The notes below the pieces were generated by a model that saw only the letters and a program-made list of their open reading frames with translations, ran no database searches and was not told the origin of the DNA. Below, in pieces: positions 1 to 64,000 of a stretch of DNA of 64,000 nucleotides. The stretch spans positions 1-64,000 of the forward strand of contig JAFUGC010000028.1 of the NCBI GenBank assembly GCA_017469565.1, given 5' to 3'. This stretch comes from Clostridia bacterium (GTDB taxonomy: Bacteria > Bacillota > Clostridia > TANB77 > UBA1234). The first letter of the stretch is position 1. Every line of letters begins with the position of its first letter. Both the position numbers and the translations under genes were made by a program.

Positions 1-143
1 CGATAGAGGCATTAGAGACACATGGACTATGGGGTGGGCTTTGGCTTACTTTTTGCAGAATCCTAAGGTGTAATCCTTGGGCAAAGGGCGGTTATGATCC
101 AGTTCCAGTAAAAAATACAAAGGGAAAAGAGGAAATATTATGA
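1..143 (+). CDS. yidD: Membrane protein insertion efficiency factor YidD, C-terminal part (cut by window edge)
   Basis: Reading from base 3 gives an open frame of about 46 residues to the TGA at 141-143. It carries the YidD signature: HG.WGG.W, then R.LRCNPW, GGYDPVP. YidD is a small membrane-associated protein that assists YidC-dependent membrane insertion. It normally sits in the rnpA-yidD-yidC block, and here only its end is visible. The stop overlaps the ATG of the next gene (ATGA), which suggests translational coupling to pilT, an unusual neighbour. The family call is confident; the upstream context is not visible. Confidence 0.85.
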
Positions 144-1243
144 TTGATGTACAAGAGATATTTGCTAAGGGAATAGAATTAAATGCATCAGATATCCATA
201 TTGTGGAAGGGGTAAGACCTGTTTTTAGAATTAACAGAGAATTAATAGAAATGCAAGGAGTTTCTCCACTGAATGTGAATGACATCTATGAAGTATATAA
301 TTTCTTTCTAAAGGATAATGAAGGAATGAAACGAATATTCGAAGAGGAAAAAAGATTGGATATCAATTATGAGGTGAATGATACGAGGCTTCGTGTCAAT
401 GTATCCTTTTCCAACGGTGTTCCCGTTTTTACAGCTAGAACAATTCGAAAAGAATTACCTAAATTCAGAGATTTAGGATTGCCAGAGGTGGTAAGAAAAA
501 ATGCATTACTTCCCCAAGGTTTAATTCTTGTAACAGGAAAATCGAATTCAGGAAAAACAACCACTTTAAACGCACTTGTGAATGAAATTAATCAAACGGA
601 AAACAAAAAGATACTGATGTTAGAAAATCCAGTGGAATACATGCATACATCCCAAAAGTCATTAATTGTACAAAAAGAGGTAGGACCAGGAAAGGATTGT
701 ATTTCTTTTAGTAGTGGTACAATCAATGCACTAAGAGAAGATTGTGATATTCTTGTTATTGGAGAAATCAGAGATAGAAGCACCATGGATGCTGCATTAG
801 AACTTGCAGAATCAGGACATCTTGTAATTGGTACTATGCATACAAGGTCATGCGCAGAAACAATTGATAGGGTATTAAACTTTTATGATTTGTCAGATCA
901 ATTAACCATAAAATATATGTTCTCTTCCGTTTTAAGAGTTGTTGTGGCTCAAAGACTCATTAAGGGAAAAGAAAATAATTTAGTTATGGTTCCAGAAATC
1001 ATGATTGTAGACGATGTAGTAGCTGGACTAATTAGAAAGGATAAATTCAGTAAATCAGAAATTGAAGATGCCATCCAGTCAAGGTTTGATAAAGGTAGCA
1101 TTAGTTTTGTGAATTCCCTTGCAAATGCAGTAAATAGGGGGCAAATCACCTTGGAACAGGCTAAAATGCAGCTTGAAGATTCTAAGGTTGAAAATTTAAA
1201 TAGAATTATAGCTGGAACAAGAATCGGATTTAACAGATTTTAG
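140..1243 (+). CDS. pilT: Type IV pilus retraction ATPase PilT
   Basis: This 367-aa protein is the hexameric ATPase that drives type IV pilus retraction at the inner face of the membrane. Visible motifs are an N-terminal SDIH segment (residues 17-20), Walker A GKSNSGKT (133-140), an Asp box around LENPVEY (161-167), Walker [11 protein letters not shown] (203-212) and a His box [11 protein letters not shown] (225-235). Length matches the PilT family (about 345-370). It overlaps yidD by four bases, and no other pilus assembly gene is adjacent. The only other pilus-like gene here is the pilin-like one at 22540. PilT-type is favoured over PilB/GspE because the protein is short and lacks a tetracysteine zinc motif. 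Confidence 0.9.
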
Positions 1244-1263
1244 AAGTAGATAGCATTCCAAGG

Positions 1264-1292
1264 TTGACATAAAAGCGGATTTGATATATAAT
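1264..1292 (+). promoter_or_regulatory. Sigma-A type promoter upstream of 1352
   Basis: TTGACA at 1264-1269, a 17-base spacer, and TATAAT at 1287-1292 form a consensus match. It lies just after the pilT stop and drives the next gene independently. Confidence 0.8.
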
Positions 1293-1351
1293 GCAAGAAC
1301 ATAGCTTGAGTACAAGCAAGTATAGGTAAAGGGTGTTTTTAGGTGGGAAGA

Positions 1352-2083
1352 ATGGGTGAAGAACAAATCATAACACGAGAAAAATATTCCCAGAATAAAA
1401 ATACAAATGATAAGGTCATCATCATACTGATGATAGTGTTATTAATTTCATCATTTTTGGTGTTTCAATCAAGCATTACAAAAGCTCAAAATTCAACAGA
1501 TGATTTACTATCTATGGAAAGTCCTATTCAAAATAATTTAGTAAGTAGAGTAATTCATTCCGAAAAAATTAACGGCATTGATGTTACTATTACGAATCTT
1601 GCTAAATATCAAATATCGGGTAGAGTAGTGGCAGAATATGACTATACTTCAGGAGTTGCAGGCATTGTGCAAGCCATCTCTAGCAAAGATTATTATAATG
1701 ATATATCATGTAAAGATGTTGCAATTGCGTATGGACCAATGGCCTTATTAGAGAATCATCGTAGGATGCAGTATATCATGTCAGGCTCAAGGAGAGTATT
1801 ATATACCATTAAAGATACTTCTTTAGTTCAAGATGTTGGAACGATAGAAACAGTTGGTCCGTATATTACCAATAATCATTTGATTGCCTCAAATACTAAG
1901 ATTTTAGATTTAATTAAGAAAATAGATAAAGATGACTATGTTCAAATTACAGGATACTTAGTGAGAGTAGAATGGGAAAAAGGAATGTATAGGTATGTTT
2001 TAGAAAGTAGTATGTCCCGAGAAGATACTGGAAGTAATGCTTGTGAAGTAATTTATGTAGAAGATGTGAAATGGATTAAATAG
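1352..2083 (+). CDS. Membrane-anchored protein of unknown function
   Basis: About 243 aa. A basic/polar N-terminus is followed by one hydrophobic segment (roughly residues 25-43, rich in I, L and V), then an exported or extracytoplasmic domain. The C-terminal part has ITNNHL, GYLV and DTGSNACEVIYVED. From memory this resembles a widespread uncharacterised family with NNHL and R.DTG.GACE-IYV-D signatures, but no function is known to me. I chose ATG 1352 because AGGTGG at 1341-1346 is well placed; an in-frame GTG at 1343 is possible. The gene has its own promoter at 1264 and a terminator at 2091. It follows pilT, but nothing in the sequence links it to pili. Confidence 0.6.
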   Translation: MGEEQIITREKYSQNKNTNDKVIIILMIVLLISSFLVFQSSITKAQNSTDDLLSMESPIQNNLVSRVIHSEKINGIDVTITNLAKYQISGRVVAEYDYTSGVAGIVQAISSKDYYNDISCKDVAIAYGPMALLENHRRMQYIMSGSRRVLYTIKDTSLVQDVGTIETVGPYITNNHLIASNTKILDLIKKIDKDDYVQITGYLVRVEWEKGMYRYVLESSMSREDTGSNACEVIYVEDVKWIK

Positions 2084-2090
2084 TAAAAAG

Positions 2091-2127
2091 AAAAACAAGT
2101 GCTTCTATAATAGAAGCACTTGTTTTT
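2091..2127. terminator. Bidirectional intrinsic terminator
   Basis: A 16-base inverted repeat (2091-2106 with 2112-2127) has a 5-base loop. It is flanked by T runs on one side and A runs on the other, so it can stop both converging genes (1352 plus strand, 2722 minus strand). Confidence 0.85.
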
Positions 2128-2128
2128 G

Positions 2129-2722
2129 TTAAACCTTATATGCCAGCTTTGTGCCAGCATATTCCGCCGAAGTAACAGTATTTTTGTCGGTGACAAAAAA
2201 CTGATACAATGCTTCCAATTTCTTATTTTTCTCTTGGAAAGCACCGGGCTTCTCTGGTCCTCTTGGAACCATGTGCTGATATTTGGAGCATTCCTCAACT
2301 AGGAGATACTGATTCCCAGTATGAGCATTGAATACTTCTATTCCTTTTTGGATGAAAGGATATTTTTCAATCCGTTTGATGTCCTGGAAAAACACATTAC
2401 CGTATTCATCCTTGTCCGCACTTTCTGCAAAACGGTCAAAGACTTTTGGACACTCCACGCATCCACAAGAACAAGTACCACATATATGTGTCATTCCATT
2501 TATCCCTGATAAGTCTGCCAGCTTAGGAATCTTGGCCGCCTTAATGGCACCATTGCATTTTACAAATGCATAGGTGTGCTTCAACTTATGCTGACAGTAT
2601 AACCTTCGAATTTTTCCCAAAAGCTCTGAGGAAATCACGCAAAGGGGAAACACATTGGTTATTCCATCATCTAACCGCATAATAATCCCATTTTCAGTAA
2701 TCCTAAAAGTCTTTCTCGCCAT
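2129..2722 (-). CDS. Unknown protein with a clustered-cysteine motif
   Basis: 197 aa, read on the minus strand from ATG at 2722, with AAAGGAG a few bases upstream. I do not recognise the family. The middle contains CGTCSCGCVEC (C-x2-C-x-C-x-C-x2-C, about residues 82-92), with further single cysteines at about 43, 55 and 145. This suggests a metal- or Fe-S-binding knob. There is no signal peptide or membrane segment. The gene is monocistronic between terminators, and its codons (CGG, CTG, AAG, GAC, GTG) are less AT-biased than the neighbours, which could mean recent acquisition. The function is unknown. Confidence 0.55.
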   Translation of the reverse strand: MARKTFRITENGIIMRLDDGITNVFPLCVISSELLGKIRRLYCQHKLKHTYAFVKCNGAIKAAKIPKLADLSGINGMTHICGTCSCGCVECPKVFDRFAESADKDEYGNVFFQDIKRIEKYPFIQKGIEVFNAHTGNQYLLVEECSKYQHMVPRGPEKPGAFQEKNKKLEALYQFFVTDKNTVTSAEYAGTKLAYKV

Positions 2723-2847
2723 CGATAAGCTCTCCTTTCATTTTGCCTAATGAGGCATTCGTCCTATAAGTTTACACCAACGTCATTATTATAACACATT
2801 ATGTAAATTTAATCAATAAATGATAAAGAATTTTTAAATATAAAAAT

Positions 2848-2867
2848 AGGAGATACATGCATCTCCT
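2848..2867 (-). terminator. Probable terminator of the DUF1538 operon
   Basis: A 7-bp inverted repeat (2848-2854 with 2861-2867) is followed, reading on the minus strand, by a T-rich stretch. It lies just after the stop of the 43-aa gene. Confidence 0.55.
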
Positions 2868-2876
2868 AAATTTCTT

Positions 2877-3008
2877 TTAGCTAAATTTATACATACCAAA
2901 AGCGATGGCACCGATAATTAATATTATTTTAACAATCGGTCCAAATAATAAAAATGCTGTAATATAAAGGATAGCACACCCTGCAATAATCGCCCATTTC
3001 TTTTCCAT
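2877..3008 (-). CDS. 43-aa membrane peptide downstream of the P-II-like gene
   Basis: ATG at 3006-3008 (minus strand) is preceded by a GGGGGA Shine-Dalgarno, and a 43-codon frame ends at 2877. The product starts MEKKWAII and is almost entirely hydrophobic, with two short I/L/F/G-rich segments split by GPIVK. It could be one or two membrane spans. The gene sits 16 bases after the P-II-like stop and before the operon terminator, so it is likely co-transcribed. It may be a small subunit or regulator of the DUF1538 membrane protein, which is inference from position only. Confidence 0.6.
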   Translation of the reverse strand: MEKKWAIIAGCAILYITAFLLFGPIVKIILIIGAIAFGMYKFS

Positions 3009-3024
3009 CAAAAATCCCCCTTTT

Positions 3025-3666
3025 TTAATCTATTTTCATCACAGGCAGTGAAAATAAGACAGAGCCGGAAGGTGTTCCGGCACCAGCGTTTTCCATGACT
3101 GCTTTCATAATGGCATCTCTTTTTTCCCTTTCTGTAACGATGAAAATCATTTCCTTTTCAGCGCCAACAGTAACACCAAAAAATTTTTCGGCATCTCCCA
3201 CACCAGTTCCTCTGGCATGAATGACCGTTCCACCCGGTGCTCCAGCTTTTCTTGCAATCTCCATCACAGTATCAACAAAACCTCTATTAATTACAATTAA
3301 GATAAGTTCATCTGCAAATTTATAATGATTGGCTTGTCCCTCATTTTGGGGAATATTAGTATTTTCTAAATTTTCCATCATATTTTTTCCTCCTACACTA
3401 CTAATGGGAACAGCAAAAGAAAAGCTGTCTTTGATTTTTTTATTTAATCCTTTACTAACCTTCATGGCGAGCTCTACGGGAAGCATACTAAAAGCAATAC
3501 ACTTTTCTTTTTCTGCCACCCCAAGATAATTTAACATACTGTCCGTGGCGGTTCCGCGAGCATACCTTCCAAAAGTCATAGAAACCCCATTTTGTCCAAA
3601 GTAAGATATCATATCTTCGCTATATTTTCTTTGTACAATTGTTATCATTAATACTAATTTAAGCAA
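3025..3666 (-). CDS. P-II-like regulator, two tandem P-II-type modules
   Basis: The C-terminal half (from about residue 115) has the P-II pattern: a strand with ELILIVINRG, then RKAGAPGGTVIHARGTG, then a closing strand EKEMIFIV. The N-terminal half looks like a diverged second copy. The family is a small trimeric signalling protein that binds ATP/ADP or other nucleotides and controls transporters. I place the start at TTG 3666, since GGGAGTGGG lies seven bases upstream. This gives 213 aa and a 13-base overlap with the DUF1538 gene. ATG 3648 is an alternative. Overlap and order imply it regulates that membrane protein. Confidence 0.8.
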   Translation of the reverse strand: MLKLVLMITIVQRKYSEDMISYFGQNGVSMTFGRYARGTATDSMLNYLGVAEKEKCIAFSMLPVELAMKVSKGLNKKIKDSFSFAVPISSVGGKNMMENLENTNIPQNEGQANHYKFADELILIVINRGFVDTVMEIARKAGAPGGTVIHARGTGVGDAEKFFGVTVGAEKEMIFIVTEREKRDAIMKAVMENAGAGTPSGSVLFSLPVMKID

Positions 3667-5183
3667 TTTTCCCACTCCCAATCGATTTCGATAATATCAT
3701 TTGTACCGACAGCACTAGCCATTTTGGCGATTCTGTTTTGCTTTAGTTTAAATATCAATCCACTAATTTGAATGGAGATAAGAGGCATCATAGCAATTAA
3801 CGCAATCACGCCAAAAGCATCTGTTAATATATTCCCTCCAATATTACTACAGATTCCAATGGAAAAAGGAATTAAAAATGTGGTGGTGATTGGACCAGTA
3901 GCAACTCCTCCAGAATCAAAGGCGATAGCAGTAAAAATTTTTGGCGTCCAAAAGGATAATAACAATGCTATGGCATATCCTGGTATTAATAAGTACATAA
4001 TAGAAAACTGCAAGAAAATTCTTAACATGGCTAGTCCAAGTGCTAAAGCAATACTAATAGAAAGATTGAATTTGATAGCTCTTTCTGGGATACCACCATC
4101 TGTTAAGTCTGAAATTTGTTTGACTAAGATTCCTACAGCAGGCTCAGCAATGACAATGAAATAACCAATCATCATTCCAATCGGAATGGCAATCCAACGG
4201 TATTCTAAAGTAGCAATTTTACTTCCAACAAAGTATCCAGTTGGTAAAAAGCCAATGTTTACACCTACTAAGAATAGGGCAAGTCCTAAAAAGGTATAGA
4301 TTAATCCTACCAAAATTTTGAAAAGTTCCTTTTTAGGAAGGCGGATGGCAAACACTTGATAAATAGCAAAAAATACAATGATAGGAATGAGTGCAATGCC
4401 CACTTCTTTTGCGTATTCAGGAAAAGCGTTTAAAAATGCAAGTCCAATTTCATGAGTGTCCATAAAGGACTTTATTTCATAAATAGCATAAGAAACATCT
4501 GTCAGTTTAAAAATCATACCCAGTATCAGCATGGTAATGATAGGACCAATAGAACAAAGGGCAATTAAACCAAAACTGTCATTTTCAGAATCAGAGCTTT
4601 CTCGCATGGAGGCGGCTCCCACTCCTAGTGCTAAGATAAATGGGACAGTGATAGGCCCTGTGGTAACACCACCAGAATCAAATGCCACTGCCCAAAACTC
4701 TTTAGGAACAAACTGCACCAGAAAGAATGTAATTCCATAAAAAATAAATAGTAAATAAGATAAAGGAACCTTAAAAATAATTCTCAAAAAAGCAATGACT
4801 AAGAAAATTCCCACACCAATTGCCACGGCCAAAGTGGTAATAAGTTCTGGAATGGCAGACACTTGTGTGGCAAGCACCTTTAAATCAGGCTCTGCAATGG
4901 TTATGATAGCACCTAATATGAAAATCACAACACAAATATAAAAAATATTTTTACTCTTAGCAATTCTTGCACCAATGCGCTCTCCAATAATGGACATGGC
5001 CATTTCTGCCCCTAAACTAAATAACCCAATCCCCACAATTACTAAAATGGCACCTATTAAAAAAAGTGTCATTAGCTCTGTTGGCAGTGGCGTAACCGTA
5101 AAGGAAAGTAATAGCACGATGAATGTAATGGGTAAAATTGCCGAAAGAGATTCTCTAATTTTACTTTTCACCTTTTCGTTCAC
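3654..5183 (-). CDS. DUF1538 family multi-spanning membrane protein
   Basis: 509 aa, GTG start at 5183 with AAGGAGA upstream. The protein is built of two similar halves. Each has a run of hydrophobic spans and an FDSGGV(T/A)TGPIT signature (about residues 167-178 and 418-429). This internal duplication with FDSGG.TTGP is the hallmark of DUF1538, predicted transporters that are commonly encoded next to a P-II protein. The substrate is unknown to me. The cognate P-II-like gene overlaps its 3' end and a 43-aa membrane peptide follows. Confidence 0.85.
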   Translation of the reverse strand: MNEKVKSKIRESLSAILPITFIVLLLSFTVTPLPTELMTLFLIGAILVIVGIGLFSLGAEMAMSIIGERIGARIAKSKNIFYICVVIFILGAIITIAEPDLKVLATQVSAIPELITTLAVAIGVGIFLVIAFLRIIFKVPLSYLLFIFYGITFFLVQFVPKEFWAVAFDSGGVTTGPITVPFILALGVGAASMRESSDSENDSFGLIALCSIGPIITMLILGMIFKLTDVSYAIYEIKSFMDTHEIGLAFLNAFPEYAKEVGIALIPIIVFFAIYQVFAIRLPKKELFKILVGLIYTFLGLALFLVGVNIGFLPTGYFVGSKIATLEYRWIAIPIGMMIGYFIVIAEPAVGILVKQISDLTDGGIPERAIKFNLSISIALALGLAMLRIFLQFSIMYLLIPGYAIALLLSFWTPKIFTAIAFDSGGVATGPITTTFLIPFSIGICSNIGGNILTDAFGVIALIAMMPLISIQISGLIFKLKQNRIAKMASAVGTNDIIEIDWEWENCLN

Positions 5184-5288
5184 TGAAATTTCTCCTTAGT
5201 TTTTAAAATCATTTCTTTTATATCATGCTAAAAGTATATCATTTCATATTGAAAATGAAAAGAAAAAAATATACTATATACAAAGAAG

Positions 5289-5368
5289 AGATGCAAAGAG
5301 GGACACCTTCCTTTTGCATGACGCAGAAAGATGCAAAGAGGGACACCTCCCTTTTGCATCACGTAGAA
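5289..5368. repeat. Two tandem 40-bp hairpin repeats before the flavoprotein start
   Basis: Units 5289-5328 and 5329-5368 differ at only a few bases. Each forms a stem of GATGCAAA..GGG with CCC..TTTGCATC and a short loop containing ACACC. They end 12 bases before the chosen ATG at 5381, so they lie in the leader or promoter-proximal region. They resemble other dispersed GGGAC-core hairpins in this window (see findings). Confidence 0.75.
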
Positions 5369-5380
5369 AGGTCTGGTTTT

Positions 5381-6937
5381 ATGAGAATTTCAAATATCAA
5401 GATATATGAGGACATCACGGAGGAAGAACTCTTAAAGAGAGTTTGCAAGAAAAATAAAATCAATCAAGCAGAAATTTCTTCATGGAAAATTTTCAAAAAA
5501 TCGATTGATGCTAGAGACAAGAAGGATGTTCACTATAACTATACGATAGATATTTTTAAGGTGGGTGAAGCAATACCAGAAGAGGACTTGTTAACAGTGG
5601 AGAATCCTCGTCTTTTATCCAAAAGGCCGGTTGTGATTGGTGCTGGTCCGGCGGGGTTATTTGCGGCATATACACTTGCATTAAATGGTGCAAAACCTAT
5701 TTTGTTGGAGCAAGGAAAGTGCGTGGAAGATAGGCAAAAAGATGTGGAAAATTTTATGAATCAAGGCGTATTGATTCCTAACTCTAATGTTCAGTTTGGA
5801 GAGGGCGGAGCAGGAACCTTTTCAGATGGTAAGCTGACAACGGGAGTCAATAATCCGCTCAATCGAACAGTGCTACAGACCTTTGTAAAGTTTGGGGCAC
5901 CAGAGCAAATTATGTATTTAAACAAGCCACATATTGGAACAGACCATTTAATCCATGTAGTGAAAAATATGCGTGAAGAGATCAAATGTTTAGGCGGTAC
6001 CGCGCTTTTTGAAACGAAGGTTGTCGGGATAGAATTGATGGACGCGCTGAAAGAAAATACGATGGAGAAAAAGATTGCAAGTGTTATTTTGGAAAATGGT
6101 CAGAAGATAGAAACGGAAATGGTTATTCTAGCAATTGGGCATAGTGCAAGGGACACTTTTGAGGAGCTATATGCAAAAGGAATCAAATTTGAACCAAAGC
6201 CATTTTCGGTTGGGGTTAGGATTGAACATAAGCAGGAGATGATAAATAAGTCACAATATGGTACGGATACCAAATTAAATCTTCCTCCTGCAGAATATAA
6301 ATTAGTCTATCATGCAGAGGATGGTAGAACTTGTTATACTTTTTGTATGTGCCCTGGAGGTACCGTCATGGCATCTTCTAGTGAGGAGGGGACCATTGTT
6401 ACAAATGGTATGAGTAAATTCGCAAGAGACGGAGAAAATGCCAATAGTGCGGTCCTAGTAAATGTGACACCAGAAGACTGCGTGGGTGACACTCCACTAA
6501 AAGGTATTTATTTTCAAAAAAAGCTAGAGGAAGAAGCCTTTCGATTGGCTGGATCTAATTATTATGCACCGATTCAAAGGGTGGAGGACTTTATTCATAA
6601 TCGTAAAAGTGAAAAAATTGGAGAAATAAAACCTTCTTACAGACCTGGAGTAAGTTTTACGAATTTAAATGATATTTTTCCCGAATTTGTTTCCAGAACA
6701 ATGAAAGAGGGAATTCTATATTTTGATAAGAAACTCAAAGGATTTGCAAATCCAGATGCTATCATGACGGGAGTAGAAACAAGAAGTTCGTCTCCAGTAA
6801 GAATTCCCAGAGATGAAAATCTAGAAGCAAATGTCAAAGGAATTTATCCTTGTGGGGAAGGTGCTGGATATGCGGGAGGCATTATGACGGCAGCAATGGA
6901 TGGTATTAAGGTAGCTAAAAAGATACTTGAAATGTGA
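5381..6937 (+). CDS. FAD-dependent oxidoreductase (COG2509-type flavoprotein)
   Basis: 518 aa from ATG 5381. The longer frame that opens at 5225 runs through the hairpin repeats and is unlikely to be translated. After about 75 residues comes a Rossmann FAD fold with VIGAGPAGLFAA, followed by QFGEGGAGTFSDGKL and, near the C-terminus, a PCGEGAGYAGGIMTAAMDG segment. This is the pattern of the large NAD(P)/FAD-dependent dehydrogenases annotated as uncharacterised FAD-dependent dehydrogenase. Substrate and partner are unknown. It appears monocistronic. Confidence 0.8.
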   Translation: MRISNIKIYEDITEEELLKRVCKKNKINQAEISSWKIFKKSIDARDKKDVHYNYTIDIFKVGEAIPEEDLLTVENPRLLSKRPVVIGAGPAGLFAAYTLALNGAKPILLEQGKCVEDRQKDVENFMNQGVLIPNSNVQFGEGGAGTFSDGKLTTGVNNPLNRTVLQTFVKFGAPEQIMYLNKPHIGTDHLIHVVKNMREEIKCLGGTALFETKVVGIELMDALKENTMEKKIASVILENGQKIETEMVILAIGHSARDTFEELYAKGIKFEPKPFSVGVRIEHKQEMINKSQYGTDTKLNLPPAEYKLVYHAEDGRTCYTFCMCPGGTVMASSSEEGTIVTNGMSKFARDGENANSAVLVNVTPEDCVGDTPLKGIYFQKKLEEEAFRLAGSNYYAPIQRVEDFIHNRKSEKIGEIKPSYRPGVSFTNLNDIFPEFVSRTMKEGILYFDKKLKGFANPDAIMTGVETRSSSPVRIPRDENLEANVKGIYPCGEGAGYAGGIMTAAMDGIKVAKKILEM

Positions 6938-7050
6938 CAAAAATCGTGCTATAATGACAAATGTTTTCACTCATTACAAAGCTTAATACCTGTTTTTTGT
7001 GTACAGAAAAATAGTGTATTTTGCAAATAAAAAAAGGAGGACTTTCTTTT

Positions 7051-7578
7051 ATGGCAACTAGTACTTTTCCGGAGGAAGTAAAGGACATTCGTAGTTTCAC
7101 ATGTTGGCTGCGGCTGAATCAAGTGTATGTGGAGAGTGAACTTTCGCAGCTTGATAGTCCCATTCCCAAAAGCAGGCGTGAAAAGGCAAAATTATTTGTC
7201 AAATGCCTTAGGCGGAATGGCCGGTGTTCGGACGAGAAGAATCCTTTAGAGCGGATTTTTGAACAGGATGGTGGCTATTTTGATAAGAATCTTGAATGGC
7301 TTAAGGCTTATCTTAGTGAGGAGCTTAAGTATTGCACCAGTTTCATCAGTGCTCTTGAAGATTCAAACACCAAAAATAATGAGGCGTATAGGCAAATGGA
7401 CCACATTGGTAATTTTTCTTCGGTAAGTGATACATGTCGTAACTGGATTCTGGCTACTAATGGAGTCATTAGTAGTTTCCGTAACACCAAAAAAGATATT
7501 GAAATTCTTTTGCGTGTTTTGGAGGAAGGGCAGCATTATGTTGATAGCCTTTACATAGAAAAGACGTGTGCCGCATAA
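7051..7578 (+). CDS. Unknown soluble protein, monocistronic orphan
   Basis: 175 aa from ATG 7051, with AGGAGG at a standard distance. A TTG at 7021 would add ten residues but precedes the Shine-Dalgarno. The product is mostly predicted helical, with basic residues in the first third (RREKAKLF, LRRNGR) and no signal, membrane span or known motif. CGG and CTG codons are common, unlike the flanking genes. It has a leader of roughly 90 bases and its own terminator at 7582. I do not recognise the family, and a foreign origin is possible. Confidence 0.5.
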   Translation: MATSTFPEEVKDIRSFTCWLRLNQVYVESELSQLDSPIPKSRREKAKLFVKCLRRNGRCSDEKNPLERIFEQDGGYFDKNLEWLKAYLSEELKYCTSFISALEDSNTKNNEAYRQMDHIGNFSSVSDTCRNWILATNGVISSFRNTKKDIEILLRVLEEGQHYVDSLYIEKTCAA

Positions 7579-7581
7579 AAT

Positions 7582-7617
7582 AAAAAAGCGTGGGTTTTAT
7601 TACCCGCGTTTTTTTAT
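7582..7617 (+). terminator. Intrinsic terminator
   Basis: A GCGTGGG/CCCGCG stem is flanked by an A run and an eight-T run directly after the 7578 stop. Confidence 0.85.
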
Positions 7618-7639
7618 TTTTCCTTACGGACTCCCTACA

Positions 7640-7668
7640 TTGACAATATTTTTTGAATAAGATATAAT
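7640..7668 (+). promoter_or_regulatory. Sigma-A type promoter for the acyl-CoA synthetase unit
   Basis: TTGACA 7640-7645, 17-base spacer, TATAAT 7663-7668. A perfect consensus pair 44 bases before the ATG at 7712. Confidence 0.85.
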
Positions 7669-7711
7669 TGGAAATTAGTTGAATAAAAAAGGTAATGAAA
7701 GGAGCTCAGTT

Positions 7712-9586
7712 ATGAGAATATTACCAGATGTTAAAGTACCAAAATTTAAATTTCCAAAGTTCCGTATGAAAAATATGGATAACATTGGAGAAGTGAATGT
7801 AAATTATGAGGAGTTAAAGAAAAACAATTGGAGACCTACAAAGGAGAAAAATAGAGTTTATGAAAAAACAAATTATCAAACCATCAAAGAGGTTTTTGAT
7901 AGGTCTAGAAAGCTTTTTGCAGATAAGGTTTTTATCACAGAAAAGTTTAATCCAAAAGGTTCTTTTGAGGAAATTACCTATAAACAATTTGCGGATGATG
8001 TAATTTCTCTTGGAACAGCTTTAACCAAAAAATATAGTCTAAAGGATGATAGAATTGTCATTATTGGAGAAAATACCTACCACTGGTATGTGTCTTATAT
8101 GGCCATGCTTTGTGGTGTTGGTATTGCTGTGCCGGTTGATAAAGAACTTCCTGCTAATGAACTTGAAAATGTGATTCGTAGGGCAAAGGCTACCGCTGTC
8201 ATTTATTCTAGCAAGAAGAAAGATTTAATCAAGGATGTGAAGGATAATTTACCAGAAGTAAAATATTTTATTCAAATGAATTCGGACAGTAAACTAGAGG
8301 GCAGAGATGTTGGCTTGAATAAGCTAATTCTTCAAGGAAAAGAAATGATGAAAAAAGGTGACAGGTCATTTGAAAATATTGAAATTGACCCGGATATCTT
8401 TAAGGTGCTTATTTTTACCTCAGGAACCACTTCTAACTCCAAAGGGGTCATGCTTTCAAATAGAAATTTGGCAGAAAATATTAATGCAGTTAGTACTTAT
8501 GTTTATTTGGATACAAATGACAGATTATTCTCTGTATTGCCATTACATCATACTTATGAGGCATCGATTGGTTTCTTACTTCCAATGGCAACAGGAGCAT
8601 CCATTGCAGTGTGTCAGGGATTAAAGTATATTGTTTCTAATATTCAAGACACAAAGCCAACTGCTATTATTGCAGTTCCACTTTTGATAGAAAGCTTATC
8701 AAAGAGAATCAATAAAACTATTGAAAAAAGTGGAAAGACAGGAATAGTAAATTCTATGATTCATATCACAAATGCATTAAAAAATGTGGGAGTGGATATT
8801 AAACGAAAGGTGTTTGATGAGATATATGAGAATCTTGGCGGAAATTTGAGAATTATCGTTTCTGCTGCTGCCCCAATTGATCCTAAGGTGGGCAAATGGA
8901 TTCAAGATATTGGAATTAGTTTCTTACAAGGATATGGATTAACAGAAACGGCACCAATTGCTGCTTTAACTCCGGAATTTGAACCAAAGGTTGGCTCTGC
9001 TGGAAAAGCGGTTAACTGTTCAGAACTAAAAATTGATAAACCAAATGAAAAAGGCGAAGGAGAGGTACTCATCAAAAGTACCACTTTAATGATTGGTTAT
9101 TATGAAGATGAAGAGGCAACAAAGAGTGTCATAGAGTATGACGCGGAAGGAAATAGATGGTTTCATTCTGGAGATGTGGGCTATATGGACGAAGATGGTT
9201 TCTTATATATCACAGGAAGAACGAAAAATGTTATTGTCACACAAAATGGAAAAAATATTTATCCAGAAGAAATTGAATTATTACTTTCTGAGATAAAAGA
9301 AATCAAAGAATGTATGGTTTATGGCAAAGAAGTAGAAGGAGAAAAAGAGCTCATTATTACAGCAAGAGTGATTCCTAACATGGAAGAAATTGAGGCAATT
9401 CATGGAAAGGATCTTACTGAGGAACAGATTTACAATGCAATTTGGGAACAGATAAAATTAACGAATCGAAAATTAACATCTTATAAAGCAATTAAAAAGT
9501 TGGAAATCAAAAAGGATGAGTTTGAAAAAACATCAACGCAAAAAATTAAAAGATATGCAGAAATTAAAAAAAGCAAGGATGAATAA
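7712..9586 (+). CDS. Long-chain acyl-CoA synthetase / AMP-binding enzyme
   Basis: 624 aa from ATG 7712 (AAAGGAG upstream; an earlier in-frame TTG at 7679 is unlikely). It is an ANL-superfamily adenylate-forming enzyme. The phosphate loop TSGTTSNSKGV, the YGLTETAPIA motif and the hinge WFHSGDVGYMDEDGFLYITGR are all present, with the C-terminal subdomain and its lysine region (FEKTSTQKIKR). It probably activates fatty acids with ATP and CoA. A basic N-terminus (KVPKFKFPKF) may associate with the membrane. It is followed 20 bases later by a GT4 glycosyltransferase, possibly a lipid-glycosylating partner. Confidence 0.88.
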   Translation: MRILPDVKVPKFKFPKFRMKNMDNIGEVNVNYEELKKNNWRPTKEKNRVYEKTNYQTIKEVFDRSRKLFADKVFITEKFNPKGSFEEITYKQFADDVISLGTALTKKYSLKDDRIVIIGENTYHWYVSYMAMLCGVGIAVPVDKELPANELENVIRRAKATAVIYSSKKKDLIKDVKDNLPEVKYFIQMNSDSKLEGRDVGLNKLILQGKEMMKKGDRSFENIEIDPDIFKVLIFTSGTTSNSKGVMLSNRNLAENINAVSTYVYLDTNDRLFSVLPLHHTYEASIGFLLPMATGASIAVCQGLKYIVSNIQDTKPTAIIAVPLLIESLSKRINKTIEKSGKTGIVNSMIHITNALKNVGVDIKRKVFDEIYENLGGNLRIIVSAAAPIDPKVGKWIQDIGISFLQGYGLTETAPIAALTPEFEPKVGSAGKAVNCSELKIDKPNEKGEGEVLIKSTTLMIGYYEDEEATKSVIEYDAEGNRWFHSGDVGYMDEDGFLYITGRTKNVIVTQNGKNIYPEEIELLLSEIKEIKECMVYGKEVEGEKELIITARVIPNMEEIEAIHGKDLTEEQIYNAIWEQIKLTNRKLTSYKAIKKLEIKKDEFEKTSTQKIKRYAEIKKSKDE

Positions 9587-9606
9587 ATTTTCATTGTGGA
9601 GGCAAC

Positions 9607-10785
9607 ATGAAGGATAAAATAAAAATTGGTTTGTTTATAGATACCTTCTTTCCTATGGTGGATGGTGTATGCATGGTTGTAGACAATTATGCAAGGCGTC
9701 TAGTGAAATATGGAGATGTTACTGTTTTTGCACCTGAATATGCAGGAGCAAAATACGATGACTCAAAATTTCCTTATCGTGTGGTGCGCTGTAAGTCTTT
9801 AAAGGCTCCTGTTATTGATTATTCCATCCCCATTCCCAAATGGGACCGAAAGTTTATGAAAATTTTAGAGGAGTATGATTTGGATATTGTGCATATTCAT
9901 TCTCCCTTTATGCTTGGAAAGCTTGGGGTGAAATATGCGAAAAAGCATCATATTCCAGCGGTTGCCACCATGCATAGTCAGTTTAAACAGGATTTTCAAA
10001 GGGCAGTGAAATTAAATGGATTTGCCACACTTTTGACGAATGTTGTGATAAAGGTATTTAATCAGTGTGATGAATGTTGGGCGGTTAACAGTGAAGTGGC
10101 AAGAATTTTTTATGAGGATTACAAATATCACACCTTACCAAAGGTGATGAATAATTCCACTGATATGAAACCGGTAAAAGATAGCCAAAAGGCGCGTGAA
10201 TTGATTAATCAAAAACATCAGATCAAGGATGATGAAAAAGTATTTTTGTTTGTTGGTAGAATCAATAATTTAAAAAATGTCTTTTTTATTGCAGATAGCC
10301 TGAAGGTATTAAAGGAAAATGAGCCGGATTTAAAATTTAAGATGCTTTATGTTGGAACGGGACAAGATGAAGAAAAATTAAAGGAAATCATTACTCAAAA
10401 CCATATGAATGATGAGATTATTATGTGCGGAAAAGTGATGGATAGGGAACTTCTTGCGGCTTATTTTCATAGGGCAGATTTATTTTTATTCCCGTCATTA
10501 TATGATGCCTCTTCTATTGTGCAAATTGAGGCTGCTTCCCAGAAAACACCGTGCTTATTTGTGGAAGGAGCAGCTACTACTGCCACTGTAACAGATGGAA
10601 AAAATGGATTTATTTCCAAAAATGATATTTCGGAATATGCCAAAGATATTGCTCATATTATGAAGAATGAAGAGTTATATCAAAGTGTTTCTGAGGCTTG
10701 TTATCATGACCTATATAAAAATTGGGATGATACCATTGCGGAAGTTTATGAGAGATATCTTGAATTAATCAAGAAAAACATTTGA
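9607..10785 (+). CDS. GT4 glycosyltransferase, diacylglycerol-glucosyltransferase-like
   Basis: 392 aa, GT-B fold. The N-terminal domain opens with GLFIDTFFPMVDGVCMVVDNYAR and has DIVHIHSPF and ATMHSQFKQDF. The C-terminal nucleotide-sugar domain has FVGRINNLKN and the E-x7-E type segment FPSLYDASSIVQIEAASQ. The N-terminal pattern recalls Gram-positive glucosyl-diacylglycerol synthases, so a lipid acceptor is plausible, but the donor and acceptor cannot be read from sequence. It lies 20 bases after the acyl-CoA synthetase and is probably in one operon with it and mntP. Confidence 0.8.
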   Translation: MKDKIKIGLFIDTFFPMVDGVCMVVDNYARRLVKYGDVTVFAPEYAGAKYDDSKFPYRVVRCKSLKAPVIDYSIPIPKWDRKFMKILEEYDLDIVHIHSPFMLGKLGVKYAKKHHIPAVATMHSQFKQDFQRAVKLNGFATLLTNVVIKVFNQCDECWAVNSEVARIFYEDYKYHTLPKVMNNSTDMKPVKDSQKARELINQKHQIKDDEKVFLFVGRINNLKNVFFIADSLKVLKENEPDLKFKMLYVGTGQDEEKLKEIITQNHMNDEIIMCGKVMDRELLAAYFHRADLFLFPSLYDASSIVQIEAASQKTPCLFVEGAATTATVTDGKNGFISKNDISEYAKDIAHIMKNEELYQSVSEACYHDLYKNWDDTIAEVYERYLELIKKNI

Positions 10786-10801
10786 TTTAGGAGTATTCAT
10801 C

Positions 10802-11362
10802 ATGGGATTTTTGGAAATATTTTTCATTGGAATAGGGCTTGCAATGGATGCTTTTGCGGTTTCTGTTTGCAAAGGACTGTCCATGAAAAGAATGAATTGG
10901 AAAAGTGCAGGAGTCATTGCACTTTATTTTGGAATCTTTCAAGCGGTCATGCCACTTGCGGGTTATTTAATGGGAACGGCGTTTAGTGGTTTTGTGGAAA
11001 GTATTGACCATTGGATAGCATTTTTCTTACTTGCTATCATTGGAGGAAAAATGATCAAGGATTCCTTTGACGATGAAATGGAAAAAAGAAATGATCATAC
11101 GGATATCAAAACAATGCTATTATTATCTATTGCAACAAGTATTGATGCACTAGCGGTAGGGATTACATTTGCATTTTTTGATAGCAAAATTCTCTTATCT
11201 GCTACTATGATTGGTGTGATTACATTTATTTTATCTATGGTTGGAGTAAAAGTTGGTAATTTATTTGGAGATAAGTTTCAAAATAAAGCCGAGCTAATAG
11301 GCGGAATCATGTTAATTATGATAGGGATTAAGATTTTATTAGAACATTTAGGAATAGGTTAA
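10802..11362 (+). CDS. mntP: Manganese efflux pump MntP
   Basis: 186 aa with six hydrophobic segments. The family signatures GIGLAMDAFAVSVCKG (first span) and SIDALAVGITFAF (fourth span) carry the membrane aspartates needed for Mn(II) export. Length equals that of the E. coli/Clostridia homologues. It begins 16 bases after the GT4 gene. No yybP-ykoY Mn riboswitch is visible upstream; the gene seems to rely on operon transcription. Confidence 0.92.
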   Translation: MGFLEIFFIGIGLAMDAFAVSVCKGLSMKRMNWKSAGVIALYFGIFQAVMPLAGYLMGTAFSGFVESIDHWIAFFLLAIIGGKMIKDSFDDEMEKRNDHTDIKTMLLLSIATSIDALAVGITFAFFDSKILLSATMIGVITFILSMVGVKVGNLFGDKFQNKAELIGGIMLIMIGIKILLEHLGIG

Positions 11363-11390
11363 AAGAAGCTAGAAAGGGGTTCATAAAAAT

Positions 11391-12470
11391 ATGGGTATAG
11401 AAGGCAAAAAGATTAGTGTTATCGTTCCTATCTATCAAGTTGAAAAGTATTTGGCAGAGTGCATAGAAAGTATTATAGGTCAAACATATCAAAATTTAGA
11501 AATTATTTTGGTTGATGATGGCTCATCAGATGGTTCTGGAAGGATTGCAGATGAGTATGCCCAAAAGGATCAAAGAATCCAAGTGATTCATAAAGAAAAT
11601 GGCGGTCTAGCAAGTGCTAGAAATGCCGGTATGGATATTGCTACCGGAGACTACTTCATTTTTATTGATTCAGATGATTTTGTTCCAGCGAATGCTTATG
11701 AATTGTTACTGAAAAAAGCGGAAGAAAAACAGGCAGATTATGTGATTGGAAATTATATTAATTGTCATGAAGATAGTGAACTTTGGCAAAAACCAATTTT
11801 TAGTCTTGAAAAGTATCAAGAGTTTCAGTTGGATATTAAGGATTATCAAGATTCTTTTTATATCATGAATTCTAGTGCTTGTAATAAAATTTTTCGCAAG
11901 GAATTTATAGAAAATCTGGGACTAAGATTTGTTACGGGAGTACCAGCAGAAGATGCTATTTTCACCACATACTGCTTTATTAAAGCAAAAAGAGTATTTT
12001 ATATTCCAGATATTATTTATATATACAGACAGAGAATAGCAGGAACTTCCATTTCTATGAATTGTACGGAAAAGTATTTTAAAGGCATTAGTAAAGCCTA
12101 TAAAATGATATATGATAATTTCAAAGAGAACAATGAGCTTGGTTTTTATAGATTTTTTTATGCCAAAAGTATGACCTATATGTTATACAAATTTATCGAT
12201 TCTGGATTACTTACTGAGGAAGAAAAAATTGAAGTCTTATCTGATATGAGATGGTTTTATAAGTTAAGTAAGGATTTAAATGTTCCAGCGTGCCAGGAAT
12301 CTTTGGAGTTAATTATTAATAAGATCATTAATGGTGATTATAAAGATGTGATTGATATTTGCAAAGTCATTGCGGAAGTCAGAACATTTATGCCAAATGA
12401 TATCAAGGAAAAGATGTCTAAACCACAACCGGAAATGTATATTAAAATGATGAGTAATGAGAAGATATAG
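11391..12470 (+). CDS. GT2 family glycosyltransferase
   Basis: 359 aa. A GT-A fold N-terminus has VIVPIYQVEKYL, ILVDDGSSDGS and the DSDD metal site (about residue 94), followed by a C-terminal domain typical of capsule or wall-polysaccharide transferases (PAEDAIF). It probably acts at the cytoplasmic face on a lipid-linked or teichoic acceptor. It is followed after 8 bases by another glycosyltransferase. Confidence 0.88.
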   Translation: MGIEGKKISVIVPIYQVEKYLAECIESIIGQTYQNLEIILVDDGSSDGSGRIADEYAQKDQRIQVIHKENGGLASARNAGMDIATGDYFIFIDSDDFVPANAYELLLKKAEEKQADYVIGNYINCHEDSELWQKPIFSLEKYQEFQLDIKDYQDSFYIMNSSACNKIFRKEFIENLGLRFVTGVPAEDAIFTTYCFIKAKRVFYIPDIIYIYRQRIAGTSISMNCTEKYFKGISKAYKMIYDNFKENNELGFYRFFYAKSMTYMLYKFIDSGLLTEEEKIEVLSDMRWFYKLSKDLNVPACQESLELIINKIINGDYKDVIDICKVIAEVRTFMPNDIKEKMSKPQPEMYIKMMSNEKI

Positions 12471-12478
12471 GAGAAAAT

Positions 12479-13525
12479 ATGAAACCGAAAATATGTTTAG
12501 TATGTGATGTTCCCAATTGGGCATTTGATATCATCGCACGAAAAGTAAAACAAGGGTTAGAAGAAAAATATGAGATTATCATAGATTATTATGATATGAG
12601 GGAAAAACCAGATGAATTATATGAGTTTTTGGAGAAGAACAGTGACTGCGACTTGATTCATTTCTTCTGGCGCAAATCTTTATTGCAAATGGAAACAAAA
12701 GCTTTTAAGCAAAAGGTAGAAGCCAAAGGAATGAAAGTATTAGATTATATACAGGAAAAAAGTAGTCAGATATCCACGGGAGTCTATGACTTTTTGTTTC
12801 TTGAAGAGGAATCCAGGGCAGCCTTTCAGAATGTTTTTAATCTATATGCCAACAATTATTGTGTAAACTCAAAAAAATTATTGGATACTTATGATAAAAT
12901 TAGTACTTTCAAACACCCAACTGCTATTGTACATGATATATGTGATGTCACCAGATTTGTTCCAATGAATCTAGAAAGATTTGAAAAGACTAGTGAAGAA
13001 GAGCTTGTAGTAGGCTGGGTAGGAAATAGCAAACCTCAAATCAATGGGATAGATTTAAAAGGGTTTCATACCATTATTAAACCGGTGGTTCAAGAACTGA
13101 TAGCAGAAGGGTATAAAATGAAGGAACATTATGCTGATAGAAACATCCAGTGGAGAACATCAGAAGAAATGCCGGAATATTATAGTCAAATTGACTTATG
13201 CCTTTGTACTTCTATCCATGAAGGAACGCCACTTCCTATTCTGGAATCCATGGCTTGTGGAGTTCCAATTGTATCTACAGATGTGGGAATTGTGAGAGAA
13301 GCTTTTGGACAAAAACAACAAGAATACATTATTGGGGACAGGCTATTAGGCGAAAATGACAATAAAATCAAAAATGTTTTAAAAGAAAAAATTATCCAAA
13401 TATATCAACATAGAGAAATATTAAAAGAGCTTTCTAAGGAAAATATGGAAAGTATCATACAGTATGATGGTGGAAAAATTATGAAAGAGTATGAAGCGTA
13501 TTTTCAAAAGTGCTTGAAAAAATAA
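12479..13525 (+). CDS. GT4-like glycosyltransferase
   Basis: 348 aa. The C-terminal half is clearly GT-B: VGWVGNSKPQINGIDLKG as the donor-domain start, and CLCTSIHEGTPLPILESMACGVPIVSTDVG as the E-x7-E segment. The N-terminal half is less typical (HFFWRKSLL), so the acceptor is unclear. It starts 8 bases after the GT2 gene, and a terminator follows at 13521. The two are likely partners in one surface glycan. Confidence 0.8.
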   Translation: MKPKICLVCDVPNWAFDIIARKVKQGLEEKYEIIIDYYDMREKPDELYEFLEKNSDCDLIHFFWRKSLLQMETKAFKQKVEAKGMKVLDYIQEKSSQISTGVYDFLFLEEESRAAFQNVFNLYANNYCVNSKKLLDTYDKISTFKHPTAIVHDICDVTRFVPMNLERFEKTSEEELVVGWVGNSKPQINGIDLKGFHTIIKPVVQELIAEGYKMKEHYADRNIQWRTSEEMPEYYSQIDLCLCTSIHEGTPLPILESMACGVPIVSTDVGIVREAFGQKQQEYIIGDRLLGENDNKIKNVLKEKIIQIYQHREILKELSKENMESIIQYDGGKIMKEYEAYFQKCLKK

Positions 13526-13557
13526 GAAGGAGCCTAATTGGCTCCTTCCTTATTTTT
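13521..13557. terminator. Bidirectional intrinsic terminator
   Basis: AAGGAGCC/GGCTCCTT stem with an AATT-type loop, flanked by AATAAG and CTTATTTTT. It lies between the converging GT4 and htrA genes. Confidence 0.85.
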
Positions 13558-14770
13558 ACTGACCTTTATATTCTTCTAAGGTTACTTTTACTGTTTTTGT
13601 ACGATTATCTCTAATCAATCCAATTTCAATTTCTTCTCCAACTTCATGTTCTGAAACTTCAGCAGTGACTTCACTTGCACTAGATATTACTTTTCCATCT
13701 ATTGAAATGATAATATCCCCTTTTTGAATTCCAGCTTTCTCAGCAGGAGAATCTTCTAATACAGATTCTACAGCAGCTCCATATTGCGTTTGTTGATAGA
13801 AGTAATCCCAAATGCTACCATAGGAGTTTCTTGATGAGTAAGCAGAGTTAGATAAAGATACGCCAAGGAATGGTCTGTTTGTTGCGTAGCCATGAGTAAG
13901 AATATCCTCAATAACAGAGTGAACATCATTAATTGGAATGGCAAATCCAAGACCTTCTACATTAGAACCAGTGGACTTTGCATTCACAATACCAATGAGC
14001 TCGCCATTGATATTAAATAAACCACCGCCAGAATTTCCAGGGTTAACTGCTGCATCTACTTGCATTAAGTTTTTGGTAGAACCGTCAATATCTAGCTCTC
14101 TTTCTAGTGCACTTACATAACCATAAGTTACAGTTCCACCAAGTTTTCCGAGTGGATTACCGATTGCTAAAACAAAATCTCCCACAAGTGTTTTTGATGA
14201 ATCTCCAATTGTAGCTGGAGTAAGGTTTGTTGCTTCTATCTTTATGATTGCTATGTCTGTTTTGGAATCTTTTCCAATAAGCTCTGCCTCATATTCTTCA
14301 CCATTTCTTAATCTAACAGTTATTTTTTCTGCACCACTAATGACATGATTATTTGTTAAGATATAACCGTCTGTTGAAATAATAACACCACTACCATTTC
14401 CCTCTGCTGTATAGGAAGAGTTAAAATAAGTTCTTGCTGTACTATATTCTGTTATTTCTACAACAGAATCTGCCGTTTTGGCAACCACATTGGAAAGCGA
14501 TGCAACCACTACTCCAGAATTTTCACCTTTCACTATAGGTGTGGAAGACGCTATTAGTGTATTATTTGAACTTGTAGGTATATTTGGCTGTTCAGAATGA
14601 ACTGAAAGTTTATTGGAAAAAGTGGAATAGATACTTCCTGCAGAAAAGCCAATTGCTAAAAATAACGCAATGCTTAGTAATTTTGAGAAGACACCCCCCG
14701 CGGAAGTATGATGATTCTTATCCATCTCATCATAAATTTTGTCACGTTTGAAATCACTTCTAAAAGACAT
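13556..14770 (-). CDS. HtrA/DegP-type serine protease with PDZ domain
   Basis: 404 aa. A cytoplasmic N-terminus and one membrane span (about 31-50) are followed by a Ser/Thr-rich linker, then the trypsin-like domain. The catalytic triad is H142 (TNNHVI), D172 (TDIAII) and S247 (GNSGGG), and a PDZ domain covers about 300-400. This membrane-anchored architecture is the HtrA/YycK group of Gram-positive quality-control proteases acting outside the membrane. Transcription is leftward from the 14771-14994 divergent region, which holds a 10-bp direct repeat. It has its own SD (AAAGGGTGA). Confidence 0.9.
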   Translation of the reverse strand: MSFRSDFKRDKIYDEMDKNHHTSAGGVFSKLLSIALFLAIGFSAGSIYSTFSNKLSVHSEQPNIPTSSNNTLIASSTPIVKGENSGVVVASLSNVVAKTADSVVEITEYSTARTYFNSSYTAEGNGSGVIISTDGYILTNNHVISGAEKITVRLRNGEEYEAELIGKDSKTDIAIIKIEATNLTPATIGDSSKTLVGDFVLAIGNPLGKLGGTVTYGYVSALERELDIDGSTKNLMQVDAAVNPGNSGGGLFNINGELIGIVNAKSTGSNVEGLGFAIPINDVHSVIEDILTHGYATNRPFLGVSLSNSAYSSRNSYGSIWDYFYQQTQYGAAVESVLEDSPAEKAGIQKGDIIISIDGKVISSASEVTAEVSEHEVGEEIEIGLIRDNRTKTVKVTLEEYKGQ

Positions 14771-14824
14771 AAAAAATCACCCTTTCTGTTGTTGACGATT
14801 CAAAATATTATTGAATATCATCAC

Positions 14825-14847
14825 CTAATCATGTATACTAATCATGT
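14825..14847. repeat. 10-bp direct repeat in the htrA / HD-GYP divergent region
   Basis: CTAATCATGT occurs at 14825-14834 and again at 14838-14847 (13-base period). It lies in the 224-bp non-coding space between divergent genes. It might be an operator for htrA, but spacing and sequence match no regulator that I can name. The rest of the 14771-14994 gap is AT-rich with nothing else clear. Confidence 0.45.
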
Positions 14848-14994
14848 TAAGACACCTTTGTGTCACTAGTATGTATTATATATGAAAAAAAAGTGAAATT
14901 CAATAACTAAGAATTGGTTATAAGATTTAACTAAAAGTATTTGAAAACATGAAATTGATAATGTTTTTGCTGGAATATATGGAAGGAGAAACAA

Positions 14995-15897
14995 ATGAGA
15001 AAAGAGAATGAGTTTAATATTTGGAATAGCTATAATGCAAGTGAATCTGAATTATTAAAAGATGTTAGTATGGAACTTGCTGTATTGAAAAGCCTTGATG
15101 TTTTCACTAGTGCACATGTTCAAGGAGTAGCGAAAAAAGTTGGGGCAATGTGTAAAAAAATGAAGTATTCTTATGATGATACAAAAGAATGCGTAATTGC
15201 TGCTTATTTACATGATATTGGCAAGATAAAAATTCCTCCTAGTATTTTGCAAAAAGATGATTCTCTTAGTCCGGAAGAGTATGAAATCATAAAAAAACAT
15301 ACCGTTTATGGATATGAATTATGCATGGAGTATAAAGCATTTAAACAGTATGCTAGTAGTGTTAGAGCACACCACGAAAACCTTGATGGCACTGGCTATC
15401 CAGATGGCTTAAAGGAAGATGAAATTCCTGAGATGGCTAAATTATTAAAAGTAGCAGATGTTTATGATGCCCTTGTTCAAAAAAGGCAATACAAAGATGT
15501 CACCAAAAGTAGTGAGGCACTTCGTATGATGTCAAATGACGTTAAGAACGGAAAAATGTCAAGGTATTATTTTGAAGTATTAGTGCTGGTTATCTTAGAT
15601 GAACTTTATGAAAAAAATACTGCTTATGAGTTGACTATTTTAAAATATCAAAATGAGCTTGCGGTTTTGCGTGAACTTGAGAAAATATATAAAGAGATTT
15701 ATGATAAAGGTCTCAATAGCAAATTGGAGAAAAAATTGAAAAAATTTGAACTGGCTCCAGGATATGATATGAGTACTAATGCAAGTATGATTTTGAACAA
15801 ACAAAAATTATTAGATAGGGATAAGGCTATGTATGAATCAATACAAGAAGAAATAAAAGAAATTAAAGGATTAAAAAAGTATAAAATGAATGATTAA
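14995..15897 (+). CDS. HD-GYP domain protein (predicted c-di-GMP phosphodiesterase)
   Basis: 300 aa. The HD-GYP core spans roughly 35-190: AYLHDIGKIKIPPSIL (H73, D74), HTVYGYEL, and RAHHENLDGTGYPDG (HH 126-127, GYP 134-136), then ADVYDAL. Metal ligands are intact. The C-terminal 100 residues are charged and helical (coiled coil likely). There is no receiver or sensor domain, so the input is unknown. It is followed 26 bases later by the formate-THF ligase gene. Confidence 0.85.
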   Translation: MRKENEFNIWNSYNASESELLKDVSMELAVLKSLDVFTSAHVQGVAKKVGAMCKKMKYSYDDTKECVIAAYLHDIGKIKIPPSILQKDDSLSPEEYEIIKKHTVYGYELCMEYKAFKQYASSVRAHHENLDGTGYPDGLKEDEIPEMAKLLKVADVYDALVQKRQYKDVTKSSEALRMMSNDVKNGKMSRYYFEVLVLVILDELYEKNTAYELTILKYQNELAVLRELEKIYKEIYDKGLNSKLEKKLKKFELAPGYDMSTNASMILNKQKLLDRDKAMYESIQEEIKEIKGLKKYKMND

Positions 15898-15923
15898 GAT
15901 AAAGCTTTGAAGGAGATGGATGA

Positions 15924-17591
15924 ATGCTAAGTGATATTGAAATTTCAAAAAATGCGAATATGCTTCCCATTAGTGAAATTGCTAAGAAAATTGGGATAGA
16001 GGAAGAGGAACTAGAACTTTATGGAAAGTATAAGGCGAAGCTTTCCGATGATTTGATAAAAAGAATAGAATCGAATGAAGATGGAAAATTGGTTTTGGTG
16101 ACAGCAATTAATCCAACTCCTGCTGGGGAAGGAAAAACCACGGTAACCATTGGACTTGGACAAGCACTCAACCGCCTAGATAAGAAATGTGTGATTGCTC
16201 TTCGTGAGCCATCGCTTGGTCCCGTTATGGGAAGAAAAGGGGGAGCTGCTGGTGGCGGGTATAGTCAAATTGTTCCCATGGAAGATATCAATTTGCATTT
16301 TACAGGAGATATTCATGCTTTGACGGCAGCCAATAACTTACTTTCGGCTCTGATTGATAATCATATTTTTCAAGGAAATGAACTTGGAATTGATCCTGAA
16401 AATATCACATGGAAACGTGCATTAGACATTAACGATAGGGCGCTTAGACATATTACCATTGCCACAGGGAAAAAGGATGGAGTAGAAAGAAAAGATGGTT
16501 TTATTATAACGGTTGCATCGGAAATCATGGCTGTGCTTTGTCTTGCTACTGATTTACAGGATCTGAAGGAAAGAATCTCAAGAATTATCATCGGTTATAC
16601 ATTGGATAAAAGGCCTGTACTGGTATCGGATTTGAAGGCAGAGGGTGCATTAACTGCTTTATTAAAGGATGCTATGAAACCTAATTTGGTACAAACACTA
16701 GAGCATACCCCTTGTTTTGTACATGGGGGACCATTTGCTAATATTGCACATGGATGTAATAGTGTTAGGGCCACCAAAACAGCCTTAAAGCTAGGAGACT
16801 ATGTGGTAACAGAAGCTGGATTTGGTGCAGACTTGGGGGCAGAAAAGTTTTTAGATATCAAATGCAGAGCGGCAAATTTAAAACCTAGTGTTATCATTAT
16901 TGTAGCTACCATTCGTTCTTTAAAATATAATGGTGGGGTTTTATTGAATGATTTAAAAGAGGAAAATGTTAGTGCCTTAGAAGCTGGTTTTGTGAATCTT
17001 GAAAAACACATAGAAAACATGAAAAAATATAAGGTGCCAGTCATTGTTGCCATTAACAAGTTTGCCTCGGATACTGAAAATGAGATTGCTTGTTTAAAAA
17101 GTTTATGTGAAAAAGTAAATGTAAAATGTGTTCCGTCAGATGTCTTTGAAAAAGGTGGAGAGGGAAGTCTAGAACTGGCAAGATGTGTATTGGACACGAT
17201 TGAAAATGAGCCATCCCATTATGAACCATTATACAACGAAAAGTTATCTATCAAGGAAAAAATAGAAGTGATATCAAAAGAAATTTATGGGGCAGATGGC
17301 GTAGAATATGCTGCATCTGCAGAGGATTCTATTTCTCAAATAGAAAAAATGAATTTGGATAAACTTCCTATTTGCATCGCCAAAACACAATATTCATTAT
17401 CTGACAATGAAAAACTTTTAGGGTGTCCAAAAGGGTTTCACATTCATGTCAAGGAAGTGAAAATTTCTGCTGGTGCAGGTTTTATTGTTGTTTTAACAGG
17501 AAATATCCTAACTATGCCAGGACTTCCAAAGGTCCCGGCTGCAGAAAATATTGATATTCTAGAGGATGGAACATTAACAGGAATATTTTGA
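15924..17591 (+). CDS. fhs: Formate--tetrahydrofolate ligase
   Basis: 555 aa, full length. [18 protein letters not shown] (P-loop, residues 65-82) and the signature [18 protein letters not shown] (95-112) are present, as is the C-terminal [18 protein letters not shown]. It catalyses ATP-dependent formation of 10-formyl-THF from formate, feeding purine and one-carbon metabolism (or the Wood-Ljungdahl route in acetogens). No other C1-pathway gene is adjacent. It is followed by a radical SAM gene about 60 bases on. Confidence 0.96.
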
Positions 17592-17650
17592 TGGGAAGAT
17601 AGGAAGGAACGTATAGTGTTACGAAAGGGATACCTGAGGAGAGGTGAAAT

Positions 17651-18571
17651 ATGGAAAGTAAGAATAGGAACATTCAAGGGAAAGAAGGCATGCTCACAGA
17701 TTGTAACCTTTGTTCATGGCACTGTAATGTGGATCGCACAGAAACCCTGGGTGTGTGTAAATGTGGAAAAGCACCTAAACTTGCGCTCGCAAGTGTGCAT
17801 TATTGGGAGGAGCCTTGTATCAGTGGCACAAAAGGTTCCGGCACAGTCTTTTTCTCAGGATGTAATTTTAAATGTGATTTTTGTCAGAATTACTCTATTT
17901 CTCAAGAGGGATTTGGCAAAGAAATATCCATACATAGGCTTGCAGAAATTTTTCTGGAGTTACAAGAACAGGGTGTTCATAATATTAATCTTGTTTCACC
18001 CACACCATATGTATTTGCTATTATAGAAGCGTTAGATATCGCCAAGAAAAATGGGCTGCAACTACCAGTGGTATATAATACAAATTCCTATGAAACGCCT
18101 GAAACCATCAGAAAATTAAATGGATATATTGATATTTATTTACCAGATTTGAAATATGTCTCTTTGGAAACGGCGTTAATGCTTTCCAAAGTACCTAATT
18201 ATTTTGAGGCTGCCAGTACAGCAATTGCAGAAATGGTAAATCAGGTGGGGAGACCACAGTTTGATAAAAATGGAATGATGACAAAAGGAGTAATCATAAG
18301 ACATTTAGTACTTCCCAATCATCTCACAGAAACAAAAAAAGTGATTGAATGGGTGAAAGAAAATTTAAATGATAGAGTTTATTTAAGCATTATGGCTCAG
18401 TATTTCCCTACATATAAAGCAAAAGAGCACAAAGACATTAATAGAAAATTAAACAAAAAGGAATATACATTGATTTTAAGAATGTTAGAAAATATTGAAA
18501 ACGGGTATATTCAGGAACTTGGAGAATTTGAAGAGGAGTATGTACCCAATTTTGATCTTCGTGGTGTTTAA
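17651..18571 (+). CDS. Radical SAM protein, PflX/PflA-related (COG1313)
   Basis: 306 aa. The radical-SAM cluster is GCNFKCDFCQN (C71, C75, C78; CX3CX2C). An N-terminal set of cysteines (CNLCSWHC at 18-25, CKCG at 36-39) fits the auxiliary cysteine region of this family. The annotated role, pyruvate-formate-lyase activating enzyme-like, is by homology only, and the real substrate is unknown. Start at ATG 17651 with GAGAGGTG upstream. It follows the formate-THF ligase gene, which gives a loose formate-metabolism context. Confidence 0.85.
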   Translation: MESKNRNIQGKEGMLTDCNLCSWHCNVDRTETLGVCKCGKAPKLALASVHYWEEPCISGTKGSGTVFFSGCNFKCDFCQNYSISQEGFGKEISIHRLAEIFLELQEQGVHNINLVSPTPYVFAIIEALDIAKKNGLQLPVVYNTNSYETPETIRKLNGYIDIYLPDLKYVSLETALMLSKVPNYFEAASTAIAEMVNQVGRPQFDKNGMMTKGVIIRHLVLPNHLTETKKVIEWVKENLNDRVYLSIMAQYFPTYKAKEHKDINRKLNKKEYTLILRMLENIENGYIQELGEFEEEYVPNFDLRGV

Positions 18572-18658
18572 AGTGTTGAAATAATTTTATCATTTACTTG
18601 TTTTGAACGTACAAATATATGGTATAATATTTCCATAAAGTAAGAAAGGTGGAGTTAT

Positions 18659-19906
18659 ATGAATTTTGATGAATTCAAAAAAGCTTTAGAGGATAATGGA
18701 CAGGAGCATATATTAAAATCTTATGAAAGATTAGAAGAATCAGCAAAAGCAAAATTAATAGAACAGGTAGAAAAAATAGATTTTGTAAAAATGAGAGAAC
18801 TTTATGAAAGTACGAAAAAGGCGCCGGAAGTTAGTGAATCTATTATTGAACCAATTGCCTATATTGATTCCAATAAATTATCTGAAGAGGAAAAAGCAGA
18901 TTACATTAGAATCGGCGAAACAGCAATTCAAGAGAATAAATTAGCGGTTGTTACCATGGCGGGAGGTCAGGGCACCAGACTGGGACATTCAGGTCCAAAA
19001 GGCACATTTGATATTGGGATTCCTTCTCATAAAAGTATTTTTGAAATTCAGTGTGATATATTAAAAGAAGCAAATGAAAAATATGGTGTTACTATTCCGT
19101 GGTACATCATGACAAGCAATGAAAATCATCAAGATACGATTGATTTTTTCGAAGCTAATGATTATTTTGGCTATCCAAGAACAGAAATCGGTTACTTTTT
19201 TAGTCAAAATGAACTTCCTATGATTGATGAAGATGGAAAACTCATTTTGAATGAAGAGGGACTGATTAAACTTGCTGCAGATGGGCATGGAGGAGTATTT
19301 GAGGCGTTAGTGACAGGTGGCATTTTAGAAGATATGAAAAAAAGAGGTGCCCAGTGGCTTTTCATTGCTGCTATTGATAATGTTTTAGTAAAAATGGCAG
19401 ATCCTTTGTTCATAGGTTTTGCAATCAAAAAGGAATATAAAATAGCATCGAAAACTATTCCGAAAACTGGACCAGAGGAAAGAGTGGGGGTATTCTGTAA
19501 GAAAGATGGAAAGCCATATGTCATTGAGTACACAGAAATATCTCCAGAGTTTGCCAATATGCGTGATGAGAATGGAGAATTACTTTATGGGGAAGGACAT
19601 GTATTATTGAATCTTTTCCATATCTCTGCATTAGAAGAAATAGAAAAGTTTAAATTACCTTATCATGCTGCTCATAAAAAATGCAGTTATATGAATGAAG
19701 AAGGAGTTGTGATTGCTCCTGAAAAACCAAATGCGTATAAATTTGAGACCTTTTTATTTGATGCATTTGCTAAAATGCCAGAAATTGGACTTCTAAGAGG
19801 AAAAAGAGAAATAGATTTTTCACCAGTAAAAAATGCAGAGGGAGTTGATTCTCCTGAAACTGCAAGAAGAGATTATATGAGGTATCATGGAATAGAGGAA
19901 AGATAG
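18659..19906 (+). CDS. UDP-sugar pyrophosphorylase, UDPGP/UAP1 type
   Basis: 415 aa. The nucleotidyltransferase motif is MAGGQGTRLGHSGPKG (residues 100-115), with FHISALEEI and KFETFLFDAF further on. This matches the eukaryote-like UDPGP family (UDP-N-acetylglucosamine or UDP-hexose pyrophosphorylases), not GalU or GlmU. It makes a UDP-sugar from UTP and sugar-1-phosphate. The sugar specificity cannot be read here. A TATAAT at 18623-18628 gives a likely promoter -10. It is followed 15 bases later by a membrane protein. Confidence 0.87.
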   Translation: MNFDEFKKALEDNGQEHILKSYERLEESAKAKLIEQVEKIDFVKMRELYESTKKAPEVSESIIEPIAYIDSNKLSEEEKADYIRIGETAIQENKLAVVTMAGGQGTRLGHSGPKGTFDIGIPSHKSIFEIQCDILKEANEKYGVTIPWYIMTSNENHQDTIDFFEANDYFGYPRTEIGYFFSQNELPMIDEDGKLILNEEGLIKLAADGHGGVFEALVTGGILEDMKKRGAQWLFIAAIDNVLVKMADPLFIGFAIKKEYKIASKTIPKTGPEERVGVFCKKDGKPYVIEYTEISPEFANMRDENGELLYGEGHVLLNLFHISALEEIEKFKLPYHAAHKKCSYMNEEGVVIAPEKPNAYKFETFLFDAFAKMPEIGLLRGKREIDFSPVKNAEGVDSPETARRDYMRYHGIEER

Positions 19907-19920
19907 GGGATGAAAATAAG

Positions 19921-20505
19921 ATGTCAATTTATATAGTATCAGCTGTCATAGTATTAGTGATTTTGATAAATTATTTGCTTGGGAAAAATTTGTATAGGGA
20001 ACCTAAAAATCCTGGCTATTTTGATAATGTTACGGAATTGAAATTTACCAAAAATAAAAACATTGCTGCTGAACCGCGTTACATTGTGAAAATATCAGTG
20101 TTGATTGGTATCGCGATTGGAATTTATATGGCGTATGCAAGTATTCTTAGGGCTAATTGGGTAGTTGTACTAGGTATGGTACTTATACTTTTATCAGCAT
20201 ATTTAGTGGAACTAACCAAAAGCATCACACTTGATGAGGAAACCATAACATATACTAAATTCTTAAGTAAAAAAAGAACAATTGACATCCAAGACATTTC
20301 AGGGATGTATATTTATAGCTTTAATAAAAAGTTTTTAAAGCAACATGCATATACAACAAAACTTGTGATAACGTTGAAAAATGGCGAGAGAGTCAAACTT
20401 TCCCTTTCTAGTTTAGATAATAGAGCTGTTTTAAATATGATGAAAGATAATTTTGGTGTATCTAGCAATAAAATGTATATTGCTAACAAAAAGAAAAAGG
20501 CTTAG
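19921..20505 (+). CDS. Membrane protein of unknown function, PH-like C-terminal region
   Basis: 194 aa. Hydrophobic segments lie near residues 5-20 and at about 58-100 (two spans). A cytoplasmic C-terminal part follows, with TLDEETITYTKFLSKKRTIDIQDISGM, which resembles bacterial PH-like domains. It is likely co-transcribed with the pyrophosphorylase gene and ends at the 20529 terminator. The function is unknown. Confidence 0.6.
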   Translation: MSIYIVSAVIVLVILINYLLGKNLYREPKNPGYFDNVTELKFTKNKNIAAEPRYIVKISVLIGIAIGIYMAYASILRANWVVVLGMVLILLSAYLVELTKSITLDEETITYTKFLSKKRTIDIQDISGMYIYSFNKKFLKQHAYTTKLVITLKNGERVKLSLSSLDNRAVLNMMKDNFGVSSNKMYIANKKKKA

Positions 20506-20528
20506 AAATTTAATAGAAGGAAAGAAGG

Positions 20529-20558
20529 CAGGTACTCATTTTGGGGTGCCTGTTTTTT
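20529..20558 (+). terminator. Intrinsic terminator
   Basis: CAGGTACTC pairs with GGGGTGCCTG (with G-T pairs), followed by six T. Confidence 0.75.
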
Positions 20559-20630
20559 ATTGTATAAAAGCTACATGAATTGGAAAAAATTATCATGAAG
20601 AATACAAGGAAAGTTGGGAAAGGAGAGCAT

Positions 20631-20939
20631 ATGATAACAAATGTGAATAAAAAAGTGATTTGTGTCAAGGATATCCCGTCAAACATCATTGAGGAGGCAA
20701 TATTCATATTGAAAAATGATATTTCCTTTGAAAAAAATGAAAAGCGAAAAACGAATCGTAAGGAAATAGCAACTAACGAAGCAGAGGATTTCTTGAAGGA
20801 TTATATTTATCAAATGGAAAAGGAGGAAATGAAAGAGAAAGAAGAAAACAACCTAGTCCGAAAAATAATGAAAATTGCTTTGATAGCGGTGGGGGGAGTC
20901 TTGGCATGTTATTTATTCATTAGTGCAGTCATAAATTAA
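20631..20939 (+). CDS. Small C-terminally anchored protein of unknown function
   Basis: 102 aa from ATG 20631, chosen because AAAGGAG is just upstream (earlier in-frame starts lack one). The body is very charged and Lys/Glu-rich (KRKTNRKE, MEKEEMKEKEEN) and probably coiled coil. It ends in one hydrophobic span (about residues 82-100), so it is tail-anchored. It precedes the spoIVFA-like gene by 68 bases. I do not recognise the family. Confidence 0.6.
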   Translation: MITNVNKKVICVKDIPSNIIEEAIFILKNDISFEKNEKRKTNRKEIATNEAEDFLKDYIYQMEKEEMKEKEENNLVRKIMKIALIAVGGVLACYLFISAVIN

Positions 20940-21007
20940 ATGGTCAAGCAATATATATGTAACTAGTAAATAATCATTGGCAGCTATAGAAAGGAAGGAT
21001 AGAGAAT

Positions 21008-21889
21008 ATGGAGAGAACAATTGATAGAACTAGTTATCGAAGAAGTAATAGGATGAATGTGGAGGAAATACCCGTGTCATCCCATAAGAAAAGTATGAAA
21101 TCTGTTTTTTTCAATGAGACGATTATCGCGATGTCAATTTTGATTGGTGTTTTAAGCGTAAAGCTATTAGATTTACAATATGCTGAAGATTGGCTGTCTA
21201 ATGAAATAAATGCAGGGATTCCATTTGAGACGGTTGCAACAAAGGTGACACACCAATATCATCAATTAACGGAAGAATTAGAAGCGTTTTTATTTTCAGG
21301 TGATACCATAAATGAAAACGAGGATATACACCAGTCTAATGAGATAGATTCTGATAAAATGGTATTTAGTGGTGAAAATACAACCAATCAAGAAGAAGAT
21401 GAAAATTTAGATTCTGAAAGTAAGAATTTAGAAGATAGTAGTATTATTTACGAAAGCGCAGTTGAAGGCGTCAATCAACTCTCGGAAGATGCAAAGATTG
21501 TGAAGGAAAATTATGATTTAATCAGACCGATATCTGGCATTGTCACATCTGTTTTTGGGGCAAGAACGGATAGTAATCCTATTGTAAGCTCTTATCATAC
21601 GGGACTTGACATCGCTGCTAATACGGGTACTACCATTGTCGCATCGCATTCGGGAGAGGTGACTTATGCGGGGGTTCTTGGGGGATATGGTAATTGTATT
21701 ATGATTACAGATGGAGAACTTACCACACTTTATGGACATTGTTCGAAGATATCAGTAAAAAAAGGAGCAAAAATAATACAAGGGGAAAAGATTGGTGAGG
21801 TAGGAATGACGGGAAATGCCACGGGACCACATGTACACTTTGAAATAAGGTATGAAGGACGATATGTAAATCCAGAGGATGTGGTCTAA
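21008..21889 (+). CDS. spoIVFA: SpoIVFA-like membrane protein with M23 (LytM) domain
   Basis: 293 aa: a basic N-terminus, one span (about 38-56), an acidic low-complexity linker (about 100-150) and a C-terminal M23 domain with SYHTGLDIAA (H and D ligands) and GPHVHFEIRY (H-x-H). In Bacillus, SpoIVFA holds BofA and SpoIVFB together in the outer forespore membrane and keeps pro-sigma-K processing off. The call rests on position: it overlaps a SpoIVFB-like M50 gene upstream of rplU-rpmA-obg, exactly the Bacillus order. Unlike a degenerate M23 fold, the visible metal ligands are intact. Confidence 0.75.
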   Translation: MERTIDRTSYRRSNRMNVEEIPVSSHKKSMKSVFFNETIIAMSILIGVLSVKLLDLQYAEDWLSNEINAGIPFETVATKVTHQYHQLTEELEAFLFSGDTINENEDIHQSNEIDSDKMVFSGENTTNQEEDENLDSESKNLEDSSIIYESAVEGVNQLSEDAKIVKENYDLIRPISGIVTSVFGARTDSNPIVSSYHTGLDIAANTGTTIVASHSGEVTYAGVLGGYGNCIMITDGELTTLYGHCSKISVKKGAKIIQGEKIGEVGMTGNATGPHVHFEIRYEGRYVNPEDVV

Positions 21890-22510
21890 TGTCTATTAAA
21901 ATTCATATTTATTTGTTGATGATGTGTGCCTATATGTATGCTACACGGCAGATTAGAATCTTTTTTATATTATTACGCCTTTTCTATCATGCACGAATTG
22001 GCACATATCATTACGTCACTTATTTTAAGAGTAGATGTAAAGGAAGTTACATTACTTCCTGTTGGTGTGAATGCAAAATATGAGAGTAACATTGGTCCTA
22101 GCAAGGAACTATTCATCAGTATGGTGGGGCCTCTGGCTAGTTTTATATTTTCTGCCATACTAAAAGATAAAACATTTTCCTTGATGAATATATGTATAGG
22201 AATTTTCAATCTCATTCCCATTTATCCAATGGATGGTGGAAGAATCTTAAGAAGTTTTTTAACTTTGATTTTTAGACGCGGAAAGAGTGAGTTAGAATTG
22301 CAAATTACTAAAATGCAGGCAATCAAAATAAGTAATCGTGTGACAAAATTTTTTATGATTCTCATTTTGTTGATTTCCATTGCATTAGTAGCTTATGCTA
22401 AGAGCTTTTATTTTATGGTATTAGCGGCTTATATTTTTTACATCTCAAGAGAAGAATTAAAAAAAGAAAGATTTTTTGAAGTATTTAACTATTTACAAAA
22501 AGAAGAATAA
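21889..22510 (+). pseudogene. spoIVFB: SpoIVFB-like M50 site-2 protease, frameshifted near its N-terminus
   Basis: The family N-terminus (MSIKIHIYLLMMC) is encoded from ATG 21889, which overlaps the spoIVFA stop (TAATG). The rest of the protease reads one frame over (open from about 21926): SIMHELAHI (zinc HExxH), PVGVN, and NLIPIYPMDGGRI (third zinc ligand). Removing one base around 21944-21948 (gctacacggc) would join the frames as ATGRLE. In Bacillus this enzyme cleaves pro-sigma-K in the mother cell membrane. It is either a real lesion, an assembly error, or the cell starts at GTG 21926 / ATG 21938 and loses the first span. Confidence 0.75.
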
Positions 22511-22539
22511 ATAATAAACTATTAGTTGAGGTGGGGCGA

Positions 22540-23682
22540 ATGATAACGAAAGAAAAAGGATATTCATTAAGTGTATTAGTAATTACCATTGCAGTGATGC
22601 TGATCCTTGCAACAACTGCTATTGTAACACTTAAGAACCTAACAAAGGATAGAGAAGTAACACAGTTTATGAGTGATTTAAGAGAGGTAGAGCAGTTTGT
22701 CAAAGAATATTATTCTACCAAAAATACTTTACCAATTATCTATAATGATGGCTTGCCAGCATCATTTAATCTAACAAAAGAGATGGAAACGCAAGAACAT
22801 GCCAATGACAAAGGGGAGTATTTCTATATTGATTTAGATAAATTAGGAAAGATTAACCTATATGACGATAACAGGGGATATATTTTGAATGAAAGTTCAC
22901 TGAATGTGTATGTAACAAATCCTATTACATATAATGCAAGTGGTGATAAGGGTACAAAGTATTACACTCTTACAGATGAGATTCTTGGAATAAATAAGAC
23001 GTATGGAGTTACGGATAAATTCCAGATAGTTGTTGCAGGAAATCCTATTACATGGGTAGGAAGTGCAAATCTCACAGTATCTATCCCAGACCATGATGAT
23101 GTTAATAATAGATGGAATTTTAAATATTATGAGGATGGTCCTATTACTGCATCACAGTTCAAAACGCTTGGAACCTCTTTTTCCTATGGAGAAATCATAG
23201 AGATAAAAGCTAATGGAATTTATAGTATTTATGTAGAAGATGAAGAGGGATATGCTAAAGTTGTCAATGTAATTGTTACAAAGATAGATGAGGCTGCACC
23301 AACTGTTTCCTTATCTGGAGGAAAGGTTCTGGTAGGAGATGATGAGACGGGAATTAAAAAAATTCTATATACCGTTAGTGGTGCATCGCCAAGCTTTGAA
23401 AAAGATTTAAGTAATTATGAAGCTGATTATGCTGATTATTCAAATGAATATAATGCTATCATCAATAAGTATAGTGGACTCACTCTTGGCGCGGCAGAGA
23501 CTGCTCAAAAAAATGAAGAAATATCTGATTTAGATATCAAATATCCTCAGTTTCAGCGTAACGGTACTGCATTTACTGATACTCAGACTAACATCATCTT
23601 ATATGTGGAAGATTATGCAGGCAATAGGAGCTCATTAAGTGGAGTTTCTAGAAAGATTATTCGTGACAGCAATTTGTATTAA
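22540..23682 (+). CDS. Pilin-like secreted/anchored protein
   Basis: 380 aa from ATG 22540 (GAGGTGGGG upstream). The N-terminus has KEKGYSLSVLV followed by a long hydrophobic helix and a polar segment, the shape of a type IV prepilin. Cleavage is expected after G7, but the usual Glu at +5 is absent (V). The rest is extracellular, beta-rich and acidic, with an Ig-like region near YGEIIEIKANGIYSIYVED and a closing YVEDYAGNRSSLSG. It sits between spoIVFB and rplU, where Bacillus has nothing, and ends in a hairpin at 23696. The role is unknown. Confidence 0.65.
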   Translation: MITKEKGYSLSVLVITIAVMLILATTAIVTLKNLTKDREVTQFMSDLREVEQFVKEYYSTKNTLPIIYNDGLPASFNLTKEMETQEHANDKGEYFYIDLDKLGKINLYDDNRGYILNESSLNVYVTNPITYNASGDKGTKYYTLTDEILGINKTYGVTDKFQIVVAGNPITWVGSANLTVSIPDHDDVNNRWNFKYYEDGPITASQFKTLGTSFSYGEIIEIKANGIYSIYVEDEEGYAKVVNVIVTKIDEAAPTVSLSGGKVLVGDDETGIKKILYTVSGASPSFEKDLSNYEADYADYSNEYNAIINKYSGLTLGAAETAQKNEEISDLDIKYPQFQRNGTAFTDTQTNIILYVEDYAGNRSSLSGVSRKIIRDSNLY

Positions 23683-23695
23683 GAGTTTGCAATCA

Positions 23696-23735
23696 AAAAG
23701 CGGACAAAAAGGGACAGTCTTTTTTGTTCGCTTTT
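23696..23735 (+). terminator. Terminator-like hairpin with GGGACA core
   Basis: AAAAGCGGACAAAAA pairs with TTTTTTGTTCGCTTTT around a GGGACAGT loop. It ends the pilin-like gene and isolates the rplU promoter. It is a member of the dispersed hairpin family noted in findings. Confidence 0.7.
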
Positions 23736-23776
23736 ATGAATTATCCTAAGAAAGATAGGCTTTTTTGAAAAAAATA

Positions 23777-23805
23777 TTGACAATGAAGAATTGTGATAGT
23801 ATAAT
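23777..23805 (+). promoter_or_regulatory. Sigma-A type promoter of rplU-rpmA
   Basis: TTGACA 23777-23782, 17-base spacer, TATAAT 23800-23805: full consensus. Confidence 0.88.
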
Positions 23806-23810
23806 ATCTA

Positions 23811-23935
23811 CCGTGTAATCCGCCTAATTAAGGTGATAAATACCATTGGAAAATGAGAACAATAAACTAAACTGCAAACAAAGAATGGTTACCTAAATAT
23901 AGAGATTAGCGAGTTTTATATGAAGGAGGTGCTTT
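23811..23935 (+). promoter_or_regulatory. Ribosomal protein L21 leader (autoregulatory 5' UTR), probable
   Basis: The 125-base leader between the promoter and rplU has CCGTGTAATCCGCC near its 5' end and AGGAGGTG at its 3' end. This resembles the known Firmicute L21 leader motif by position and the CCGTGTAATCCG start. The fold was recognised by eye only. Confidence 0.6.
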
Positions 23936-23937
23936 AG

Positions 23938-24294
23938 ATGTACGCTATAATCGAAGCATGTGGAAAGCAATACAAAGTAGCTGAAGGAGATTTAGTTTTC
24001 CTTGAGAAATTAGAAGCAAATGAAGGTGAAAAGGTTACTTTTGATCAAGTTCTTTTAATTTCAGATGGAGAAAAAGTAAAAGTTGGAACACCAACTGTTA
24101 AAAATGCTAAAGTAGAAGCTACTGTTGTGGAGCATGGTAAGGCTAAAAAGATCGTTGTTTTCAAATACAAGGCTAAAAAGAATGAGAGAAAGAAACAAGG
24201 ACATAGACAACCATACACAAAAGTAAAGATTGAGAAAATCAGTCAAAGAGCAAGTACTAGAAAATCTGCTACTGCAGAAGAAGTTGCTGAATAA
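23938..24294 (+). CDS. rplU: 50S ribosomal protein L21
   Basis: 118 aa, starting [14 protein letters not shown], with [25 protein letters not shown], the L21 signature. It is usually about 103 aa; here a C-terminal tail ([14 protein letters not shown]) adds about 15 residues. AAGGAGGTG precedes the ATG. It is followed by rpmA with only 56 bases between, so there is no prp/ysxB gene. Confidence 0.96.
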
Positions 24295-24350
24295 TTAGAA
24301 TTTTTAAGAAAATGCTAATAGAATAATGAATTTCGAAAGGAGTGAATAAA

Positions 24351-24617
24351 ATGGCACATAAAAAAGGTATGGGTAGTACCAAAAACGGACGTGATAGTGA
24401 GTCAAAAAGACTTGGTGCCAAAAGAGCTGATGGTCAATTTGTTTTAGCTGGAAATATCCTAGTAAGACAAAGAGGAACAAAAATACATCCAGGTACAAAC
24501 GTTGGAATCGGCAGTGATGATACTCTATACGCAAAAGCAGATGGTATAGTTAAGTTTGAAAGAAAAGGAAAAGATAAAAAACAAGTTAGTATCATTACAG
24601 AAACTGCAAATAAATAA
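24351..24617 (+). CDS. rpmA: 50S ribosomal protein L27, short N-terminus
   Basis: 88 aa from ATG 24351 (AAAGGAG upstream; an earlier ATG at 24342 would only add MNK). It begins [22 protein letters not shown], so the mature-type N-terminus is encoded directly. Most Firmicutes instead encode a hydrophobic extension that the Prp protease removes. The sequence is otherwise standard for L27. Confidence 0.96.
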
Positions 24618-24625
24618 GTTATTTT

Positions 24626-24659
24626 CCGCACTAAGCTTAAAGTTTAGTGCGGTTTTTTT
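24626..24659 (+). terminator. Intrinsic terminator after rpmA
   Basis: CCGCACTAA/TTAGTGCGG stem followed by seven T. Confidence 0.9.
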
Positions 24660-24674
24660 AGTTGAGAGATTCAA

Positions 24675-24723
24675 ACAGAGGAAAAAGTGTCAACTTAAGA
24701 GAGAGTAATACTTTTTCCTCCGT
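24675..24723. repeat. Inverted repeat (GACGGAGGAAAA family) before obg
   Basis: The left arm 24675-24688 pairs with 24710-24723 around a 21-base loop. On the minus strand it reads GACGGAGGAAAAAG, the same core as the hairpins at 26489 and 32997. It lies between the rpmA terminator and the obg promoter. Confidence 0.6.
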
Positions 24724-24776
24724 CTTGGATTTATCAACTTGTCCTTCAAAAAGTTTACATAAATTAGAATAATCTA

Positions 24777-24805
24777 TTGTAAAATTGGAAAAAATATGAT
24801 AAAAT
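24777..24805 (+). promoter_or_regulatory. Promoter of obg
   Basis: TTGTAA 24777-24782, 17-base spacer, TAAAAT 24800-24805; ATG follows at 24836. Confidence 0.65.
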
Positions 24806-24832
24806 ATTGTCTGGAAAACAAAAGGAGAATGA

Positions 24833-26107
<1,275 letters not shown>

Positions 26108-26212
26108 GGAAGTTTTAATGATGGATAAAGAAAATAGAATAAAAATGCAAATGAAAAATAGTAATAATTACAGCGGACAAGGAATAATATTTGTAAAAAT
26201 AGGAGGTGTAAT

Positions 26213-26473
26213 ATGCTATCAACCACATTTGCATCATACGCTTTAATGGCCGTATTTGGATTAGTTGCACTTACAAAGATTATTGCTGATAGAAGGCTTG
26301 CTTTTGTAACAATTCTTTTAAACTTAATGTTTGGAGGGGCATTGTATGTTATTTTAAACATTTGCAATATAAGTTTGCCTTTTAATGCAATTTCAGCATC
26401 ATGTATTACGCTTTTAGGAGCACCTGGTGTGATATTGCTTTTAATATTAAGGTTTATATTTGGAACATTTTAA
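26213..26473 (+). CDS. bofA: BofA-like inhibitor of pro-sigma-K processing
   Basis: 86 aa, two to three hydrophobic spans, ending LGAPGVILLLILRFIFG, the conserved BofA tail (L-G-x-P-G-V-x-L-L). In Bacillus, BofA with SpoIVFA holds the SpoIVFB protease inactive until a forespore signal arrives. Start ATG 26213 follows GGAGGTG. The gene lies about 100 bases after obg and 3.7 kb after spoIVFB. Having it this close to spoIVFA/FB is notable because Bacillus bofA is elsewhere (near recR). Confidence 0.85.
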   Translation: MLSTTFASYALMAVFGLVALTKIIADRRLAFVTILLNLMFGGALYVILNICNISLPFNAISASCITLLGAPGVILLLILRFIFGTF

Positions 26474-26488
26474 ACTAAAAAAAATAAG

Positions 26489-26525
26489 TTAGGGACGGAG
26501 GAAATGCATTTTCCTCCGTCCCTAA
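26489..26525. terminator. Strong GGGACGGAGGAAA hairpin between bofA and murJ
   Basis: TTAGGGACGGAGGAAA pairs perfectly with its complement (TTTCCTCCGTCCCTAA) around a short loop, 15 bp or more. It probably terminates the bofA transcript. Nearly the same sequence occurs at 32997-33037. Confidence 0.7.
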
Positions 26526-26659
26526 TTTGTTTCCTTTTTCTTTTGAAAAGAGTTATTTTTTAAAATTTACTTTTTTAAGTGCTTTCTTTGTGTTAATATA
26601 TTACAATAGATTGTATATCAAATAGCAATTACATGAAAAAGGAGATTTAAAGAGATTTT

Positions 26660-28208
26660 ATGAAAAAAAATATAATAAAAAACTTTATTTTTATGTTTTG
26701 TGCAATATTTCTGGCTAAAATTTTAGGGCTTGTTCGAAGTATGATTTTTGCAAATCTTTACGGAACCGGGGCAGCTGCCCAAGCTTTTCAAACTGCCTCT
26801 AAAATTCCGTTACAATTGCTAGATATGAGCTTAGGGGCTGCTATCTCATCAGCATTTATTCCAATCTTTAATGAGTTTTTACAAAAGAAACGGAAAAAAG
26901 GAAGCTATACAGTTTGCTAATAATTTTTTAAATATCATCATTCTTATTTCTTTCACATTAACCGTTTTAGGAATGGTATTTGCTAGTGGAGTAATAAAGC
27001 TAATTGCTCCAAATTTAGATGCATCTACAGCAATTCTTACTACTCAATTAATCAGAATTCTATTTCCAATCATGTTATTTACTGCTGTTGCGTATGTGTT
27101 TGTTGGCTTTTTGCAATCACTTGAGGAATTTAAGATTCCAGCAATTATTAGTGTAGTGGCAAATGGAATATTGATTCTATATTTAATCATATTTAATGAT
27201 AAATTTGGAATACAAGGTGTTGCGATTGCTATGCTTGTTGGTTGGGGAACCCAGATTCTAGTGCAATTGCCAACTGTCATAAAGAAAGGCTTTCAGTATC
27301 ATTTTACACTTAATTTCAAAGAGGAAGGAATGCTTAAGGTAGTAAAACTGGCACTACCGATTCTTATCAGTACTTGGGTTCAACCAATTAATAATATTGT
27401 CAACAGAAGATTGGCCTCCGGGTTAGAAGAAGGGCAAGCAATGTCTGCCTTGGATTATTCATATGATCTATATTTGATCATTGTGGGTGTTTTTTCTTAT
27501 ACTCTTTCTAATATTATCTTTCCGGAATTGTCTAAATTAACGGCTGATAATAATAAGGAAAGTTTGAAGGAACTTTTGAATCGATCCATCAAGATATCCA
27601 CTTTATTTATCATACCAATGTCTGTTGGAATTGCCTTACTTAGCAATGAAATTGTCAAAGTGATATATGAAAGAGGAGAATTTACAGAGCACTCAACGAT
27701 TTTAACTGGTGGTGCATTATTTTTCTATGCTTTTGGTATGATTGGTTATGGATTGATGGAAATATTAAATAAGGCGTTTTATGCGATGCAGGATTCCAAG
27801 ACACCAATGTATTTGAGTGGTTTTTCTATCATTTTAAATGTGATATTAAGTGTAGTATTAGTAAAAGTGATGGGATATACGGGCTTACCACTTGCAGCGT
27901 CTATCACATCAATCACTACCGCAGGAGTCATGCTTTATATTGTGAATCGTAAGAATCCTGGTGTATTAGAAAAGAAGGTTTTTGTGGAGCTTGCAAAAAT
28001 TATTGTATCAGCTGTAGTAATGGGAATTGTGGTTTTATTAGTAAAACGAATTTTTACTGGCTCCACACTAATGAGCTTGCTTGTTTCTATTATGTTTGGT
28101 ATCGTGGCATATTTTTTATGTGTATTTTTGCTAAAATCAGAGACGGTACAAATGGGAATACAGATTTTCAAGGATAGGAAATTGAAGAAAGCAAATAAAG
28201 TCAAATAA
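26660..28208 (+). pseudogene. murJ: MurJ/MviN-type lipid II flippase, frameshifted
   Basis: The N-terminal part (26660-26920, MKKNIIKNF.. then LGLVRSMIFANLYGTG, SLGAAISSAFIPIFNEFLQK) is the start of a MurJ/MviN flippase. The remaining 440 residues run in a shifted frame (open from 26871), beginning KKEAIQFANNFLN. Removing one A within 26884-26899 (AAAAGAAACGGAAAAAAGG, with a six-A run) would fuse them into a protein of about 515 aa with 14 spans. It flips lipid II or a lipid-linked glycan. Its place before an O-antigen-ligase-like gene and GT4 genes suggests a glycan-specific copy. It may be a pseudogene or an assembly error. Confidence 0.82.
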
Positions 28209-28309
28209 GGCTTGTAGAATGGATAAGATATGTATATAATATGTCATGAAATAGAAAATGCTTTTTAAGAGAGCATTTATGGATAAAAGGTTAGGAAGAG
28301 TATAAAAAT

Positions 28310-29746
28310 ATGGAGAAAATATGGAAAGAAAGTATTGTTTATAAAATAATTGCTTGTATCTCTCATTGGATTGAACAAGCTTTTTCGAACAGTTTTTTAA
28401 TAGGCTTGTTTGTGAAAGAAGGTAATCAAGAAGAAATTGACAAAAGCACTTTATTTTCAAGGCTAATTGGTGGACTCATTAAGATGATACAAAAAATAGC
28501 ACATAAGATCAAATTAGACGTCTTATTTGAAAATAGCATATTTGCTAAGCCAATCATCTGGCTTACAATCAGTATGTTTTTGATTCCGTTTGTGCCTACC
28601 ATGATAGCACTTGCGCTGATTGCTGCAAGTGGTCTTTCACTTGTGTTAAAAATTGCTATTACACCGGAATTTCACTTAAAGTATTTTAGGACAAATGCAT
28701 GGGTATTATTATTTATTCTTGTTGTATGTATTTCTGCAGTAACCTCTATTTCCCTAGAGGAAAGCAGAAATATTGCACTCTTAATGTCTGCATTTATTCT
28801 TTCGTATTTTTTAATCATTAATACGGTGGAAAGCCCTAAACAGCTCAAATTCTTGCTTTATGTGTTTATTATTGCATCGGTAATTACAGCTTTTATAGGT
28901 ATCTATCAGTATATTTTTGGAGATGTTTATTCTCAGGCGTGGTTAGATGCGGACATGTTTGAAGATATTAAAATGCGTGTGTATTCCACATTTGAAAATC
29001 CAAATGTATATGGAGAATACTTGCTACTCGCTATTCCAATCATTTTTTCTCTTTTTTGGTCAGAAAAAGGATTGCTAAAGAAATTGATTTTATTTGCTAT
29101 GTTTGCGGTAACGATGCTTGCACTTGTGCTTACATTTTCAAGAGGGTGCTGGCTTGGAATTATCCTTGCACTTGGACTTCTTCTGATTATGATTGATAGA
29201 AGATTTTTATGGCTTGGTGTTTTAGGACTATTCGTATTACCATTTGTTTTGCCAGAAACAATTATGAATCGATTTTTAAGTATTGGAAATTTAGAAGATT
29301 CTTCTACTTCTTACAGGGTTTATATTTGGCTTGGCACCATTGCCATGTTGAAAGACTATTGGTTTTCTGGAATTGGTCTTGGAATTACAAGCTTTAACAG
29401 TATTTATCCAATCTATTCTTATAATAATATTTCGGCTCCGCATTCACACAATTTGTATTTGCAACTGATTGTAGAATATGGAATTGTTGGGCTTATCATA
29501 TTTTTAGGAATGATATATCACTTTTATAAAGAAACAACGATTAGCTTACTAAAGGAGAAAAATATCATCACTGCTGGAATCATGAGTGGTGTGGCTGGTT
29601 TCTTACTTCAAAGTTTGTTTGATAATACTTGGTATAACTATAGGGTAGTATTGATATTCTGGATGATCATTGCATTAGGTCTTACTTCCAGTAAGCATAT
29701 AAAGAATGAGATTTCAGAGGAAAATAATGATACTGGTATAGCTTGA
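28310..29746 (+). CDS. O-antigen ligase / Wzy-type polysaccharide polymerase-like membrane protein
   Basis: 478 aa. The first 95 residues are cytoplasmic and partly charged, then about ten membrane spans. The Wzy_C signature is present: TFSRGCWLGIILALG and, after the large loop, APHSHNLYLQLIVEYGIVGLI. Such proteins polymerise or ligate lipid-linked glycans on the outer face. It lies in line with a MurJ-type flippase and GT4 genes. Confidence 0.87.
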   Translation: MEKIWKESIVYKIIACISHWIEQAFSNSFLIGLFVKEGNQEEIDKSTLFSRLIGGLIKMIQKIAHKIKLDVLFENSIFAKPIIWLTISMFLIPFVPTMIALALIAASGLSLVLKIAITPEFHLKYFRTNAWVLLFILVVCISAVTSISLEESRNIALLMSAFILSYFLIINTVESPKQLKFLLYVFIIASVITAFIGIYQYIFGDVYSQAWLDADMFEDIKMRVYSTFENPNVYGEYLLLAIPIIFSLFWSEKGLLKKLILFAMFAVTMLALVLTFSRGCWLGIILALGLLLIMIDRRFLWLGVLGLFVLPFVLPETIMNRFLSIGNLEDSSTSYRVYIWLGTIAMLKDYWFSGIGLGITSFNSIYPIYSYNNISAPHSHNLYLQLIVEYGIVGLIIFLGMIYHFYKETTISLLKEKNIITAGIMSGVAGFLLQSLFDNTWYNYRVVLIFWMIIALGLTSSKHIKNEISEENNDTGIA

Positions 29747-29788
29747 TTTTGTATAAGCATGAGAGCTATATGTTGAAAGGAAAATAGT

Positions 29789-31369
29789 ATGATAAAAGTT
29801 TTAAATGTGATCAGTGATACCAATATTGGCGGTGCTGGAAAATGCATTATTAATTTTTGCAGGAATTATGACAAGAAAAAATTTGAAATCGTAGTGGTGC
29901 TACCAAAAGGAAGTAAATTAATAGAGGAGCTAAAACCTACAAAAGTAAAGTTGATTGAAATTGATGGACTAAAAGATAAATCGTGGGATTTTGCATCGCT
30001 TTTCAAACTGGTTAAGGTCATCAAAACGGAAAAACCAGATATTGTTCACACACATGCTAGTAGCACGGCAAGGCTTGCTGCAAGGATTGCTGGAGGTGCA
30101 AAGGTGGTATTTACAAGGCATTCAGTATTTCCTGTCAGCGAAAAAATAAAAAAGGGTATAGGCAGATTTGTCTATAAAACATCTAATGAATTTTTGGCGG
30201 ATAGAATGATTGCAGTAGCTGATGCTGCAAAAGAAAATTTAACAGATGGTGGTATTGAACCTGAAATGGTAGATGTTATTCTCAATGGAGTAGAAAAAAT
30301 TAAAGAAACCTCAGATTCTGAAAGACAAAAACTAAAAAGTCAACTTGGCATTAAAAAAGATGAATATGTGATAGGAATTCTTGCAAGGCTGGAAGAGGTA
30401 AAAGGACATGAAACATTTATTGAGGCTGCCAATATCTTGATTAATGAAAAGAAGATGAATGCTAAATTCTTAATCCTTGGAACAGGTACAGAAGAAGAAA
30501 GGCTAAAAGAAAAAGTGAAAGAAATGCAACTAGGTGATAAAATTATTTTCACTGGTTTCATCAAGAATGTTCAAGATTACATTAATATCTTTGATATTCA
30601 GGTTAACTGTTCGTTTGGAACGGAGGCAACAAGTTTGGCACTTTTGGAAGGAATGAGTATTGGAGTGCCTGCAGTGGTGACAGATTTTGGTGGAAATCCT
30701 GGAGTCATCAAAGAGGGCGAAAATGGTTATATTGTTCCTATTAAATCACCAAATGATACAGCAAATGCAATCGAAAAGATTTTGACAAATAAGGATATAT
30801 GGGAACAGATGAAAAAACGTTCCAGAGAAATATTTGAAGAAAAATTTACGGTACAAGTTTATACTAAAAATATTGAAAAATTTTATGAAAAATTGAAGGG
30901 GGAACCTAAAATTAAAAGGATAAATTGGTTAGATATTATTATCATACTTGTGTTGCTAATAGTTGCTATTGCAGGATATTCCTATTTAAAGAGGGATAAT
31001 GTAGATATATCACCTAATACAGAAAAGGTTGTATATCAAATTAGAACGAATGAATGTTTAGCAAATGTATATGATTATATAGAAGAGGGTAGTGTACTTC
31101 GTGATAGTATTAAGAACTATAATATTGGTACAATTGTTGCAAAAGATTATGAAAAATCAAAGAGGTACAGTGTTAGTCAAGATACAAGAGAAATTGTTGA
31201 GACAGAACTTGAGGATAAAATTGATATTATCCTCACGGTAGAAGCAAATGCAACTGTTACAGATAAAAAGATTTCTGTAGGAGAATATCCATTAAAAGTA
31301 GGAAATGAAGCATATATTAAAGGAAAAGGTTATGCTGCGGGTGGATATATTATTTCAATCGAAAGATAG
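29789..31369 (+). CDS. GT4 glycosyltransferase fused to a membrane-anchored DUF4330-like domain
   Basis: 526 aa. Residues 1-370 are a GT-B glycosyltransferase: SDTNIGGAGKCI, DIVHTHASSTARLA, VFTRHSVFPV, LARLEEVKGHETFI, and the E-x7-E type segment EATSLALLEGMSIGVPAV. Then comes a membrane span (about 383-400) and a C-terminal extracellular-type domain of about 125 residues (NIGTIVAKDYEKS). It resembles the DUF4330 protein encoded next, including the order span then beta-rich domain. Such fusions are rare in my experience. Substrate unknown. Confidence 0.8.
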   Translation: MIKVLNVISDTNIGGAGKCIINFCRNYDKKKFEIVVVLPKGSKLIEELKPTKVKLIEIDGLKDKSWDFASLFKLVKVIKTEKPDIVHTHASSTARLAARIAGGAKVVFTRHSVFPVSEKIKKGIGRFVYKTSNEFLADRMIAVADAAKENLTDGGIEPEMVDVILNGVEKIKETSDSERQKLKSQLGIKKDEYVIGILARLEEVKGHETFIEAANILINEKKMNAKFLILGTGTEEERLKEKVKEMQLGDKIIFTGFIKNVQDYINIFDIQVNCSFGTEATSLALLEGMSIGVPAVVTDFGGNPGVIKEGENGYIVPIKSPNDTANAIEKILTNKDIWEQMKKRSREIFEEKFTVQVYTKNIEKFYEKLKGEPKIKRINWLDIIIILVLLIVAIAGYSYLKRDNVDISPNTEKVVYQIRTNECLANVYDYIEEGSVLRDSIKNYNIGTIVAKDYEKSKRYSVSQDTREIVETELEDKIDIILTVEANATVTDKKISVGEYPLKVGNEAYIKGKGYAAGGYIISIER

Positions 31370-31377
31370 GTGAGAGT

Positions 31378-31863
31378 ATGTTTAAGAATGGAAAGTTGTT
31401 TAATAAAATCAATATTGTGGATTTATGTGTTATTTTGGTCATTGTATTACTAATTGTTGGTGCAACAATCAAATTTGGAAAGTTTCATTCAAAAACAGAA
31501 GAAACAGCTCAAACCAACATTGAATATCAATTTACAGTAAATAATATCAGGGATTACACTATAGATGCCTTTCAGGTAGGGGATACGGTTTATGATAGCC
31601 AAAGCGGTGTTGATATTGGAAAAGTGACAAATGTGGAAAAGACGGAAGCGGTAACTTATGAAGGAACAAGCACCGGAGAGGTTGTTAGGGTAACAAATCC
31701 ATATCGTTATGATATGGTGTTAACCATTGAAGCACCAGTAACAGTTGAATCAGATGCATATTACATCAATAATTCAATTGAATTAAAGGTGAATAGTGCA
31801 AAAACGATTGAAACGAAATATGTAAAGACTTCTGGAATGGTAAGCGATATTCTAGAAGATTAG
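31378..31863 (+). CDS. DUF4330-family membrane-anchored protein
   Basis: 161 aa from ATG 31378, 8 bases after the GT4 stop. One span (about 12-30) is followed by an extracellular beta-rich domain with YTIDAFQVGDTVYDSQSG and GKVTNVEKTEAV, the DUF4330 pattern. The family is unknown in function but is often near polysaccharide genes. It is a likely structural partner of the fused domain in the preceding gene. Confidence 0.75.
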   Translation: MFKNGKLFNKINIVDLCVILVIVLLIVGATIKFGKFHSKTEETAQTNIEYQFTVNNIRDYTIDAFQVGDTVYDSQSGVDIGKVTNVEKTEAVTYEGTSTGEVVRVTNPYRYDMVLTIEAPVTVESDAYYINNSIELKVNSAKTIETKYVKTSGMVSDILED

Positions 31864-31904
31864 TGGTGAAAATATAGACTAAGTTATTGGTATGGGGGCT
31901 GAAC

Positions 31905-32987
31905 ATGAATATACTTTTGGTTACTATGGAAATGAATATTGGTGGTGCCGAAACTCATGTATTGGAACTTGCGCTTTCTTTAAAGGCGCATGGAAATAAT
32001 GTGTATGTAGTATCTAGTGGTGGTACACTTACGTTAGAATTAGAAAAAAATGGGGTAAAACATATTTATGCACCCTTAAAGGATAAGAAACCATCGCATA
32101 TGATAGAATCTATTAGGACAATCAGAAAATTGGTAGAGGAATATCAAATAGATGTTGTGCATGCACATGCCAGAATTCCGGGATTTATTTGTGGAATTGT
32201 TTGCCGACAAACACATACACATTTTGTGACAACCATTCATGGAATATACAGAGTCAACTTTTTACTAAAACTTTTGACCAACTGGGGAGAAAAAACACTT
32301 GCCGTCAGTAAAGACATCAAAGAATATGCCATAAGAGAATATCATCTAAAACCTGAAAATGTTTTTTTGACCATAAATGGAATTAATACGGAAAAATTTC
32401 GAAAAAAAGATGCTGTTGTGGAAGATGTCAGATTTAATCCGTCTAAGTTTAAAATCATGCATGTTAGCAGACTAGACAAGGAATCAGCAGAGGTTGCAGA
32501 GGCTTTAATGGATATTGTGGATGATTTAAATGACCAGATTCCAGAAGGAGTTCAGTTGATTATTGTTGGCTCAGGAAATCATTATGAGGAGTTAATCAAA
32601 AAATCAGTTGGTAAGGGAAATATTATACTTACGGGTGCTAGAACAGATGTGGATTTATTATTGAATCATGCAGATATGTTTGTGGGAGTAAGCAGAGCTG
32701 CATTGGAGGCTATGGCCTCTGAACTTCCTGTGATTTTAGCTGGAAATAGTTCTTATGGTCAGGGTTATCAAGGAATTTTTGAAAAAGATATGTTAGAATT
32801 ATCGCAAAATACGAATTTTACATGTAGAGATTTAGAAAAACTATCCTTAGAGAAACTAAAACAGGACATTATCAAATTGAGGCAAGAAAAGACAGAAGAA
32901 ATGGGAAAATATAATAGGAAGATTGTGGAAGAGAGCTATTCGATTGAGAAAATGACACAAGACGCGTTAGGAATTTATGAGGGGTAA
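31905..32987 (+). CDS. GT4 glycosyltransferase
   Basis: 360 aa from ATG 31905 (GGGGG upstream; the frame opens with TTG at 31887). The N-terminal domain has MNIGGAETHVLELALSLKAHG and DVVHAHARIPGFI; the C-terminal donor domain has MHVSRLDKESAE and FVGVSRAALEAMASELPVILAG (E-x7-type motif, partly diverged). It is likely the last enzyme of the surface-polysaccharide unit. A GGGACGGAGG hairpin follows at 32997. Confidence 0.83.
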   Translation: MNILLVTMEMNIGGAETHVLELALSLKAHGNNVYVVSSGGTLTLELEKNGVKHIYAPLKDKKPSHMIESIRTIRKLVEEYQIDVVHAHARIPGFICGIVCRQTHTHFVTTIHGIYRVNFLLKLLTNWGEKTLAVSKDIKEYAIREYHLKPENVFLTINGINTEKFRKKDAVVEDVRFNPSKFKIMHVSRLDKESAEVAEALMDIVDDLNDQIPEGVQLIIVGSGNHYEELIKKSVGKGNIILTGARTDVDLLLNHADMFVGVSRAALEAMASELPVILAGNSSYGQGYQGIFEKDMLELSQNTNFTCRDLEKLSLEKLKQDIIKLRQEKTEEMGKYNRKIVEESYSIEKMTQDALGIYEG

Positions 32988-32996
32988 GAAAGGATA

Positions 32997-33037
32997 GGTA
33001 AGGGACGGAGGAAAATGTGTATCTTCCGTCCCTTATC
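32997..33037. terminator. GGGACGGAGG hairpin ending the polysaccharide operon
   Basis: AAGGGACGGA pairs with TCCGTCCCTT, loop about 14 bases. Closely related to the hairpin at 26489. Confidence 0.65.
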
Positions 33038-33076
33038 TCTATTTCCCTAGTATCTGCAAAAAATTCGCTAAAAATG

Positions 33077-33105
33077 TTGACAATTGATAGATACCGTGGT
33101 AAAAT
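33077..33105 (+). promoter_or_regulatory. Promoter of rpmG-secE-nusG
   Basis: TTGACA 33077-33082, 17-base spacer, TAAAAT 33100-33105. A 67-base leader with a nine-T run at about 33130 follows before rpmG. Confidence 0.78.
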
Positions 33106-33172
33106 TAGCTAGCAAACCGCAGAAGGTTCTTTTTTTTTGGAAGAATATGCAGTAGAAAAGGGGTAGAGTGTG

Positions 33173-33322
33173 ATGAGAGATAAGATTACATTAGCATGCA
33201 CTGAATGTAAGCAAAGAAATTATGATACAAAAAAGAATAAAAAGAATGATCCTGACAGAATTGAAATGAAAAAATATTGTAAATTCTGCAAAAAACATAC
33301 AGAGCACAAAGAAACAAAGTAA
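33173..33322 (+). CDS. rpmG: 50S ribosomal protein L33
   Basis: 49 aa from ATG 33173 (a GTG one codon earlier is possible). It starts [22 protein letters not shown] and ends with [16 protein letters not shown]. The C9/C12 and C36/C39 pairs make this the zinc-binding (C+) form of L33. It is the usual neighbour of secE-nusG. Confidence 0.95.
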
Positions 33323-33352
33323 AATTTAAATTAGTATAAAGGTGTGAAGAGT

Positions 33353-33739
33353 ATGCAAAATGATGAAAACAAGGTAAAAAAGAGCTTCTTTCAAGGGATG
33401 AAATCGGAACTTAAAAAGGTAGTATGGCCTTCTGCTAGACAAACTGCCAAGAATACATTAGTTACCATTGTATTTGTTCTATTAATTTCAATTATCTTGA
33501 TTGTATGCAATTTAGTATTTGATTTCATAAGTACAAAATATTATGATTTAATATTAGGAAGAACCAGCGATGATTCAAGCAATAATCAGTTAGTTAGTGA
33601 AGAAGTAATTAGCGGAGAAGTGATTGATGAGAGTGGAGAGTCTGCTTTATCTGAGGAAGAGTCAGAAGTAGAATCTATAGAAACTACTGTAGATACTGGT
33701 GAACCAGAGGAAGTTGAATCTTCAAGTGAAATTGAATAA
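33353..33739 (+). CDS. secE: Preprotein translocase subunit SecE with acidic C-terminal extension
   Basis: 128 aa from ATG 33353. Residues 1-72 are ordinary SecE: KKSFFQGMKSELKKVVWPSA followed by one span. The rest (about 55 residues) is an added, very acidic Ser/Glu tail with repeated SGE/SEE/ESE groups. SecE in Firmicutes is normally 60-75 aa. The tail would face outside if the span topology is standard (N-in). Position before nusG is canonical. Confidence 0.92.
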   Translation: MQNDENKVKKSFFQGMKSELKKVVWPSARQTAKNTLVTIVFVLLISIILIVCNLVFDFISTKYYDLILGRTSDDSSNNQLVSEEVISGEVIDESGESALSEEESEVESIETTVDTGEPEEVESSSEIE

Positions 33740-33758
33740 TTGATGAAGGAGGAATAGT

Positions 33759-34298
33759 ATGCCTCAAGATGAAACAAATAATACAGGTGTAGCACAGTGG
33801 TATGTTGTTCATACATATTCTGGTTATGAAAATAAAGTAAAAGATACTTTAGAAAAGGCCGTAGAAAATAGAAACATGCAAGATCTTGTACAAGAAGTAA
33901 TAGTTCCTCTAGAAGAACAAATTGAAATAAAGGATGACAAGAGGAAAACCACTTTAAAGAAAGTTTTCCCTGGTTATGTCCTAATAAAAATGATTTTAAC
34001 AGAGGAATCTTGGCATATTGTAAGAAATGTCAGAGGCGTTACGGGCTTTGTTGGAGCAGGAGGAAAGCCGGTTCCACTTACCAATGAAGAAATCAGAAAT
34101 ATGGGATTTGAAAAAGTTCCTGTGAACATTGACTATGAAGTGGGAGATACCGTTCAGGTAATGGCTGGTCCGCTTGAAAGCTTTGTAGGAATCGTTCAAG
34201 AAATTAATATGAAAAAAGAGAAAGTAAGAGTTTTAGTTTCTATGTTTGGAAGAGAAACTCCCGTAGAACTAGAATTTTCACAAATACAAAAAGTGTAA
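33759..34298 (+). CDS. nusG: Transcription termination/antitermination protein NusG
   Basis: 179 aa. NGN domain with WYVVHTYSGYENKVKDTLEKA, FPGYVLIKM and VRGVTGFVGAGGKPVPL; C-terminal KOW domain with GDTVQVMAGPLESFVGIVQEI. It binds RNA polymerase and modulates elongation and Rho- or pause-related events. It is followed by rplK. Confidence 0.97.
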   Translation: MPQDETNNTGVAQWYVVHTYSGYENKVKDTLEKAVENRNMQDLVQEVIVPLEEQIEIKDDKRKTTLKKVFPGYVLIKMILTEESWHIVRNVRGVTGFVGAGGKPVPLTNEEIRNMGFEKVPVNIDYEVGDTVQVMAGPLESFVGIVQEINMKKEKVRVLVSMFGRETPVELEFSQIQKV

Positions 34299-34314
34299 TT
34301 AGGAGGTGTAAGAG

Positions 34315-34743
34315 ATGGCAGAAAAGAAAGTGACAAATGTTATTAAATTGCAAATACCAGCTGGTAAAGCAACTCCAGCACCACCAGTAGGACCTGCACT
34401 TGGTTCAAGTGGTGTTAATATTATGCAATTCGTAAAAGAGTTTAATGATAGAACTGCAGATCAACCAGGAATGACAATCCCAGTAGTAATCACAGTATAT
34501 CAAGATAAATCTTTTACATTTATCACAAAGGTTCCACCAGTTGCTGACTTATTAATGAAAGCTGCAAAAATCGAAAAAGGTTCTGCAAAACCAAATAGAG
34601 ATAAAGTAGCAAAAATTTCACTTGCAACAGCTGAAGAAATTGCAAAACAAAAAATGCAAGATTTAAATGCTGCAAGCGTTGAAGCCGCAGTAAAAATGGT
34701 AAAAGGTACAGCAAGAAGTATGGGAATCGTTGTAGAAGAGTAA
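34315..34743 (+). CDS. rplK: 50S ribosomal protein L11
   Basis: 142 aa, [21 protein letters not shown] signature near the N-terminus, standard length. It is the base of the GTPase-associated stalk. It starts after AGGAGGTG, 16 bases from nusG. Confidence 0.97.
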
Positions 34744-34751
34744 AAAAATTT

Positions 34752-34790
34752 TTGTGGGAGAGATGAGAAATCTCGTTTGTACCAAAGGAG
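34752..34790 (+). promoter_or_regulatory. Conserved rplK-rplA spacer, possible L1 binding site
   Basis: The spacer has GTGGGAG at about 34754, followed by a GAGAT/ATCTC hairpin and ACCAAAGGAGG. This resembles the L1 operator found between rplK and rplA in many bacteria. Confidence 0.45.
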
Positions 34791-34796
34791 GAAACA

Positions 34797-35477
34797 ATGA
34801 AAAGAGGAAAGAGATATCAAGAAAGCTTAAAGCTTATTGAAAAAGGTGTATCTTATGATGCAAAGGCTGCATTCGAACTAATCGAAAAAATGCCAAAGGC
34901 AAAATTTGATGAGACAATTGAAGCTCACTTCAAACTAGGTGTTGATTCTAAACATGCAGATCAACAAGTTAGAGGCGTTATCGTATTACCACATGGAACA
35001 GGTAAAACACAAAGAGTTTTAGTGTTTGCAAAAGGTGATAAGGCTAAAGAGGCTGAAGAGGCAGGAGCAGATTTTGTTGGAGCAGAAGATTTAGTGCCAA
35101 GAATTGAAAAAGAAAACTGGTTTGACTATGATGTTATCGTTGCCACACCAGATATGATGGGTATCATTGGTAGACTTGGTAAAGTATTAGGACCAAAAGG
35201 ATTAATGCCAAACCCTAAATCAGGTACAGTTACTATGGATGTAGCAAAAGCAGTAAAAGATATTAAATCAGGTAAAATTGAGTATAGACTAGATAAGAAT
35301 AACATCATCCATTGTCCAATTGGAAAGTTATCTTTCGGAGCAGAAAAATTAGCTGAAAACTATGCAGCATTATATGATGCAGTATTAAAAGCTAAACCAG
35401 CTGCTGCAAAAGGACAATACATGAGAGGAATTTCTGTTTCTAGTACAATGGGACCTGGCGTTAGCGTAAAAGCTTAG
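34797..35477 (+). CDS. rplA: 50S ribosomal protein L1
   Basis: 226 aa, with [25 protein letters not shown] and [16 protein letters not shown], the L1 signatures. It binds 23S rRNA and its own mRNA. It is the last gene before the L10 leader. Confidence 0.97.
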
Positions 35478-35489
35478 TTTCATATAGAA

Positions 35490-35612
35490 CCGTAGACAGT
35501 AGGTTGTATTAATGTTACGTAAAGATTCCTACCGAGGTAGATAAATGTTCGGATTACAAGACATTTCTGCTTCGGTGGAAGTGTCTTTCTTATTTATGAA
35601 AAAAGGAGGTGT
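35490..35612 (+). promoter_or_regulatory. Ribosomal protein L10 leader
   Basis: The 140-base gap between rplA and rplJ holds ACCGTAGACAGTAGGTTG, CCTACCGAGGTAGATAAATG and a GACATTTC/GAAGTGTC hairpin. These are recognisable pieces of the L10(L12)4-binding leader of rplJL, which represses translation when L10 is in excess. Confidence 0.75.
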
Positions 35613-35618
35613 TTGTGA

Positions 35619-36122
35619 ATGCCAAACGCAAAAGTATTAGCTAAAAAACAAGAAGATGCAAAGAATTTAAAAGAAAAATTTGATAAGTCAAAATTAGTTA
35701 TTTTAGCTGATTACAGAGGAATTAATGTTGAAGACATCACAAAAATGAGAGCTGAACTTAGAAAAACAGATTGTGAGTATATCGTTGCGAAGAACTCAAC
35801 ATTAAGATTTGCAGTAAAGGATTCTGATATTGAGGGAATTTCTGAATATCTTGAAGGTCCAACAGCTGTTACATTTAGCTATGATGATTATGTAGCTCCA
35901 GCAAAAGTTTTATACGATTATGCTGAAAAATCAGATTTCTATAAAATTAAAGCTGGAATCATGGATGGAAAAGTAATTTCTGCAGATGAAATCATCAAAC
36001 TTGCAAAATTACCATCAAAAGAAATGTTACTTACTCAACTTGCTACCGTATTGCTTGCTAATATTAGAAACTTAGCAGTAGTACTTGACCAAGCGAGAGA
36101 AAAACAAGAAGAAAATGCGTAA
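35619..36122 (+). CDS. rplJ: 50S ribosomal protein L10
   Basis: 167 aa. It starts near KEKFDKSKLVILADYRGINVEDITKMR, with an EGPTAVTFSY segment and a C-terminal helix that binds L7/L12 dimers. It forms the stalk base with L11. Confidence 0.97.
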   Translation: MPNAKVLAKKQEDAKNLKEKFDKSKLVILADYRGINVEDITKMRAELRKTDCEYIVAKNSTLRFAVKDSDIEGISEYLEGPTAVTFSYDDYVAPAKVLYDYAEKSDFYKIKAGIMDGKVISADEIIKLAKLPSKEMLLTQLATVLLANIRNLAVVLDQAREKQEENA

Positions 36123-36176
36123 AACGCATGAAATTTTAAATGATTAAAAATTAAAAGTAAAAAGGAGATTTATATT

Positions 36177-36548
36177 ATGGAAAAGATTGAAAATTTAATA
36201 GCTGAAATCGAAAAACTTACCGTTTTAGAATTAGCTGATTTAGTAAAAGCAATTGAGGACAAATTTGGAGTATCTGCAGCAGCTGCAGCAGTAGTAGCAG
36301 CACCAGCAGCAGGTGGAGCTGCAGCAGCAGAAGAAAAATCAGACTTTAATGTTGTATTAAAAGAAGCTGGATCAAACAAAATTGCTGTTATCAAAGTAGT
36401 TAGAGAAGCTACAGGTTTAGGATTAAAAGAAGCTAAAGAATTAGTTGATGGAGCTCCTAAGACAGTTAAAGAAGCTGCACCAAAAGCTGATGCAGAAGCT
36501 TTAAAAGCAAAATTAGAAGAAGCTGGAGCAACAGTTGAGCTTGCTTAA
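36177..36548 (+). CDS. rplL: 50S ribosomal protein L7/L12
   Basis: 123 aa: N-terminal dimerisation domain, an Ala-rich hinge ([20 protein letters not shown] type) and a C-terminal [27 protein letters not shown] domain. A terminator follows and rpoB is not next. Confidence 0.97.
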
Positions 36549-36630
36549 GTTCAGATTGACACATATTGGTAATTTGAGTTACTCATATAGTAGCTTAAAA
36601 AGCTGATGAAAATTTAATTTGTAGATATCA

Positions 36631-36672
36631 AAAAAGACTAGGAAGTCTCTTAAAACTTTCCTAGTCTTTTTT
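36631..36672 (+). terminator. Intrinsic terminator ending the rplJL operon
   Basis: AAAAGACTAGGAAGT pairs with ACTTTCCTAGTCTTTT (one bulge), followed by T-rich sequence. Confidence 0.88.
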
Positions 36673-36704
36673 CTATAGTATATCTATAAATTACCTAAAA
36701 TTCA

Positions 36705-36733
36705 TTGACACATACTCATAAAAAATATAAAAT
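36705..36733 (+). promoter_or_regulatory. Promoter upstream of the 36817 gene
   Basis: TTGACA 36705-36710, 17-base spacer, TAAAAT 36728-36733. Confidence 0.75.
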
Positions 36734-36745
36734 TTAAGTGTAGCT

Positions 36746-36781
36746 AAAAAACGGGCTGCTAAATTGCTCAGCCCGTTTTTT
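36746..36781 (+). terminator. Terminator-like hairpin just after the promoter (possible attenuator)
   Basis: AAAAAACGGGCTG pairs with CAGCCCGTTTTTT with a 10-base loop and seven T. It lies only about 12 bases after the -10 box and about 35 bases before the 36817 start, so it would stop transcripts in the leader unless they read through. Confidence 0.7.
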
Positions 36782-36816
36782 GCCTGATATTTCAATGGTT
36801 CGGAGGGATATGCAAA

Positions 36817-38079
36817 ATGAGTAATGCTTTTATGCCAGTGGGGGATTATGATAAAAATTTGGAATCGTCTGAAGCACTTTCTATATATGAAGGCTCAAGA
36901 TTTGTTAGATTTATAAAAGATACCTTAGCAGGGTTTAAATATGGAACAAAAAATAACCCAAAGGTGAAGGGAAATACGGTGAGCTATATTGACCAGATGG
37001 GTAGGCTTATCACGCAAGAAAAAACGGTAGTGGATGGAGAAAATCGTACTAAAATAGAAAAAATTGTGAGGAAAATTAGCACTAGTGCTAAAACAGAAGC
37101 CTTTAATTCTATTGAGGTGATAGAGAAGAAAAGAAATGATAAAAATGAGCTTTATGAACAAGTGAGAAACTTTTATCCAAGTATTGAAGATTATGAAGAG
37201 AGAGCTTATGAACCTAAAATAAGGGAAATCACCTATTATAAGAATAATGAAACATATTTAAGAAAGACTATAGAGCGTTTGATTTCTGAGGATGAAATGC
37301 GTAAAAGGTTTGAGATTGGAGCCATTAAATTAAATCCGCTTGCACCAGATAGTGTTAAAAAAGAAATTATTAAGAGTAAGATTATTTACACAGTGGACAA
37401 GCAAAAAAGGGAAAATCAAATGGATGAAAAGCTAAAACCTTTCGGAACGCATTTACAGATTAATGAAACAGAAAAAACATATATTACACTTCCTGATTTG
37501 AATCCGGAGATAGATGAGCTAAAGGAGTATGTTGGTCCAAAGGAATTTGAGAAAGATGTTATTCTTTATGCTTCCAATGAGCCAAAAGCAAGAATTGAGG
37601 AAATGGATAATATCACATTTTCTGTTGGAAAGATTCATCATATTAGCACCTCTATTGCTAATTATCCTGATAGTGAAGGAAATTATGGAGGAGAAGGTAG
37701 AGGCACTTATGCGGTTTATGATGATAAGATTTTGCATGCAACAGGAAATAAATCACTTTCTCTAGTGAGAAATAAAGATGGTAAGATTGAAGTTTCTACC
37801 AATAGTAAAAAAGATATTATTGCTAGTGCGGAACTTAGAGGAACCAAGATTGCCATGGATATTAATATCAAAGATAAAAATAAGGCTAGGGAGTTTGTGA
37901 CAGAGGTTGCAGACACATATAAAGAAAAATGGGGCATTACAAAGGGAACCACAATTGAGTATACGTTATGTGGCAATGAGGAGAATCAGTATAAGGTGAA
38001 ATATCAGGATTTGAAGAAACCCACTGCCCCTAAGAATGAGGCCAAAAATGAAAAGGTAACTGTGAAAAGTAAAAAATAA
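36817..38079 (+). CDS. Unknown Lys/Glu-rich protein
   Basis: 420 aa from ATG 36817 (GGAGGG upstream). It has no signal peptide or membrane span. Charged and hydrophilic throughout, with likely helices up to about 170 and beta-rich segments at 240-340 (ITFSVGKIHHISTSIANYP, GRGTYAVYDDKILHATGNK), and a basic, low-complexity C-terminus (APKNEAKNEKVTVKSKK). I do not recognise any domain. It is monocistronic, with its own promoter, a leader hairpin and a terminator at 38094. Confidence 0.6.
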   Translation: MSNAFMPVGDYDKNLESSEALSIYEGSRFVRFIKDTLAGFKYGTKNNPKVKGNTVSYIDQMGRLITQEKTVVDGENRTKIEKIVRKISTSAKTEAFNSIEVIEKKRNDKNELYEQVRNFYPSIEDYEERAYEPKIREITYYKNNETYLRKTIERLISEDEMRKRFEIGAIKLNPLAPDSVKKEIIKSKIIYTVDKQKRENQMDEKLKPFGTHLQINETEKTYITLPDLNPEIDELKEYVGPKEFEKDVILYASNEPKARIEEMDNITFSVGKIHHISTSIANYPDSEGNYGGEGRGTYAVYDDKILHATGNKSLSLVRNKDGKIEVSTNSKKDIIASAELRGTKIAMDINIKDKNKAREFVTEVADTYKEKWGITKGTTIEYTLCGNEENQYKVKYQDLKKPTAPKNEAKNEKVTVKSKK

Positions 38080-38093
38080 AAATTGAATGAAGG

Positions 38094-38133
38094 GTATCCA
38101 AGAAATCTCCTATATTTCTTGGATACTTTTTTG
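38094..38133 (+). terminator. Intrinsic terminator
   Basis: A 13-bp perfect stem GTATCCAAGAAAT/ATTTCTTGGATAC followed by seven T. Confidence 0.9.
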
Positions 38134-38198
38134 TTGCAAAAAAAGCTTGTAAATGATAAAATTTTTGTGTTAGGGGTAGAAAAGGAGTGAAGGTTTGC

Positions 38199-40775
38199 AT
38201 GGAAGGCTTAGAAGGCTTGACACCAATGATGAAACAATATATGGATACCAAAAATGATTATCAAGATTGTATCCTTTTATATAGGTTAGGGGATTTTTAT
38301 GAGATGTTTTTTGATGATGCTATTACGGCATCGAAAGAACTTGAAATAACGCTTACGGGAAAAGACTGTGGGCTTAAGGAAAGAGCGCCTATGTGCGGTG
38401 TGCCACATCATAGCGTGCAGAGTTATATTGCTAAGCTTGTTGCTGGTGGGCATAAGGTTGCTATTTGTGAGCAAATGGAGGATCCTGCTACGGCAAAGGG
38501 AATTGTCAAAAGAGATGTCATAAGAGTGATCACACCAGGAACAGTCATTGAGTCAAATATTTTAGAGGAAAAGAAGAATAATTATATTGCTGCTATCTTT
38601 AAAATTGGTACTTATTACGGTCTTGCTTATTCTGATGTTTCTACCGGTGAATTTTGTACCACGGAAATTACGGAAGGCAATAACTTTAATAAACTTTTGA
38701 ATGAATTAGTAAGATTTTCACCGGCGGAAATTGTGGCAAACAGTGAATTATATGCATCAGTGAGTGAGATGAAAGAAATTTCGGAAAAGATGAATACTTA
38801 TATCACCTTGGGAAATACAGAGGAAGAGGAAATAGAAGTATCTGGCTTTGAAAATTTAGAAAAATTACCTTATGCAAAAGAAGCTACCAAGCTGTTATTT
38901 GGTTATATCAAAGAAACGCAAAAAGTAGATATGAAGCATATTTCTAAGATTGAGTATTATAACGTTACTCAATATATGGCGCTTGATGCGATTGCAAGGA
39001 GAAATTTGGAACTTACAGAAACAATTAGGGATAGAAACAAAAGAGGCAGTCTTTTGTGGGTCCTTGATAAAACTTCTACTTCTATGGGCGGCAGGCTTTT
39101 GAGACGCTGGATTGAAAAGCCACTCATGGATACGGAAGAAATAGGGAGAAGGCTTGATGGCGTTGAGGAGTTAAAAAACTCTAGTATGAAGCGTGGAGAG
39201 CTAATAGAAGTGCTAAAGAAAGTTTATGATATTGAAAGACTTACGGGAAAGGTAGCCTACGGTACTGTTAATGCAAAAGATTTAGTATCTCTTAAGAATT
39301 CTTTATTAATGCTTCCATCGCTAAAAGACTTATTGCAAGATACTAAATCATCCGTGTTAAAGGAACTTTATCTTGGACTAGATACATTAGAAGATGTGGC
39401 AACATTGATTGATAATGCCATTGTGGATGATCCACCAGTGAGTGTTAAAGAAGGTGGCATTATTAAACCTTCTTTTGATGAAGAAGTAAAAAAATTAAGA
39501 ACTGCTTCTACAGAAGGAAAGAACTGGGTAGTTGCTTTAGAGGCAAAGGAAAAAGAGCTTACGGGGATTAAGAACTTAAAAGTTGGTTTTAATAAGGTGT
39601 TTGGTTATTATATTGAGGTATCAAAATCTAATGTTGGCATGGTGCCTGATAGATATACGAGAAAGCAAACACTAACTACAGGGGAAAGGTATATTACGCA
39701 AGAACTAAAAGATATTGAAAGTACTATCCTGGGTGCAGAGGATAAAGTGATTAATCTAGAATATGAGATTTTTGTCAAGGTGAGAGAGTCTATTGAAAAA
39801 CAAATAAAAAGGCTTCAACAGAGCAGTTTTGCGGTTTCTAATATAGATGTACTTTGTTCCCTTGCAGAAGTTGCGGATAAGTATGATTACAAAAGACCTA
39901 TCGTTGATGAATCAGATGATATCATCATTCAAGATGGAAGACACCCTGTGGTGGAAAGATTAATTCCAATGGGGAGTTTTGTACCAAATGATACCGTGTT
40001 AAATGAAACAGAGGATAGGATTAATATTATTACTGGTCCTAATATGGCAGGAAAATCCACCTATATGCGTCAGGTTGCCTTAATTACTTTAATGGCACAA
40101 ATTGGCTCTTTTGTTCCGGCAGAGAGTGCTAAAATTGGTATTGTAGATAGAATTTTCACAAGAGTAGGAGCTTCAGACGATTTGGCATCGGGACAGTCCA
40201 CTTTTATGGTGGAGATGAATGAGGTGGCAAACATCATATCAAATGCCACAAAGAGGAGTTTATTAATCTTAGATGAGATTGGTAGAGGAACTTCTACCTT
40301 TGATGGATTATCTATTGCATGGGCAGTAGTGGAACATATTGCGGATACTAATAAGATTGGTGCTAGAACGCTTTTTGCTACACATTATCATGAACTAACA
40401 GAACTAGAAGATAAAATTGAAGGTGTGAAAAATTATTGCATCGCTGTGAAAGAAAAAGGAGAAGATGTCATCTTCTTGAGAAGAATCATCCGTGGTGGTG
40501 CAGATGAGAGCTATGGGGTACATGTTGCCAAACTTGCTGGAATACCAAATAATGTTACCACAAGGGCAAACCAAATTTTAAAAACATTGAAAGAAAATAA
40601 TTTCATTCATAAAAGTGAAAAAGAAAATAAAAAGGCTTATGCGATGCAGAGCCAATATGACTTATTTAATTATAAGCTTGGAGAAATTGCCTCAGAGATT
40701 GATAAAATTAATGTCAATGAGCTTACGCCAATTGAGGCACTAAACACGCTAGTGAGATTAAAGACGAAACTTTAA
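38199..40775 (+). CDS. mutS: DNA mismatch repair protein MutS
   Basis: 858 aa from ATG 38199 with AAAGGAG upstream (GTG 38187 overlaps the SD). It has the N-terminal mismatch-reading domain with GDFYEMFFDDA, Walker A GPNMAGKST, FMVEMNEVANI, Walker B LLILDEIGRGTSTFDG and FATHYHELTELE. It recognises mismatches as a dimer and recruits MutL, which is encoded next. Confidence 0.97.
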   Translation: MEGLEGLTPMMKQYMDTKNDYQDCILLYRLGDFYEMFFDDAITASKELEITLTGKDCGLKERAPMCGVPHHSVQSYIAKLVAGGHKVAICEQMEDPATAKGIVKRDVIRVITPGTVIESNILEEKKNNYIAAIFKIGTYYGLAYSDVSTGEFCTTEITEGNNFNKLLNELVRFSPAEIVANSELYASVSEMKEISEKMNTYITLGNTEEEEIEVSGFENLEKLPYAKEATKLLFGYIKETQKVDMKHISKIEYYNVTQYMALDAIARRNLELTETIRDRNKRGSLLWVLDKTSTSMGGRLLRRWIEKPLMDTEEIGRRLDGVEELKNSSMKRGELIEVLKKVYDIERLTGKVAYGTVNAKDLVSLKNSLLMLPSLKDLLQDTKSSVLKELYLGLDTLEDVATLIDNAIVDDPPVSVKEGGIIKPSFDEEVKKLRTASTEGKNWVVALEAKEKELTGIKNLKVGFNKVFGYYIEVSKSNVGMVPDRYTRKQTLTTGERYITQELKDIESTILGAEDKVINLEYEIFVKVRESIEKQIKRLQQSSFAVSNIDVLCSLAEVADKYDYKRPIVDESDDIIIQDGRHPVVERLIPMGSFVPNDTVLNETEDRINIITGPNMAGKSTYMRQVALITLMAQIGSFVPAESAKIGIVDRIFTRVGASDDLASGQSTFMVEMNEVANIISNATKRSLLILDEIGRGTSTFDGLSIAWAVVEHIADTNKIGARTLFATHYHELTELEDKIEGVKNYCIAVKEKGEDVIFLRRIIRGGADESYGVHVAKLAGIPNNVTTRANQILKTLKENNFIHKSEKENKKAYAMQSQYDLFNYKLGEIASEIDKINVNELTPIEALNTLVRLKTKL

Positions 40776-40814
40776 TTTGAAAGAATTCGTTAAGCGGAAT
40801 CTGTCAAGAAGAAA

Positions 40815-40844
40815 CCGTCAAGAAGGGACAACCATTTTTGACGG
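40815..40844. repeat. GGGACA-core hairpin between mutS and mutL
   Basis: CCGTCAA(GAA) pairs with (TTT)TTGACGG around a GGGACAACCA loop. A direct repeat GTCAAGAAG overlaps its left arm (40803 and 40817). It is a member of the dispersed family. Confidence 0.55.
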
Positions 40845-40882
40845 ATTAAGGATAAGGATAAAACGAAAGAGGAGGGAGTAAT

Positions 40883-42976
40883 TTGGGAAGTATCGTACTA
40901 TTAGATGAATTAACAATTAATCAGATTGCTGCAGGTGAGGTAATTGAGAGACCTGCAAATGTAGTGAAGGAGCTTGTTGAAAATTCACTAGATGCTGGAG
41001 CGACCTCGGTGACAGTTGAAATTGAAAATGGTGGTATTACTTTAATTAGGATTACAGATAACGGTAAGGGAATTGCTCCTGATGATGTGGAGCTTGCATT
41101 TGAAAGGCATGCTACAAGTAAAATAAGAAGAGCGGAAGATTTGATAAAGGTTTCTACCATGGGCTTTAGAGGTGAGGCTTTAGCTAGTATTGCGGCTATT
41201 GCAAAAGTGGAACTTGTAACGAGAACCAAAGATTCAGAAATGGGAACCAAAATTGTGGTAGAAGGTGGAGATATTCTTTCTAAAGAAGAATGTGGTGCGC
41301 CTTTTGGAACCACTATTACTATTAGAGAATTGTTCTTTAATACTCCTGTTAGATATAAATTCTTGAAGAAGGATTTTACAGAGGGTGGTTATATTGAAAC
41401 GGCAGTAGAGAGGATTGCACTGATTAATCCTGATGTTGCCTTTAAACTAATTAATAATAGAAAAGAAGTTATACGCACAAGCGGAAGCGCTAGTATGACA
41501 GATGTTGTTTATAATGTCTTTGGAAAAGATATTGCACAAAATATTGTAGATGTGAATTTTGAATTTGAAAATATTAAGGTGACAGGAGTTGTTGGAAAGC
41601 CTGAGATTGCTCGCTCTAATAGATCAAATCAATTATTCTATGTAAATGGAAGATTTATTAAGGATAAGACTTTATCTGCTGCAACAGAAGAGGCATATAG
41701 GACTTTAATTCCTCATGGAAAATTTGGTTTTTGTGTTTTAAACATACAGCTTCCTGCAGAACTTGTGGATGTGAACGTACATCCTGCAAAATTGGAAGTC
41801 AGGTTTTCGGAAGAAGGGAAAGTTTTTAAGGCGGTGCATTATGCCATCAAGAATACGCTTTTAGGGGCGGATTTAATTAGAGAAGATAAAAGAATTGATG
41901 GCACGCCAAATGAACCAGTAAAAGAAAATACCACAAAGTTTGATACAAGTGCTGTTGCAGGTAGTGCTTTCTCAATGGGAGAGGCTTTATATAATCCTGA
42001 AGGAAAGAAATCAGTTCATGATTACAAAACAAGTATCACTTCAGATACAAATGTGATTCCATTAGAAGATTTGAAAAAAGAGAAGAGATCTTTATTCAAT
42101 TTATTTAAAGGAAAAGCTGAGACGGAAGTAGATGAGGAGACCTCACTAGAGAAAGAATATGTTATCGAAGTGGAAGAGACGAATTCTGATAACAATTCGA
42201 TTATTCAAAAAATGGAGGAAGAGGAGAATAAATCTGTTCAGAAACGCTTTGCGGATGCTGTTGAGATTGAGGATCCGAATATCTTAGAAAATTTAAAAGT
42301 AGAGAATATTACGTCTTCGGATAAGGGGGACGTAGAGGGGAATGAAACGCAAGAAATAAAAAGTTTCTATGAGCAAGATTTTAATGAGAAGGCACCAATT
42401 CCAGAATATGAAATACTGGGTGTTGCTTTTAATACATACATCTTTATTCAATTAGATGATGATGTATATATCTTAGACCAACATGCGGCTCACGAGAGAG
42501 TTTTATTTGAAAAGATAAGGGAAAATTTTTACCGCGCGGGCGGAAAAGAAACGCAGATGCTATTATTACCAGATATTTTGGAAGTTTCCAAAAAAGATAT
42601 GCACATGATTAAAAATCATTTAGACTTGTTTGAACAAGCGGGTTTTGCTATTGAGGAGTTTGGTGAAAATACCATCAAAATTAATGGCGTTCCTGCCATC
42701 TGCTTTGAGATGAATACGAAAGATTTATTCATGGATATTTTGGATGGAATCGATATTACTAATAGAACCAATGCACATGATATCGAGCAAAAGTTTATTG
42801 CTACTGTTGCTTGTAAGGCTGCAGTGAAAGCAAATATGAAACTTGATATCAAAGAAATAAGAGGACTATTGGATCAGTTAATGCTAATAGAAAATCCTTT
42901 TACTTGTCCACACGGAAGACCAACAGCGATAAGAATTTCTAAGACAGAAATTGAAAAGAAATTTGAGAGGAGATAA
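40883..42976 (+). CDS. mutL: DNA mismatch repair protein MutL
   Basis: 697 aa from TTG 40883, with GAGGAGGG well placed upstream. N-terminal GHKL ATPase: LDELTINQIAAGEVIERPANVVKELVENSLDAGA, DNGKGI, GFRGEALASI. Variable acidic linker about 330-500. The C-terminal domain has the endonuclease motif DQHAAHERVLFE and the ACKAA and CPHGRP motifs. So it is a nicking MutL, as in organisms without MutH. Confidence 0.97.
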   Translation: MGSIVLLDELTINQIAAGEVIERPANVVKELVENSLDAGATSVTVEIENGGITLIRITDNGKGIAPDDVELAFERHATSKIRRAEDLIKVSTMGFRGEALASIAAIAKVELVTRTKDSEMGTKIVVEGGDILSKEECGAPFGTTITIRELFFNTPVRYKFLKKDFTEGGYIETAVERIALINPDVAFKLINNRKEVIRTSGSASMTDVVYNVFGKDIAQNIVDVNFEFENIKVTGVVGKPEIARSNRSNQLFYVNGRFIKDKTLSAATEEAYRTLIPHGKFGFCVLNIQLPAELVDVNVHPAKLEVRFSEEGKVFKAVHYAIKNTLLGADLIREDKRIDGTPNEPVKENTTKFDTSAVAGSAFSMGEALYNPEGKKSVHDYKTSITSDTNVIPLEDLKKEKRSLFNLFKGKAETEVDEETSLEKEYVIEVEETNSDNNSIIQKMEEEENKSVQKRFADAVEIEDPNILENLKVENITSSDKGDVEGNETQEIKSFYEQDFNEKAPIPEYEILGVAFNTYIFIQLDDDVYILDQHAAHERVLFEKIRENFYRAGGKETQMLLLPDILEVSKKDMHMIKNHLDLFEQAGFAIEEFGENTIKINGVPAICFEMNTKDLFMDILDGIDITNRTNAHDIEQKFIATVACKAAVKANMKLDIKEIRGLLDQLMLIENPFTCPHGRPTAIRISKTEIEKKFERR

Positions 42977-42985
42977 AAAATTTTA

Positions 42986-43888
42986 GTGAAACCAAAAGTA
43001 ATTGTGATTGTGGGTCCAACAGCTTCTGGGAAAACCTCTGCATCGATTAAACTGGCAAAATTAATAGATGGAGAGATCATTTCTGCGGATTCTATGCAAA
43101 TATATCAACACATGGATATTGGTACTGCAAAGCCCACATTAGATGAAATGAATGGAATTAAACATTATTTAATTAGTGTTATTTCTCCGGAAGAAAACTT
43201 CAATGTGACACTGTACAAAAAAGAGGCTGAGAATGCAATGAAAGACATTTTCGCAAAAGGAAAAATTCCTATTATTGTTGGCGGAACGGGTTTGTATGTC
43301 AGTACTTTAATCAATGGGATTGAGTTTTCTGAAGTTGAGGAGGATAAAGAATATAGAGCCGAAATGGAAAGGCTTGCTGAGGAAAAGGGAAATGATTATT
43401 TGCATGAAATGTTAGCAAAGGTAGATAAAGCGGCTGCCGAGAATATTAATGCTAATAATGTAAGAAGAGTCATCAGGGCGCTTGAAATATATAGATTAAC
43501 TGGAAAAACAAAAACGCAGTTAGATGAAGAATCAAGAAAAGAATTGGCGTATGATTATATGGTTTATGGCATAGAAACGCCTAGAGAAGAGTTATATGAA
43601 AGAATCAATGTAAGGGTAGATAAAATGCTGGAAGATGGATTGGTTCAAGAAGTGAAAACGTTAAACTCGAAATATAAAATGTCAAAGACTGCCCTTCAAG
43701 GTTTGGGGTATAAGGAAGTAATAGAATACTTAGAGGGACAAATATCGTATGATGAAATGGTTTCAAAAATAAAGCAGGAAAGCAGAAGATATGCTAAAAG
43801 GCAGCTTACATGGTTTAGAAGGGAAAAGCAAATAAAATGGTGCAGGCTAGATGCTATTGTCAGTACAATTGTTAACGATTTATCATAG
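42986..43888 (+). CDS. miaA: tRNA dimethylallyltransferase MiaA
   Basis: 300 aa from GTG 42986, GAGGAGAT upstream, 9 bases after mutL. P-loop GPTASGKTSASIKLA near the N-terminus, SADSMQIYQHMDIGTAKP, and a C-terminal RYAKRQLTWFRR motif. It isopentenylates A37 of tRNAs that read UNN codons. The mutS-mutL-miaA order is common in Firmicutes. Confidence 0.96.
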   Translation: MKPKVIVIVGPTASGKTSASIKLAKLIDGEIISADSMQIYQHMDIGTAKPTLDEMNGIKHYLISVISPEENFNVTLYKKEAENAMKDIFAKGKIPIIVGGTGLYVSTLINGIEFSEVEEDKEYRAEMERLAEEKGNDYLHEMLAKVDKAAAENINANNVRRVIRALEIYRLTGKTKTQLDEESRKELAYDYMVYGIETPREELYERINVRVDKMLEDGLVQEVKTLNSKYKMSKTALQGLGYKEVIEYLEGQISYDEMVSKIKQESRRYAKRQLTWFRREKQIKWCRLDAIVSTIVNDLS

Positions 43889-43959
43889 GTTGATTGTCAT
43901 GATTTTATAGAGTTATAGCGATACAATTGGCAAAAAATAAAAGCTTTTGGGGGTGAATT

Positions 43960-45309
43960 ATGGCGGCAGAGCAAAAGAAAAAAGTGATTCAAAACATTGC
44001 GCTTGTGATTATATCGATTGTAATTATCATAATTATCTATTTTATTGTTTCTATCGTCCGCCTATTCCAAAAACCTGTAGATACAGTAATGGTAAAAAAA
44101 GGTGAGCTTATTAATTATGAAGAGGTAACAGGTTATATCATACGCGATGAAGAGATTGTTGATACAACAGAATATGATGGAACAGTAAAATCGGAAATGG
44201 AGGATGCTACACGAGTTTCTAGGGGATCTGCTATTATGACATTTGTTTCAAAATCGGAACAGCAGATTGTAGATAAAATTGCTATCTTAGATGAAAAGAT
44301 AGATAAAGCGATAGAAAGTAAGCAAACCATTTTCACGAATGATGTAAAGGCATTAGATGCGGAAATTGAAACAAGTATCTATTCTAATATAAAAGAAAAT
44401 CATAATTTAAATTCGATTAAAGAATATAAAAAGTATTTAAATGAAAAGATTGAAAAAAAGGCTAAAATTGTTGGAGAGCTTAGTCCTGCTGGTTCAGAAT
44501 TAAAAAATTTAATGAATGAAAGAACAGCTTATGAAAAGGAACTAAACGATTCTGAAAAATTGTTATTAGCACCAAAGGCGGGGCTTGTGTCTTATAGAGT
44601 AGATAATCTAGAAAATGTATTGACTAGTAGCAGCATTTCAACATTAACATCAAAAGACTTATCAAACATTAAAGTGGCATTAAATCAAGTGATACCAGTT
44701 AATTTGAATCGCGTAAAAATCATCGATAATTTTGAATGTTATATTGCAGTTCCTATGAAATCAAAGGAAGCATATGAGGCAAAACTGAATGATACTATTT
44801 ATTTAAGATTTAAAAATACGGGTGACTCTTTAATACCTGCCACCGTAGAATATATCTCAAAAGAGGAAGACTGTATTTTATTGGTGTTTAAATTAAAAAC
44901 AAATATAGAAGAACTAACTAAGTATCGAAAAATTGGATTAGACGTGGTATGGTGGAGTTATACAGGATTAAAAGTAAGTAAGGATACCATCTTCGATACT
45001 GCAGTTACAGTGACGCAGTTCAATGATGAAATTTTAGCAAATAGTGGTGAGAGTAGTGACGAGAGTGGAGAATTTGATGATACGCCATTGCAAGTCACAT
45101 CCCAAACAGTAATGATTCCTACTGTAACAATCAAGAAACCATATGGTATATATGATGTTTTTGTAAAAGTGCTAAGGGAGACATCTGATTTTGTAATTAT
45201 TGATAATTACAAAGATTCTGAATTACTCGAGATGGGTATTTCTGAAGAGGTAGTGGCAGGAAGAAATACCATCAAGATGTATGATGAATGTGTGGTACAA
45301 GGCGGATGA
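43960..45309 (+). CDS. HlyD-like membrane-fusion / adaptor protein
   Basis: 449 aa. One N-terminal span (about 10-32), a lipoyl-like beta segment YEEVTGYIIRDEE, an acidic coiled-coil hairpin about 100-200 (DKIAILDEKIDKAIESK), then beta-rich adaptor segments. The Clostridia homologues are annotated HlyD-family adaptor proteins and usually lie before the ylmE-sepF block; their role is not established. A Ser/Glu-rich insert (SGESSDESGEF) is near residue 365. Confidence 0.72.
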   Translation: MAAEQKKKVIQNIALVIISIVIIIIIYFIVSIVRLFQKPVDTVMVKKGELINYEEVTGYIIRDEEIVDTTEYDGTVKSEMEDATRVSRGSAIMTFVSKSEQQIVDKIAILDEKIDKAIESKQTIFTNDVKALDAEIETSIYSNIKENHNLNSIKEYKKYLNEKIEKKAKIVGELSPAGSELKNLMNERTAYEKELNDSEKLLLAPKAGLVSYRVDNLENVLTSSSISTLTSKDLSNIKVALNQVIPVNLNRVKIIDNFECYIAVPMKSKEAYEAKLNDTIYLRFKNTGDSLIPATVEYISKEEDCILLVFKLKTNIEELTKYRKIGLDVVWWSYTGLKVSKDTIFDTAVTVTQFNDEILANSGESSDESGEFDDTPLQVTSQTVMIPTVTIKKPYGIYDVFVKVLRETSDFVIIDNYKDSELLEMGISEEVVAGRNTIKMYDECVVQGG

Positions 45310-45364
45310 TTGTTACATGAGTGTTACAGCTTTATTAAATTAAAATTACAAATGCCCAATTTGT

Positions 45365-45393
45365 TTGACATTGATTTTTGATATTAATAAAAT
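45365..45393 (+). promoter_or_regulatory. Promoter of sepF-divIVA
   Basis: TTGACA 45365-45370, 17-base spacer, TAAAAT 45388-45393. Confidence 0.75.
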
Positions 45394-45440
45394 ATAAGCA
45401 TACAAAAGATGAGAAGAAAGTTTTTGAGGAGGTTATTCTA

Positions 45441-45902
45441 GTGGGAAATAAATTCATGAATAAGTTTTGGGAAATGATTGGTGTAAATGATGGTGAAGAT
45501 GATGAGGCATACGAGTATGCAGATACAGAAACAACTACTCCATATGTAGAAGAAAAGGAGCAAGTTTCACCTACTACAAATAAAAGAAATAAGGTTGTTG
45601 GAATGCCTGGAATGCAACAAGTAAAGGTTGTGATTTCTCAGCCAAGCACTTTTGAACAATCAGAAGAGATTTGTGAACATCTAAAAGAGAAGAAGTCAGT
45701 GATTATGAATCTAGAATATGTGAATAAAGATGTTGCTAGAAGAATTATAGATTTCGTTGGTGGCGCTGCTTATGCATTAGATGGTAACATGCAAAAAATC
45801 TCTAACTCAATATTTTTAGTTGCACCATTTAACTATGAAATCACAAATGAAGTAATGAAGGAAGACATTAAAAATAAATTGTCTGTTTCATGGATAAAAT
45901 AG
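45441..45902 (+). CDS. sepF: Cell-division protein SepF
   Basis: 153 aa from GTG 45441, with GAGGAGG about nine bases upstream; the frame opens at 45378 but the first 21 codons precede the SD. It has an N-terminal membrane-targeting helix NKFMNKFWEMIGVND, an acidic linker, then the SepF core (QVKVVISQPSTFEQSEEICEHLKEKKSVIMNLEYVNKDVARRIIDFVGGAAYALDG type, residues about 65-130). It bundles FtsZ at the septum. Its partners ylmE and ylmG are missing from the locus. Confidence 0.92.
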   Translation: MGNKFMNKFWEMIGVNDGEDDEAYEYADTETTTPYVEEKEQVSPTTNKRNKVVGMPGMQQVKVVISQPSTFEQSEEICEHLKEKKSVIMNLEYVNKDVARRIIDFVGGAAYALDGNMQKISNSIFLVAPFNYEITNEVMKEDIKNKLSVSWIK

Positions 45903-45926
45903 TGTAATTTAAGAGGAGGAAGGAAC

Positions 45927-46385
45927 ATGTTAACTCCGTTAGAAATAGAAAATAAAACTTTTAATAAGCAAATGATGAATGGATATAGCACGAATGAAGT
46001 GCATGAGTTCATGAATACATTGCTAAAAGATTATGAAACACTTTATAAAGAGAATATTGAATACAAGGATAAAATAGCTGTTTTAAATCAGGGGATTCAG
46101 CATTACAAGTCCATTGAGGATACTCTTCAAAATGCACTTGTAGTGGCACAGGGAACAGCTGAAACTGTCAAACAAAATGCAAAAGTAGAAGCGGATAATA
46201 TTCTAAAGCAAGCAGAATTAAATGCAACCAAATCGGTAGATGAGATAAAAAAGCAAATTACGGAAAAAGAGTTGCAGTTAAATGAGGCACAAAAACAGTT
46301 TGATGTTTATAAGGCTAAGATGGAAGCATTATTAATATCCCAACTAGAATTATTAAAAGATATGAATAAAGATGAAGAACAATAA
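45927..46385 (+). CDS. divIVA: DivIVA-family protein
   Basis: 152 aa. N-terminal LTPLEIENKTFNKQMMNGYSTNEVHEFM (membrane-curvature binding) and a long coiled coil rich in K, E and Q. It marks poles or the septum and acts with the division machinery. It is 24 bases after sepF and ends at a terminator. Confidence 0.9.
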   Translation: MLTPLEIENKTFNKQMMNGYSTNEVHEFMNTLLKDYETLYKENIEYKDKIAVLNQGIQHYKSIEDTLQNALVVAQGTAETVKQNAKVEADNILKQAELNATKSVDEIKKQITEKELQLNEAQKQFDVYKAKMEALLISQLELLKDMNKDEEQ

Positions 46386-46390
46386 AAATA

Positions 46391-46429
46391 AAACCGGTTG
46401 ATGGCAGTCCTATCACCGGTTTCTTTTTT
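46391..46429 (+). terminator. Intrinsic terminator
   Basis: AAACCGGTTGAT pairs with ATCACCGGTTT, followed by T-rich sequence. Confidence 0.85.
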
Positions 46430-46462
46430 GTATGAATTTATGATGAAAAAATTGTTTTTTAG

Positions 46463-46491
46463 TTGACTAAGAATCAGAAATCAAATAAACT
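46463..46491 (+). promoter_or_regulatory. Promoter of the cyclophilin gene
   Basis: TTGACT 46463-46468, 17-base spacer, TAAACT 46486-46491. Confidence 0.55.
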
Positions 46492-46526
46492 AAATATGCG
46501 ATTATTTTGAAAGGATGGAGGATAAA

Positions 46527-47294
46527 ATGGAAAAGAATAAGAGTGTATTATTATTGTGTTTAGTGTTAGTTTTATGCATGTTTGTGGTTGGTTGTAATCG
46601 TACTAAGACAACATCGAATGAAAATGATGTTAATAATCCAACTACGGTGGTTGGTGAGGAAACAAATCAATTAGAGACAAGTGATAAATATTCCTTTGTA
46701 GAGCAAAATCCAGTAGTAACAATGGAGATTGCGGATTTAGGAACCATTAAAATGGAACTTTATCCTCAAGTAGCTCCTACTACAGTGGAAAATTTCATTT
46801 CACTTGTATCAGGTGAATTTTATAATGGTTTAACATTCCACAGAACAATCCCAGGCTTTATGGCTCAGGGAGGAGATCCTGATGGAAATGGTACAGGCGG
46901 TCCTGATTATGCTATTAGAGGCGAATTTAGCAGCAATAATTTCAAAAATGATATTTCTCACGAAAGAGGAGTAGTTTCTATGGCAAGAGCAAATGATCCA
47001 GATACAGCTAGTTCTCAGTTCTTTATTGTTACTACAGATTCTGAATTTTTAGATGGTAATTATGCAGCTTTTGGAAGAGTCCTTGAAGGGATGGATGTGG
47101 TAGATAGCATTGTAAATTCAGAAGTAATCAGAAGAGAAGAAGATGTTGACCAGTCATTATATTATACAGATTATGAAGAATTTATTAGACAGTATCTTGA
47201 GTGTGATAGGCCGGTAAATCCACCAGTAATTACCTCTGCAACTGTTGAAACATTTGGTGTTGAGTATGAGGAGCCAGCTAAGATATTAAATTAA
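46527..47294 (+). CDS. Peptidyl-prolyl isomerase, cyclophilin-type lipoprotein
   Basis: 255 aa from ATG 46527 (GGAGG upstream). A signal peptide with lipobox VVGC (Cys at about residue 24) is followed by a linker, then the cyclophilin domain: GLTFHRTIPGFMAQGGDPDGNGTGG and ASSQFFIVT, FGRVLEGMDVVD. It acts outside the membrane in folding of exported proteins. A C-terminal 55-residue acidic region follows the domain. Confidence 0.9.
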   Translation: MEKNKSVLLLCLVLVLCMFVVGCNRTKTTSNENDVNNPTTVVGEETNQLETSDKYSFVEQNPVVTMEIADLGTIKMELYPQVAPTTVENFISLVSGEFYNGLTFHRTIPGFMAQGGDPDGNGTGGPDYAIRGEFSSNNFKNDISHERGVVSMARANDPDTASSQFFIVTTDSEFLDGNYAAFGRVLEGMDVVDSIVNSEVIRREEDVDQSLYYTDYEEFIRQYLECDRPVNPPVITSATVETFGVEYEEPAKILN

Positions 47295-47300
47295 AGCATC

Positions 47301-47342
47301 AAACCGCACAAAAAGGAGCACCCTTTTTTGTGCGGTTTTTTT
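47301..47342 (+). terminator. Terminator with AAACCGCACAAAA stem
   Basis: AAACCGCACAAAAAGG pairs with CCCTTTTTTGTGCGGTTT, then a long T run. The same stem core occurs at 54622-54656. Confidence 0.88.
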
Positions 47343-47354
47343 GTGGAAAATTTA

Positions 47355-47383
47355 TTGACTTAAGTGACGAACTAATGTATGCT
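47355..47383 (+). promoter_or_regulatory. Promoter of ruvA-rarA
   Basis: TTGACT 47355-47360, 17-base spacer, TATGCT 47378-47383. A 100-base leader with a short AGCTGTTGCAGCT palindrome follows. Confidence 0.55.
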
Positions 47384-47482
47384 ATATGAGTGATAAAAAG
47401 TAAGAGGTTAAGTGAGCTGTTGCAGCTTTACAAATTACGGATAACTTATACGTTAGCTGAGTGATGAGAGGAGTTTTGGGTT

Positions 47483-48088
47483 ATGTATGCATATATTAAA
47501 GGTAGCCTTGAAATAAAAACAAGTGAATATATTGTGATTGAAGCGGGGGGAGTTGGTTATAAAATTTTTGCTCCAGGAAATACAATCAATAAACTAGGAG
47601 AAATAGGGAGCACTGTAAAGGTATATACCCATTATCACGTAAGAGAAGATAATATTAGCTTGTATGGCTTTTCTACCTTAGAAGAGCTTAGAATGTTTGA
47701 GCTTTTAATTGGCGTTAGTGGTGTGGGAGCTAAGTCTGCCACCGCTATTCTTGCTAATATTACACCATCTAAATTTGCACTTTCTGTTATTTCAAATGAT
47801 ATTAAGGAACTTACAAAACTTCCTGGAATAGGGGCAAAATCTGCACAGAGGATTATTTTAGAACTAAAGGATAAGTTAAAAACAGATGAGGCACTTGCTG
47901 CAGAGGATGATTTTGAAATTCAGACTGCACTTACCAAAGATGATAATGTGCATGAGGCTATTTCTGCTCTTCAGGTGTTAGGATATCCTGTAAAAGATGC
48001 CACAAAAGCGGTAACATCGTTTGATAACACGGGCTTGAGTGTGGAAGAGATTGTCAAGAAATCGTTATTATACTTTACCAGAAATTAG
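47483..48088 (+). CDS. ruvA: Holliday-junction binding subunit RuvA
   Basis: 201 aa. OB fold at the start (MYAYIKGSLEIKTSEYIVIEAGGVGYKI), HhH motifs (LLIGVSGVGAKSATAIL, LTKLPGIGAKSAQRIILELKDKL), and a flexible acidic linker to domain III (EAISALQVLGY). RuvA normally partners RuvB; ruvB is not next here, rarA is. Confidence 0.95.
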   Translation: MYAYIKGSLEIKTSEYIVIEAGGVGYKIFAPGNTINKLGEIGSTVKVYTHYHVREDNISLYGFSTLEELRMFELLIGVSGVGAKSATAILANITPSKFALSVISNDIKELTKLPGIGAKSAQRIILELKDKLKTDEALAAEDDFEIQTALTKDDNVHEAISALQVLGYPVKDATKAVTSFDNTGLSVEEIVKKSLLYFTRN

Positions 48089-48099
48089 AGGGGATTATC

Positions 48100-49353
48100 A
48101 TGGATAAAAATGTACCTTTAGCATATAGAATGTGTCCAACTAATATTGATGAATATGTTGGGCAAGAACATATTTTAGGAAAAGATAAAATGTTGTACCG
48201 TTTAATAAAGGCGGATAGGCTTTCTAGTATTATTTTATGGGGGCCTCCCGGGTGCGGAAAAACATCGCTTGCAAGGGTAATTGCTCACTCTACCAAAAAT
48301 AAATTTGAAAAACTAAACGCTGTGGCAGCTGGTGTTGCTGATATTAAAAATGTGGTAGAAGAGTCTAAAAATTTGTTACTGAACCCTTCTGGGAAAACGG
48401 TTTTATTTATTGATGAAATTCACAGGTTTAATAAACTACAACAAGATGCACTTCTTCCTTATGTAGAAAATGGGACTATCATTTTAATTGGAGCAACCAC
48501 AGAAAATCCTTTTTTTTCAGTGAATAAGGCTTTAATATCGCGTTCTACTGTTTTTAAACTAGAATCGTTAACAGAGGCAGATATTTTAAAGGTTTTAAAA
48601 AATGCAATCATAGATAAAGAAAAAGGACTCGGAAATTATGATTTGAAAATAGAAGATGGTGTTTTAGAATATATTGCTGAACTTTCTGGAGGAGATGTGA
48701 GAGTAGCATTAAATGCTATTGAGATTGCTGCAATGACCACAGAAATGGATGCAAATGGTGATATTACCATCACAAAAGAAATTGCTGCAGAATGCATTCA
48801 AAAGAAAAAAGCACAGTTTGATAAAAATGGAGATAGTCATTATGATAATATTAGTGCCTTTATTAAATCTATGCGTGGTGGAGATGCAGATGCTGTTTTA
48901 TTCTATCTAGCAAGGGCATTATACGCAGGAGAAGATCCCATGTTTCTTGCTAGAAGAATTGCCATTTGTGCTTCAGAAGATGTTGGCATGGCAAATTCAA
49001 ATGCATTAGTTGTGGCAAATGCGGCCATGCAGGCGGTGCATCAAATTGGAATGCCAGAAGCACAAATCATTTTAGCACATGCTGCCACTTATGTGGCGAG
49101 AAGTCCTAAATCAAATGCGTCCTATTTGGGAATCTATAAGGCATTAGGTGATGTTGAAAGTAAAGACACAGGAAGTATTCCAATGCATATTAGAAATGCC
49201 CCAGCGGAAGGAATGGAACAGTTTGGGTATCATGAAGGTTACAAGTATCCTCATGATTATCCAAATCATGAAGTGGAACAACAATATTTACCGGATAAAA
49301 TGGTTGGGACAAAATATTATGTTCCAGATGAAACAGAGGAAAAGTTAAAATAA
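48100..49353 (+). CDS. rarA: Replication-associated recombination protein RarA (MgsA)
   Basis: 417 aa. AAA+ ATPase with Walker A WGPPGCGKTSLARVIA, Walker B LFIDEIHRFNKLQQDALL, sensor GATTENPFFSVN and the RarA C-terminal oligomerisation region (QFGYHEGYKYPHDYPNH). It acts at stalled forks. It lies 11 bases after ruvA. Confidence 0.95.
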   Translation: MDKNVPLAYRMCPTNIDEYVGQEHILGKDKMLYRLIKADRLSSIILWGPPGCGKTSLARVIAHSTKNKFEKLNAVAAGVADIKNVVEESKNLLLNPSGKTVLFIDEIHRFNKLQQDALLPYVENGTIILIGATTENPFFSVNKALISRSTVFKLESLTEADILKVLKNAIIDKEKGLGNYDLKIEDGVLEYIAELSGGDVRVALNAIEIAAMTTEMDANGDITITKEIAAECIQKKKAQFDKNGDSHYDNISAFIKSMRGGDADAVLFYLARALYAGEDPMFLARRIAICASEDVGMANSNALVVANAAMQAVHQIGMPEAQIILAHAATYVARSPKSNASYLGIYKALGDVESKDTGSIPMHIRNAPAEGMEQFGYHEGYKYPHDYPNHEVEQQYLPDKMVGTKYYVPDETEEKLK

Positions 49354-49375
49354 AAATTGAAATTGAATAAATAAC

Positions 49376-49412
49376 AAAAAAATCCTGATAATAATGATTA
49401 TCAGGATTTTTG
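49376..49412 (+). terminator. Intrinsic terminator
   Basis: AAAAATCCTGATAAT pairs with ATTATCAGGATTTTT, loop AATG. Confidence 0.88.
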
Positions 49413-49802
49413 CTTTCACAGATTAGGAATGGAGGAACACGTTTAGGGGGGATATTCATAGAATACGCAATTGGAATTTTAGGTGGTTTTGTGAGTGGCT
49501 TTTTTGGCACAGGCGGTGGGCTAATCATACTTCCTGCATTAGTGCACATTTTGAAGATGGATGAATATCAAGCAAGAGGAACAACACTAGCTTCCATTTT
49601 AGCGGGAACATTAATTGCTTCTATTTTTTATGCAGGGTATGATTATTTTGATATTTCATTATCTATCAAGGTGGCAATAGGAGGTGCCCTTGGAGGCTAT
49701 TTTGGTGCAAAGATTATGAGGAAAATCCCTCAAAATATTCTTTCGATTTTTTTTGATATTTTTTTAATTTATGTATCAATAAAAATGATAATAGGTGGGT
49801 AA
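49410..49802 (+). CDS. TSUP (TauE/SafE-like) half-transporter, N-terminal half
   Basis: The open frame runs from TTG 49410 to 49802 (130 aa), with four spans and GFVSGFFGTGGGLIILPALV, the TSUP repeat signature. The TTG lies inside the terminator T run, so it is not a good start. The family N-terminus would be near residue 17, where AGGGGGG is followed by ATA at 49458. True start uncertain. The length is half that of a usual TSUP protein; the second half follows as a separate gene. Confidence 0.7.
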   Translation: MLSQIRNGGTRLGGIFIEYAIGILGGFVSGFFGTGGGLIILPALVHILKMDEYQARGTTLASILAGTLIASIFYAGYDYFDISLSIKVAIGGALGGYFGAKIMRKIPQNILSIFFDIFLIYVSIKMIIGG

Positions 49803-49811
49803 GATAGGATT

Positions 49812-50201
49812 ATGAAATTGATTTTAATTGGTTTAATATCTGGTATTGTTACTGGACTTGGAATGGGGGGAGGAAGTATTTTAATATTACTCCTTACAAT
49901 CTTCATGTCAGTGGAGCAACATACCGCGCAAGCTAGTAACTTAATTTTTTTTATTGCAACAGCGATGAGTGCTATTATTGTTCATATCAAAATTAAAAAC
50001 ATCAATCCAAAAGTAGGAAAAAAATTATTATTTTCAATCATCATAGGTTCCGCATGTGGGGCATATCTCACACAATTTGTAGATAGTTCTCATTTAAGAA
50101 AGTATTTTGGAATTTTTCTGCTCGTGGTTGCAATATTAGAAATCATTCAACTGATTAAAAAATATCTATTGGAAAGAAGGGGAAACAATGTTAAAAAATA
50201 A
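49812..50201 (+). CDS. TSUP (TauE/SafE-like) half-transporter, C-terminal half
   Basis: 129 aa, four spans, GIVTGLGMGGGSILILLLTIFM as the second TSUP repeat signature. It starts 9 bases after the first half. The two probably form one anion (sulfite, sulfonate or similar) transporter, as seen for paired short TSUP proteins in clostridia; substrate unknown. Confidence 0.75.
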   Translation: MKLILIGLISGIVTGLGMGGGSILILLLTIFMSVEQHTAQASNLIFFIATAMSAIIVHIKIKNINPKVGKKLLFSIIIGSACGAYLTQFVDSSHLRKYFGIFLLVVAILEIIQLIKKYLLERRGNNVKK

Positions 50202-50385
50202 TTCTTTTCCAATTTTATGTATGACTTATAAGAAAGGAATGAGAGTAGGAATGAAAAATTTGGTAACGGGGATGTTTTTAGGTGCAATCATTGGCGGAGC
50301 GATTGGAACAATGGCGAGTGATGAGATAAATGATTTTAGAAAAACCATGATGAAAAAGGGAAAGAAAATCATGAAGAAATTTTAG
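50188..50385 (+). CDS. Small YtxH-like membrane protein
   Basis: 65 aa from ATG 50188 (AAGGGG upstream), overlapping the TSUP gene by 14 bases. The core GMFLGAIIGGAIGTMAS span followed by a basic tail (KKGKKIMKKF) is YtxH-like. ATG 50251, where the core begins, is an alternative start (44 aa). Likely co-expressed with the TSUP pair; role unknown. Confidence 0.55.
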   Translation: MLKNNSFPILCMTYKKGMRVGMKNLVTGMFLGAIIGGAIGTMASDEINDFRKTMMKKGKKIMKKF

Positions 50386-50463
50386 GAACAAAAAGATTGT
50401 TCCTATTTACATACAATATGGTATAATCTTCTTATATTACTTGGAGAGGAGCCATAGAGAATC

Positions 50464-52401
50464 ATGAAGAAAAATTGGTTGGTTGTTGTTTTATTATTGA
50501 TTATAATTGCTTTACTAGGACTAAATTTGTACTTTTTGTATGATAATAATAGAAGGGAAGAGACAGTGAATGATTCTAATGATATTCTAAGTGGAGATGG
50601 GGGAATGCCGGAAGTGGAGCTTGTGGAACCTCCAAGTATTGAGGACACCAATCCAGAGGTAATTGTAAAAGAAGAAGTAGAAAATAACGAAACAGAAGAT
50701 TTGCTTCCTGTGGAAGGAGAATATGATGTGATCGTGTTTGGCGCTGAGCCTGAAGGAATTGCCGCAAGTATCTCTGCTGCAAGAAATAATCTTAAGGTAT
50801 TACTTTTAGAAAAACGTGATGGACCTGGTGGAATGATGACTTATGCCATGCTAAATACGATTGATATGAATACAGACGCTAATGGAGAGTTACTTAGCAA
50901 GGGAATCTTTGAAGAATTCTTTAAAAATATTGGTGAGAACGTATCTTTTGATGTGGAAGAGGTGAAAGAAGTCTTTGACGATATGTTATCTAAAGAAAAA
51001 AATATCGAGGTAAAATATAACGTCAAAGAATATTCCATTGGTTCAAATGGAACTAGTATTGAGTATGTTATTGTGGATGGTAAGAAATATGTTGCAAATT
51101 CCTATATTGATTGTACACAAGATGCGGATATTACCGTGATGGCTGGTGGAGAATATGTCATAGGTTGGGAAGATGTGAATGAGAAAAATAGAACCATGTC
51201 TGCTACACTTGTGATCCATATGGATAATGTTGACTGGAATGAAGCCTGTGAAGCAATAAGAAAAGAAAATAAAGCTAATACAGGATACACAGCAGATAGC
51301 ATTTGGGCTTTTGGTGATAGAACCTCCAAATATGTACCACGCCAGACGAATATAAGACTTAAGGCTTTAAATATTGGAAAGCAAAAAGATGGTAGTGTGC
51401 TAATTAATTCCCTTCAGATTATCAATGCGGATATGCTAGATGCTGATGCGAAAAATAGTGCTTATGAAAAGTGTAAAAAAGAGGCAAATTATCTGTCCGA
51501 TTTTATCATCAAAAATATTCCAGGCTTTGAAAATGCCCAATTAGTAGGTGTTGCTCCAGAATTATATGTGAGGGAAACAAGACATATTGTAGGGGAAAAT
51601 AGACTGACTGTGAAGGATATTCTAGAGTCTACTTATTATACCAATAGCATTGGAATGGCTTCTTATCCAATCGATGTTCAAACCACCAGTATTTATGATT
51701 ATGGTTATATCATTGGAAATCCAAAACAGTATTATTTAAGAATGGGTACTATTATTCCAAAAGGTTTTACAAACTTATTGACGGTGGGAAGAAGTAGTTC
51801 GTATACCTCTATTGCCGCTGGTTCTGCAAGGGTAATCCCAACGGGAATGACACTTGGCGAATCCGCAGGAATTATGGCAGCAGTTGCAAAAGAAGAAGAT
51901 ATTGATTTTCAACAAATGCTTGCTGATTATAAGATGGTTAGAAATGTTCAGCATAGAATGTCTATGCAAAAGATGTATCTTGTGAAAGACTCGCAACCTG
52001 TTGTGGATGTAAATGGAAGATACTATAGCTATATCATTGAAATGTGCGAGAAAGGAATTTTAAGTTTAGGATATCAGAATACTTTTAATCCAGAAGAAAC
52101 CATGTCTGAAAGGGAGTTTATCATTTTCCTACAGACCTATTTAAAAAGAAGCTTCTTGTCAGAGGAATATTGGAATGTAACTCATATTAATTTGTTAGAT
52201 GCCAGTGAAAAGCCAATTACCCCAAACAGGGCAAAGGAGATTATGGCGGATATTGTAACGTATAATGTGAAGGATAATAAGATTAAGGAGAATTTGGAAA
52301 ATTATATCAATATTGTCATGCCAATAGGTGATGAAGAATTAACACTAGTGAGAATATATGAGATATCCACGCTCATCAAGGATTATATTAGCGGGTTATG
52401 A
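50464..52401 (+). CDS. Membrane-anchored FAD-dependent oxidoreductase with SLH-like C-terminal region
   Basis: 645 aa. An N-terminal span (about 5-27) and acidic linker are followed by a flavoprotein domain of the FAD_oxidored type: DVIVFGAEPEGIAASISAARN, LLLEKRDGPGGMMTYAML, and SYTSIAAGSARVIPTGM near the end. The GxGxxG motif is GAEPEG, as is usual for this family. The C-terminal about 100 residues look like a weak SLH repeat (IEMCEKGILSLGYQNTFNPEETMSEREFIIFL). If the N-terminus is in, the enzyme is outside, which is unusual for this flavoprotein family. Substrate unknown. Confidence 0.72.
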   Translation: MKKNWLVVVLLLIIIALLGLNLYFLYDNNRREETVNDSNDILSGDGGMPEVELVEPPSIEDTNPEVIVKEEVENNETEDLLPVEGEYDVIVFGAEPEGIAASISAARNNLKVLLLEKRDGPGGMMTYAMLNTIDMNTDANGELLSKGIFEEFFKNIGENVSFDVEEVKEVFDDMLSKEKNIEVKYNVKEYSIGSNGTSIEYVIVDGKKYVANSYIDCTQDADITVMAGGEYVIGWEDVNEKNRTMSATLVIHMDNVDWNEACEAIRKENKANTGYTADSIWAFGDRTSKYVPRQTNIRLKALNIGKQKDGSVLINSLQIINADMLDADAKNSAYEKCKKEANYLSDFIIKNIPGFENAQLVGVAPELYVRETRHIVGENRLTVKDILESTYYTNSIGMASYPIDVQTTSIYDYGYIIGNPKQYYLRMGTIIPKGFTNLLTVGRSSSYTSIAAGSARVIPTGMTLGESAGIMAAVAKEEDIDFQQMLADYKMVRNVQHRMSMQKMYLVKDSQPVVDVNGRYYSYIIEMCEKGILSLGYQNTFNPEETMSEREFIIFLQTYLKRSFLSEEYWNVTHINLLDASEKPITPNRAKEIMADIVTYNVKDNKIKENLENYINIVMPIGDEELTLVRIYEISTLIKDYISGL

Positions 52402-52411
52402 GACAATTCTC

Positions 52412-52440
52412 TTGTTATTTTATCAAAGTTGATATATAAT
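52412..52440 (+). promoter_or_regulatory. Promoter of the AlaRS-HIT unit
   Basis: TTGTTA 52412-52417, 17-base spacer, TATAAT 52435-52440. Confidence 0.65.
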
Positions 52441-52486
52441 ACATATCTGTATGAGAAATTGCAAATGTTGAGAAGGGATGGTAATA

Positions 52487-54244
52487 ATGAACGCAATTGA
52501 ACTTAGAAGAAAATACATAGAATTTTTTGAAAAACATGGACATAAGGCAATACCAAGTGCACCCGTTGTACCAGAAAATGATCCAACCGTTTTATTTACT
52601 ACAGCTGGTATGCATCCACTTGTTCCTTATTTATTAGGGGAGCCTCACCCACAGGGAAAAAGATTAACAGATTACCAAAAGTGTATTAGGACAGGAGATA
52701 TTGATTCCGTAGGAGATGCTTCACACTTAACATTTTTTGAGATGATGGGGAACTGGTCATTGGGAGATTATTTCAAAAAAGAATCCATTGCCATGAGTTA
52801 TGAATTCTTGAAAGATGTTTTGGGTTTTGATATGAATAAAATATCGGTAACAGTTTTTGCAGGAGAAGAAGGAATTCCGAGAGATGAAGAGGCAGCAGAG
52901 GCATGGCAGAATGCAGGTATTCCAAAAGAGAGAATCTTTTACTGTTCTAGAGAGCATAACTGGTGGGGTCCTGCTGGTGAAACAGGTCCTTGCGGTCCTG
53001 ATACGGAGATTTTCTTTGATACGGGAAAAGAAAAGTGCAGTGAACATTGTGACCCTACTTGTAGCTGTGGAAAGTATCTAGAAATATGGAATAATGTATT
53101 TATGCAGTATAACAAAAAGCAAGATGGAACATTAGAACCTCTAAAGGCTCCTAATGTTGATACGGGTCTTGGGCTTGAAAGAGTTATCAGCTTATTAGAA
53201 GGTAAAAATAATGTATATGAGACAGAGTTATTTGAAGAGGTTATTGCTAAAATCAGAGAACTTTCAAAAGTGGAGAATATCCAGAGTTATAGGATTATTG
53301 CAGACCACCTAAGAGCTTCTATGTTTATGATTGTAGATGGTGTGAGACCAAGTAATGTTGAGCAAGGATATGTGCTTAGAAGATTACTAAGAAGAACCAT
53401 CAGACATATGAGAAAGATAGAGCTTGATCCAAATAATATTGGCATTTTAGTAAATACTTTTGTTGGTGTTTTAAGTGAGATGTATCCTGAAATCCCTGCA
53501 AACAAAGAAATTCTTGTTAGTGTTATTGAAGAAGAAAAAACAAAATTCTTAAAAACACTAGAGCAAGGAGAAAAAGAATTTTCGAAAAATCTTGAAAAAG
53601 CAAAATCAGCTGGTCAGAGTAAATTGGACGGACAAGTTGTATTTAGATTATATGATACGTTTGGTTTCCCACCAGAAATGACAGCAGAACTTGCTGAGGA
53701 AAATGGTATCTCTATTGATATGAAAGAGTTTGAAGAACTATTCAAAAAGCATCAAGAATTATCAAGAGCTGGTTCGGAAGCAAAGTTTAAAGGGGGACTT
53801 GCAGACCATAGTGAGAAAACAACTGCTTATCATACAGCTACTCACTTATTACATAAAGCACTTCAAGTAGTTCTTGGCCCACATGCAACACAAAAAGGCT
53901 CAAACCTAACAGCAGAAAGACTTAGATTTGACTTTGCTAACCCTCAAAAGGTAACGCCTGAAGAATTAAAACAGGTAGAAGATTTAGTGAATGAGCAGAT
54001 TCAAAGAGACTTAGTGGTTACTTGTGAAGAGATGACTTTGGAAGAGGCTAAGGCTGCTGGAGCTACGGGATTATTTGAGAATAAATATGGAGACAAGGTA
54101 AAAGTATATACCATTGGTGATTTCAGTAAAGAGATTTGTGGAGGCCCTCATGTAGAGAGAACAGGAAATATGGGGCACTTCAGAATCACAAAAGAAGAGG
54201 GAGTTGCTGCTGGAGTTAGAAGAATTAAGGCAGTACTTGAATAA
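52487..54244 (+). CDS. alaS: Short alanyl-tRNA synthetase (alanine--tRNA ligase-related protein)
   Basis: 585 aa from ATG 52487. Class II catalytic core intact: FFEKHGHKAIPSAPVVPENDPTVLFTTAGM, THE FEMMGNWSLGDYF motif, NTGPCGPDTEIF-like segment, and VDTGLGLERVISLLEG (motif 3). A Cys-rich insert KCSEHCDPTCSCGK is near residue 185. The editing part has HTATHLLH and CGGPH, but the beta-barrel that carries AESGGQ is missing: the core jumps from GSEAKFKGG to ADHSEKTTAYHTATHLL. The whole C-Ala domain is also absent (usual AlaRS is about 870 aa). Confidence 0.88.
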   Translation: MNAIELRRKYIEFFEKHGHKAIPSAPVVPENDPTVLFTTAGMHPLVPYLLGEPHPQGKRLTDYQKCIRTGDIDSVGDASHLTFFEMMGNWSLGDYFKKESIAMSYEFLKDVLGFDMNKISVTVFAGEEGIPRDEEAAEAWQNAGIPKERIFYCSREHNWWGPAGETGPCGPDTEIFFDTGKEKCSEHCDPTCSCGKYLEIWNNVFMQYNKKQDGTLEPLKAPNVDTGLGLERVISLLEGKNNVYETELFEEVIAKIRELSKVENIQSYRIIADHLRASMFMIVDGVRPSNVEQGYVLRRLLRRTIRHMRKIELDPNNIGILVNTFVGVLSEMYPEIPANKEILVSVIEEEKTKFLKTLEQGEKEFSKNLEKAKSAGQSKLDGQVVFRLYDTFGFPPEMTAELAEENGISIDMKEFEELFKKHQELSRAGSEAKFKGGLADHSEKTTAYHTATHLLHKALQVVLGPHATQKGSNLTAERLRFDFANPQKVTPEELKQVEDLVNEQIQRDLVVTCEEMTLEEAKAAGATGLFENKYGDKVKVYTIGDFSKEICGGPHVERTGNMGHFRITKEEGVAAGVRRIKAVLE

Positions 54245-54256
54245 GGAGTGTTCAAA

Positions 54257-54595
54257 ATGGAAGATTGTATTTTTTGTAAAATCATTCATCAGGAAATTCC
54301 ATCAAAGATTGTATTTGAGAATGATTTGGTGATTGCGTTTGAGGATTTGAATCCTGTGGCTCCTGTACATATTTTAATTGTACCAAAAAAGCATATCAAA
54401 AGTGCTATGGAGCTTACAGAAGATGATGCAAAGTTTGTCTCAGAAGTGTACATGGTAGCACAGCAGATTGCAAAAGAAAAAGGAATTGCAGAAAGTGGCT
54501 TCAGGATAGTGAATAATTGTGGAGAAGATGCCGGACAAACGGTAAAACATATTCATTTTCATTTAATTGGTGGAAAAGAACTAGGAACCATGTAA
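54257..54595 (+). CDS. HIT-family (HINT-like) protein
   Basis: 112 aa from ATG 54257, 12 bases after the AlaRS stop. Starts MEDCIFCKIIHQEIPSKIV, ends with the histidine triad HIHFHLIGGKE. A purine nucleoside phosphoramidase or similar. HINT proteins cleave aminoacyl-AMP, so the position after an aminoacyl-tRNA synthetase may be meaningful (inference). Confidence 0.92.
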   Translation: MEDCIFCKIIHQEIPSKIVFENDLVIAFEDLNPVAPVHILIVPKKHIKSAMELTEDDAKFVSEVYMVAQQIAKEKGIAESGFRIVNNCGEDAGQTVKHIHFHLIGGKELGTM

Positions 54596-54621
54596 GAAAT
54601 TGCATTGTATCAAGAAAAGAT

Positions 54622-54656
54622 AAAACCGCACAAATAGCTATTTTTGTGCGGTTTTA
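54622..54656 (+). terminator. Terminator with CCGCACAAA stem
   Basis: AAAACCGCACAAAT pairs with ATTTTTGTGCGGTTTT around a short loop. Same core as 47301. Confidence 0.8.
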
Positions 54657-54684
54657 AAATTTTTTAAAAAATTTACAAAAATAG

Positions 54685-54713
54685 TTGACATAAATTAAAT
54701 AGTGTGTTAGAAT
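54685..54713 (+). promoter_or_regulatory. Promoter of the GC-rich island
   Basis: TTGACA 54685-54690, 17-base spacer, TAGAAT 54708-54713. A leader of about 110 bases, AT-rich with a TATAG/CTATA hairpin near 54796-54810, precedes AAAGGAGG. Confidence 0.75.
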
Positions 54714-54831
54714 AATAGACGTTGTGAGAAAAATTTTCCAGTGTTTGTTTGATAGTGAGTTCTATTAATAAATTTGCTTTTCCCGTTTTAATATAGATAT
54801 TCTATAGGGAAAGGAGGAATGCGGAATAGGG

Positions 54832-55158
54832 ATGCATATGTCTACCCTGTGCCACAAGAGACTTGTCTCTGATGCGGCGAGAGTCGCTGGGGTTGCATAC
54901 CCCGTGGCAGTAGCCTGTGTGGATAACTACCGTGGTCTTGGAAAAGACATGGTAGACGTCCTTCGCTTCGTTGCAGAACGTAGCGGAAAGGCTACCATGG
55001 CTCAGGCTAACATGCTGTCCAACTTCGACTGGCGCGTCCAGCGGAAGGGCTGCATGGAAGTACTCGGCAAAGAGCTTTGGAAGCGTGTCCAGCATAGTTG
55101 CGGATCTGATTCGCAGCGTATTGGTACGCTTGCCAGGTTCCTCTTGTCTGAGGAATAA
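54832..55158 (+). CDS. Hypothetical 108-aa protein in the GC-rich island
   Basis: 108 codons from ATG 54832 (ATG 54838 is also possible), with AAAGGAGG at about 54809 and AATAGGG closer. GC of the ORF is about 54% (hand count 176 of 324), and every Phe, Tyr and Asn codon ends in C and every Gln in G, unlike the neighbours. Base counts per codon position differ (G 42/26/30, A 24/29/16, T 18/32/29, C 24/21/33), a modest coding signal. The product is basic, with only one Pro and one Ile, and no signal or span. Family not recognised. It is either a transferred gene or a by-product of an RNA gene. Confidence 0.5.
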   Translation: MHMSTLCHKRLVSDAARVAGVAYPVAVACVDNYRGLGKDMVDVLRFVAERSGKATMAQANMLSNFDWRVQRKGCMEVLGKELWKRVQHSCGSDSQRIGTLARFLLSEE

Positions 55159-55203
55159 GCCGGCAGTCATGCCATTGGTTCCACCCCCGCAAGGGATCGA
55201 GAT

Positions 55204-55238
55204 AAAAGGTACTGATTTGGTAAATCAGTACCTTTTTT
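55204..55238 (+). terminator. Intrinsic terminator of the GC-rich island
   Basis: GGTACTGATTT pairs with AAATCAGTACC, GGT loop, six T. Confidence 0.92.
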
Positions 55239-55379
55239 GCGTTTCAATTTTAAAAAATCAGGTTCTTTTTTCCTTTTTCACCAGGATTTGTGGTTTGAAA
55301 AGTACTTTTACAGATGCTAAGATTTAATTGTTGGTGGGAAAAACACCACAATAAAATTTTAAGAAAGGAAGGAAACTAC

Positions 55380-57224
55380 ATGAAAAGAATTTTAGCACTT
55401 ATTTTATCTTTTGCAATGATTCTTGGAATGATGCCTATGGCCTTTGCAGAGGGGGAAACCGTGGTTGCAAAAATAGGCGAAGAGGAATACCAAACCATCA
55501 CGGCTGCAATTAATGCGGCACAAACAGGTGAAACGGTTACACTTGTGAGTGATGTGGAAACAGATGAATTATTTTCTGTTCCTTCTGGTATTATCATTGA
55601 TGGTGGGGGAAAAACCATCAAAAGTACTTATGCAGGAAATAAGGCCAACCTTATTACCATAACCGGAAAAGGAGAAACAACCATTCAAAATTTAAATATA
55701 GATGTAACAGAAGCTCAAATTAAATATGCAGTTCATGTGTATAGCAAAGAGGAAGAAAGTTTAGCAACAGTTACCTTAAGTAAAGTAAAAATAGAGGGAG
55801 GCAATTATGCAGCTATCTTAGTCAATGGTTCTGAAGTTACGATAGAGGATTCTACCTTAAATCCTGGCGAGAACGCCTATACCAATGTAGAATATGCTAT
55901 GGGAAGTAATGTGACATCTGTACCAAAGATTACTCTCAATAATGTAACTACCAAAGAGGGATTAAATGTGATGTATGCTGACAGTGATACATTAAAAGCA
56001 ATTGATGCGGAGAGCACAGAAAAAGCCCTTGAAATTGTTAATAGCAATCTAGTGGGAGCAAAAATTTCTCTAGATGAAGATGGGAATGCTTATGATTTTG
56101 TAGAAGTAAAGTATCAATTAACACTCAATTATGCAGATGAACAAACAGAGTCAAAGGAAATTGAAGTGATAGACGGGGAAGAAGTAGAATTAGAAGTGCC
56201 AACAAGAGAAGGGTATACATTTGAAGGCTGGAAGGCTGAAGATGGAACCATATATGGCAAAGAAGAAGACAAAAAATCAATCAAGGTAGAAAGTGACATT
56301 ATTCTTACCGCGGAGTGGAAAAAGATTGAAACGGAAGAAAGTGGAGACAATAGTGGTGATACAAGCGGCGATGTAAGTGGAGACATTAGTAGCGATGCAA
56401 GCGGCGATGTAAGTGGAGACATTAGTAGCGATGCAAGTGGTGATGTAAGTGGAGACATTAGCGGTGATACAAGCGGCGATGTAAGTGGAGACATTAGCGG
56501 TGATACAAGCGGCGATGTTAGTGGAGATATTAGCGATGATACAAGTGGCGATGTCAGTGGAGATAAGAGTGGTGATACGAGCGTGGATGATAAAACATCT
56601 TCAGGTGGTAAATCAAGTGGCAAAGGTGATAAAAAGGAAGAAAATAAAGAAGATAATAAGGAAGAAGAAAAAACAGAAGTAAAAATCACTTTTGATGATA
56701 TTAAATCAGGAGATTGGTATTATGAATCCGTGAAAGACTTAGTAGGTAAAGGAGTAATCAAAGGAACTTCCAAAGATAAGTTTTCTCCAGAATTAAAACT
56801 TACTAGAGGTATGTTAGTTACTATGCTTCATAGACTTGAAAATGAAGAAAAGGCAACAAAGAAAATTACATTCAAAGATGTAAACGAAAAGGCATATTAT
56901 TATGATGCTGTTGTATGGGCAGCAGAAAATAAAATTATTGTTGGCTACAATGAGGAAACCTTTGGAGCAGAGGACGAAATTACTAGAGAACAAGTGGCCC
57001 TAGTACTTTACAGATATCAAAAATATTTAGATAAAGATGTGAAGGTGAAAGAGGATAGTATGAAATTTGATGATGCTAAGGAGATTAGTGATTATGCCAA
57101 GACTGCAATGCAATGGGCTGTAGAGAAGGGAATTATGAAAGGAAAAGATGAGAAAATTCTTGCTCCTAAAGATATTTCTTCTAGAGCCGAGATTGTTGTG
57201 ATGATTGGAAGGCTAGGGAAGTAA
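55380..57224 (+). CDS. Secreted protein with InlB-type repeat, Ser-Gly-Asp repeat and three C-terminal SLH domains
   Basis: 614 aa from ATG 55380 (AAGGAAGG upstream). A signal peptide (1-24, ending MAFA) is followed by a beta-helix-like region (about 30-245, with TTIQNLNIDVTEA), one InlB B-repeat/Flg_new module (about 250-320, REGYTFEGW, TAEWKK), a 84-residue SGDx linker (DNA 56340-56591), a Lys/Glu linker, then three SLH modules (ITFDDIKSGDWYYESVKDL, ITFKDVNEKAYYYDAVVWA, MKFDDAKEISDYAKTAM). SLH modules bind secondary cell-wall polysaccharide, so this is a surface-anchored protein. It ends at a very long hairpin. Confidence 0.85.
   Translation: MKRILALILSFAMILGMMPMAFAEGETVVAKIGEEEYQTITAAINAAQTGETVTLVSDVETDELFSVPSGIIIDGGGKTIKSTYAGNKANLITITGKGETTIQNLNIDVTEAQIKYAVHVYSKEEESLATVTLSKVKIEGGNYAAILVNGSEVTIEDSTLNPGENAYTNVEYAMGSNVTSVPKITLNNVTTKEGLNVMYADSDTLKAIDAESTEKALEIVNSNLVGAKISLDEDGNAYDFVEVKYQLTLNYADEQTESKEIEVIDGEEVELEVPTREGYTFEGWKAEDGTIYGKEEDKKSIKVESDIILTAEWKKIETEESGDNSGDTSGDVSGDISSDASGDVSGDISSDASGDVSGDISGDTSGDVSGDISGDTSGDVSGDISDDTSGDVSGDKSGDTSVDDKTSSGGKSSGKGDKKEENKEDNKEEEKTEVKITFDDIKSGDWYYESVKDLVGKGVIKGTSKDKFSPELKLTRGMLVTMLHRLENEEKATKKITFKDVNEKAYYYDAVVWAAENKIIVGYNEETFGAEDEITREQVALVLYRYQKYLDKDVKVKEDSMKFDDAKEISDYAKTAMQWAVEKGIMKGKDEKILAPKDISSRAEIVVMIGRLGK
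56340..56591 (+). repeat. 12-bp tandem repeat coding for SGDx, with a 36-bp higher order
   Basis: 21 consecutive four-residue units S-(G/S/D/V)-D-x. From the third unit the x residues cycle V, I, A/T, so six 36-bp super-units are visible (V-I-A, V-I-A, V-I-T, V-I-T, V-I-T, V-K-T). The DNA copies differ at silent positions (ggt/ggc/gga). In-frame, length-variable repeat. Confidence 0.92.
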
Positions 57225-57226
57225 GA

Positions 57227-57289
57227 AAATAAAAGAATTCCCATGGGAACCCTTAAGAGGGCACTCCCATGGGAATTCTTTTATTTTTT
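57227..57289 (+). terminator. Long perfect 23-bp stem terminator
   Basis: AAAATAAAAGAATTCCCATG.. (23 bp) pairs perfectly with its complement around a loop that itself can pair CCCT/AGGG, followed by T-rich sequence. Arms contain the palindrome GAATTCCCATGGGAATTC. Confidence 0.88.
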
Positions 57290-57483
57290 AACTTGTTATG
57301 ACTAAGAGATTGGAAATTTTTCGCGATACTTTTTGAGGAGATACACCGATGTTTTGAGAATGGAGTCTAATATTTATGTCAACTTAAAATAGCTGTCAAA
57401 TGTAAATTTCCGTAGGAAAAATTAACAAAAATGCATTTAAATGTAAACAAATTGTAAATTTCGTAAATGTTTTTTAAACTTTG
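57290..57483. other. Non-coding upstream region of the main S-layer-type gene
   Basis: Part of the 428-base gap 57225-57652. No gene seen. The motif TGTAAATTTC(C)GTA occurs at 57401-57414 and 57453-57465, upstream of the promoter, and could be a regulator site. Otherwise AT-rich. Confidence 0.5.
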
Positions 57484-57511
57484 TTGACTTTCATTTTTAG
57501 AAATATATAAT
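57484..57511 (+). promoter_or_regulatory. Promoter of the 57653 S-layer-type gene
   Basis: TTGACT 57484-57489, 16-base spacer, TATAAT 57506-57511. A leader of about 135 bases with AAAGGAGG just before the gene follows. Confidence 0.75.
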
Positions 57512-57652
57512 GGCAGTGTACTTAGGAAATGGAAATATTCTACCATAATCCTTGGTGCAAAATTAGATTGTTAGAGCAGATAAGAAAGAAAAGGGCAGTC
57601 TAATTCCATCAAATACTTTTCTTTCAAAAATTTTAAAGGAGGATTTTTCAAT

Positions 57653-60235
57653 ATGAAAAGAGTATTATCTTTAGTATTAGCGCTTTCAATGGTTCTTAGT
57701 ATGTTCTCTTTTGCTTTTGCAGGTAGCAACCTAAAAGACATTGACGGAACAGAATATGAAGCTGCTGTTGAAGCACTAGTAGAGTTAGGTGTTGTTAACG
57801 GATACACAGACGGAACATACCTACCAGAGAAAACAGTATCAAGAGCCGAAATGGCTAAATTATTAGTAGTAGCAGCTGGACTTGAGCCAGCAGCTGAAGT
57901 AGCACAAGGTGCTACAAGATTTTCAGATGTTAACGGTGGATGGGCTTCTGGCTACATCAATGTTGCTTCTGAATATGGTTACATCGTTGGATATCCAGAT
58001 GGAACATTCCAACCAGATGCACAAGTTACTTATGCAGAAGCTGTAACAATGGCTCTTAGAGTATTAGGTTACAGAACAGTAGTTGAATCAAAAGGCACAT
58101 GGCCAACAAACTACATTGCAAGAGCACAAGACCTTAAAATGTTAGATGACATCTCTTATGGAACATATTCAGATGGCGCTAAAAGAGGAAATGTTGCTAA
58201 ACTTGTATGGAATATGTTAAGAACAAAAATGTGGGATGTAACAAGTGAGAATGAGACAAATGGTCTTAACTACTCAAAATCTGACATTATGTTAGAAGTT
58301 AAATTCCCAGATTATGACTATGTAGAAGACTATTTCGATAGCTTTGATATCACAAGCGATGGCGAAGTAATGATTACATTAGAAGGTGTAACTGGCGAAT
58401 TAGAGTATCTTGGAAATGATTTCTACACATTTGTTACAGGAACAGAAGTAGAAGTTTTAATCAATACAAAAGATGAAACTTTATTAACAATCGTTCCAAC
58501 AGGTGATGACAAATTAGTAGAAGGAACAAAATCAGATTTAGAAGATGATTACGAAGATACAGTTCCAGCTGGAACATATGATTATGCTTATGCAAGAGTT
58601 GAAAAGAAAGATATCAAAGATTCAACTTTATTAACAGTAAATAGTGCATATGTATATGAAGTAAAAGAATCTTCTTCAAGCATTAAGATAAACGGTTCAT
58701 CAACAAAAGAAAAAGATTATGAGAACTATGTTGTAATCAAAGATGGTGAAAGAGTTTCTTATGCTGATGTAAAAGCTGGTGACGTTCTTTCAGAAGTTAC
58801 AGTTGATGGAAACACATTCTATATCATTTCAACAGATTCTGTAGAAGGTAAATTCACAAAATATGTTGATGATGATGATGATAGCATTCTAACAATTGGT
58901 GGAGAAAAATACACAGAAGCTGAAGCTTACTATGTAGAAAATCCAGAAAAAGACGGAGAGAAGAAAGGTTCTAAACTTGCTAACGCTTCAGATTCAGTAA
59001 GAAAAGATATGAAGAATGAAGTAGTTACAGCTTACCTAGACTTCCTAGGAAGAGTAACAAGACTTGACTTCGATGGTAAGATTGGTGATGATTCAACAGG
59101 AGATGTTAAATTCTATGCTATTAAGTCTCTAGTAGAGAAAGAAAAAGCTGGAGTTTATACAATATCTCTAGAGAATGAAGCTGGCGAAGAAGAATACAAA
59201 TTCGAGAAGAATAGCAGTGTTGCAAAAGATTTATATGCAGATGATACAATGACTGAAGGTACATTTGTAGCTGTTTCATTCAATGATGATGGTGAAATCA
59301 CAGATATTGAAAATGTTGCAGCAATTACTCTTGATGGACCAGATGCATCTGAGAAAGACATCACATATGATGAAGATGAAGATGATGGATACTATCAAGT
59401 ACTTCCTCTTGAGAGTGCAAAATATGATAAGGATGAAGAGAAGCTTGTTGCAGGTGATGATTCAATCCTTGTTGATGAAGATGTAATTCTTGTAACATTA
59501 ACACTTGATGATAATGATACAACAAAGACATCTGATGATGTATACTCAGTAGAATTTGCTGAAGGACTAGAAGCTCTTGAGAACATTAAAGACGAAGAAA
59601 TCGTAGTTATCGTTGATGCTGCTGAAAAGATTCAAACAGCTATCTATGTAATTAGATTTGACGATGCTACAAACAAAGATGATATCGAAGCTGCTAAAGT
59701 TGAAAGTGCTAAGTTAAACAAACTTGGAACAGAGTATTCTTTAGAGTTAGATAACAATGATGATATGGTTTATAGAAAATCAGACAATACTGAACTTGGT
59801 GATGGTATTGCAGATTATGAGAATGGTGTAATTCTTTACTCTATCAAAGAAGATAAAGATGGTGACGAATACTTAATATTTGAAGCTGGTTTAACATTTG
59901 ATGATATTAAAGCTGTAGTTGCTGATGATGATGCTGATGATTATGTTGATGAAGTTAAACGTAACACAGTAAGCTTCGAAGATGAAGATGTAAGAATCGC
60001 TAAAGCATACAGAGATGAAATGGAAGATTACCTATTCGTAATCATAGAAGTTTCTGATGATGAAGATGCTGATGATGAAGACGTAGTAACAAACGTTGCT
60101 AGCCCAATCAAAGCAGAAGATATCTCAGCTTCTAACTTTGAAGAATTCGACAGAATTATCAAAGATGATGATGCTAAGGTTATATTCATAATCAGAGGTC
60201 TTGCTGAAAGAGAAGAAGCAGGAGAACCTGCCTAA
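57653..60235 (+). CDS. Major S-layer-type protein with N-terminal SLH domains
   Basis: 860 aa. Signal peptide (1-23, ending FAFA), then SLH modules: LKDIDGTEYEAAVEALVELGVVNGYTDGTYLPEKTVSRAEMAKLL, FSDVNGGWASGYINVASEYGYIVGYPDGTFQPDAQVTYAEAVTM, and a third less regular one ending LVWNML (about 135-190). The rest is beta-rich and very acidic (many DD, ED, EE), with a low-complexity C-terminus. Frequent GGA, ACA, AAC and TAC codons and a strong promoter with long leader suggest high expression, so it may be the main S-layer protein. Confidence 0.85.
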   Translation: MKRVLSLVLALSMVLSMFSFAFAGSNLKDIDGTEYEAAVEALVELGVVNGYTDGTYLPEKTVSRAEMAKLLVVAAGLEPAAEVAQGATRFSDVNGGWASGYINVASEYGYIVGYPDGTFQPDAQVTYAEAVTMALRVLGYRTVVESKGTWPTNYIARAQDLKMLDDISYGTYSDGAKRGNVAKLVWNMLRTKMWDVTSENETNGLNYSKSDIMLEVKFPDYDYVEDYFDSFDITSDGEVMITLEGVTGELEYLGNDFYTFVTGTEVEVLINTKDETLLTIVPTGDDKLVEGTKSDLEDDYEDTVPAGTYDYAYARVEKKDIKDSTLLTVNSAYVYEVKESSSSIKINGSSTKEKDYENYVVIKDGERVSYADVKAGDVLSEVTVDGNTFYIISTDSVEGKFTKYVDDDDDSILTIGGEKYTEAEAYYVENPEKDGEKKGSKLANASDSVRKDMKNEVVTAYLDFLGRVTRLDFDGKIGDDSTGDVKFYAIKSLVEKEKAGVYTISLENEAGEEEYKFEKNSSVAKDLYADDTMTEGTFVAVSFNDDGEITDIENVAAITLDGPDASEKDITYDEDEDDGYYQVLPLESAKYDKDEEKLVAGDDSILVDEDVILVTLTLDDNDTTKTSDDVYSVEFAEGLEALENIKDEEIVVIVDAAEKIQTAIYVIRFDDATNKDDIEAAKVESAKLNKLGTEYSLELDNNDDMVYRKSDNTELGDGIADYENGVILYSIKEDKDGDEYLIFEAGLTFDDIKAVVADDDADDYVDEVKRNTVSFEDEDVRIAKAYRDEMEDYLFVIIEVSDDEDADDEDVVTNVASPIKAEDISASNFEEFDRIIKDDDAKVIFIIRGLAEREEAGEPA

Positions 60236-60258
60236 GAGGTAATACTCTTGAATATAAA

Positions 60259-60289
60259 TGCCCAGGCTTAAGTGCCTGGGTATTTTTTT
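60259..60289 (+). terminator. Intrinsic terminator
   Basis: CCCAGGC/GCCTGGG stem, short TTAAGT loop, seven T. Confidence 0.88.
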
Positions 60290-60324
60290 ACTCTTTTATC
60301 TACGGAAGGAACAATTTTGCGAAA

Positions 60325-60355
60325 AAATAGTCTACCAAATTGTAGACTATTTTTA
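60325..60355. repeat. Perfect 12-bp inverted repeat at the promoter of the 60401 gene
   Basis: AAAATAGTCTAC pairs with GTAGACTATTTT, loop CAAATT. It lies 10 bases before TATAAT (60365-60370), so it overlaps the expected -35 region. It could be an operator or a transcription barrier. Confidence 0.6.
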
Positions 60356-60400
60356 CAATTATGATATAATATTTCTGTGATTGATAAAGGAGGATAGGTA

Positions 60401-62356
60401 ATGAAAAAATTGATTTGTTTATTAATTGCCTTAGTAACATTTTTTACGGTTACATGCTATGCGGCAAATGTGAAAACGGTATCTCTTTCGGATGTAAAAG
60501 GAACCAAATACGAAGAGGCTGTGAGTAAGTTAGTAACCTTTAACATTGTAAACGGTTTTGAGGATAACACATATAGACCTGCGGATACGGTTACTCGTGC
60601 ACAGCTAGCAAAAATGCTTGTTATCTCTATGGGAATGGAGAGTCAAGTGGCAGATGCTAGCAAAAAATATCTAGATTTTTCAGATGTTTTGAGCTCACAC
60701 TGGGGTTATGGATACATTAAATTAGCATCGGATAATAAACTTGTGAATGGGTATGAAGATAAAACTTTTAAGCCAGAAGGTAATGTAACATATGCTGAGG
60801 CAACAGCTATGATTGTCAGGGCTTTAGGATATGAAGTAGATGTTGCTAGGTCTGAATTAAATTGGCCTAATAATTATATGACTTATGCTGATGAAAAATT
60901 AGAGTTGTTTGATGGCATTTCTACTTTTAAAGCGAATGATAAGGCTAACCGTGGAGATATTGCACTGCTTCTTTGGAATGCTCTTAGAACCGGTGTGTGT
61001 GAAATTGTTGCTGAAAATTCAAAAGGTCTTGTTTATGGTCAGGGTAATGCAATGATTACGGAATATTTAAATTATATTTACTTAAAAGATGCAGAGGTGA
61101 AGAAGGTAGATTTTGATAAAACATATAAAACTGCTGAAGTGACATTGAAAGAAAAGGGGAAAGAATCTTTAACAGTGGAATTTGATGCGGAAGATGCCAT
61201 TGAGATGTTTGGAAAGACAGTAACTATTCTTTGTGATAAAAAGGGAAAGAATATTTTATCTTTTGAAGCCACTTCTGATTATAAGACTGTGAAGGGAAAT
61301 GTTTCAAATATTACAAGTACTAAGATTTATTTAACGAATAAGAGCACAGGATACAAATTGCCGGAAGATGATGATGATATCTTATTATATGGAATCGATG
61401 ATATTGATGATGCAGCTGAGGTAATCTTACTTGTGGACGGAAGCACTATCCAATACTGTGTTGCTATGGGAACATCGGATGTTCAAATGGGTGTTGTAGT
61501 GGATGCAAAAGTCAAGATTTCAAATGATTATGGAATCAAGGTAAGAGGAGTTGATGTGACAAAGGGCGGAGAGTCTTATTTAGTTGCCAATGAAGATGAA
61601 TGGCCATCCAAAGGGGAAGTAATCCTTTATTACATTAATGATGATGATTATTTAGTAGTTTTAGGTACTGCTAGCGAGGAAGATGCAAGTAGCATTTCTA
61701 GCGTTAGTAGCAGTTCTATTAAGATATCGAAAAAGAAGGATTATGATTTTGAGGATAAGGATGAATATACAATAGTTTCTGCTACTACTTCAAAATTAAA
61801 ATCAACCAAATTGTCTGAAGTTAGTAGGAAAACAGATATGGTTTGCATTTTCGAATATAATGCACATGTATATATTGTTGTTTATGAAGAGGCTTATTTA
61901 GATAATCTAGACCCTGATCTTGTAGAAGCATTGGATGCGCTAGATGAAGCAATTGAGGAAGCTCTAGATTATGATGAGGCAAAATATACGCAAAAATCTT
62001 ATGCACAGCTAATGAAGTATGTAGAAACAGGTAAATCGCTTGATTATGAGTCTACTATGTCAAAAATCAAGAAGGCTACAAGCAATATTTTAAAGTATAT
62101 TGATAATTTGGAAGCTGCTGGAGCAAAAGAAAGAAAAGTTGTTAGTGCGAAAAAAGCGTTAAGAGAATTAGTGAAAGATGAGGCTGAATTATTAGTAGAA
62201 GATGAAGATTTGTATACAAAGAAGTCATATAATGCTTTTTATGAAGTTTATTCAGAAGCACTTGATTTATTAGCTGCAACAGATGCAGAACAAGATGAGT
62301 TAGAAGACATGTATGATGATCTTGAGGATGCAATGGATAGTTTAGTGAAGGCATAA
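60401..62356 (+). CDS. S-layer-type protein with N-terminal SLH and C-terminal FIVAR-like repeats
   Basis: 651 aa. Signal peptide (1-21, ending CYA), three SLH modules in the same arrangement as the 57653 protein (SDVKGTKYEEAVSKLVTFNIVNGF, FSDVLSSHWGYGYIKLASDNKLVNGY, a third ending LLWNAL), beta-rich middle, then an acidic helical end with two FIVAR-like units (YDEAKYTQKSYAQLMKYVETGKSL and LYTKKSYNAFYEVYSEALDLL). It is probably a paralogue of the preceding gene and another surface layer or wall-binding protein. Confidence 0.85.
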   Translation: MKKLICLLIALVTFFTVTCYAANVKTVSLSDVKGTKYEEAVSKLVTFNIVNGFEDNTYRPADTVTRAQLAKMLVISMGMESQVADASKKYLDFSDVLSSHWGYGYIKLASDNKLVNGYEDKTFKPEGNVTYAEATAMIVRALGYEVDVARSELNWPNNYMTYADEKLELFDGISTFKANDKANRGDIALLLWNALRTGVCEIVAENSKGLVYGQGNAMITEYLNYIYLKDAEVKKVDFDKTYKTAEVTLKEKGKESLTVEFDAEDAIEMFGKTVTILCDKKGKNILSFEATSDYKTVKGNVSNITSTKIYLTNKSTGYKLPEDDDDILLYGIDDIDDAAEVILLVDGSTIQYCVAMGTSDVQMGVVVDAKVKISNDYGIKVRGVDVTKGGESYLVANEDEWPSKGEVILYYINDDDYLVVLGTASEEDASSISSVSSSSIKISKKKDYDFEDKDEYTIVSATTSKLKSTKLSEVSRKTDMVCIFEYNAHVYIVVYEEAYLDNLDPDLVEALDALDEAIEEALDYDEAKYTQKSYAQLMKYVETGKSLDYESTMSKIKKATSNILKYIDNLEAAGAKERKVVSAKKALRELVKDEAELLVEDEDLYTKKSYNAFYEVYSEALDLLAATDAEQDELEDMYDDLEDAMDSLVKA

Positions 62357-62387
62357 TTTTGAATCATTTGGATAAATATGAATCATG

Positions 62388-62420
62388 AGAAGCTAGGTAA
62401 AATCATATTATCTAGCTTCT
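62388..62420 (+). terminator. Weak hairpin after the 60401 gene
   Basis: AGAAGCTAG pairs with CTAGCTTCT around a 15-base loop. There is no good T run, so it may be a weak terminator or none. Confidence 0.4.
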
Positions 62421-62449
62421 TGTATGAATAATAAAAAGGAGGTTACACC

Positions 62450-64000
62450 ATGAGTGAGAAAAAGTGGTATTCATTTTCTGTACAGGATACGGCAGAAGAA
62501 TTAAAAACAAATTTAGAGGTTGGACTTTCAAGTGAAGAAGTTCAAAAAAGATATGAAACCTATGGAAAAAATGAAATTGTTTCTAAAAATAAAAAGCCAG
62601 TATGGAAGATGGTGGTAGAACAGTTTGCAGATTTTATGATTATTGTGCTTTTGATTGCTGCCATTGTTTCTGGAGTGGTGAGTCATGAGTATACAGATTC
62701 TATTATTATCTTGTTAATTGTGATACTAAATGCAGTGATAGGAGTAGTGCAGGAGCTTAAAGCACAAAAGTCACTTGATTCCTTGAAACAGCTTAGTGCG
62801 CCACATTGCAAAGTGCTTAGAAATGGAGATATTCAAAATATTGAGTCAAAGGATTTGGTACCGGGAGATGTTGTGATTTTAGAAACAGGCGATTCTATTC
62901 CAGCAGATTTAAGGCTTGTAGAAGCGGTTAATTTGAAAATACAAGAGTCTGCTTTGACGGGAGAATCGATGCCGGTTGAAAAAATGGCAGAGGCCTTAAA
63001 GAGCGATAATGTAGGAATTGGAGATAGGATTAACTGTGCCTTTTCTTCAGGTATTGTTACTTATGGAAGAGGAATGGGAATTGTGGTTGCTACTGGAATG
63101 GAAACGGAAGTTGGACATATTGCCACCATGCTGGATTCTGTAGATGATAGTGAAACACCTTTAAAGCAAAGACTAGAATCGCTTGGTAAGGTGCTTGGAA
63201 CGGCTGCTTTAATTATTTGCTTGGTGATATTTTTAGTAGGTTATTTCTTATATCATAGAGAGCCGTTAGAAATGTTTATGACTGCTGTCAGCCTTGCTGT
63301 TGCTGCAATTCCAGAGGGCCTTCCTGCGATTTCTACCATTGTTTTATCGCTTGGCGTGCAGAGAATGGTAAAAAGAAATGCTATTATTCGTACGTTACCA
63401 TCGGTTGAAACACTTGGTAGTGCTACTGTTATTTGTTCTGATAAGACGGGAACATTAACCCAAAACAGAATGACAGTAGAGAAAGTTTATTTTAACCATG
63501 AAAGTGTAAGTAGCATAGATAGTACTTCTCTTACCAGTGAACATTATCGTTTATTACTGCATTCTATGTCGCTTTGTAATGATTCTAAAATCAAAATGGA
63601 GGGAGATAGTGTTAAGGTTACTGGGGATCCTACAGAAACAGCATTAGTGGATTTAGGGCTTAAGAGCAGTTTATCCAAAGATGATTTAGAGAAAAGTTTT
63701 GTTCGTGCTGCTGAGATTCCTTTTGATTCTGAAAGAAAGCTTATGACCACGGTACATGCTATAAATGCAGAAAAAATAGAGAAAAATACAGCATTAGAAC
63801 TTTTGGATGGTGCGAATGGAAAATATGTGGTATATACCAAAGGTGGTGTAGATGAGCTTTTAGCAAGATGCACTAAGATAAGGTTAAATAATAATGATGA
63901 GGAACTTACTAAATCTCATATAGAAGAAATCTTAAAGGTAAATGATGAATATGCAGGGAATGCTTTGAGAGTGCTTGCCATGGCTTATAAGGTGATTGAT
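62450..64000 (+). CDS. Cation-transporting P-type ATPase, Ca2+-type (cut by window edge)
   Basis: ATG 62450 (AAGGAGG upstream) opens a frame that reaches the window end, 517 codons visible. N-terminal cation-ATPase domain (WYSFSVQDTAEELKTNLEVGLS), TGES actuator motif (LTGESMPVEK), the transmembrane PEGLP motif (AIPEGLPAISTIV) and phosphorylation site DKTGTLTQN. It is a P2A-type (SERCA/PMR1-like) pump, likely Ca2+ or Mn2+. The C-terminal about 350 residues lie outside the window. Confidence 0.93.
   Translation, partial: MSEKKWYSFSVQDTAEELKTNLEVGLSSEEVQKRYETYGKNEIVSKNKKPVWKMVVEQFADFMIIVLLIAAIVSGVVSHEYTDSIIILLIVILNAVIGVVQELKAQKSLDSLKQLSAPHCKVLRNGDIQNIESKDLVPGDVVILETGDSIPADLRLVEAVNLKIQESALTGESMPVEKMAEALKSDNVGIGDRINCAFSSGIVTYGRGMGIVVATGMETEVGHIATMLDSVDDSETPLKQRLESLGKVLGTAALIICLVIFLVGYFLYHREPLEMFMTAVSLAVAAIPEGLPAISTIVLSLGVQRMVKRNAIIRTLPSVETLGSATVICSDKTGTLTQNRMTVEKVYFNHESVSSIDSTSLTSEHYRLLLHSMSLCNDSKIKMEGDSVKVTGDPTETALVDLGLKSSLSKDDLEKSFVRAAEIPFDSERKLMTTVHAINAEKIEKNTALELLDGANGKYVVYTKGGVDELLARCTKIRLNNNDEELTKSHIEEILKVNDEYAGNALRVLAMAYKVID

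Follow-up and report, generated by a model that had tools for sequence, protein, structure and literature searches.

A candidate gene for a large structured non-coding RNA beside a surface-layer gene in a Clostridia bacterium

Main finding

A segment of about 520 nt (54714-55238) is best explained as a stand-alone gene encoding a large structured non-coding RNA, equipped with its own promoter and terminator and belonging to no described family, a reading to which we assign a probability of roughly two in three. The segment lies within a window of 64,000 nucleotides, the whole stretch of DNA that was analysed. It carries the signals of one transcription unit, folds in a non-random way, matches no known family and is absent from the relatives that were sampled. 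It is probably an orphan, found in one genome so far, and its function is putative. An earlier, sequence-only reading of the same DNA had offered two accounts of it, a structured RNA or a small transferred protein gene, and had made no choice between them; the evidence set out below favours the first.

The transcription unit

The unit occupies positions 54685-55238 of the + strand and consists of a promoter, a GC-rich body and a terminator, in a host chromosome of roughly 35% GC. Its elements are as follows.

54685-54713, + strand: extended -10 promoter of the sigma-70 type, TTGACA-17-TAGAAT, the second hexamer being preceded by TG, agreeing with consensus at 11 of 12 positions
54714-55238, + strand: transcript predicted for the RNA gene, with its start placed from the promoter and its end from the terminator
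55204-55238, + strand: intrinsic terminator, whose perfect 15-bp stem is capped by a loop of 3 nt (55204-55236) and followed by a T run

The sequence-only reading had described a GC-rich island with a good promoter at 54685 and a perfect terminator at its end, and each of these descriptions holds. The GC content of the body is 0.537 at 54800-55099 and 0.517 at 54950-55249, as compared to about 0.28-0.42 nearly everywhere around it, and the promoter is both the best of its type in the 64-kb window and the sole zero-mismatch match there to the extended pattern. Promoter and terminator together support the single transcription unit that had been proposed, and would give rise to a transcript of its own of about 520 nt. 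The first 24 bases of the predicted transcript (54714-54737) also find a 96% match in two genomes, G793 and G1000, which belong to a different family within the phylum, probably by chance.

The predicted fold

The minimum free energy computed for 54714-55240 is -207.9 kcal/mol (z -6.9), a value reached by none of 100 dinucleotide shuffles, and the core of the unit (54820-55200) is likewise more stable than every one of 100 shuffles (z -4.2); on the opposite strand, the core gives a weaker fold, with a z of -2.95. Folding energy by itself is a weak class of evidence where conserved structure is claimed. Other properties of the fold also depart from chance: GNRA tetraloops are enriched relative to 400 shuffles (p 0.0025), the ensemble is better defined than in 400 shuffles (ensemble defect p 0.0175), and 8 perfect short hairpins are observed where 3.8 are expected (p 0.012). 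Most helices have a pair probability (P) above 0.8. The helix assignments listed here are computed from this single sequence and stand as a prediction of the fold in the cell.

54715-54748, + strand: 5' terminal hairpin, P 0.85-0.92
54826-54850, + strand: hairpin AUAGGG/CCCUGU, P 0.93
54851-54908, + strand: cloverleaf (four-way junction) with GCCAC/GUGGC as closing helix and three hairpins of 5 bp, whose loops are CUUG, GAGA and UGCAU, all helices P 0.93-0.99
54910-54995, + strand: three-way domain closed by GUAGCCU/AGGCUAC, containing a long arm capped by a GGAA tetraloop and another that ends in a GCAG loop, helices P 0.79-0.99
55006-55061, + strand: long arm ending in CUGG CGCGU CCAG, helices P 0.73-1.00
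55077-55136, + strand: long arm with a 9-bp apical stem, GUUGCGGAU/AUUCGCAGC, helices P 0.80-0.99
55137-55173, + strand: two short hairpins, P 0.76 and 0.80, the second of them 3' of the stop codon that ends the 108-codon frame discussed below

The model combines two long arms with a cloverleaf, a three-way domain and a number of hairpins, and has the stable multi-junction fold, beyond chance, that characterizes large structured bacterial non-coding RNAs. Most of the hairpins that had earlier been picked out by eye recur in the predicted fold, at 54857-54870, 54889-54903, 54927-54955, 54962-54987 and 55137-55156, but the one at 55116-55129 is absent from the minimum-energy structure, where it competes with the longer arm at 55077-55136. 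ARAGORN assigned no tRNA or tmRNA identity to the unit, the cloverleaf included, and there is no tRNA in the window.

The lack of a homologue in the genomes sampled would also be expected if the segment were decayed or foreign DNA, without function and well folded by accident. This is a very improbable account of a GC-rich body that is framed exactly by a strong promoter and an intact terminator, and whose fold statistics lie so far from those of shuffled sequences.

RNA or protein

The main competitor of an RNA gene is an orphan gene for a small, helical protein of 108 amino acids, which would have come from a GC-richer source and have a strongly folded mRNA, or else a gene with a dual role, coding and RNA.

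54832-55158, + strand: 108-codon open frame, most likely fortuitous (a frame of this length in 2.3% of structure-preserving permutations; neither Pfam nor NCBIfam offers a family with a usable score)

Open frames on both strands had been noted from the sequence, and there are indeed two, of 108 codons in the sense and 122 codons in the antisense direction. A sense frame of at least 108 codons arises in 2.3% of permutations that preserve the structure (with pairs and unpaired bases permuted), and the uneven base composition of codon positions reported earlier is real but weak, the period-3 signal having a chi-square p of 0.022; both observations lend some weight to a coding function. So does a strong Shine-Dalgarno-like sequence, AAAGGAGG, at 54810-54817, although its spacing of 14 nt before the ATG is too long. 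When the 108-residue product was compared with protein families, as the sequence-only reading had suggested, no Pfam family was found and the best NCBIfam match (E 0.087) fell below the cut-off, but residues 49-103 gave a weak match (E 0.005) to part of PHROG 21708, an unnamed family of uncharacterised function; the sole hit obtained with 10 shuffled proteins had an E of 0.099. A PADLOC search of the open frames gave no match. AlphaFold, run without an alignment, models the product as six helices in an all-helical arrangement at low confidence (pLDDT 50), as compared to a pLDDT of 36 for the antisense frame, which was rejected as a protein.

Against a protein stands, above all, the fold of the frame itself. 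The open frame folds at -138.8, whereas synonymous-codon shuffles average -112.8 (sd 4.5), giving a z of -5.7 with none of 300 shuffles as low; in the same treatment of 60 pieces of coding sequence from the window, z averaged -0.63 (sd 1.1) with a minimum of -3.9, and the frame itself scored -5.1. Because the fold goes beyond both the synonymous shuffles and real gene pieces, the structure is no by-product of a protein. The amino-acid composition of the product is no more protein-like than shuffled DNA, the GC3 of the frame is 0.58 versus 0.26 in the host, and the paired, GC-rich region runs on 3' of the stop codon, as far as about 55200. Searches with tblastn recovered no relative of the product in phages, plasmids or 57 relatives, and back-translation and pattern scans of genome contigs and viral contigs likewise returned none.

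Taken together, the fold tests, GC3, composition, Shine-Dalgarno spacing and pairing past the stop favour RNA over protein, and the GNRA loops and well-defined ensemble point in the same direction. The transferred protein gene retains the open frame, the period-3 signal, the PHROG match and the low-confidence all-helical model on its side, and has against it a fold that exceeds coding constraint. A coding or dual role keeps about one chance in five, because the searches returned no homologue and hence no covariation.

Searches for relatives and known RNA families

Covariance models of Rfam 15, among them those for OLE, ROOL, GOLLD, raiA, tmRNA, RNase P, 6S and SRP RNA, gave no hit at gathering score over the unit, and extending the search of 611 bases up to E 5 added only chance hits, nearly all of them miRNA models on the terminator hairpin. 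The earlier statement that the unit belongs to no known RNA family is accordingly upheld at gathering and permissive thresholds alike. As a positive control, the same models found the ribosomal protein L10 leader (RF00557) in the window, at 35472-35599 with 61.9 bits, and, beyond the window on the same contig, 6S RNA (L089 7229-7423), the glmS ribozyme (13430-13597) and tRNAs; the negative result for the unit is therefore informative.

The proposal to follow Rfam with BLASTN and covariance searches for homologues was also pursued, and among the genomes sampled no homologue appeared. BLASTN against relatives and against samples of the class, order and phylum returned only matches of about 20-55 bases, in several cases with the AT-rich leader, whose E values are such as chance would give in hundreds of genomes, and nothing meaningful in phages or plasmids. 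BLASTN, tblastn and covariance models found no homologue in 5 congeners and 7 other members of the family, and pattern scans of genome contigs and viral contigs, with covariance checks of the loci from the two scans that returned any, gave nothing. Two covariance models, R2 for the 5' half and R3 for the 3' half, each built from this single sequence, found the window itself and one chance hit, of 19.3 bits, which falls in the apparent start of an aspartokinase gene (locus L111) and was discarded. Since single-sequence models are insensitive and stricter filters applied in the larger runs, remote homologues may have escaped detection; the genomes searched, moreover, are samples of species. As neither the RNA family libraries nor the related genomes searched contain a match, the RNA is a candidate for a new class of large RNA.

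The locus and the adjacent surface-layer gene

Upstream of the unit lie alaS and hinT, and downstream lie genes for proteins with SLH domains. In three congeners (G003, G004 and G005) the S-layer gene comes immediately after hinT, and the present genome carries additional DNA between the two.

54585-57417, + strand: extra stretch of about 2.8 kb between hinT and the S-layer gene, corresponding to 56 bases from the hinT end to the S-layer leader in G005 (BLASTN)
55380-57224, + strand: SLH surface-protein gene, with a signal-peptide-like start, a Flg_new repeat and three SLH domains (Pfam)

Besides the RNA gene, the extra stretch contains a single SLH gene; no recombinase is visible in it. The SLH protein has a linker of Ser-Gly-Asp repeats (GDVSGDIS...), and its similarity to relatives within the genus lies mainly in the SLH domains.

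This arrangement raises the question of whether the unit is instead a long 5' leader of the SLH gene at 55380, an attenuator or riboswitch in which the terminator at 55204-55238 would be regulated. The unit is on the same strand and immediately 5' of the SLH gene, both lie in the stretch that congeners lack, and a terminator stands at its end. The SLH gene has, however, a promoter candidate of its own at 55295-55323, between that terminator and the coding region, and there is little potential for an antiterminator, as alternative pairing with the 5' arm of the terminator gains 0.8 kcal/mol as compared to -16.9 for the terminator hairpin. No riboswitch family matches, and the unit would be very long for a leader; such a role is improbable. 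Antisense pairing of the RNA to neighbouring genes yielded nothing that stands out, the SLH genes not being distinguished among 40.

With no sign of a switch or of antisense pairing to neighbours, and given a likeness of kind to OLE, ROOL, GOLLD and the smtA motif, the free-standing RNA would most likely act in trans as a folded scaffold, alone or with protein; antisense pairing or a switch for the downstream gene would be less likely modes of action.

Comparison with known large RNAs

OLE, ROOL and GOLLD form RNA-only dimers or cages in cryo-EM structures (PMC12286853). The RNA predicted here resembles them as a stand-alone RNA of several hundred nucleotides with many helices and junctions and a putative function, but it is about 520 nt long and Rfam links it to none of them, even with hits up to E 5 admitted. 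ROOL and GOLLD, furthermore, are located in phages or prophages, often near tRNA islands (PMC12286853), whereas the window has no tRNA, the neighbours here are alaS, hinT and SLH genes, and no phage record matches; neither phage genes nor a tRNA island were recognised at the site.

The smtA motif, or 'Soda Lake RNA', is a complex, genus-restricted RNA of more than 350 nt in a GC-rich intergenic region (PMC11109978). Both are large, complex, lineage-restricted and GC-rich, with a putative role, but the smtA motif is confined to Thioalkalivibrio and backed by covariation and northern blots, and the two are compared here by description only. The genes for 6S, tmRNA, RNase P and SRP RNAs similarly specify structured RNAs and are GC-rich within AT-rich genomes, and tmRNA and RNase P RNA are of similar length; the unit differs in having no Rfam match to them, and the genome's own 6S RNA lies elsewhere on the same contig.

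Significance

Large structured RNAs of bacteria are few, and their roles are mostly unknown. The present gene is a credible lead, for which the status of a class would need homologues or expression. Tentatively, and at worse than even odds, it may represent a so far undescribed class of large ornate RNA that perhaps assembles on its own or into a ribonucleoprotein, and that a single low-GC bacterial lineage acquired along with a surface-layer protein gene. If the gene is real, it would mean that large RNAs can be restricted to one lineage and so escape family-based searches, because such searches depend on homologues, and its adjacency to a surface-layer gene would offer a place to look for its role.
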